Of a stretch of DNA of 27,792 bases, positions 1-27,792 are shown piece by piece. Source of the DNA: a virus. Each line of letters opens with the position of its first letter. Within the stretch, counting starts at the first letter, position 1. The notes under the pieces were generated by a model that was given only the letters and a program-made list of their open reading frames with translations, was not told the DNA's origin and did not search any database. Both the position numbers and the translations under genes were made by a program. The DNA lies in the IMG/VR virus record IMGVR_UViG_3300047274_000047, positions 1 to 27,792 of that record. The stretch is one strand, 5' to 3'.

Positions 1-104
1 GCGATAACTGCGCCATCTTTGGTTACATCGGTGGTCTTGCGTACTTCAATAGTTCCGTCAAGTTTGACGTTGAAGCCCGAAATGTAGATTACTTCTTCAA
101 TCAT
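1..104 (-). CDS. Small conserved phage protein, truncated by the window edge
   Basis: The first 34 codons of a gene whose 3' part lies outside the window. It starts MIEEVIYISGF and continues NVKLDGTIEVRKTTDVTKDG. The ATG at 104 follows an A-rich leader (AAACTAAACAAA) typical of Bacteroidota starts without a Shine-Dalgarno site. It lies 18 nt downstream of the fibre-like gene and is probably part of the same late operon. The short polar sequence resembles small hypothetical proteins near adsorption genes in Bacteroidota phages. No function can be assigned. Confidence 0.6.
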   Translation of the reverse strand, partial: MIEEVIYISGFNVKLDGTIEVRKTTDVTKDGAVI

Positions 105-122
105 TTTGTTTAGTTTTATTTT

Positions 123-1373
123 TTATACGAAGTAGGTGAATGATATCATTACCTCACTATTATTTGCAAAGTCACCATCTGATAAAGCACTCAATGCTCC
201 TGCATTTGATGTTTCAAGGAATAATATATTGGTCGTACCAATTTCTCCACGAAGTTGAGGAAAGTCAGCAAAAGTAACATTTGCTAAATTAGAAATTGAA
301 GCTGCGGAATAGTTAGAAGCACCTGCGCCTATGGTAAACGGCAATCCCGTAATAGTTGCGTTACCCGTAGAACTTCCTTTGTTTGTTAAAGCAAGATATC
401 CAACAACACTAACTTGACGTCCAATTTTAGTATATCTTCCCGTGTTGCTTGAGTAGGTAACACCCGTAGCCCCGTTATTAAACGCAATACCCATAGTCCA
501 AGTCCCCTCCTCGTAGTCATCAAGGGCGTTGGCTGCTGCGGTGTCCCCGTTGAAGGTTAGGCCGTCAGCCGTTACTCGCATACGCTCAACGGGGGCAGTT
601 GCCCCACCCGTTCCCGACCTTGTCGCAAAAACAAGGTTAGAAGTAGTAGCACCGCTTGGACTTGTAATAACGCCCGCAATAACCGCAGCGCAAGTGCTTT
701 CAGAATATCCAAAACCAATTTGAGCATATTGCCCCAATACCCCCGTGTTGCTAATCAATAAGCCTAATTCGCTCGTGGTTCCTAAATTGGTAGATAATTT
801 TCTAACATCTAAAGTACTTTGAGGCGTACTCGTGCCGATGCCTACGTTGCCTGCGGAGGTGATGCGCATCTTCTCCGAAAAACTTAATCCATTAGCACGA
901 TTCAAAAATGAAAGTGCAGTTGCGTAGTTGCCTAAAGTAGCGTTTTCTTTTACCGCTTGAATACAAGCTCCATCAACATATTGAGCAGTGTCATATTGAT
1001 AGCCAAGCATCATTCCTGCACCAACACTTGCGGCAGGTGAACTCGTGTCAAAGGTTCGGATTGTAGCACGAGCAGGTGAACTTTCTAAAGGCACACCATT
1101 GATTTGAATAGGTGCGTTAGGTGTGATTGTACCAACACCAACACGATTGTTCGTAGCATCTACAAATAATGTATTCGTATCTACCGTAAGGTTGCTTGAT
1201 ACTGCCAACGTACCCGTGATGCTCGCAGCACCCGTAGACAAAGCAAGAGCCGAATCATTACCTAAACCATCAGTCAAGGTCTTCAGCGACCCGCTTAACG
1301 GCCCGTTATCCGTAACCTTAATAAGGCTATCGTAAGTGTCCTGTGGGGTTGTCCCCGTTAATGTTGTTCCCAT
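123..1373 (-). CDS. Tail fibre / receptor-binding-like virion protein
   Basis: A 416-residue protein rich in Ser, Thr, Gly, Ala and Asn. It carries beta-repeat signatures common in fibre and adhesin-like phage proteins: NNRVGVGTITPNAPIQI near residue 75 and GNVGIGTSTPQSTLDVR near residue 175. Such VGIGT-P-LDV repeats mark the shaft of many Bacteroidota phage and bacterial surface proteins. The C-terminal half (from about residue 285, ANALDDYEEGTWT) looks like the separate beta-rich head often seen after these repeats and is the likely receptor-contacting part. The gene is among the last of the structural block, where adsorption genes usually lie. Fibre identity is inferred from composition, repeats and position; no catalytic motif was seen. 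Confidence 0.7.
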   Translation of the reverse strand: MGTTLTGTTPQDTYDSLIKVTDNGPLSGSLKTLTDGLGNDSALALSTGAASITGTLAVSSNLTVDTNTLFVDATNNRVGVGTITPNAPIQINGVPLESSPARATIRTFDTSSPAASVGAGMMLGYQYDTAQYVDGACIQAVKENATLGNYATALSFLNRANGLSFSEKMRITSAGNVGIGTSTPQSTLDVRKLSTNLGTTSELGLLISNTGVLGQYAQIGFGYSESTCAAVIAGVITSPSGATTSNLVFATRSGTGGATAPVERMRVTADGLTFNGDTAAANALDDYEEGTWTMGIAFNNGATGVTYSSNTGRYTKIGRQVSVVGYLALTNKGSSTGNATITGLPFTIGAGASNYSAASISNLANVTFADFPQLRGEIGTTNILFLETSNAGALSALSDGDFANNSEVMISFTYFV

Positions 1374-1375
1374 TT

Positions 1376-1585
1376 CTAATTATTCCAAGTTGTTGACCAA
1401 GTATTCCAAATTTCTTCTATCAACTGCCAAGCACCTTGCTCGTTGTTGCCGTATAGGTTAGTAGTAGGGTGACCATAAGACAATGGCTGAACCATACCCC
1501 AAGAGATATCGTTTGTAGCTGCTGCTTGACCCCAATAGATGTCATTGTTTGCTGCTCCTTGTCCCCAATCGCCTTGTATTCCCAT
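1376..1585 (-). CDS. Small Trp/Asn-repeat virion-associated protein
   Basis: A 69-residue protein built from imperfect aromatic repeats: GDWGQGAANNDIYWGQ, then AAATNDISWG, and a C-terminal NTWSTTWNN. Similar Trp/Asn-rich tracts occur in the large tail protein encoded at 9643..11772 (NWNTWNTAWN). Such repeats are frequent in structural proteins of Bacteroidota phages, so a small structural role next to the fibre is plausible. The gene lies 2 nt upstream of the fibre-like gene, which suggests translational coupling. Function is unknown. Confidence 0.6.
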   Translation of the reverse strand: MGIQGDWGQGAANNDIYWGQAAATNDISWGMVQPLSYGHPTTNLYGNNEQGAWQLIEEIWNTWSTTWNN

Positions 1586-1655
1586 TCTCTCCTAAATAAC
1601 TTTTTAGCTTGACAATGTTGCTCGGCTTCGGTTTGTAGGTGTCTTTCTTTGCCAT
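1542..1655 (-). CDS. Possible small basic protein (37 aa)
   Basis: ATG at 1655 lies 1 nt after the connector stop (1657..1659) and opens a 37-codon frame starting MAKKDTYKPKPSNIVKLKSY. It is basic, with many Lys and Pro. The start position fits the tight gene packing and it fills the only gap between the connector and the Trp-repeat gene. Against it, the last 44 nt overlap the clearly patterned Trp-repeat gene. It may be a real small gene or chance; no family is recognised. Confidence 0.4.
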   Translation of the reverse strand: MAKKDTYKPKPSNIVKLKSYLGENGNTRRLGTRSSKQ

Positions 1656-1656
1656 A

Positions 1657-2157
1657 CTATAATACCCACGATGAAAAGTTAGCATCCGTGTCAGGGAACA
1701 CATCAGCGTTGTTGTTCAAGTAGTATTCAGGGAAGGTTGCCTGATTGTAGCTCATATAGGTGATGAAGCGGTCAGTATAGTACTGCGCAATGTTGCGCTC
1801 CTTCTCAACCAAGAAGTCAACCTCGTTCTTCTCCACGCTCGTTGAGTTCTCGCTTGTGTGCTTGTATACACCGCCATTGGCAATCGTGTACGCAGCAAAA
1901 GGCAAGTACTCCACCATTGCATAGTGAATCAGCATCGGCTGAAGGTAGTCGTTGACCAACGCCAAGTAGGGATTCGCAAGCGTTCCTGCGATGATGTCAT
2001 CGCTAATCTTGTCGTAGAGCTTCGTGCCTGTGTAGTTTTGGATGTGGATTTCCTGCGCAATCTTGATGAACTGAATGAACTTGTCCGTGTCCACGTTACC
2101 ACCAAGTGCGGTCTGCCGCACCAAATCCTCTCGCTTAATCCAAAGTGCCGTTGCCAT
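1657..2157 (-). CDS. Head-tail connector-like protein
   Basis: A 166-residue, mostly helical protein starting MATALWIKREDLVRQTALGG. The pattern of an N-terminal helix pair followed by FIQFIKIAQEIHIQNYTGTKLYDKI and a long central helix resembles the small connector (gp6/DUF6712-like) proteins that join the portal to the tail in Bacteroidota phages. It sits 4 nt downstream of the portal gene, the usual place for such an adaptor. Assignment rests on length, helical pattern and position. Confidence 0.6.
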   Translation of the reverse strand: MATALWIKREDLVRQTALGGNVDTDKFIQFIKIAQEIHIQNYTGTKLYDKISDDIIAGTLANPYLALVNDYLQPMLIHYAMVEYLPFAAYTIANGGVYKHTSENSTSVEKNEVDFLVEKERNIAQYYTDRFITYMSYNQATFPEYYLNNNADVFPDTDANFSSWVL

Positions 2158-2161
2158 TTTT

Positions 2162-4228
2162 CTATTTGTATTTTAATGAACCACGTGAAGGCGTATCAAT
2201 AGGGCGTTTTTGAGCCTCATCCCAAGCGGTTGGATTCAACTTGCTTGATGGTACTCCTGCCTTGATTGCTGCTTCCGTAGATACAACCTTGTCATTCTCT
2301 AATCCTTCGTTCGGTAGGAACTTACCCCCATCACGTTTGCGGAAGTAAACCAAACGCCTCCAAGCGTGGTGGCAGAACGCTCCGCCCTTCCACTTCCAAA
2401 TAGAGTAGACGCTCTTGCCCGCAGGGGCGAACTGACCATTGACTCCGCTAAAGCTCATCATATCAATATCCTCCTTGCGGAATACGACTCCTCCGTTTGC
2501 TGCTGCTACCATCTCACGGCAGAACTCACGGCTATTAGCCGACAGGTTGCGAGTGTAGGCATAGCGTATCTTGTAGAGTCCACTATCAGCCTTGCTCTTT
2601 TCATCGGAATTGCTGAAGTCCTCAACTGCGAAGTTGTACTGCGTGGCGAGGTGGGTGTCCTCATTGTCGGGGTCGCTGACTACCTCATCAGAGATGAGTT
2701 CCCATTCGTTTAAGTCAACGACCTCACCCTTTCCCCGCAGAGCCTCAATCCATTTATGCTCATCTTCGTGGGTAAATTCAGGCACATCGCTCTTGAACTT
2801 GTGCGACTTCATCTGCGTGATGACGTTTGATGCGTTGCCTGCAAATAAAGCACGTGCAACCGCAGGGTCAAACTGAAGCATCTGCACAAGGAATGTGATG
2901 GCTTGGTCTTGCGTGAGAACGCCCTCCTGTACTGCTCGCATAATATCCAACGAGCTTGCAATCTGCGCTCCGTTGTACGATGCCTCTTTCTGAATAAGCT
3001 CCTCTTGAACCTCCGAAGGAACGCCACCGACAGGCTGCGCTTCGCTGACCTTGATGCCCGTTTCTTCTTCTACCACTTCGGCATCCTCTACAACGAGGTT
3101 GCTGAACTCAAGCGGCTGAAGGGTCTTGAAGTAGACGTTTAGGCTAAGGTCGTTGTACGAGAGAATCTTGTTGATGCCATCCAAGATGGTTTCTTGCATT
3201 GGCTTGATGACAATGTTCTCAAATAGGATAGAAGCCGTTTTAAGCTCCTCTGCGTTGTTGCCTAACCCCGAATTGTCCTTGATGCCCATCAGCATCGGAG
3301 AGGTGATGCGGTGAGCAACCATCAGTTTCTGCATTGCCTCGTTGGACAGGAACTGATATTGGTTGTGGGCATCCGATAGTTGTACGGTGTCAAGTGTTGC
3401 TTTTGATTCAGCATTGTCGTTAAACGCCAAGATGAACTTACCTGCGTTGTTCGTGCCGCTAAACTTGTTTGCAATCTGCATCTCAATCTGCCTGCGCTCC
3501 TCCTCGCTCGGTACTCCGTTGTTGAAGTTAATGAGCATTGAAGGGTTGAGGCCGTTCTGAATGTTGTTGATGTGGAAGTTTGCAATCTCCTCCTCAAGCT
3601 CTGCATACGGAAGTCCTCCCTGATAATCCACAGGTGAGTAGTAGTAGAATCCTGCTCGGTATGGTTTAACGTACAACACCTCAAGACCCTCTTGGCTCGT
3701 TCCAAACGCAGGGATGCGGATAGGCGTTTCTTTGCGTTGCGCTACCGCTTCCCAATCCTTTGCGTAGTAGTAGCCCTCAACCTCTCCATCTTCGTTGCAC
3801 TTCTCGGCACGGAGGCTCTCAATGGGTAGATGCTCTACCTCTACAATCGTGTTGTGGTCTTTGGAGTAGATGACTTGGATGGCGCATTGACCCATCATCT
3901 TGAAGTCTGCCACAAGCTTACGAACGCAGTCCTTGTTAAACAAGCCTTTCATCGCTGCGTACTCACTCGGCTTGCGAGCAGAATCCGTAGCATCCAATCC
4001 CTCACCATAGATGAAGTCCACCACGCCATTGATTAGGGCGTTGTTGGTTGGTGAGCCGTTGTAGCGGTCAATCAGGTATTGGAAGTAGTTGTTGTCATCA
4101 CCATATTGCACCCAATCCTTGCCCTGTACCTCGCTAATGTTAGGGGTGGTATAGGAACTCAAATTGACTACGTGGACTTTAGATGATGATGTAGTCGTTG
4201 TCGTAGCTTGTTTCTTCGGTGTAGACAT
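2162..4228 (-). CDS. Portal protein with C-terminal Cys/His head-morphogenesis-like domain
   Basis: A 688-residue protein. Residues from about 35 to 390 have the look of a phage portal: DWVQYGDDNNYFQYLIDRYNGS near the N-terminus, GVVDFIYGEGL, MMGQCAIQVIYSKD, the stem/clip region around NINNIQNGLNPSMLINF, and NEAMQKLMVAHRITSPMLMG. The portal forms the dodecameric DNA gate at the capsid vertex. After an acidic linker, residues 549-635 form a separate domain with FCREM, GVVFRKEDIDMMS, YSIWKWKGGAFCHHAWRR, containing Cys and His residues that could bind metal. Its position after the portal recalls the SPP1 gp7/Mu F minor head proteins, which are usually separate genes. The low-complexity N-terminus (TTTTTSSS) overlaps the upstream gene by 50 nt. 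Portal identity is fairly secure; the role of the added domain is inference. Confidence 0.8.
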   Translation of the reverse strand: MSTPKKQATTTTTSSSKVHVVNLSSYTTPNISEVQGKDWVQYGDDNNYFQYLIDRYNGSPTNNALINGVVDFIYGEGLDATDSARKPSEYAAMKGLFNKDCVRKLVADFKMMGQCAIQVIYSKDHNTIVEVEHLPIESLRAEKCNEDGEVEGYYYAKDWEAVAQRKETPIRIPAFGTSQEGLEVLYVKPYRAGFYYYSPVDYQGGLPYAELEEEIANFHINNIQNGLNPSMLINFNNGVPSEEERRQIEMQIANKFSGTNNAGKFILAFNDNAESKATLDTVQLSDAHNQYQFLSNEAMQKLMVAHRITSPMLMGIKDNSGLGNNAEELKTASILFENIVIKPMQETILDGINKILSYNDLSLNVYFKTLQPLEFSNLVVEDAEVVEEETGIKVSEAQPVGGVPSEVQEELIQKEASYNGAQIASSLDIMRAVQEGVLTQDQAITFLVQMLQFDPAVARALFAGNASNVITQMKSHKFKSDVPEFTHEDEHKWIEALRGKGEVVDLNEWELISDEVVSDPDNEDTHLATQYNFAVEDFSNSDEKSKADSGLYKIRYAYTRNLSANSREFCREMVAAANGGVVFRKEDIDMMSFSGVNGQFAPAGKSVYSIWKWKGGAFCHHAWRRLVYFRKRDGGKFLPNEGLENDKVVSTEAAIKAGVPSSKLNPTAWDEAQKRPIDTPSRGSLKYK

Positions 4229-4514
4229 TTTGATTGACCGTGAATTTGTCGTATTCGGTTTGTGAAGTTACGAAAACCCTATCACGATAGATGAGGTTTC
4301 CTGCGTTAAAAACCTTCAAACCATAGAAGCGGTTGTTCACCAACGAGAAAGTGCCTGTGAGGGTCATAAAACCATTCGCAGAGGCAGCCGTCACCGCAGG
4401 TGTTGCCGTAGTGTTTGTTGATTCATCAATCAACTGAATCGTTACGCTCGCAGGAAACGAACGTGGGATGATTGTAATTGATTGAGGCGAAGCCGATACT
4501 TGTAGAATATGCAT
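4179..4514 (-). CDS. Conserved Bacteroidota phage virion-region protein, unknown role
   Basis: A 111-residue beta-rich protein starting MHILQVSASPQSITIIP and ending SYDNDYIII. The C-terminal part, FYGLKVFNAGNLIYRDRVFVTSQTEYDKFTVNQ, looks like a short conserved protein found beside portal genes in Bacteroidota phages. Its last 50 nt overlap the portal start in another frame, suggesting translational coupling. The upstream flank holds a strong terminator, so this gene either starts a new transcript or is reached by readthrough. A minor capsid or decoration role is possible but not shown. Confidence 0.6.
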   Translation of the reverse strand: MHILQVSASPQSITIIPRSFPASVTIQLIDESTNTTATPAVTAASANGFMTLTGTFSLVNNRFYGLKVFNAGNLIYRDRVFVTSQTEYDKFTVNQNVYTEETSYDNDYIII

Positions 4515-4547
4515 CTCAAGTAAATAACCTCACGCAAACCTTTTGTA

Positions 4548-4574
4548 TAAAAAAAGGGAGGCTTTCGCCCCCCT
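4548..4574 (-). terminator. Rho-independent terminator after the tail-tube-like gene
   Basis: On the minus strand an 8-bp stem (AGGGGGGC / GCCTCCCT with one G-T pair) closes a GAAA tetraloop and is followed by seven T residues. It lies between the tail-tube-like gene (ending 4624) and the next gene (starting 4514), and would end transcripts of the capsid/tube pair. Confidence 0.85.
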
Positions 4575-4623
4575 CTCTCCATCCATTGCTCTACTCCGTT
4601 CAGTAGCGCACGGCTAAGATACG

Positions 4624-5172
4624 TTAAGAATTGTTACCCGTAACAATCGTGTCCGTAGCATTCGCAAGTCCTGCAAACGGATTCGCTACCGTAGCACCTG
4701 CGATGAAGTTAGCAGGAAGTTGCTCCTGTGCCTCCATTACAAGAGTGTAACCTGAAAGGTCACCCATAGCAGCACCCGTTACGATAGTACCGCCCGTTAC
4801 CTCTGCTCCGTAGTTCTTACCCATCAAGAAGGCGTTGCCATTGTAGTCCTGTACGATAACGTAAGGGCGACCATAGGCCAAGAGCTTCAGCTCCTTATTG
4901 TCCTCTTTGGTGAGTTTAGTCAAAGTCAGGTTCAACGTCTGCGTGAAGAAGGTAGTACCATTCTCACGGCTTGAGTTGAAGGTCTGCTCAAAAGATGAGT
5001 TTCCTTTTACCAAGTATTGATATGCAGAGAATGTACCGCTAATGTCGGTCACCTCATCGTTGGTGAGGGTGATAGTACCCAAGTCACCAAAATCTACAAA
5101 GTAAACGGCATAAATGCCACCTACTACATCTTTACACGGGACTGCACGCCCTTTTGTTAAATCGCAAGCCAT
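4624..5172 (-). CDS. Tail tube / major tail-like structural protein
   Basis: A 182-residue, beta-strand-rich protein starting MACDLTKGRAVPCKDVVGGI, followed by YAVYFVDFGDLGTITLTNDEVTDI. Alternating hydrophobic strands, a Ser/Asn/Thr-rich sequence and small size suit a tail tube subunit. Residues 45-75 (SAYQYLVKGNSSFEQTFNSS) fit the strand-loop-strand pattern of tube folds. It is flanked on both sides by strong terminators (5187..5222 and 4548..4574), as expected of a protein needed in many copies. It lies between capsid and portal genes, so a capsid decoration protein is the main alternative. Confidence 0.5.
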   Translation of the reverse strand: MACDLTKGRAVPCKDVVGGIYAVYFVDFGDLGTITLTNDEVTDISGTFSAYQYLVKGNSSFEQTFNSSRENGTTFFTQTLNLTLTKLTKEDNKELKLLAYGRPYVIVQDYNGNAFLMGKNYGAEVTGGTIVTGAAMGDLSGYTLVMEAQEQLPANFIAGATVANPFAGLANATDTIVTGNNS

Positions 5173-5186
5173 TGTTATTGTTTAGA

Positions 5187-5222
5187 ATTAAAAAAGGGGG
5201 CGGGGCAGAACCCACACCCCCT
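5187..5222 (-). terminator. Rho-independent terminator after the major capsid gene
   Basis: On the minus strand a G/C-rich hairpin (AGGGGG paired with CCCCCT, plus inner pairs around a TTCT-containing loop) is followed by six T residues and AATT. It lies in the 74-nt gap between the capsid gene and the tube-like gene, and probably limits readthrough from the highly expressed capsid gene. Confidence 0.8.
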
Positions 5223-5246
5223 CGTGGTTTAAACTATGTACTCGGA

Positions 5247-6173
5247 TTAAGAGTAGAGAACTACGTCAGTACCGATGCCGTATTGTACACCTGCGAAGAA
5301 GCGCAAGATAACACGGATGTTGTCAGAGCCGTCAAGGTCAGCCATATCAAGGACACGAACCTCGTTGCGCTCGTTCAGCAGACCCGTACCGAAGTACAGG
5401 TTAGAGCTTTGAGCAGCAACCATCTTGTTTGAAGGAAGGCCGTTAACCATAGCTACACGGATTCCGTCAAAGTACAAGGGTTGGTCACCATACCACATCG
5501 TGCCTTTGTTGTCAAGACCATTAGCGCCAAGACCTGAAGCACCGAAGCCACCAAGCGCACGAACGTAAGCCTTAGCAACGTTTTGCGGAACGTAGATGGT
5601 CAAGTCTTCCTTGCCGTAAAGGGCAGCAGGGATAGCGTCAACAACCTTACCAAGCTCGGTGATAACGTTAGAAGCAGTTACGGTCGTAGCCGTTACGTCA
5701 ACAACGTCAGCATCAGCAGTCATCAAAGAAAGGAAGCCTGAGAACTCACCTGCTGAAGCAGCGTTACCATTCCAAATGTTCTGCTCAATCTTTTGGGCAG
5801 TCTTGGCAGCAACGTGAGCAATCAAGAAGTCAGCAAACGAAGCAGGGATGCTGTCGTAGGCAGAGAAGCCCATCTGACCGCCAATCCAAGAATCGTAGTA
5901 GTCTTTCTTGCAGAGCTGAAGGTTAACTTGGAACGGCTCAACCTCAAGAACACGGTCGGTCAGGGTCAGCGTAGACGTAGCGGTAAAGTCGCAAGTTGCG
6001 TCTTTAACGATGTCGTCAGTACCTACCTTCTGAAGGGTGGTCTTGAAGTTTACGTTTGGGAGGATTTCAACAAGCCCTTTGTCAAGGGTGTCGGCAGACA
6101 ACAAAGCGGCAGAGATGTACTTGCTCGCAAATTGACCTGCATAGTTGGTAGTGATTGAAGTGGTCGTAGCCAT
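5247..6173 (-). CDS. Major capsid protein (HK97-fold type)
   Basis: A 308-residue protein starting MATTTSITTNYAGQFASKYI. The order of segments fits HK97-type capsid proteins of Bacteroidota phages: an early arm (LLSADTLDKGLVEILPNVNFKT), a strand region (DRVLEVEPFQVNLQLCKKDYYDSW), a long helix (IAHVAAKTAQKIEQNIWNG), the P-domain (LTIYVPQNVAKAYVRALGG) and a C-terminal strand set (VQYGIGTDVVLYS). It is preceded by a scaffold-like gene and a protease gene and followed by a terminator, which is the usual arrangement. There is no large N-terminal delta domain, so the separate gene at 6186..6779 probably supplies the scaffold. Confidence 0.88.
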   Translation of the reverse strand: MATTTSITTNYAGQFASKYISAALLSADTLDKGLVEILPNVNFKTTLQKVGTDDIVKDATCDFTATSTLTLTDRVLEVEPFQVNLQLCKKDYYDSWIGGQMGFSAYDSIPASFADFLIAHVAAKTAQKIEQNIWNGNAASAGEFSGFLSLMTADADVVDVTATTVTASNVITELGKVVDAIPAALYGKEDLTIYVPQNVAKAYVRALGGFGASGLGANGLDNKGTMWYGDQPLYFDGIRVAMVNGLPSNKMVAAQSSNLYFGTGLLNERNEVRVLDMADLDGSDNIRVILRFFAGVQYGIGTDVVLYS

Positions 6174-6185
6174 TTTCTGATTTGA

Positions 6186-6779
6186 TTATTTGTTAAGACG
6201 TGCAAGGACTCGGTCAATCGCCTTTGCGGGGCGGTTAAATTCTACCTTGTTGACTTGCTTTGTTTCGGGGTTGTGTTTGATGGGCTTGGCAGCAGGTGCA
6301 GCAGAAAGCTCGGCTTTAACCGATGCCATCTCCTCCTTCTTGGCGTAGCCGCCCATCTCCTCACGCATAGCTTTCATCTCCTCACGCATCATTGCAATCT
6401 CCTCAAGGACTTTCTCCACGATGGCTGCAACGGCAGGAGCTTCTTCTTTTACTTCAACTTCAGCAAGCTCGGTAGCAGGTTCTTCAACTGAAGCCTCAAC
6501 TTCAATCTCTACCTTCTCCTCTACTTCTTCAGCCTTCTCTTTGATTTCAGCGATAACGCCTTCTTCAGCGATAACCAATACACGGCCATCAGCAAGAAGA
6601 TGCTCACCAACAGGAGCAGGTACACGGTCTTCGCCACTAACGACAAATACCTCGTTTCCTGCTTCAAATACTTCAGCCTCAAGAACGGCTCCGTTCTCAA
6701 GGGTCATTTGCTCAAACTTAACCTCACGGATGGAGCTAAGTTCAGCAAGGATGCGGTTAAGGATATTATTTGCTTTCAT
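6186..6779 (-). CDS. Scaffold-like acidic coiled-coil protein
   Basis: A 197-residue protein immediately upstream of the capsid gene (12-nt gap). An N-terminal part (MKANNILNRILAELSSI, then a small beta region to about residue 75) is followed by a very acidic stretch of Glu/Val/Ala repeats (AEEVEEKVEIEVEASVEEPA), a coiled coil (EEIAMMREEMKAMREEMGGY) and a basic C-terminus (FNRPAKAIDRVLARLNK). A charged coiled coil ending in a basic tail is the hallmark of phage scaffolding proteins, whose tail contacts the capsid subunit. The XkdF-like protease two genes upstream probably removes it. Assignment comes from composition and position only. Confidence 0.65.
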   Translation of the reverse strand: MKANNILNRILAELSSIREVKFEQMTLENGAVLEAEVFEAGNEVFVVSGEDRVPAPVGEHLLADGRVLVIAEEGVIAEIKEKAEEVEEKVEIEVEASVEEPATELAEVEVKEEAPAVAAIVEKVLEEIAMMREEMKAMREEMGGYAKKEEMASVKAELSAAPAAKPIKHNPETKQVNKVEFNRPAKAIDRVLARLNK

Positions 6780-6819
6780 ATCTAACTAAATAAAAAGGGG
6801 TTGGTTATTTGTTACATTT

Positions 6820-7044
6820 TTACAAGTCCTGCCATAACGTGTTCGTAGCTTCCCATCGGGTGTTGATGGTTTGCCATTCCTCGCCTCGTATGCGAACACT
6901 CGTGCCTTGACCAACGAGTGAGCCAATCCCTTGAGCAGCAAGCGTACCATTGCAGCACTTGCGTGAATAGGTGTTATCCTTGCAAAGGCATCCACGATTA
7001 CCGCCTCTTGGCGATACTACGGGAAGGCGTTGTGGGCGCATCAT
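6820..7044 (-). CDS. Small Cys-rich conserved phage protein
   Basis: A 74-residue protein starting MMRPQRLPVVSPRGGNRG, then CLCKDNTYSRKCCNG with four Cys residues in a short span and a C-terminal part rich in Trp and Arg. This pattern of RGGNRGCLC, a short loop and KCC looks like a recurring tiny protein in Bacteroidota phage head clusters. The Cys residues might bind a metal or form disulfides. The ATG overlaps the stop of the protease gene by 4 nt (ATGA), supporting the start. Function is unknown. Confidence 0.6.
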   Translation of the reverse strand: MMRPQRLPVVSPRGGNRGCLCKDNTYSRKCCNGTLAAQGIGSLVGQGTSVRIRGEEWQTINTRWEATNTLWQDL

Positions 7045-7973
7045 AATTTGCCGAGTTCTTTTAGTTTGGATTCAGACCAACGCTTTGCAGCAAGTCCACC
7101 CCATAGCAGGTAGCTGATAGTGCCGCAGGCGGTTGTGTCGTTCTCATCGTAGTATTCTTCGGCTCTTGATAGGTACGAGTACATCCGAGTGATTGTTTCT
7201 ACGCTTACAGGCTTGCCCTGTGCGAGCTGCTGCGCTCTGACCTTACCGACAGGCGTGGCGCACTTGTTGCCATTCTTCTCGTTAAGTACGATACCACGCT
7301 TGGCGTTATTGCGTACCGCTTGTGGGTAGTCGGAGTAAGATTCCATCTCCACACGCTTGCCTGACTTCTTACGCCCATCCTTTTTGATGATGGCTACAAT
7401 CTGCGACAATAGCAGAGCCGCCTCTTGCTCCTCAATACGCTCCATCTCCTGCTTGGCGAAGTTCATCTTATCAACGAAGTAGCCCTCAATAGAGAAGCCC
7501 TTGACCTTACCTGTCTTTACGAAGCCATCCCATATCTCAGGGTTGTTGACCTTCATAGAAACCATCCACGTACCAACAGGCAACTCAAAGCCGTACTTCT
7601 TGCTCTTGTCGTGAACCTCATCCTCAATAATCCAAGACTCTACAACCGTGAGGCCGTTGATTTCTACCTCGTGTTCAAGCGTAGCGTTGTTCTGATTTGC
7701 CTTCTGAAAGAACATCTCACTCGCTTTGCGGATGGTGTCTTGGCTGAAGTACACATAAAATTCATTCTCGCCATCCACTCGGTAGATGGGTTTGTTGGGA
7801 ACGAGTGCTGCTCCCATTAGGATACGCTTCTCGTTATCCTGTGCGGCAAACTCTACACGCTGAGAGTTGAGCGCAATAAAGTCCTCCTCAATAGCAGGAT
7901 GCTCTACGAGGCTGATGGCATCAATCCCCGTGAGTGCCATCGTTTCATCTAAAATTAGTTCAATAAGTTTCAT
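7041..7973 (-). CDS. XkdF-like prohead serine protease with an extra C-terminal domain
   Basis: A 310-residue protein. Residues 55-170 resemble the XkdF/prohead protease family: VPNKPIYRVDGENEFYVYF, a conserved His at 101 (ATLEHEVEING), EDEVHDKSKKYGFELPVGTW, and a candidate catalytic Ser161 in GFSIEGYF. Such enzymes cleave scaffold and capsid subunits during prohead maturation. Residues about 215-305 form a second module (YPQAVRNNAKRGIVLNEKNG, CATPVGKVRAQQLAQGKPVS, RMYSYLSRAEEYY, ACGTISYLLWGG) often appended to phage head proteins and of unknown role. The gene abuts the TMP stop with no gap and shares ATGA with the next gene. The His/Ser assignment is by pattern only. Confidence 0.78.
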   Translation of the reverse strand: MKLIELILDETMALTGIDAISLVEHPAIEEDFIALNSQRVEFAAQDNEKRILMGAALVPNKPIYRVDGENEFYVYFSQDTIRKASEMFFQKANQNNATLEHEVEINGLTVVESWIIEDEVHDKSKKYGFELPVGTWMVSMKVNNPEIWDGFVKTGKVKGFSIEGYFVDKMNFAKQEMERIEEQEAALLLSQIVAIIKKDGRKKSGKRVEMESYSDYPQAVRNNAKRGIVLNEKNGNKCATPVGKVRAQQLAQGKPVSVETITRMYSYLSRAEEYYDENDTTACGTISYLLWGGLAAKRWSESKLKELGKL

Positions 7974-9512
7974 CTATCCGAATGTTGCGGTTCTTACTCG
8001 TTGGCGTTGTAGCTGCTGCGCAGTACTGATGTCTTGGCTCACCACATACGCACGTAGTGGTCGGTCAAACTGACCACCGATGCTCTGCGCTAATTGGTTC
8101 ACTCCACTCTGCCCAACGATGTTGAACTGCGGTGGTTGTGATGCTGCGGTAGGTGCAGAGATAGTAGCCGTAGGTGCAGCACTTGGAGAGGTGGGTATCT
8201 GCGTTGACTTTACCTTGTTCAAGTTGGCGATACCTCCTGCGATAACACCTGCTGCTGCGATAGCACCAAACGGAGGCGGGTATGCACCGAGTGCTTTGGT
8301 AGCACCCATATATGTGTCAATTACAATCTGCGAAATAGCAAGAGCCTTGCTCAATTTCGTATTCTCACCTGCAAGAGCAGCAAAGCCGCTAATCGCTTGG
8401 CTTACCGCATCAAGGTTTGCAAGCGTGAAGTTGATGTAGTCTTGTAGGTCGGCAGATGTCTTCTGCGTTCCTTCGGCAATAGCCTCCGTGTAGAATTGTC
8501 CGACTCTTGCTACTTGACCTGCGCCCAAATTAGCAGCCTTTACCGAGTCATCAACATACTTCTTAAACTTCTTCTCGCTATTCTCAAAGCGTGCTTTCTC
8601 CGCATCTTGGCGAGCCTTTTCAAGCTCTTTGGTCTTTGCGATTTCTTCGTTTAGCAATCCGATGGTCTCGGTCTGCAAACGCTTTCTACGCATAATGTTT
8701 GCTTGCTCAAGTTCGGAGATTCTTGCACGTGCCTCCTCAATGCGAGTGAGTCCTTCTTCGGTAACCTCACCCATAGCCGCTTGCTGCTGAAGCACCGACA
8801 AACGCTGACGTTGTACGGCAAGCTCTTGACGTGCGACACGTTCTTCAATAGCTCCTGCACGTTTAACCGCAGCAATGCGCTGCTCGGTTGTCTTGTTAAC
8901 GTCATCGGCAATTAGGCGAGCTTCTGCGATTTGCTTGTTAGCAATAGCACGCTGAGCGATAAGCGCACGTTCCGCATCCTCTACATCGTTGAGCTGCTTG
9001 GCGAGTTCACGACCAAGTTTGCTCTCCCTTGCTATCTCATCACCAAGCCCCTTGAATGCGCCTGTAACGCCTTGAATTGCTCCTTTGAAGTCTCCCTCAA
9101 ATAACTTAACCAAAGCCTCTCCCAAGCCAATTACTCGGTCAATTACTACCTTGACTGCTGCTCCGAGAAAGCCCATCACTTCAGCGAGCTTATCTCCGCC
9201 TCGTTCGGTCTCCTTAAAGTAGGTGACAAGCGATGTTACTGCAACCAATAGCGCACCAAGACCCGTAGCGATGATGGCTCCCTTGAGTGTGGTGAATGCA
9301 GAGATAGCACTTTTGATGCCACCCTGTAAACTACGGAATGCTGATACCGCACCATTGGTCTGCTTGTCTAATGCCTCAAGGCCATCGTTGATAGCCTCGT
9401 TGCTCTTTTGCGCAGCCTGCGTGGTCTTGTTGGCCTCAATGCCTACGGCCTTTAGAGCCGCAATAGCGGAGGAGGCATCGCCTTTAATCTCAATTACTTC
9501 AACTGCCGCCAT
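7974..9512 (-). CDS. Tail tape measure protein
   Basis: A 512-residue protein with tape measure features. The N-terminal third is Ala/Gly-rich with hydrophobic stretches (AIIATGLGALLVAVTSLVTYF, residues about 79-100). The centre is a long charged coiled coil (about 170-340). The C-terminal third contains LSKALAISQIVIDTYMGATK then ALGAYPPPFGAIAAAGVIAG, a segment typical of TMPs in Bacteroidota phages. A TMP sets tail length and implies a tube-bearing (siphovirus-like) particle; 512 residues suggests a short tail. The N-terminal MAAVEVIEIKGDASSAIAAL resembles the usual TMP opening. The gene lies directly upstream of the head protease gene, an unusual neighbour. Confidence 0.85.
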   Translation of the reverse strand: MAAVEVIEIKGDASSAIAALKAVGIEANKTTQAAQKSNEAINDGLEALDKQTNGAVSAFRSLQGGIKSAISAFTTLKGAIIATGLGALLVAVTSLVTYFKETERGGDKLAEVMGFLGAAVKVVIDRVIGLGEALVKLFEGDFKGAIQGVTGAFKGLGDEIARESKLGRELAKQLNDVEDAERALIAQRAIANKQIAEARLIADDVNKTTEQRIAAVKRAGAIEERVARQELAVQRQRLSVLQQQAAMGEVTEEGLTRIEEARARISELEQANIMRRKRLQTETIGLLNEEIAKTKELEKARQDAEKARFENSEKKFKKYVDDSVKAANLGAGQVARVGQFYTEAIAEGTQKTSADLQDYINFTLANLDAVSQAISGFAALAGENTKLSKALAISQIVIDTYMGATKALGAYPPPFGAIAAAGVIAGGIANLNKVKSTQIPTSPSAAPTATISAPTAASQPPQFNIVGQSGVNQLAQSIGGQFDRPLRAYVVSQDISTAQQLQRQRVRTATFG

Positions 9513-9646
9513 TGCAACTTAATATATTCGTTCCATCCTTCGGGTAGTTTGTGCTTGCCTTTGGCGATTTCTATATTCTCGCCTGCACCAATCCACTCAT
9601 CCGAGTTGAGGAGTTCAATCAAATAACCTAAATAACTCTGCTTCAT
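9494..9646 (-). CDS. Small protein upstream of the tape measure gene (50 aa)
   Basis: ATG at 9646 shares an ATGA overlap with the stop of the large tail gene and opens a 50-codon frame starting MKQSYLGYLIELLNSDEWIG. The frame ends at 9494, overlapping the TMP start by 19 nt. Tight overlap on both sides and a plausible globular composition (EWIGAGENIEIAKGKHKLPE) support a real gene filling a 130-nt gap. Its position just before the TMP suggests a tail assembly role, but no family is recognised. Confidence 0.65.
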   Translation of the reverse strand: MKQSYLGYLIELLNSDEWIGAGENIEIAKGKHKLPEGWNEYIKLQWRQLK

Positions 9647-11772
9647 ACTACGTTAAGGAGTTCAAATGTTGCTTTGCCTGTGGTCATATTGATGTTAGCA
9701 GCGTTCACGATATACTTGGCGTTGTTCCAAATCACCGCATTCTGAAGGTTCATCGTAATGATTTTACCTACGGGCAGTACCGCATCAACCTCGTATACCC
9801 TGCGCTTGCGGTTGTAAAGGTCGGTGATGTAGTCAACCCATTCGGTATTGTACAGGCTTCGGTTTACCGATTGCAGATGGAACGGGTCTATGTCCGCACC
9901 AAAGCAGATAGAGTACGATGCTCCTGCGCTTGAGTAGCGGTTTGATGTATTTGCATACCAAGCAGCCAATATCTCACGGCTTGTTGTGTTATCAGCGTTC
10001 ACAAACGCTACCGAGTTGAGCGAAAGGTCGTAGTCAGCAAAATACCCATAGAACAAAATAGGCGCACCCAAGTATGGGTTCAGCGTTCCATCTTCGTTCG
10101 CTTCGCTTGTGATGCTTTTGTAAACGAGTACGTTCGTTAGTGCGCCCGTATATTGGTCGGTTAACCTCTCAAATAGCGGACATTCAAACGGCACTTCTAC
10201 GATGAATTCATCGCCATCAAACCCGAAGAAGTTGCGTAGGTCACCAAAGCCCTGATTGTTGAGGCGTTGGTATTCGTAGCCGAGTATCTGCTCCGTGTCT
10301 TGGTATTTAAACTCAATCTCTCGGTACAAAGGTGGTCGGTTTACCGTATACTCCGTGATGTCAAAATACGTTTGAAAGTCCTTATCGCTTCCTGCTGCGT
10401 ACCAATCATCCAACGGCTGAAGTAAGAACGAAGTAGATGTGGTTGGTACGATGACCATATTGTACATCTTCAGGATTCCCGCAAGGAAGTCCTTGACCTT
10501 AATTTCAGGCATTAGGTCTTGGATAACCACATTGAAGGTATAGCTTGCCGATAGCGTTTGGTCTACGGAGAACTCGCTTGTTGATGTGACTGAATCAATA
10601 CCCGAATAGTCCGTGCATTGGTAGGTCATTGCAGTCGCTGCCTGTGGTCGGATGTATAATTGAATTTCATCGCCCGTTGTGTACGACAGGCTTGAGAGCG
10701 TTGTAGTCACGGATGTTGATGGGTGAGCATCTACCAATACCGAATAGTCAAACGCACCATTTCGGAATACACCGAGTTCGTAGTTCTCACTGACATTCGC
10801 CATCGTGATTTGCAAATCGTATGGCGCATCATCGGGTACTGTCCAAATTTCGGTAGTCAAGTTGAATTGGCTACCGCTTCCTGTGTTGCGGTTAAAGTTA
10901 ATCAGACTCCAAGCGATGTCATTGCCTCCTGCAAATAGATAACCCTCAAAGCGATGCAGCCATAACGACAGGTCAACAAACGGAGTGGCTGATAAGAATG
11001 AACCCGTGAACGTGATACCATAGTTAGCAGCAATCGCATCCAAGATGGCGGTAACCTTGATAGCAGGCTTCAGCTCATAATAGTGAATGCCGTGTTGCTC
11101 GTTGGGGTCGTGGTATGCAATGTTTGAATCATCGTGAGAACTATTGCTTGAATTGTAAAACCAATTCTTAACAGGACTCATCAACGGATAAAATATAGGC
11201 GCATAAGTGTTGGTGGTCACTCGGTCAAATACCGCATCATCCGTGTACGAGTGGTTGTATTCTTCAGGGAACTCAACATCGTATAGGTAGTCATCACCAA
11301 ACAAATCCGCCAACGTAACTAAGTCCCCATAGAATGTCATCGTGTATGCGTAAGGTTCAGTTCCCTTTAGTTGCACACTCTCAATCTCTACTACCCCCGT
11401 GCGGAACGGCAAGGAGTTGATTTCAATTCTTGCTTCCTGTCTGAACCTACCATCAAACGTATTGGTCACGCTTGTGCTTGCAGCACCTGCGTTCCAAGCC
11501 GTATTCCACGTATTCCAATTTATCCCGATACTATTCCAAACGGGGCTGCCGCCCGTTTCGGTAGTTATCTGCGAAGCCGTGATATTGGCGTTGTAGTAGT
11601 GCTGAAGTATCTCGTTGTTACGTGGGCTTGCAGGTATGGTGAATCCTTGCGTGAAGTCCGTGAACACCTTGCTGATGTCCTGCACGTTCTGCACCGACAG
11701 GTTGATGCTGATTTCTTCATCATCAAACAGGTCAAGCCGAAAGTCGTTGACGTAAATATCTACCTTGTTCAT
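9643..11772 (-). CDS. Large tail protein (Bacteroidota phage family)
   Basis: A 709-residue protein starting MNKVDIYVNDFRLDLFDDEE. The N-terminal segment VQDISKVFTDFTQGFTIPAS with NNEILQHYYNANI is a recognisable opening of large tail proteins in Bacteroidota phages. The rest is beta-rich with many aromatic residues, including a Trp/Asn tract near residue 85 (GINWNTWNTAWN) and a central YTFNVVIQDLMPEIKVKDFL segment. By size, fold type and position between tail completion genes and the TMP, it probably forms part of the tail tip or baseplate. No enzymatic motif was seen. Both ends overlap their neighbours by 4 nt. Confidence 0.65.
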   Translation of the reverse strand: MNKVDIYVNDFRLDLFDDEEISINLSVQNVQDISKVFTDFTQGFTIPASPRNNEILQHYYNANITASQITTETGGSPVWNSIGINWNTWNTAWNAGAASTSVTNTFDGRFRQEARIEINSLPFRTGVVEIESVQLKGTEPYAYTMTFYGDLVTLADLFGDDYLYDVEFPEEYNHSYTDDAVFDRVTTNTYAPIFYPLMSPVKNWFYNSSNSSHDDSNIAYHDPNEQHGIHYYELKPAIKVTAILDAIAANYGITFTGSFLSATPFVDLSLWLHRFEGYLFAGGNDIAWSLINFNRNTGSGSQFNLTTEIWTVPDDAPYDLQITMANVSENYELGVFRNGAFDYSVLVDAHPSTSVTTTLSSLSYTTGDEIQLYIRPQAATAMTYQCTDYSGIDSVTSTSEFSVDQTLSASYTFNVVIQDLMPEIKVKDFLAGILKMYNMVIVPTTSTSFLLQPLDDWYAAGSDKDFQTYFDITEYTVNRPPLYREIEFKYQDTEQILGYEYQRLNNQGFGDLRNFFGFDGDEFIVEVPFECPLFERLTDQYTGALTNVLVYKSITSEANEDGTLNPYLGAPILFYGYFADYDLSLNSVAFVNADNTTSREILAAWYANTSNRYSSAGASYSICFGADIDPFHLQSVNRSLYNTEWVDYITDLYNRKRRVYEVDAVLPVGKIITMNLQNAVIWNNAKYIVNAANINMTTGKATFELLNVV

Positions 11773-13001
11773 CGTACCAAGCTGCGTTCATCAAATCCGT
11801 AGGTGAAGGTCAGCGTGTAGTTGATTAGGCGTTGGTTGATGTGCTTTTGGTATTCAATGCTTCCACGCTCAGGAACAACGCTAATCCACGTGCTGCCATC
11901 CAATACCGCAACGTATTCGCTCATCAGAATATCCTTGATGGTTTCATCGTAGTCCTCATCCACAAAGCCCGTGTTAAGGGTTAGGCTGTTGCGAGAGTTG
12001 ACGTTGTACGATTGGTACTTGCCCACCTCAAGTGAAGGCGTTGTAAAGCCATCGTTGTAGATGCTCTTTTGGTACGAGTCCTGCGTGAACGTACCACGCT
12101 CATCGCTGCGCTTGAAGAACGTGATGAAGTCGGCTACCCCAAAGCGGTTGATGAAGGCGATTTGATATGGCGTGTAGCGAGCCTCGCAGATAACGTAGTA
12201 GCGTACTCGTGCGATTTCGCTTGGTGAATCATCGTTGTTCAATAGGATGACATCGTAGTAGCTTCCTATTCCGTTATCCGTTTGTCCGCTTGGCTTTATC
12301 TCGGCAGGTAGGTCGGGGTTGTTCTCAAGATTTGCCGTACCAACTCCTGCGTAAATTACGAGGTTCTGCGTGTTGTTGGATGCTGCGCTTGGTGGTGTAG
12401 TGCTACCTCCTGCATTTGTCAGCAGTCCCGTATCGCCACTCTCCCACGTGATACGGATGCTACCGAGTTCGTTTGCTACGCTATTGTAGATTCCCAATAC
12501 CTCGTATGCTGATGGCTGCACCTGTCGGTCACGACTTGTTGCAAGCACCGCTTGGCTTACTGCCGTAGGTGCGATATTGGTGAGCGTAGCCCATCCATCC
12601 GTAGTCAAGTAGGCAAGGCTATTTGAGTTTGACCATACTGCCGTGTCGGGTGCTGCTCCGTTATTGGAGTAGGTGTACGAGCCAAGAGGCGCAACCCACA
12701 AGGCTTCTCCCTGCGGACTCTGCACAAAGCCGATGTCGTTCCATACACTAAAGTCGTGGTAGAACTCCGAGCGCACCAAGTCGCTCACCTCAAAGTTGAT
12801 GACCTCGTTGATGGAGTATGTCTTCTCAAGCGAGTAGTTAGCCGTGCCTGCGGGAAGCGTTTTTGCTCCTGAATAAATCTTGAGCTGCAACGTCATTGAG
12901 TCAAGCGAGTCATTGGCCAATGCGTTATTCTTGCCCGTGATGAACTGCGGGCTGCGAGCCATTGATAGGCTGCTCGGTGTAGATACAACAGGTATACTCA
13001 T
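11769..13001 (-). CDS. Tail-tip or baseplate-like structural protein
   Basis: A 410-residue beta-rich protein. The C-terminal part is the recognisable portion: IAFINRFGVADFITFFKRSDER, YQSYNVNSRNSLTLNTGFVDE, and the end INYTLTFTYGFDERSLVR. This pattern recurs beside the 700-residue tail protein in Bacteroidota phages, and the two genes overlap by 4 nt, suggesting that the products work together. A distal tail/tail-tip position is inferred. The N-terminal half has Ser/Thr/Asn-rich loops and no recognised domain. Confidence 0.6.
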   Translation of the reverse strand: MSIPVVSTPSSLSMARSPQFITGKNNALANDSLDSMTLQLKIYSGAKTLPAGTANYSLEKTYSINEVINFEVSDLVRSEFYHDFSVWNDIGFVQSPQGEALWVAPLGSYTYSNNGAAPDTAVWSNSNSLAYLTTDGWATLTNIAPTAVSQAVLATSRDRQVQPSAYEVLGIYNSVANELGSIRITWESGDTGLLTNAGGSTTPPSAASNNTQNLVIYAGVGTANLENNPDLPAEIKPSGQTDNGIGSYYDVILLNNDDSPSEIARVRYYVICEARYTPYQIAFINRFGVADFITFFKRSDERGTFTQDSYQKSIYNDGFTTPSLEVGKYQSYNVNSRNSLTLNTGFVDEDYDETIKDILMSEYVAVLDGSTWISVVPERGSIEYQKHINQRLINYTLTFTYGFDERSLVR

Positions 13002-13534
13002 TTTTTCTTTAGAAATTCTTTGAAGTCATCGGGGGTGAGTGCGTATGCCTCTACCAATTCAGCAGGCAGCTTTTGGAATGCGATGTTGAATGGGCGTGAG
13101 TAAAAGAACGAAGCAGGGATTCCCTTTTGGTATACGCTTCTTGCGATGAGGAATGCGGTGCTATCGTAGCTCATAAACTTTCCGTTCTTTTGGCGAAACT
13201 GAAAGCGTCTTGCACGCACCCACTTTTGCATAGCTTCCGTAAGTCCGCCCTTCTTTCCCGTGCCTGTTCCGAAACGGAATGGGCTACCTTGTGCTGAGCC
13301 ATAGGTACTGCTCTTTCCCTTGACCCCTTTATCTTGGAACTGACCGTAGTCAAGCATTGATAGCGTTGCCGAAAAAGACTCACCACTCTTTGATGCAACC
13401 GCAGTCCATTCAATAGAGTCATACAAATCCTTCGTTACGTTCTTGCGTTGGCGGGTGAGGTTAGCCCTCGCCTGCTGCACCACGTACTTTCCGAACTTGT
13501 CAAGCACTACCTGTATGCGCTCCTCCCGTGTCAT
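12998..13534 (-). CDS. HK97 gp10-like tail completion protein
   Basis: A 178-residue basic protein. The N-terminal helix VLDKFGKYVVQQARANLTRQ followed by LYDSIEW, LSMLDYGQFQDKGVKGK and the late RSVYQKGIPASFFYSRPF resemble the HK97 gp10-type family, whose members act at the head-tail junction or tail terminus. Its position among tail completion genes, directly after the 155-residue gene and before tail-tip genes, agrees. The start ATG overlaps the neighbour's stop by 1 nt (TAATG). Confidence 0.65.
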   Translation of the reverse strand: MTREERIQVVLDKFGKYVVQQARANLTRQRKNVTKDLYDSIEWTAVASKSGESFSATLSMLDYGQFQDKGVKGKSSTYGSAQGSPFRFGTGTGKKGGLTEAMQKWVRARRFQFRQKNGKFMSYDSTAFLIARSVYQKGIPASFFYSRPFNIAFQKLPAELVEAYALTPDDFKEFLKKK

Positions 13535-14001
13535 TAGCAGACGCTTATCTCGGTGTTAGCAAGCAACACGTCAATGTTGGCAGTCCATCCCGCAAGCAAG
13601 TTCTCAAAGCGCTCCAAGAACGGAGTGCAGGTGGGGTTGCCATCTAATTGGTACAAATCAGAGTACAACGTGCCTCTGCGTAATTCTTGCACCACATCGT
13701 TGATTACTGCGAGTTGGGTGTTGAGTATGTCTTGTACGTTAGAAGTGCCGTAGAACGGCTCTGCTTGCGCTCGTGGGTTCTCTTTGGTTTCATCTACCAA
13801 GTCCATACAAACGAGGCTTACGCTCATCCGTACCACCTGACCTTCAAAGGTGGCTTGGTTTACAATGATATGGCTCAATGGGAAGATGGTCTGCTTGTTT
13901 AGGTCAACGTCAAACAGGTCACCCGTAGTCACTACGTTGACTTGGCTATGTGCCTCAAGCGTGTCCTTGAGCTTGGTGGTAATGTCGTAAAACTGCCTCA
14001 T
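13534..14001 (-). CDS. Tail terminator/neck-like protein
   Basis: A 155-residue protein starting MRQFYDITTKLKDTLEAHSQ. An alpha/beta pattern (VNVVTTGDLFDVDLNKQTIFP, HIIVNQATF, VVRMSVSLVCMDLVDE) and the end AGWTANIDVLLANTEISVC resemble the small tail terminator or neck proteins of Bacteroidota phages. Its ATG lies exactly on the stop codon of the second frame of the upstream tail chaperone gene (ATGA at 13998..14001), which supports both this start and the hidden frame. Confidence 0.55.
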   Translation of the reverse strand: MRQFYDITTKLKDTLEAHSQVNVVTTGDLFDVDLNKQTIFPLSHIIVNQATFEGQVVRMSVSLVCMDLVDETKENPRAQAEPFYGTSNVQDILNTQLAVINDVVQELRRGTLYSDLYQLDGNPTCTPFLERFENLLAGWTANIDVLLANTEISVC

Positions 14002-14734
14002 CGTATTGATTGTTTAATTAAGTCGCTTTCAACTTCTTGCTTTTGCTTTTCAAAGGTGAGGAACTGAAGGCACTCGTGTAGCTCCAATTTAGTGACTCCT
14101 CCAAACCTTCTAATATCTCCTTGAGCGAGTTGATAGATGGTAGAGTACCATCCCCATCGCTTAGCGAATTGCCCTTGTCTGCTGAACTCGTTTTCTGATT
14201 CTCCTTCTCCAAATAGGTCAGGGTAGCCTGCAACAACTCGTTCCCTAAACGATAAAAAAAAAGCGAGGCCGCCATTACCACATCCATCGGAGCTTGCTTC
14301 ATCAGCCCTGCGTATTTGCTTGCTGACTCGTATGGCTCTATCAGGTATCTATCGCCTACCTGCTTGGTGATTGGTCGGTACAATACCGCCATCGTATTGT
14401 GTAGGTTTTGGATGTCTTGGATGTAGGTGTCAAGGTCAATGAACTCACCATAGGTGATATTGTCCAATTCAGGGATGAAGCCGAACTCTTGTTTACCGAT
14501 GGTGAACGTGGTCTTGAGTTTTGGCTTCTCGTTGAGCATCTTGTAGATGTGGCTCGTTACGTGGCTCACATCCTTGACACGCACGTTGGGAAGGTCAGCA
14601 AGAGGCAGTCCGCAGAATATCTCAAGCATCTTATGGGTAAGGAACTCCTCATCGCCTTCTAACTTCACGAAGCGTTGGTATTGCTCAAGCGTAATCTCGC
14701 TCAAGGTGGTTGGCACATTGACCTTTAGTTCCAT
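13998..14734 (-). CDS. Tail assembly chaperone, probable -1 frameshift fusion product
   Basis: The zero-frame product (14018..14734, 238 residues from ATG 14734) begins MELKVNVPTTLSEITLEQYQ and contains PMDVVMAASLFFYRLGNELL. At CTTTTTTTTTA (T9, plus-strand 14254..14262) a -1 slip leads into a second frame free of stops for about 88 codons. It reads GYPDLFGEGESENEFSRQGQ, FAKRWGWYSTIYQLAQGDIR, KLELHECLQFLTFEKQKQEV and ends SDLIKQSIR with a TGA overlapping the next ATG. This matches the G/GT arrangement of phage tail chaperones, where a minor longer product recruits tube subunits to the tape measure. The fusion would have about 245 residues. The zero-frame tail after the slip is Ser/Lys-rich and low in complexity. 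Slippage was not measured and is inferred from sequence. An ATG preceded by TTG (14737) marks the start. Confidence 0.72.
14254..14262 (-). other. T9 slippery site for -1 frameshifting
   Basis: On the minus strand nine consecutive T residues follow C (codons CTT TTT TTT TAT in the zero frame). T TTT TTT satisfies the X XXY YYZ rule for -1 slippage. The +1 frame hits a stop within three codons, while the -1 frame stays open to the next gene's start codon. Confidence 0.65.
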
Positions 14735-14755
14735 CAATAAAATAACCTTTAGAAT

Positions 14756-15913
14756 TTAACGTATGGCATACCGCCCGTAGTTCGGCTTGGATAGCTTGTT
14801 GTATGTTGCGTAGCGCATTGCATCTATGGCGTGGTTGAATGCGTCTATGGGTTTGTTTAAGAGGTTTCCGTTCTTGTCCTCTACCCATTTGTAGTTCTGC
14901 ATCTCTTTGATTAGGTTGTTGCTTCGTGGGGTAACGAATAGCTTGTGTCGCTTCAGTACGTCAATACCCACTATAACGCTATCTGCGCCCTTCTGCGTGG
15001 GTTTTACGTTCCATCCCATACGATGTAGCTCCTCAATAGATTTTGGTTCAGCAGAGTCAGCAAATACCTCCGTGCGCCTATCTATGTTTAGGTCTTTTAG
15101 CCTGTTGCTGATGTCGGGGTTGGTTAGCCCCGTTTGGTAGATGAGTTCATCCACATACAGGTTGTCCCCCGACTTATAGACCGCCACAAGCGAGGTTGGG
15201 TCGTTCGTGTAACCGAAGTCCATCCCGTAGGCAAGCAAGGTTGCATCAGCAGGTATCTCATTCATCCCGAATTGGAAGATGGTGGCTCGGCTCATGCCAC
15301 GTTCGCCCAAGCCGTAGATGCGCCAATAGTCATCGTCCGTTTCCTTTAGGCGTTCAATCTCTGCCTTTACTGCTGAATCAAGGAACGGGTTATCAAGGTA
15401 GGTGGTCTGATAGAAGTCGCAGTCATCACGGGTGACCACCTTATCGTAAATCCAATGGAACGCATCCGAAGGATTGTAGTCAAGGATTGCCCTGCCTTCG
15501 GTACGCAGGATGAGCTGCTGCCAATCCTCGTACGTTAGCTCGTTGGCCTCGTTGATGTACAACAGGTCACGTTTACGGCCTCGTATCTTTTGCGGTTGGT
15601 CAAGACTGATGAACTCCACCAAGTTGCCGTTCAGGTAGTATTCGTGGCTTGACTTGTTGTGGTACTCCTCACGGTACAGGTCGTGGCTGCGTAGTATTTC
15701 AAAGAAGTCACGCATTACCGAAGCCCGTAGTGAGGGGAAGGTCTTGCGGCATATCGTTATCGTCTTGTCCGTATGTTGGTCGGTATAATAGAAAATTACC
15801 CAAAGCAGGATGTTGTACGTTTTCCCACTCCGAGTACCGCCCTGCTCAACGACTATCTTCTTATCGCTGCGCTTTAGGTGGTTGAATACCTTATTGGTCT
15901 GAATCTTCCCCAA
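14756..15913 (-). CDS. terL: Terminase large subunit
   Basis: A 385-residue packaging motor protein. The ATPase half shows Walker A GGTRSGKT (residues 25-32) and Walker B LLYINEAN (117-124), with the catalytic Glu in NEAN. The nuclease half shows AYGMDFGYTNDP (Asp232), VFADSAEP (Asp286) and the late DAFNHAIDAMRYA (357-369), all typical of the RNase H-like nuclease in PBSX/Terminase_3-type enzymes. It cuts concatemeric DNA and pumps it into the prohead through the portal. The length is slightly short of the usual 400-450 but all motifs are present. It overlaps the small subunit by 23 nt. Confidence 0.93.
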   Translation of the reverse strand: MGKIQTNKVFNHLKRSDKKIVVEQGGTRSGKTYNILLWVIFYYTDQHTDKTITICRKTFPSLRASVMRDFFEILRSHDLYREEYHNKSSHEYYLNGNLVEFISLDQPQKIRGRKRDLLYINEANELTYEDWQQLILRTEGRAILDYNPSDAFHWIYDKVVTRDDCDFYQTTYLDNPFLDSAVKAEIERLKETDDDYWRIYGLGERGMSRATIFQFGMNEIPADATLLAYGMDFGYTNDPTSLVAVYKSGDNLYVDELIYQTGLTNPDISNRLKDLNIDRRTEVFADSAEPKSIEELHRMGWNVKPTQKGADSVIVGIDVLKRHKLFVTPRSNNLIKEMQNYKWVEDKNGNLLNKPIDAFNHAIDAMRYATYNKLSKPNYGRYAIR

Positions 15914-16238
15914 GCACCTCTATTTGGAACATCTTGCCTGATGCTACCTCTACCTCTTGGCGTTCTATGTACCCACGCTTCTTGCCCTTTGTTTTGAGAA
16001 AGAAGATGGTGGCGGTTGAGTTTCCGTCTTTGATTTGCTTGTGGAGTTGGCTTTCTGCGAAGTCAAGGGCAACGTCTGATAGTCCATCAACTGCTGCTTT
16101 GTATTCTGCGTCCTCCTGCATCCAAAGGTAGTGAGTGGTACGTCCTATGCCTACGGCCTTGCAAGCGGCTGTAACAACGCCTAATGACTTCTCAAGGGCA
16201 TCAAGCATCGCTCTTTTATGTTGTTCAGTTTTGTCCAT
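15891..16238 (-). CDS. terS: Terminase small subunit
   Basis: A 115-residue protein directly upstream of TerL and overlapping it. The N-terminal region contains a helix-turn-helix of the type GVVTAACKAVGIGRTTHYLW, followed by FAESQLHKQIKDGNSTATIF then FLKTKGKKRGY, a recurring arrangement in phage terminase small subunits with a homeodomain-like fold. It would recognise the packaging site and load TerL. The C-terminus (KMFQIEVLGEDSDQ) is acidic and could contact the large subunit. It overlaps the methyltransferase gene by 14 nt. Confidence 0.85.
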   Translation of the reverse strand: MDKTEQHKRAMLDALEKSLGVVTAACKAVGIGRTTHYLWMQEDAEYKAAVDGLSDVALDFAESQLHKQIKDGNSTATIFFLKTKGKKRGYIERQEVEVASGKMFQIEVLGEDSDQ

Positions 16239-17367
16239 ACGGCTTGCCGTTTATTTTGATGTCAAGTGAGGGGTCAAGTTTCTGCATTCGGTCAATGATA
16301 ACCTGACAATACTTCGGGTCAAGTTCCATACCATAGCACTTGCGGTTGAGTTGGTGTGCTGCTACCATCGTAGAGCCGCTACCGAGAAAGCCATCAAATA
16401 ATAAATCACCTTTAACGTGGTCTTGAATTACTTCAGATAGCATCTTGATTGGTTTTTGAGTTGGGTGAACTCGCTTTTCTTTTTCTCCTGCTCTAATCAT
16501 TCCGTTCCAAAGTTGGTCGTAAATTCTTATCGGGGTATGAAAGCTGCACCAAGCCATTTCCCCATCAGCAAAAGTATTTCTAATATCAGTACCTGCTCTT
16601 TTGTTCCATATTAACCAACCATCGCTAAATGGCAAGAAGTCGGTAAAGTAATTACCACCCCAAATAATAAACCTATCCATACCAAGAGCAACGCAGGTAT
16701 CATAGAACTCTCTTGCCGTATCGGTTGTATCATCTGCGATAACCTCTGAATACTTACCCTTTTTTGCAACTCCAAAGTCAGCACCTACCATCTCTGACTT
16801 TACAACCTTAATGCCATAAGGTGGGTCGGTGAATACCATATCAGCCTTATGTCCATCCATAAGCCTTGCGACTGCATCGCTATCGGTAGAGTCCCCACAT
16901 AGCAGTCGGTGTTGACCTATCTCTATCAGGTCACCTAATACGATGTCCGTTTGTATTTCGGATGGTGCTTCGTAGTCATCCTCTTCGGCTTCAAGCACAG
17001 GGGTATTGTCAAACGGAAGCTCAAGCCCCCAATCCTCTAACGCCTCTACGTCCCATTGGTTAGCGAGCAAGTCCCAATCCCACTCTCCGAAGCCTACGTT
17101 GTCTTTGATTATGAATTCCGCCTGTTGCTGCTCGGTTAGGTTGTCCGCTACGATGATAGGCACTTCTTTAAGTCCTGCTGCGATGCAAGCCTTCAAGCGC
17201 ATATTACCGCCAAGCACAACCATATTGCTATCCACTACGATTGGGCGTAGCTCAAGCATTTCAGGGAACTCTTGGATGGACTTCGTTAGCTTCTTGAACT
17301 TGTCGTCCTTGATTATGCGTGGGTTGGTGGGGTTAGGAATAACCTGCGAGATAGGTACTCGTTTCAT
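16225..17367 (-). CDS. ParB-domain / N6-adenine DNA methyltransferase fusion
   Basis: A 380-residue two-domain protein. Residues 1-115 form a ParB/sulfiredoxin-like domain (ISQVIPNPTNPRIIKDD, RPIVVDSNMVVLGGNMRLKA). Residues 140-365 form a DNA amino-methyltransferase with the catalytic motif FTDPPYG (181-185), the AdoMet-binding motif FDGFLGSGST (about 324-333) and the late HPTQKPI (301-307). The DPPY motif and motif order fit an N6-adenine enzyme. Phage fusions of this kind modify the phage's own DNA, often against host restriction. Target sequence cannot be read from the protein. It lies between an HNH endonuclease and TerS, possibly coupling DNA modification to packaging timing. Confidence 0.88.
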   Translation of the reverse strand: MKRVPISQVIPNPTNPRIIKDDKFKKLTKSIQEFPEMLELRPIVVDSNMVVLGGNMRLKACIAAGLKEVPIIVADNLTEQQQAEFIIKDNVGFGEWDWDLLANQWDVEALEDWGLELPFDNTPVLEAEEDDYEAPSEIQTDIVLGDLIEIGQHRLLCGDSTDSDAVARLMDGHKADMVFTDPPYGIKVVKSEMVGADFGVAKKGKYSEVIADDTTDTAREFYDTCVALGMDRFIIWGGNYFTDFLPFSDGWLIWNKRAGTDIRNTFADGEMAWCSFHTPIRIYDQLWNGMIRAGEKEKRVHPTQKPIKMLSEVIQDHVKGDLLFDGFLGSGSTMVAAHQLNRKCYGMELDPKYCQVIIDRMQKLDPSLDIKINGKPYGQN

Positions 17368-17369
17368 AA

Positions 17370-17631
17370 TTAAATAACTCTTTTAGAAAGGTGGTGGTTG
17401 TGTGTTGCTTGTAAACGCTCTTTGTATTCTTTGATGTCACCGTATGCAACGTGGCAGGTTCTACATAAGGCCATCAGGTTCTCTATGGGTATCAGCAGTT
17501 TTGCTTCCACCCATACCACGAGATTCAATGTGGTGGATGTCTACGGCTTTAGCTTGGCAGACCTCGCAAGGCACAAAGTCGGTTGTGTCGTAGCCCATCC
17601 CCTTCAGGTAGACCTTTGTGTGGTTTTTCAT
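17370..17631 (-). pseudogene. HNH endonuclease interrupted by a +1 frameshift
   Basis: ATG at 17631 shares ATGA with the GT-A stop and reads MKNHTKVYLKGMGYDTTDFV, then PCEVCQAKAVDIHHIESRGM, then GGSKTADT. The frame then runs to a TAG at 17461..17463 (56 residues). If one C of the CCC at plus-strand 17487..17489 is skipped, the frame continues IENLMALCRTCHVAYGDIKE and YKERLQATHNHHLSKRVI to TAA at 17370. Together these give a complete 86-residue HNH endonuclease with the catalytic HHI and paired CxxC zinc ligands (CEVC and CRTC). The extra base may be a true mutation, a programmed +1 shift or a sequencing error. HNH enzymes near terminase genes often assist packaging cleavage or act as homing nucleases. 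Confidence 0.8.
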
Positions 17632-18155
17632 CGCAGAGCGTTATAATAGCAAAGGTAGGCATCTACGCAGATAAGTGTTCCTTGCTTGGCTACTGCCTCT
17701 GCAAAGGTTCCATCTGCCTCGTAGGTGTTATTGAATCTAATCTTTGGAACGTGGTAGGGTTTGAACATAAAGCAAGCGGTGTCTATGTTTCCGACTCTTG
17801 GTTGGTCGGTAGGGCGTAGCCTTCCTTCTTGTCCCCACGTTACGATTGATGAGTCAAGGTTGTGGATGGTTGACCATTGCTCGTTAAACTTCGGATGTAG
17901 GATGTTATCATCATCCAAAAAGTAAACCCAATCCTCTTGTGTGAATTGCTCTTGGTAGAGGTCAAGGAACTCGTTGCGTAGTGGATGTCCCCAATGACCT
18001 GTTCGCTTTGAGTAGTGGGTTACGTTTGCGCCTGTTGCTTCCTTGAAGTCGGTAGAGGCATCCATAATCACAACCCACGTAGCCCATTCAGGAATGTGCT
18101 GCTTGATGTACTTGAGGTTTTGTGGGCGTGAGCAAGGGGTTACAATGTAAAGCAT
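17628..18155 (-). CDS. GT-A fold glycosyltransferase (GT2-like)
   Basis: A 175-residue protein. It starts MLYIVTPCSRPQNLKYIKQH, the usual first strand of a GT-A enzyme. The metal/nucleotide-sugar binding DxD lies in WVYFLDDDNILHPKF (Asp 81-83), and a later IDTACFMFKPYHVP with FAEAVAKQGTLICVDAYLCY resembles the acceptor side. It would transfer a sugar from a nucleotide donor. The gene overlaps the second glycosyltransferase by 16 nt, so the pair is probably co-translated. The substrate is unknown: modified phage DNA bases, a virion protein or a host surface glycan are all possible. At 175 residues it is short compared with the usual GT2 length. Confidence 0.78.
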   Translation of the reverse strand: MLYIVTPCSRPQNLKYIKQHIPEWATWVVIMDASTDFKEATGANVTHYSKRTGHWGHPLRNEFLDLYQEQFTQEDWVYFLDDDNILHPKFNEQWSTIHNLDSSIVTWGQEGRLRPTDQPRVGNIDTACFMFKPYHVPKIRFNNTYEADGTFAEAVAKQGTLICVDAYLCYYNALR

Positions 18156-19081
18156 CGCAGTTCGTTTATTTTGTCCATCGTAAAATCTTGGACGAACTCG
18201 TATAACGAATCCGCAAGGTCTTGGACTTGGTTCGGGTTATCGTTGAGCCTCTTGATTGCTCCTGCCCATTCGCTTGGGTGGTTGATTGCAATGCAGTTGT
18301 CTTTGGTGATGTAGGGTTGGTAGGGATGCGTGTTGCTCACGATAAGAGCGCACTTGCTAAAACCTGCCTCAAGCATCTTTAGGTGCGATTTGCACTTGGC
18401 GAACTCTGAACCAACCAAAGGCACAAGGCTAACGTCAAAGAAGTCATACAGGCGATGGTATGAGTTCGGTGGGAAGGTATTTAGCTTGTATGGTGCTTTC
18501 ATCATTTCGGGGTAGCCATCTACGTCAGCAACGTAAGCCTCGTACCCCGTGAGGTCAATGGTTGATGCCTTTACATCCGCTTGATGGTGGTTGCCTCCGA
18601 TGTAGCCGAAGCGCACCTTATCTGATGGCTCTCGGTTTATCTGCCACGTTGGTACGCTGATGGCGTTGGGGATGATTCGGATGTTGGTGTTGTACTTCTT
18701 GACCTTTGAGGCGAGGTGCTTGTTGGTGACCCATACCTCATCTGCTGCTTTCATAGAGCGTATGATGCGGTCTTTCATCTGCCTTCCATAGAATCCGTTT
18801 AGGGGATGGTTAGGTGGTAGTACCCACCAATCATCATTGTCTACGATTAGCTTGATTCCTTCCTTGCGGCATAGCTTCACGAAGTCATCAAACGGCTCAA
18901 CAGGGAATGCACGGCTTGCAAAGAAGTGGGTGATTTTAGGCCATACTTCAGGAGCGATGTCCGTTATCTTCTCAATGAACATCACATCTGCCTCTTGGTG
19001 GCAGATTAGCGGAGCGAATACTCGGTGGTAGGTTACTCCCGAATTAGGCTTATGAAAGGCCACTACAAACGGCCTACTCAT
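18140..19081 (-). CDS. GT-B fold glycosyltransferase (GT4-like)
   Basis: A 313-residue protein with features of a GT-B enzyme. There is an N-terminal Rossmann-like half (VAFHKPNSGVTYHRVFAP, IKLIVDNDDWWVLPPNHPL), a linker with ADEVWVTNKHLASKVKKY and IRIIPNAISVP, and a C-terminal half with VRFGYIGGNHHQADV and the donor-binding region CKSHLKMLEAGFSKCALIVS. The pattern of a glycine turn (GYIGG) after the linker and a Glu in the late helix (KMLEAG) is characteristic of GT4-like retaining enzymes. It probably works with the adjacent GT-A enzyme to build a glycan. Substrate cannot be inferred. Confidence 0.8.
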   Translation of the reverse strand: MSRPFVVAFHKPNSGVTYHRVFAPLICHQEADVMFIEKITDIAPEVWPKITHFFASRAFPVEPFDDFVKLCRKEGIKLIVDNDDWWVLPPNHPLNGFYGRQMKDRIIRSMKAADEVWVTNKHLASKVKKYNTNIRIIPNAISVPTWQINREPSDKVRFGYIGGNHHQADVKASTIDLTGYEAYVADVDGYPEMMKAPYKLNTFPPNSYHRLYDFFDVSLVPLVGSEFAKCKSHLKMLEAGFSKCALIVSNTHPYQPYITKDNCIAINHPSEWAGAIKRLNDNPNQVQDLADSLYEFVQDFTMDKINELRCFTL

Positions 19082-19334
19082 AGTGTTCGCCTGTATTGCC
19101 GTTCTGCCCGATGATGTCCATCCGCTTGTTGAGTTCTTCTTCCATCAGCTCCCACTCTTGTTGTGCTTCGTGCATAGCACAGGCACGAACTTGGCGCAGA
19201 TTTTCACGCTCCCGCTCACGCATACGTTCAAGATATTGCACCCACATCTTCGCAGCTACGGCTCTGCGTTGGGGTTTAAACGGATAGGTGCTGCGTAGCC
19301 GAGCCATAGCGATACGCATAAATTGCTCTCTCAT
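19074..19334 (-). CDS. Small Arg/Glu-rich helical protein
   Basis: An 86-residue protein starting MREQFMRIAMARLRSTYPFK. Residues 30-75 form a long amphipathic helix with many Arg and Glu (YLERMRERERENLRQVRACA), likely a coiled coil. It shares 4 nt (ATGA) with the upstream gene and overlaps the GT-B gene by 8 nt. No family is recognised and the role is unknown. Confidence 0.6.
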   Translation of the reverse strand: MREQFMRIAMARLRSTYPFKPQRRAVAAKMWVQYLERMRERERENLRQVRACAMHEAQQEWELMEEELNKRMDIIGQNGNTGEHYE

Positions 19335-19552
19335 AGGTTTAGTTCGTTTTCGTTTAGGATGCGGTGTAGGATGTTGCGAATCTTCTCGTAGGCTTCGTGT
19401 TCCATGTCGGGCATTGAATCAGGAGCGTACTTGGTCAAAGCTCGCAGTTCGTTATCCATTACCCACATAGCGTACTTCCATTTAGCACCGTTGATTGCAT
19501 CTTGGAACTCCTCTTGCTCATCGGGTAGGTTGTATACGAGTGTTGCTTTCAT
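19331..19552 (-). CDS. Conserved small phage protein (73 aa)
   Basis: A 73-residue protein starting MKATLVYNLPDEQEEFQDAI, followed by NGAKWKYAMWVMDNELRALT. This MKATLVYNLP-EEF...W opening is one I associate with small proteins of unknown function in many phages of different hosts. It is predicted helical after residue 12. It overlaps the upstream gene by 4 nt (ATGA) and lies in a run of small early genes. Function is unknown. Confidence 0.65.
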   Translation of the reverse strand: MKATLVYNLPDEQEEFQDAINGAKWKYAMWVMDNELRALTKYAPDSMPDMEHEAYEKIRNILHRILNENELNL

Positions 19553-19971
19553 TTCTCGTTGGTGTTAAATGATTTCGTTTCTTGAACCATATGCAGAGCA
19601 AGAGTCATATAGCCCTTCACTCGTTCTGCCTTGTCTTCTGATTCCTGAATCGCTTGGAACGTATCGCATCCACTGCAAGAGCCATAGGCAACCGATGTAA
19701 AGATGTAGTCAGTCAATTCGGGTTCGTATACATTACTGCACAAGATGAAGATTTGATTTCCCTGATATTCTCCATCATCAATATTTACAAACCTGTTCCA
19801 ATTCCATTCGTTGAAATTAGTTAATTGTGAGTAGGTTTTTTGTGGCTTTGTTACAACCAAGCGAAAAAGAGTCTCATAGATATCCTGATAAGAGTTAGGC
19901 TCGTTCTCGTTTAGCCATTGCTCAAGGAGATGCTTGCGCTCCTCCCATTGTTTTACATAGTGTAGTATCAT
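19549..19971 (-). CDS. Conserved phage protein with a CSGC motif (140 aa)
   Basis: A 140-residue protein starting MILHYVKQWEERKHLLEQWL. The central region YIFTSVAYGSCSGCDTFQAI contains a CxxC-like CSGC that recurs in phage hypothetical proteins of this size. It may bind a metal or be redox active, but this is a guess. The start ATG at 19971 is preceded by TTTAAAACCAAT, a partial copy of the leader element seen at other early genes, and by a hairpin at 19985..20006, so it may begin a transcript segment. No function can be assigned. Confidence 0.65.
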   Translation of the reverse strand: MILHYVKQWEERKHLLEQWLNENEPNSYQDIYETLFRLVVTKPQKTYSQLTNFNEWNWNRFVNIDDGEYQGNQIFILCSNVYEPELTDYIFTSVAYGSCSGCDTFQAIQESEDKAERVKGYMTLALHMVQETKSFNTNEK

Positions 19972-19974
19972 ATT

Positions 19975-19986
19975 ATTGGTTTTAAA
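19975..19986 (-). promoter_or_regulatory. Partial leader element, CSGC-protein gene
   Basis: Minus-strand TTTAAAACCAAT, 3 nt before ATG 19971. It matches the first 12 bases of the TTTAAAACCAATCAA element and then diverges. Confidence 0.35.
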
Positions 19987-20006
19987 GGGGTCGTATCCGA
20001 CTCCTT
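19985..20006 (-). terminator. Hairpin after the exonuclease gene, possible weak terminator
   Basis: On the minus strand AAGGAGTCG pairs with CGACCCCTT around a GATA loop (nine positions, one A-C mismatch), followed only by TTT and AAAA. The stem begins inside the exonuclease stop codon. The short T tract makes it a weak terminator at best; it could also be an RNA-processing or stability element. Confidence 0.35.
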
Positions 20007-20775
20007 ATAGTTCTCCGAAGATTGTGTACGAGTCCAAGTCCTCACCCAAGATGAAGAACTGCTTGTAGAGTTGGATGGCCTCAAGCGTTTTTCTTTCGCC
20101 CTCTGCTACAAACTCAGGAGTGATGGAGTATATGCCTACGTCCAAGCTGCTCTTGTCAATAGCGATGAAGTAGAACTTGTCAATAGGTATTCCGAATAGT
20201 CGGGTGTAGATGAACGCTTGAACGTCATAACCATATTTTCGGGCGGCATAGGGCCACGCACGAAGGTCATTTGTCGTTTTAAGGTCAGCCAAGAAGCCGT
20301 CAGCAATGATGTCTGCCTTTGCTCTGAATGGCATCCCTTCTATCATTCCAATCGCAGGTTGCTCAAATTCGCAGCCTTGAATCATTGACAAGAAGTATTC
20401 GTTGCGTAGTAGGGCATCAGCGATGCGTTGAGCCTCGTCAAACTCCTTACGTGTGCAGATGTTGCGTTGGCCTTTTGCTTCTTGCCACGCCTTTGCGTTC
20501 TTGCTTTGCACCTCAATCACGTTGTACTCCTCCACACGATGCGGCTCAAGAGCCATCAGGTGAACGAGCCTACCTACCGAGAAGGCATCTGAATCCTCAC
20601 TGCCGTACTTGGTGACGTAGTGGTAGGTCTTGGGTGAGGTTAATAATAATTTACAAGCTGAAGATGACAAGGCATTCTTTGAAAGGTTGCCGTAGTAGAA
20701 GTCATCATCGTGCATACGGCTCTTTATGGTTTCTAAATCCCAAGTGCTGCCATCAAGTAGTTCTATGATTTTCAT
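20005..20775 (-). CDS. Exonuclease VIII / Cas4-like PD-(D/E)XK nuclease
   Basis: From the ATG at 20775 the protein has 256 residues. It shows the signature of RecE/exonuclease VIII C-terminal nucleases (PDDEXK, DUF3799-like): a conserved His in VGRLVHLMALEP (His72), GMPFRAKADIIADGFLADLKTT with the catalytic Asp155 and D-x-K (164-166), and the QxxxY motif VQAFIY (186-190). Such enzymes resect double-stranded DNA ends for recombination, usually with a RecT-type annealing protein, which was not found in this window. An upstream in-frame extension to 20853 would overlap the methyltransferase gene and lacks the family's usual opening. The chosen start overlaps its stop by 4 nt (ATGA) and carries the ACCAATCA leader. 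Confidence 0.82.
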   Translation of the reverse strand: MKIIELLDGSTWDLETIKSRMHDDDFYYGNLSKNALSSSACKLLLTSPKTYHYVTKYGSEDSDAFSVGRLVHLMALEPHRVEEYNVIEVQSKNAKAWQEAKGQRNICTRKEFDEAQRIADALLRNEYFLSMIQGCEFEQPAIGMIEGMPFRAKADIIADGFLADLKTTNDLRAWPYAARKYGYDVQAFIYTRLFGIPIDKFYFIAIDKSSLDVGIYSITPEFVAEGERKTLEAIQLYKQFFILGEDLDSYTIFGEL

Positions 20776-22052
20776 TGTTGATTGGTTTTGAATAAAGGTA
20801 AACAATTTTTTGCAACTGCCGCAACCACATCTACAGTTACTGCGTTGCCGCATTGCTTGTAGCGTTGGGTGTTGCTCATTGGCTTCACTACTCCATCGTA
20901 GTTGCCAAAGGCGGTATGGTTATCAGGGAATCCCTGTAAGCGTTCGCATTCAATAGGTGTGAGCCTTCTGATGCGGTAGCCATCAAACATCCGTAGAGAG
21001 TTGTGATGTGGCTCGGTAAGGGTTGGCGATTCGCTTCTTGCTACACGATTGTACAGGTCAAGAGCTTGCGGTTCTCCTTCTACGAATTCACTGTTCTCTA
21101 TTGTTTCGTTTAGAGCTTTGCTTGAATAGTTTGTTTTTAGCAATGGTTGACCACTACCATCTTCTCTTGCACGAGCTGCAAGCGTTGGGCAATTCCCATC
21201 CTTTCTCGGCCTCCATCCTTCATCACTACGATAGTCACCTATCTCGTGTTTGATAATCAAATCACTCTTGCCTGCATTTAAAGCAGGTGCGTGACCATCA
21301 GCATCGTAAACTCGGTCTTGCTGATATGGTTGCTTGCCGCCTGAATCATTCCGAGTTCCAATTTGCTTTACTTGAACCCTCATTGGTGATTTGTAATCGC
21401 CTGAAGTCAGGGTGCGACCTATACCATCGGAGTCATATACTCGTCTTGATTGCACATCGTTTTCGCAGCTTGCCACAACATTTATTCCGTTTAAAGAAGT
21501 TTGCTCATTGCTTTCTCCGATAGGAAGAACTCCTCGCCAACCTCGCTTGGGGGTTGTAGAATATCCGACAAGGTATATCCGCTCTCTATTTTGGGGTAGA
21601 AACCAACTTGTATTAAGCAGTTGCCATTCAAGTCTATAACCCCCAATGTTGGTAAAGGCTTGGATAATTGCCCAAAAGTCTGCGCCATCATTTGAGGAGA
21701 ACGTTCCTTTAACATTTTCCCACACAAATACACTTGGTCGGCATTCGCTAATAAGACGGATTGCTTGGAGGATAAGAGAACTTCTTTGTCCTTCCATCCC
21801 AAGTCGTTTTCCTGCCAATGAGAAATCTTGGCAAGGACTTCCAAAAGTGATGAGGTCAATTCGGGGAAGGTCTGCTCCCCGAACATTTGTAACTGATCCG
21901 ACATAAGTAGAGGTTGGGAATTGATGTTTGTAAACTGCGATAGCGTGTTGGTCTATCTCCGAGAAGTAGGATGTGACTTCGTATCCTGCTCGCTCAAAGC
22001 CAAGATGGAATCCACCGATTCCGCTAAACAGGTCAAGCTGATTAATCTTCAT
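20772..22052 (-). CDS. C5-cytosine DNA methyltransferase
   Basis: From the ATG at 22052 the protein has 426 residues. Motif I is LDLFSGIGGFHLGFE (7-20). Motif IV, FGSPCQDFSLAGKR, holds the catalytic Cys74. Motif VI is WENVKG (112-114 for ENV). Motif VIII is QNRERIYLVGY (154-164). The closing motifs IX-X are RRLTPIECERLQGFPDNHT and QCGNAVTVDVV (about 362-410). The target recognition part (200-350) has repeated RVYD-S/A-DG units followed by TL or AL (RVYDSDGIGRTL, RVYDADGHAPAL), plus RKDGNCPTL. The enzyme transfers a methyl group from AdoMet to C5 of cytosine in a specific target. It may protect phage DNA from host restriction. An in-frame extension upstream of MKINQL does not resemble the family, so the ATG 22052 start is preferred. 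Confidence 0.93.
   Translation of the reverse strand: MKINQLDLFSGIGGFHLGFERAGYEVTSYFSEIDQHAIAVYKHQFPTSTYVGSVTNVRGADLPRIDLITFGSPCQDFSLAGKRLGMEGQRSSLILQAIRLISECRPSVFVWENVKGTFSSNDGADFWAIIQAFTNIGGYRLEWQLLNTSWFLPQNRERIYLVGYSTTPKRGWRGVLPIGESNEQTSLNGINVVASCENDVQSRRVYDSDGIGRTLTSGDYKSPMRVQVKQIGTRNDSGGKQPYQQDRVYDADGHAPALNAGKSDLIIKHEIGDYRSDEGWRPRKDGNCPTLAARAREDGSGQPLLKTNYSSKALNETIENSEFVEGEPQALDLYNRVARSESPTLTEPHHNSLRMFDGYRIRRLTPIECERLQGFPDNHTAFGNYDGVVKPMSNTQRYKQCGNAVTVDVVAAVAKNCLPLFKTNQQ
20778..20789 (-). promoter_or_regulatory. Leader element copy, exonuclease gene
   Basis: Minus-strand AAAACCAATCAA, 2 nt before ATG 20775. It lies inside the last codons of the methyltransferase gene (FKTNQQ), so coding constraint and the leader share the same bases. 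Confidence 0.5.
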
Positions 22053-22218
22053 AACGCTGCAACCAAAATTCTTCTTCGGTCTTGGCACTATCGTACTGCA
22101 CCTTGCCCGTGAAGTAGGCTGATTGTATGTGCATCTTTTCAATGTGAAGGTAGGATTCCTTTGTGGCATCGCTGAACTCGGGATGGTTCTCAAAGAACAC
22201 GGTGAATGGTGTTTTCAT
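22042..22218 (-). CDS. Small protein of unknown function (58 aa)
   Basis: A 58-residue protein starting MKTPFTVFFENHPEFSDATK and ending FWLQRYED. It is hydrophilic with several aromatic residues and has no membrane segment. Starting at ATG 22218 puts it 1 nt after the upstream stop (22220..22222); an alternative ATG at 22230 would overlap that stop. Its end overlaps the methyltransferase start by 11 nt, typical of this compact operon. No family is recognised. Confidence 0.6.
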   Translation of the reverse strand: MKTPFTVFFENHPEFSDATKESYLHIEKMHIQSAYFTGKVQYDSAKTEEEFWLQRYED

Positions 22219-22219
22219 T

Positions 22220-22534
22220 TTAGTATTCATCTGCGGCTACTGACGTTGCCCAATTAATCCACTTGTAGTACAACTGCATATCCATCTTGGTAGGTGGATT
22301 GCTGATGTGTGAGGTTGGGTAGCTCGTGGTGTTGGTGTAGCCATCCTCGTTGTAGGATTCCTCCTTGTACTCAATAATCATTTCGTACGTGTACATCTTC
22401 ATTGGCGATTCGTAGCCAAGCCATTCAGCAAGGTACTCTTGGTCGGTTCCTGCTTCTACGGCATCCCAATAAGCTTGTGGCATCTCGTGAGAGTCCTCAA
22501 GCCACATCTGAAGGTCATCAATTTCAAATAGCAT
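22220..22534 (-). CDS. Small acidic protein of unknown function (104 aa)
   Basis: From ATG 22534 the product starts MLFEIDDLQMWLEDSHEMPQ and has 104 residues, rich in Glu, Tyr and Trp, with YTYEMIIEYKEESYNEDGYT in the middle and YYKWINWATSVAADEY at the end. The start lies 1 nt after the stop of the membrane miniprotein. An upstream in-frame ATG at 22561 would overlap that gene by 26 nt and adds a Cys-containing leader that looks unlike the rest. Function is unknown. Confidence 0.6.
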   Translation of the reverse strand: MLFEIDDLQMWLEDSHEMPQAYWDAVEAGTDQEYLAEWLGYESPMKMYTYEMIIEYKEESYNEDGYTNTTSYPTSHISNPPTKMDMQLYYKWINWATSVAADEY

Positions 22535-22535
22535 C

Positions 22536-22655
22536 TTACATTCCTGTGATAAATTCAACAATAGCCATTGACCCCATTAGGCAGCCAATGATAACGATAG
22601 AGGCAATGAGCTTCGCAAAGAAGACCTTGACTTGGTGTGCAAATATTTGTTTCAT
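22536..22655 (-). CDS. Membrane miniprotein (39 aa)
   Basis: A 39-residue protein starting MKQIFAHQVKVFFAKLIASI, then VIIGCLMGSMAIVEF and ending ITGM. A positively charged N-terminus is followed by one hydrophobic stretch (about residues 12-34) fit to span the inner membrane. It is the first gene after a well-matched promoter (22679..22708) and carries the 18-base leader element directly before its ATG. Small membrane proteins at the head of phage operons may act on the host envelope or exclusion; here the function is unknown. Confidence 0.65.
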   Translation of the reverse strand: MKQIFAHQVKVFFAKLIASIVIIGCLMGSMAIVEFITGM

Positions 22656-22656
22656 T

Positions 22657-22674
22657 TTGATTGGTTTTAAATGA
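22657..22674 (-). promoter_or_regulatory. Leader element copy, membrane miniprotein gene
   Basis: Minus-strand TCATTTAAAACCAATCAA, ending 1 nt before the ATG at 22655. It is identical over 18 bases to the copy before the SSB-like gene. It lies between a promoter and the start codon, so it is in the 5' untranslated RNA. Confidence 0.6.
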
Positions 22675-22678
22675 TACC

Positions 22679-22708
22679 CAAATATACTTAAAGTATTGAT
22701 ACCCACAA
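22679..22708 (-). promoter_or_regulatory. Bacteroidota-type promoter for the modification operon
   Basis: On the minus strand TTG (22706..22708) is followed by 19 bases and TATATTTG (22679..22686), matching the Bacteroidota sigma consensus (TTTG/TTG near -33, TAnnTTTG near -7). It lies between the terminator at 22739..22763 and the ATG at 22655, exactly where a new transcript would begin. Confidence 0.75.
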
Positions 22709-22738
22709 CGCTATGCGCTAAACTGAATATCTATTGCA

Positions 22739-22763
22739 CAAAAAAGAGGGCTATTTGCCCTCT
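22739..22763 (-). terminator. Strong rho-independent terminator ending the early operon
   Basis: On the minus strand a perfect 7-bp stem (AGAGGGC / GCCCTCT) with loop AAATA is followed by TTTTTTG. The 5' arm is formed by the last codons of the 45-residue gene, and its stop codon TAG lies in the loop/stem junction. It separates the replication block from the modification block. Confidence 0.88.
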
Positions 22764-22888
22764 CTCCATTGTGTGTAGCAAACTGCTACCGCTTGGTCTT
22801 TGTCAGTGTACTCGCTTCCGATAGCCTCCAAGCAGCGTTGGATGTATTCGGATTGCTTCTCGCCTGCGTTAGGTTTTGGAATTGGCAT
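22751..22888 (-). CDS. Small prohead-protease-associated-type domain protein (45 aa)
   Basis: From ATG 22888 the product starts MPIPKPNAGEKQSEYIQRCL and continues EAIGSEYTDKDQAVAVCYTQW. This IPKPN...F/YI-RC...EYxDxxQAxAxCYxxW pattern is a short domain often attached to phage head or portal proteins; here it stands alone among early genes. The ATG at 22888 matches the usual family opening (MPIPKP), whereas an in-frame extension to 22933 does not. It overlaps the endonuclease gene by 20 nt, and its 3' end forms the terminator stem. Role unknown. Confidence 0.7.
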   Translation of the reverse strand: MPIPKPNAGEKQSEYIQRCLEAIGSEYTDKDQAVAVCYTQWREGK

Positions 22889-23510
22889 AGTGTAGAAAGG
22901 TATTGATTTGATTGAATAGTTGCTCCCTGTCATCTATGCCCTCGGTGCCGTAGTAGACATAGACATAGGGTGCGTATTTTTCCTTGTACTGCTCGTTCTT
23001 TTGGCGGTGCTGCTCCTTTGCCCTAAGTTGGTATGCGCTGCTCATCGCCTTATACGATAGCGGCTTAATCTGAAGGCCAAGCATCAGCGTATTGTTGAAG
23101 TACATCTCCGCATCAATGCAATAGTCGTGGTCTACCTCAAAAGATGTCTTCTTAAAGTACGCATCAGGGAAGGCATAGTTCAGTTCCTCTATCGTAGCGA
23201 GTTCGTGGGCAAAGCCATTCCACGTTTGACCTATTACACGGAAGTAGATGTAGTGCTTGATTGTTGCTTCATCAAGGTTAGGCAGTCGCTTTTGCAGCTC
23301 TGCGTAAACATTGCGAAGGCAATCAAAGCCCTGCGTGTCCTTGTAGTATTGCTCCCACCCATCTTGAGTTGGCAGCGTGGTCGTTTCGTAATAGTCAGAT
23401 ATTAGACGAACACACTCACCAACGTAAGCCTTGCCAAAGAACGTATTTATCTTGGCGTTCTTATTTAGCTCCCGATACGTTTCGTTGGGAATGTTGTTTT
23501 CGTAAAACAT
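22869..23510 (-). CDS. MjaI-like PD-(D/E)XK restriction endonuclease
   Basis: From ATG 23510 the protein has 213 residues. The region TWNGFAHELATIEELN (97-111), then DHDYCIDAEMYFNNTLMLGL and QIKPLSYK (to about 154), has the layout of a PD-(D/E)XK nuclease: Glu103, Asp133, and Gln147-x-Lys149. The order of T-x-x-G, ID and a strand ending in IKP-x-Y is similar to what I recall of MjaI, a type II enzyme that cuts CTAG. The opening MFYENNIPNETYRELNKNAK carries no other domain. The gene lies among replication genes, and the window seems to contain no CTAG site. It may destroy host DNA while sparing phage DNA. Family membership is moderate; specificity is inferred. The start uses TGATG overlap with the upstream stop; TTG at 23513 is another possible start. 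Confidence 0.6.
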   Translation of the reverse strand: MFYENNIPNETYRELNKNAKINTFFGKAYVGECVRLISDYYETTTLPTQDGWEQYYKDTQGFDCLRNVYAELQKRLPNLDEATIKHYIYFRVIGQTWNGFAHELATIEELNYAFPDAYFKKTSFEVDHDYCIDAEMYFNNTLMLGLQIKPLSYKAMSSAYQLRAKEQHRQKNEQYKEKYAPYVYVYYGTEGIDDREQLFNQINTFLHYANSKT

Positions 23511-23917
23511 CAATAGGCGTTGTAAAGTGCCTCAAGCTCTTGCAACCTTCCACGCATACAACTGCCGCACGAAGTTGGCTGCACGTTATCCCTAAATACT
23601 CGGTTGTAGATTTTATTCAGTTCGGTCTGCTCAAACGCAGTTACCACGTTACGGCCTTTCATCTTGCCGATGAACTCATACTCGGTTTGCGTCAAGCATT
23701 CAGGCTTGCGGTAGCGGAAGATTTTGTTGAGCTTCTCCTTACGGGCATCGCATCCGCAGTCAATTCCTGTGGCTTCGCTGAACCAATCTACGGCAGCCTT
23801 GATGCCTGTGGCGGTGGTTATGGCCTCAATGGTGTCGCCAAGACCTTCACTCCTCTTTGGCTTCCTTCCACGCTTGGTAGGTTCCGTTGCAGTCGGTTTG
23901 GATTCGTTCTCTTGCAT
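23510..23917 (-). CDS. Basic Cys-rich protein, conserved in Bacteroidota phages
   Basis: A 135-residue protein. The N-terminus is basic with an AT-hook-like TKRGRKPKRSEG (residues 14-25), followed by GLGDTIEAITTATGIKAAVD then WFSEATGIDCGCDARKEKLN, and a C-terminal CGSCMRGRLQEL. This GLGDTIE...DCGCDARKEKLN pattern is familiar from small Bacteroidota phage proteins. The Cys pairs (CGC and CGSC) may bind zinc and the basic motif may contact DNA. Its first 71 nt overlap the 3' end of the sigma-like gene, an unusually long overlap here. Function is unknown. Confidence 0.6.
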   Translation of the reverse strand: MQENESKPTATEPTKRGRKPKRSEGLGDTIEAITTATGIKAAVDWFSEATGIDCGCDARKEKLNKIFRYRKPECLTQTEYEFIGKMKGRNVVTAFEQTELNKIYNRVFRDNVQPTSCGSCMRGRLQELEALYNAY

Positions 23918-24383
23918 TTTTTAGGGTATTAAAGATTGAACGTGCTGAAATTTTTGTTTTGTCTGCGAGCGTTCTGATGCTCATATCGGTGTTGTGGTAC
24001 AGGTCAAATATCTTGCGGTCATACCAATGCCAATCGGATGCCTGCTCCCATATCTCATCATAGAGAGCAACCATCTGCACTTCGGCTTCTTCGTTTGCCT
24101 CCTCAAAGATTAGCTCATCTTCTAATTGGCTTACGTCTACAAACTCAATGCGGCTCTTTGCTTTCATTAGGGTAGCGTACATATTGCGCAGCGTAACGTA
24201 GACAAAGAAGGTGTTGACCTCCTTTTCGTTGTACATTATTTTTTCGGGTTCTTCAACATACTTATATAGGCGAACGTACATCTCTTGGACGATATCGTTG
24301 GCAAGGTCTTGGTCTGCGCCAAAACTCTTAACCATCCGAATCCAATCAGTATGTCGCTCTGCGAGTATGTTTAGGAGTTCCAC
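23847..24383 (-). CDS. Sigma-70-family-like transcription factor (ECF type)
   Basis: A 178-residue protein with the two-part layout of small sigma factors. Residues 20-45 (FGADQDLANDIVQEMYVRLY) resemble region 2, including the D-x-V-Q-E core that binds core polymerase, with NTFFVYVTLRNMYATLMKAK as the following helix. Residues about 120-165 (YDRKIFDLYHNTDMSIRTLA, KISARSIFNTLKNARERI) resemble the region 4 helix-turn-helix that contacts the -35 element. It could direct host RNA polymerase to phage late promoters. The linker between the regions is acidic. Whether it is an active sigma or an anti/co-activator was not determined. The length is normal for the ECF group. Confidence 0.7.
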   Translation of the reverse strand: MELLNILAERHTDWIRMVKSFGADQDLANDIVQEMYVRLYKYVEEPEKIMYNEKEVNTFFVYVTLRNMYATLMKAKSRIEFVDVSQLEDELIFEEANEEAEVQMVALYDEIWEQASDWHWYDRKIFDLYHNTDMSIRTLADKTKISARSIFNTLKNARERIQTDCNGTYQAWKEAKEE

Positions 24384-24520
24384 GATAGTTCAAGCAGTAG
24401 TATGCCGAGTGCAACCTGTATCTGATGGATGGTTTCTTCTTCATCAAGGTAGTCGGTCTTTGACCAATTCACACCAAAGACCAAGCCGTAGATAGGGTAG
24501 ATGCCTACGTTAAAATTCAT
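24371..24520 (-). CDS. Small hydrophobic/acidic protein (49 aa)
   Basis: A 49-residue protein starting MNFNVGIYPIYGLVFGVNWS and continuing KTDYLDEEETIHQIQVALGI then LLLELSWNS. ATG 24520 lies inside the end of the DnaA-like gene (11-nt overlap) and the stop overlaps the sigma-like start by 13 nt, which fits the tight operon. The pattern YGLVFGVNWS...DE-E resembles tiny proteins in Bacteroidota phage early regions. Function is unknown. Confidence 0.6.
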   Translation of the reverse strand: MNFNVGIYPIYGLVFGVNWSKTDYLDEEETIHQIQVALGILLLELSWNS

Positions 24521-24923
24521 CAAAAGTCTTTTTCAGGGTTAAATATAGTTCTTTATATTTAATTAACTCCGTTACAATTTCGTTTAGCCTTTTGATTTCA
24601 GAGTGCAGTCCTTCTATGTCATATATCTCCATAGGTGACAAATCAATCTTATCACGAACGCTACACGCCACTTGGTACATCTTAAAGTAGTCCTCGTATT
24701 CTACACGATAGTTATGCTCTTTTAGGGCATAGGACAAGGTAGAATGGTCACGCCCTGTGATGCTACCTAACTCCTCAAGGGTAGCGTAGTTTCGGAACGC
24801 ACACACGAATGCTGCTCTTGCGAGCGATTGCTTGCGTGTTCTATCATCCTTCTCGGCATATCCTAAAGTAGAATAGTACAGGCTCTTGGCTTGCTTGATT
24901 CGTTGTAGTTCAAAGGCTCTCAT
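24510..24923 (-). CDS. DnaA domain IV-like DNA-binding protein
   Basis: From ATG 24923 the protein has 137 residues. Residues about 30-70 match the DNA-binding domain of DnaA: RKQSLARAAFVCAFRNYATL, EELGSITGRDHSTLSYALKE, with the signature GRDHST (57-62), equivalent to the GRDHTT that contacts the DnaA box. The AAA+ ATPase domains of DnaA are absent. The C-terminal half is a long helix (LHSEIKRLNEIVTELIKYKE). It could bind the phage origin, recruit or block host DnaA, or regulate early genes. The start shares ATGA with the upstream gene; ATG 24929 is an alternative two codons earlier. Confidence 0.78.
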   Translation of the reverse strand: MRAFELQRIKQAKSLYYSTLGYAEKDDRTRKQSLARAAFVCAFRNYATLEELGSITGRDHSTLSYALKEHNYRVEYEDYFKMYQVACSVRDKIDLSPMEIYDIEGLHSEIKRLNEIVTELIKYKELYLTLKKTFDEF

Positions 24924-25150
24924 TTGCATTTGCAGAGTGTTGCTCTGCCCTCTTTTTTGGTTTCTATTATTTTGGTAATTGGTACTTCAAAGTGCTTGTG
25001 GTCGGATAGCCTCTTGAATTTAAAGAAGCTGCACCACTCCACAAGTTTATCCTCCCAATCTTGGATGATTTGGTAGTCCAAGCAGATGTAGTCAACGCCA
25101 TCTACACGGAAGCATTCGTACTGCTGAAATGGTGAAAATATCTGCTTCAT
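24920..25150 (-). CDS. Small protein of unknown function (76 aa)
   Basis: A 76-residue protein starting MKQIFSPFQQYECFRVDGVD and continuing YICLDYQIIQDWEDKLVEWC. It has an N-terminal beta-like part, an amphipathic middle and a basic, Cys-containing end (EGRATLCKCK). It shares ATGA with both neighbours. No family is recognised; its place between the helicase and DnaA-like genes suggests a replication-related accessory role, but this is inference. Confidence 0.6.
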   Translation of the reverse strand: MKQIFSPFQQYECFRVDGVDYICLDYQIIQDWEDKLVEWCSFFKFKRLSDHKHFEVPITKIIETKKEGRATLCKCK

Positions 25151-25461
25151 AAGTTATCCTCAATAATCCGTTGCAGTCGCTCTATCTCCATCACCATCTC
25201 CTCGTTGTTGATTCGGAGTTGTGCATTGGCGAGCATCACCTCGTTCAGCTTGCGGTTGGCGAACAATCGGTAGTCAATAAACTGCTGAAGTAATTGGTCT
25301 GCGTTATGGCAGTTCATCACGTGGTCAAGAAGCTCATCTTGCACCTCTCTGCCGTTGGACTTGTCTGCTGCTTGATGGGCGAGCCATATAGCCGTACCCG
25401 AAAGCATCAACTGCTTCTCCCTAATATACAGGTCGTGGAGTTCTTCAGAAGGGTACATCAT
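25147..25461 (-). CDS. Coiled-coil small protein (104 aa)
   Basis: A 104-residue, almost wholly helical protein starting MMYPSEELHDLYIREKQLML. Its C-terminal half has heptad-like leucines and methionines (LFANRKLNEVMLANAQLRIN, EEMVMEIERLQRIIEDNL) and is a likely coiled coil. It overlaps the helicase gene by 17 nt and shares ATGA with the next gene. Position beside a DnaB-like ATPase would suit a loader or adaptor, but no sequence motif proves this. Confidence 0.6.
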   Translation of the reverse strand: MMYPSEELHDLYIREKQLMLSGTAIWLAHQAADKSNGREVQDELLDHVMNCHNADQLLQQFIDYRLFANRKLNEVMLANAQLRINNEEMVMEIERLQRIIEDNL

Positions 25462-26389
25462 CGGGATTGATTAGTTCAACAGGCTCATCTCTCTTTTGCG
25501 TCAACAAATTACGACCATTCATCTTGAATCCTACATTGCCAATCATTGACTGCATAACAAGGGGTGTGTCAAGAGGGGTTACCCTTCCACCTGTTTCCAT
25601 CTCCTTTACCTTACGCACGTGGACGTGGGTGTAAATCCAATCCGTTTCGTGCTGCGAGTATCGGTGGATGATGACTACTGCATCGGCACGGTTGCCCCAC
25701 TTGCCGCCTCCTTCAATATCCGAAGTCATCGGAGGCATCGGCATCCCTTCGTATGGATGGCCTTTGTAGTGAGTCCTACGCATAGCCTCCGTAACGGGGT
25801 GGGTGTTTACAATCGTGGTGACGTTGTTCTTGTGAGCATATACTCGGATGGCACTTGCTACCTCATAGTGGTATTCGTGCATCCCTGTCTTGCCTAACTT
25901 CTTTTGGTCGGTAGTTAGCGAGTTGTACGGGTCAATGAGCGCACCTGTGTAGTCCCATTCATTCTTGATGGACTCCATCACCTCAATGAGGTCAAAGGCG
26001 TTGAATAGCCTGTTGCCATCAATGAATTGGAAGTACTCGTTTATCCAATCCAACTTGCGGTGCATCGTGAGTTCATCAATTCCCTGAATGGGCTTGCACA
26101 CCATAAACTCAATGAGCTTTCGCTTGAGGGATGCTACCTCGTTCTCTGCGGAGTAGATAAGCCACTTCTTGCCTTGATTGTACGACTGCAAAAGCATTAG
26201 GTACATCAAGGTATGGGTCTTGCCCACGTTAGCGTGGCCTGTGACTACGATAAACTCACCATCCTTGAAGCGAATGTACTCATCAAGTTCGTAGACACCG
26301 AGCTTGCCTGTATCAAAGTATTTGCCCTTCAACGCCCTTTGAAGGTAGGGAAGCGAGGCTTCGTTTGGTAGTAAGTCGGGATGTTTCAT
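25445..26389 (-). CDS. RecA/DnaB-like replicative helicase-type ATPase
   Basis: From ATG 26389 the protein has 314 residues. Walker A is GHANVGKT (51-58), followed by WLIYSAENEVASLKRKL, which resembles the DnaB H1a region. Walker B is GALIDPYNSL (about 149-158). A later SDIEGGGKWGNRADAVVIIH and VRKVKEMETGGRVTP correspond to the C-terminal motifs of DnaB-like enzymes. The DnaB N-terminal domain is absent, so this is a minimal helicase core that may rely on partners. It ends NPDDVPF, a sequence like the acidic tip of SSB. An in-frame start at 26416 exists, but ATG 26389 carries the ACCAATCA leader and is preferred. Confidence 0.8.
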   Translation of the reverse strand: MKHPDLLPNEASLPYLQRALKGKYFDTGKLGVYELDEYIRFKDGEFIVVTGHANVGKTHTLMYLMLLQSYNQGKKWLIYSAENEVASLKRKLIEFMVCKPIQGIDELTMHRKLDWINEYFQFIDGNRLFNAFDLIEVMESIKNEWDYTGALIDPYNSLTTDQKKLGKTGMHEYHYEVASAIRVYAHKNNVTTIVNTHPVTEAMRRTHYKGHPYEGMPMPPMTSDIEGGGKWGNRADAVVIIHRYSQHETDWIYTHVHVRKVKEMETGGRVTPLDTPLVMQSMIGNVGFKMNGRNLLTQKRDEPVELINPDDVPF

Positions 26390-26393
26390 ATTC

Positions 26394-26401
26394 TGATTGG
26401 T
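26394..26401 (-). promoter_or_regulatory. Leader element copy, helicase gene
   Basis: Minus-strand ACCAATCA, 4 nt before ATG 26389 and after the terminator at 26428..26452. Only the 8-base core matches the other copies. Confidence 0.5.
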
Positions 26402-26427
26402 GTTGCTAATATACAAACTCTATCCAA

Positions 26428-26452
26428 ATAAAAAAGCCTCCCGAAGGAGGCT
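26428..26452 (-). terminator. Rho-independent terminator after the SSB-like gene
   Basis: On the minus strand AGCCTCC / GGAGGCT form a 7-bp stem around a TTCG loop, followed by TTTTTTATT. It lies between the SSB-like gene and the helicase gene. No convincing promoter was found between it and the helicase start, so partial readthrough probably feeds the helicase operon. Confidence 0.85.
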
Positions 26453-26477
26453 CTTACGCAACGTCCGAAGAAACCAA

Positions 26478-26912
26478 TCAGAACGGACTCTCGTTGCGTG
26501 TAGCAAAATGCTCTTGATGAGTGGCGGTTGATTGGTTACCGTTCATCCACTCATTGAATGTTGCTGCGTTGGCAAGGATTTGATTGACATCGTGTCCTGC
26601 TGCACAAGCGTATTCCACCGCAGCCTTCAAAGCTACTTGGCGGATAATGGAGGCGGAGCGTTCATCACCTGACACTTTTGAAGTATTGGCGAAGCTGCCT
26701 CCTGAACCTCCACTAAATCCACCGCCAAACGGCTTGCTGATTTTGATAGTACCCTTTTCGTTTTTGGTATAGTCCACCTCATCGCCTACGGCATAAGAGG
26801 GGGTTGGTGATTTGGCAAATGCCGTTCCGAAGTCCCCATTGTCAAAACGGAGTTCCAACTTGAACAGGTCTTGCCATTGCCCTTTTGGGGTGATGCTTAC
26901 GATTTTAGCCAT
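26478..26912 (-). CDS. SSB-like small DNA-binding protein
   Basis: A 144-residue protein. Residues 1-60 (MAKIVSITPKGQWQDLFKLE, LRFDNGDFGTAFAKSPTPSY, VGDEVDYTKNEKGTIKISKP) have the strand pattern of an OB-fold. A glycine/serine-rich linker follows (FGGGFSGGSGGSFANTS), then a helix (DERSASIIRQVALKAAVEYA) that recurs in phage ssDNA-binding-like proteins. The last residues are NESPF, like the acidic -PF tip of SSB. It lies between a coiled-coil gene and the helicase gene, fitting a replication role. Other OB-fold proteins cannot be excluded. Confidence 0.5.
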   Translation of the reverse strand: MAKIVSITPKGQWQDLFKLELRFDNGDFGTAFAKSPTPSYAVGDEVDYTKNEKGTIKISKPFGGGFSGGSGGSFANTSKVSGDERSASIIRQVALKAAVEYACAAGHDVNQILANAATFNEWMNGNQSTATHQEHFATRNESPF

Positions 26913-26916
26913 TGTC

Positions 26917-26934
26917 TTGATTGGTTTTAAATGA
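26917..26934 (-). promoter_or_regulatory. Leader element copy, SSB-like gene
   Basis: Minus-strand TCATTTAAAACCAATCAA, ending 4 nt before the ATG at 26912. It contains the stop codon of the 46-residue gene and is identical to the copy before the membrane miniprotein gene. Confidence 0.6.
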
Positions 26935-27067
26935 ATAGATGTGATTGCTGCTCCAATACTTCAACCTTCGCTTGTAGCTCGGTTACCTTTTCTTGGAGTG
27001 CTTTGATTTGCGCCTGCTGCACTTGCAGGGCTTGGGTGTAGGTTTCTTGAGAGAGTGAGAGTGTCAT
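26927..27067 (-). CDS. Coiled-coil miniprotein (46 aa)
   Basis: ATG at 27067 opens a 46-codon frame starting MTLSLSQETYTQALQVQQAQ and continuing IKALQEKVTELQAKVEVLEQ to QSHLFI. Leucines and valines recur every seven residues across about 35 residues, a clear heptad pattern, so it is probably a parallel coiled coil or oligomerisation helix. A well-matched promoter (27088..27118) and a leader element lie just upstream, so it is the first gene of a transcript with the SSB-like gene. Function is unknown. Confidence 0.65.
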   Translation of the reverse strand: MTLSLSQETYTQALQVQQAQIKALQEKVTELQAKVEVLEQQSHLFI

Positions 27068-27080
27068 TTGATTGGTTTTT
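27068..27080 (-). promoter_or_regulatory. Leader element copy, coiled-coil miniprotein gene
   Basis: Minus-strand AAAAACCAATCAA directly touching the ATG at 27067, downstream of a promoter. Confidence 0.55.
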
Positions 27081-27087
27081 AGTTTGA

Positions 27088-27118
27088 CAAATATACTCAA
27101 CTTTGATTAACCACCAAA
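27088..27118 (-). promoter_or_regulatory. Bacteroidota-type promoter for the coiled-coil/SSB-like genes
   Basis: On the minus strand TTTG (27115..27118) precedes TATATTTG (27088..27095) with 19 bases between TTG and TATATTTG, the same spacing as the promoter at 22679..22708. The upstream element lies in the last codons of the RusA-like gene. Confidence 0.75.
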
Positions 27119-27483
27119 CCTTGAAAGGTAATTTCTGCGGTGTCGGGGTAGATGTCGGGGTCGTGTTCCATCTTCAGCTTGCGAACATAAGCCTTTGAGT
27201 CATCCTTTACTCCTCCCCATTTGCGGAATGCGTCAAGCGCAAACTTCACCGCCATTATGGAATTGTCTATGTCGTAGCGGTAATTCACCTTGCAGGTGAT
27301 GTATACGTGCTGAATGGGTACGCAGTCGTATTCTTCAAGCTGCGCCATCACCTCTGCGGTATGTTTGTCTTTAGCCTTTGCCCGTACTGTCCAATGCTTT
27401 GAGGCGTAGAACATATTTAGGCTTGGGACTTTGCCCACGACCACGTGGTATGACTTTAATTGTCCTGTTGCAGGAAACCACAT
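27097..27483 (-). CDS. rusA: RusA-like Holliday junction resolvase
   Basis: A 128-residue protein of RusA length. It contains VPSLNMFYASKHWTVRAKAK near the N-terminus, and the catalytic region YRYDIDNSIMAVKFALDAFR then KWGGVKDDSKAYVRKLKM, with Asp71, Asp73, Asn74, Lys80, Asp84 and the Asp94-Asp95 pair matching the RusA pattern D-x-D-N...K...D...DD. RusA cuts four-way DNA junctions and resolves branched phage DNA before packaging. The start overlaps the upstream gene by 28 nt; a later ATG within the conserved SLNMFY segment would delete part of the fold. Confidence 0.88.
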   Translation of the reverse strand: MWFPATGQLKSYHVVVGKVPSLNMFYASKHWTVRAKAKDKHTAEVMAQLEEYDCVPIQHVYITCKVNYRYDIDNSIMAVKFALDAFRKWGGVKDDSKAYVRKLKMEHDPDIYPDTAEITFQGLVVNQS

Positions 27484-27704
27484 TGGATGGCGAAGTGGTA
27501 GTCAATCTTGGCTATCTCTGCGAGTAGCTCTTGCTCTTTGTATTTCGCCTCTTGGCGAGCCTTGTATGTGGAGTCGCAGTTAGCGAACAGGGAAGCACAC
27601 TCCTCAAGGATAAAGTCAATCTTTCTGCGTTTGGCGGGGTTAGTATAGTACTGCATACTTGACATTGATTGTTTCGCTTGTTGTGCTAACTCCTGATTGC
27701 TCAT
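27456..27704 (-). CDS. Small helical protein upstream of rusA (82 aa)
   Basis: An 82-residue protein starting MSNQELAQQAKQSMSSMQYY, followed by TNPAKRRKIDFILEECASLF and a charged helix (YKARQEAKYKEQELLAEIAK). It overlaps the upstream partial gene by 65 nt and the resolvase by 28 nt. No family is recognised; the strong overlap suggests translational coupling in an early operon. Confidence 0.55.
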   Translation of the reverse strand: MSNQELAQQAKQSMSSMQYYTNPAKRRKIDFILEECASLFANCDSTYKARQEAKYKEQELLAEIAKIDYHFAIQCGFLQQDN

Positions 27705-27792
27705 CGTTTATCTCTTGTTTTCTTTGGCGGTCTAATTCAAACTCAAGATGCGCAATGGCCTTCTTGATGTCTTGGGTGATGGGGTTGTTTGG
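27640..27792 (-). CDS. C-terminal end of a small gene cut by the window edge
   Basis: The last 50 codons of a gene entering from the right edge: PNNPITQDIKKAIAHLEFEL, then DRQRKQEINDEQSGVSTTSE and TINVKYAVLY, ending TAA. The first part is a charged helix. It overlaps the next gene by 65 nt. The true start is outside the window and the function is unknown. Confidence 0.5.
   Translation of the reverse strand, partial: PNNPITQDIKKAIAHLEFELDRQRKQEINDEQSGVSTTSETINVKYAVLY

Follow-up and report, generated by a model that had tools for sequence, protein, structure and literature searches.

An Exchangeable Slot for Predicted Restriction Nucleases in Uncultured Phages, and the Words Missing from Their Genomes

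Introduction

PacI has been described as a solitary restriction enzyme in a bacterial genome that is without its sites (PMC3488263). Among viruses, the restriction systems of chloroviruses and marseilleviruses were proposed to serve host DNA breakdown or the exclusion of competing viruses (PMC7253447), and an intron homing endonuclease of phage phiPA3 was described as a means of interference competition between phages (PMC12908238). Within the open-access library searched, we found no account of phage restriction enzymes that are exchangeable, lack a methylase, and have had their sites erased from the genome.

The DNA analyzed here is a 27.8-kb record of an uncultured phage without end repeats (IMG/VR record IMGVR_UViG_3300047274_000047; its full length of 27,792 nucleotides is referred to as the window). 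Among the phage records closest to its terminase, which shares about 40% identity with them, are many from Flavobacterium. An initial annotation, made from the letters of the window, had singled out one gene as encoding an MjaI-like endonuclease in a genome that lacks CTAG, and below we compare this gene, its neighbors and the words missing around it with relatives and with unrelated phages.

The MjaI-Like Gene and Its Predicted Fold

The gene lies on the minus strand at 22869..23510, with its ATG at 23510 and its stop ending at 22869, and encodes 213 amino acids, or 214 if counted from an in-frame TTG at 23513. Its proposed membership in the MjaI family is borne out by the RE_MjaI profile (PF09568), which aligns to residues 28–162 at 29.9 bits, above the curated cut-off of 22.7 (E 5.8e-7), and which, as a control, also matches in the genome from which MjaI comes, that of Methanocaldococcus jannaschii; PADLOC agrees, with an assignment to REase_II (E 2.4e-9). 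Relatives of this protein, hereafter family A, are encoded by 47 IMG/VR contigs, and dN/dS values of 0.05–0.13 between the window gene and its relatives indicate that the protein is under selection.

The PD-(D/E)XK layout read earlier from the letters also finds support in structure prediction. The AlphaFold model of the window protein (pLDDT 87, pTM 0.82) has an alpha/beta core with predicted strands at residues 135–139 and 142–151, and a putative catalytic core, D134-x13-Q148-I-K150 (23064..23114, minus strand; 214-aa numbering), has D134 and QxK150 on adjoining strands. Five residues (D128, D134, E136, Q148, and K150) are invariant among 12 aligned relatives, down to 54% identity. The best Foldseek match for the model is BstEII with DNA, which is weak (E 0.011), while a second aligner returned the archaeal Holliday-junction resolvase Hjc (Z 8.5) and the DNA-bound restriction enzyme BsaWI (Z 7.9), both middling scores by the aligner's own note. 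Taken together, the model and the invariant residues suggest a PD-(D/E)XK nuclease core in which Q replaces the D or E that stands at this position in most enzymes of this type.

An Exchangeable Slot Between Two Small Genes

The MjaI-like gene is flanked on the same strand by two small genes, g135 upstream (135 amino acids; 23510..23917), with which it has a one-base overlap, and g60 downstream (60 amino acids; 22751..22933), which overlaps its end. Upstream of g135 is a gene for a sigma-70-like protein (23847..24383, minus strand), with weak matches to Sigma70_r2 and to a sigma-factor PHROG, that is syntenic in relatives. A second nuclease-like gene, encoding a DUF3799 PD-(D/E)XK-like protein (20005–20853; E 7e-27), is conserved near the slot.

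Contigs gathered via g135 numbered 159 after de-duplication, and 157 of them were classed by the occupant of the position next to g135 into five mutually unrelated families: A (RE_MjaI; 37 contigs), B (50), C (20), D (22), and E (28). A g135 homolog precedes the slot gene in these 157 contigs, and g60 lies downstream of the slot in most mapped relatives with families A, B, C or D. Gene-less close relatives of the window phage (terminase 84–98% identity) retain g135 as well as g60 and have a different protein, about 150–190 amino acids long, between them. The two conserved small genes enclose an exchangeable slot, in which the MjaI-like gene is one of several alternatives. Farther away, Nonlabens phages with a distant g135-like gene have a 96-amino-acid protein and the terminase as the next genes, and no slot gene.

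For families B, C, and D no Pfam family scored above cut-off, and no restriction enzyme was matched by families B–E in sequence searches of PHROGs, PADLOC, and PDB. Judged by sequence motif, these four families appear to be PD-(D/E)XK-like, each keeping a D...(D/E)-x-K signature with invariant key residues: D46/D59-V-K61 in B, D35/E48-V-K50 in C, D47/E64-V-K66 in D, and D35/E46-L-K48 in E. Families A, C, and D had no match in public phage records, and scans of genome contigs for a bacterial or prophage home returned no relatives of families A and B.

The slot gene might be half of an ordinary restriction-modification system with a phage methyltransferase as its partner, and the window does encode two candidates, a C5-cytosine DNA methyltransferase (20772..22193, minus strand; PF00145, 6.7e-65) and a ParB-like N-terminal domain fused to an N6/N4 methyltransferase domain (16225–17367), which adjoins the small terminase gene. 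Against this, the C5 methyltransferase is not an obligate partner of the slot gene, homologs of the two methylases were not found in the 19-kb locus of the family A carrier L042, and, as described below, no sites remain to be methylated. The immediate neighbors of the slot gene, g135 and g60, are not methylases either, so that a cognate methylase encoded with the nuclease, the mark of a Type II restriction-modification system, is not seen at the slot in these mostly incomplete contigs. We regard a partnership of this kind as very improbable; the earlier suggestion that a protecting methylase would not be needed is in line with the absent sites and with the L042 locus.

Missing Words in the Window and in Slot-Bearing Contigs

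As the initial annotation had reported, the window contains no CTAG. About 45 sites would be expected from shuffled sequences (both-strand shuffle mean 89) and 70 by a maximal-order Markov estimate, and 100 of 100 shuffles contain more CTAG than the real sequence. Its caution that other palindromes are missing too was well founded (CCGG 0, CGCG 0, TCGA 0, GATC 1, CATG 2). The discriminating word, which it had overlooked, is the non-palindromic CCAG/CTGG, with 0 occurrences vs. about 145 expected. The record from 1 to 27792 is free of the predicted targets of its own slot gene (CTAG, CCAG, and CTGG), and those of the alternative slot genes (CCGG, CGCG, GATC, and CATG) are nearly gone from it as well.

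Two further absences in the window concern words with which no slot family pairs. TCGA would be expected about 80 times, and a sixth slot family matching it was not found among the 159 contigs; either another nuclease family or restriction by the host could account for its loss. Several 6-bp palindromes, among them CAATTG (0 observed, 17.5 expected), TACGTA (0 of 12.5), and GGTACC (0 of 12), are missing too, which is the expected outcome of avoiding host restriction enzymes.

Across the 157 de-duplicated contigs, which are metagenomic and mostly incomplete, each family lacks a characteristic word (counts given as observed/expected). Family A carriers have almost no CTAG (2/1170) and CCAG/CTGG (10/2189), family B carriers almost no CCGG (5/1059), family C carriers almost no GATC (2/642), family D carriers almost no CGCG (15/522), and family E carriers no CATG (0/1345) and almost no CTAG (3/719). 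When each family is compared with the others, the top-ranked of the 136 tetramers is always its own word, and the control words CAAG and CGAG stay near 1.0 of expectation. In relatives with another slot gene, CCAG/CTGG stands at 67% of expected; counted across every locus, 38 of 40 family A contigs are devoid of CCAG vs. 0 of 169 contigs of other families, and among slot-bearing phages the erasure of CCAG/CTGG occurs only with the A gene. The same holds for distant A homologs of 48–51% identity (L128–L130), in which none of the 38–46 expected CCAG and none of the 21–29 expected CTAG are present. In an AT-rich clade with family C, GATC is erased (0/251) and CTAG (285/378) and CCAG (291/326) are near normal. 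A few contigs carry two slot nucleases in tandem (L213, L279, L281, and L295; D+C or B+C), and both matching words are missing each time.

Exceptions to the rule tend to be confined to one tract. All CCGG and CGCG sites of L271 lie inside the first 3,009 bp (1–3009) of its 15,021 bp, and the exceptional sites of L002 and L011 are restricted to 5156–5906 and 3691–3914, respectively; these tracts may be assembly joins or recent imports. Another contig, L206, carries family C and yet has CCAG at 2/86, suggesting that A was replaced there recently. For the depletion of TCGA and GGCC, no matching gene was found.

Controls for Relatedness and the Inferred Target

Each A carrier was paired with its nearest relative without A, and the slot was masked. 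CCAG/CTGG was lower in the A carrier in 36 of 36 pairs, and this argues that the target is broader than that of MjaI. The initial annotation had named equal CTAG loss in close relatives without the gene as a finding that would speak against its reading, and for CTAG taken alone this is largely what emerged: in the two largest clades, CTAG stands at 0.08–0.10 of expectation in relatives without the gene (a roughly tenfold depletion), and in 35 pairs CTAG was lower in the A carrier in 20, higher in 1, and tied in 14. CTAG alone was accordingly rejected as a signature, being non-discriminating. It does belong among the probable targets, as had been supposed, but the proposed target was too narrow, and we infer that family A recognizes CTAG plus CCAG/CTGG and not CCGG. 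The wider pattern CYRG, which includes CCGG, was tried and rejected, as the carriers L042, L008, L037, and L006 keep CCGG scattered along the contig; on one consistent reading, CCGG is spared because at least one half-site must be CT.

The contrast also holds when contigs are grouped by clade and family (18 clades, cut at an identity threshold and not fully independent): the word matching a group's own family is erased in 39 of 40 groups, compared with 38 of 122 for words that belong to other families. CCAG is erased in 5 of 5 groups with the matching gene vs. 0 of 23 others (p 1e-5), followed by CTAG (p 0.001), GATC (p 0.003), CATG (p 0.04), CCGG (p 0.07), and CGCG (p 0.08). Depletion of CTAG, CATG, CCGG, CGCG, and GATC also extends to many genomes in which the matching gene is absent, and the within-clade contrast for palindromes is weak because non-carriers often lack these words too, giving many zero ties.

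Short PD-(D/E)XK-type enzymes that act at words of 4–5 bp include the mismatch-repair nickases Vsr and MutH, and very-short-patch repair lowers CTAG. The slot proteins might be nickases of this kind, with the words lost through biased repair rather than through selection against cleavage. However, biased repair should raise the product word, whereas CTAG and its product CCAG are erased together; the words are at zero over hundreds of expected sites rather than merely lowered, and the profile matched by the window protein is that of a restriction-enzyme family. We consider repair bias a very unlikely source of the pattern. A free-standing homing endonuclease was considered and rejected as well, the association being with genome-wide loss of a 4-bp word and not with a long rare site near the insertion.

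Unrelated Phages Reached Through the Protein

Genomes reached only via the protein were examined for a word fixed in advance. The 636-kb phage LR756504.1 encodes a 32%-identical B homolog and has no CCGG in five 50-kb slices (0/76 over 250 kb), where the next-lowest tetramer stands at about 0.31–0.32 of expectation. Among 35 de-duplicated contigs with D homologs of 29–68% identity, CGCG is absent (0/1028); many of these contigs lack other palindromes too, and CGCG is the sole one missing from all 35. Two 39-kb ct2KA10 genomes (L315 and L320) with an E homolog have no CATG (0/134 and 0/129) and normal CTAG. In L213, where the D and C genes form a tandem pair, erasure is limited to CGCG and GATC; the lowest of the remaining tetramers stands at 0.65. 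The erasure is gene-specific, in these unrelated phages as well as in the slot-bearing contigs.

Several of these genomes lack further words. In the ct2KA10 genomes AGCT, CATG, GATC, GGCC, and CCGG are all exactly zero, and of these five only CATG is explained by the E homolog. Among the distant D homologs L368–L395, AGCT, ACGT, GGCC, TCGA or TATA are often fully missing too, and neighboring genes there could encode further cutters. The unrelated spring-water phage MW202828.1 (L319) has CCAG/CTGG at 2/187 in the 40.9 kb from 20000 to 60850, a stretch in which a gene of families A–E was not detectable, and is also without GATC and CCGG; it may carry other nucleases, or may have been exposed to host enzymes with such targets.

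Lytic phages often show site avoidance (PMC6286503), and several palindromes are depleted here whatever the slot gene, with TCGA and GGCC lacking a matching gene. The missing words might then reflect avoidance of host restriction-modification systems, and the slot gene would be incidental. Such a reading does not account for the difference between own and foreign words across the clade-by-family groups, nor for a gene-to-word rule that recurs in the huge phage, in marine phages, in ct2KA10, and in distant D carriers of very different base composition. The tandem genes of L213 predict exactly the two erased words, and CCAG/CTGG erasure keeps to the A gene among slot-bearing phages. Host avoidance as the whole explanation is very unlikely in our judgment.

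Proposed Mechanism and Role

For a gene-specific, genome-wide zero, the simplest cause would be that the protein cuts the word and that the phage has no other protection. We propose that the family A protein is an MjaI-family restriction endonuclease with sequence specificity, which the phage uses without a cognate methylase, that it most likely cuts CTAG and CCAG/CTGG, and that the phage would be immune through selection that removed every target site from its own genome. In relatives, the slot would be held by one of the unrelated PD-(D/E)XK-like proteins B, C, D or E, sometimes by two in tandem, each genome being without the tetramer of its own occupant (CCGG for B, GATC for C, CGCG for D, and CATG plus CTAG for E). 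That the window protein is a methylase-free, site-erased restriction nuclease appears very probable to us; this judgment takes cleavage as what we infer from the word counts and does not extend to the role, which, like the timing of cleavage during infection, can be addressed here only by inference.

As to the role, the exclusion of co-infecting phages and of other site-bearing DNA ranks first, at about an even chance. Exclusion and host DNA breakdown may both apply, and the presence of at least five families in an exchangeable slot fits the exclusion of competing phages no less well than the destruction of host DNA. The slot is polymorphic among close relatives, which counts for exclusion. 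Further, the median observed/expected ratio for a word in non-carriers is 0.096 where the matching family occurs in the clade vs. 0.544 where it was not seen (p 0.002), a contrast that is suggestive only. In a clade whose slot occupants are all B or D, CCGG and CGCG are erased in carriers and non-carriers alike, L271 set aside, and CTAG, GATC, CATG, and CCAG are near normal. Against exclusion, non-carriers still have about half of the expected CCAG, and in many clades a word is missing though the matching family was not seen there; a history of replacement could by itself leave such traces of word loss in non-carriers.

Alternatively, the nuclease might serve to destroy or shut off the host chromosome, in the former case as a source of nucleotides, as the initial annotation had suggested; rival phages would then be irrelevant. 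A 4-bp cutter would hit a bacterial chromosome at thousands of places and the phage at none, and chlorovirus enzymes have been credited with such a role (PMC7253447). However, host breakdown alone leaves unexplained why at least five families are exchanged in one slot, and also the lower ratio in non-carriers, suggestive as that contrast is. We regard host breakdown as the whole function as plausible but with the odds against it. A fuller version of the exclusion reading, to which we give slightly less than an even chance, is a polymorphic 'restriction without modification', in which unrelated 4-bp cutters swap through one slot and mainly hit co-infecting phages, while populations purge the words of the cutters in circulation, such that the missing words record the weapons that a lineage has carried or met.

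If true, phage restriction enzymes can be stand-alone weapons for which self-immunity resides in the whole genome and not in a methylase, and the words that a genome lacks can reveal the specificity of an uncharacterized nuclease that it encodes. Probable targets could then be assigned to four families that the libraries leave unnamed, and part of the palindrome avoidance of phages, which is usually credited to bacterial restriction, would gain both an explanation and a test.

Comparison with Known Systems

The window protein resembles MjaI in its match to the RE_MjaI profile, in its predicted PD-(D/E)XK-type core, and in having CTAG among its likely targets. Unlike MjaI, it is phage-borne and has no adjacent methylase, its target would also include CCAG/CTGG, and protection would come from the loss of sites rather than from methylation. 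PacI recognizes a rare 8-bp word and is bacterial, whereas here the words are 4 bp long, dozens to hundreds of them are expected in a phage genome and are erased, and the gene is exchanged in one slot. The likeness to PacI lies in a restriction enzyme that, as described for that system, is tolerated without a methylase through a site-free genome (PMC3488263). With the chlorovirus and marseillevirus systems the present families share being virus-encoded and, as predicted, sequence-specific cutters; however, the systems described there are complete with a methylase (PMC7253447), whereas here none appears to be needed. The phiPA3 homing endonuclease offers a parallel of another kind, a phage nuclease harming a co-infecting relative that is without the nuclease allele, but homing enzymes have one long, locus-specific site, whereas the slot families are associated with the genome-wide loss of 4-bp words.
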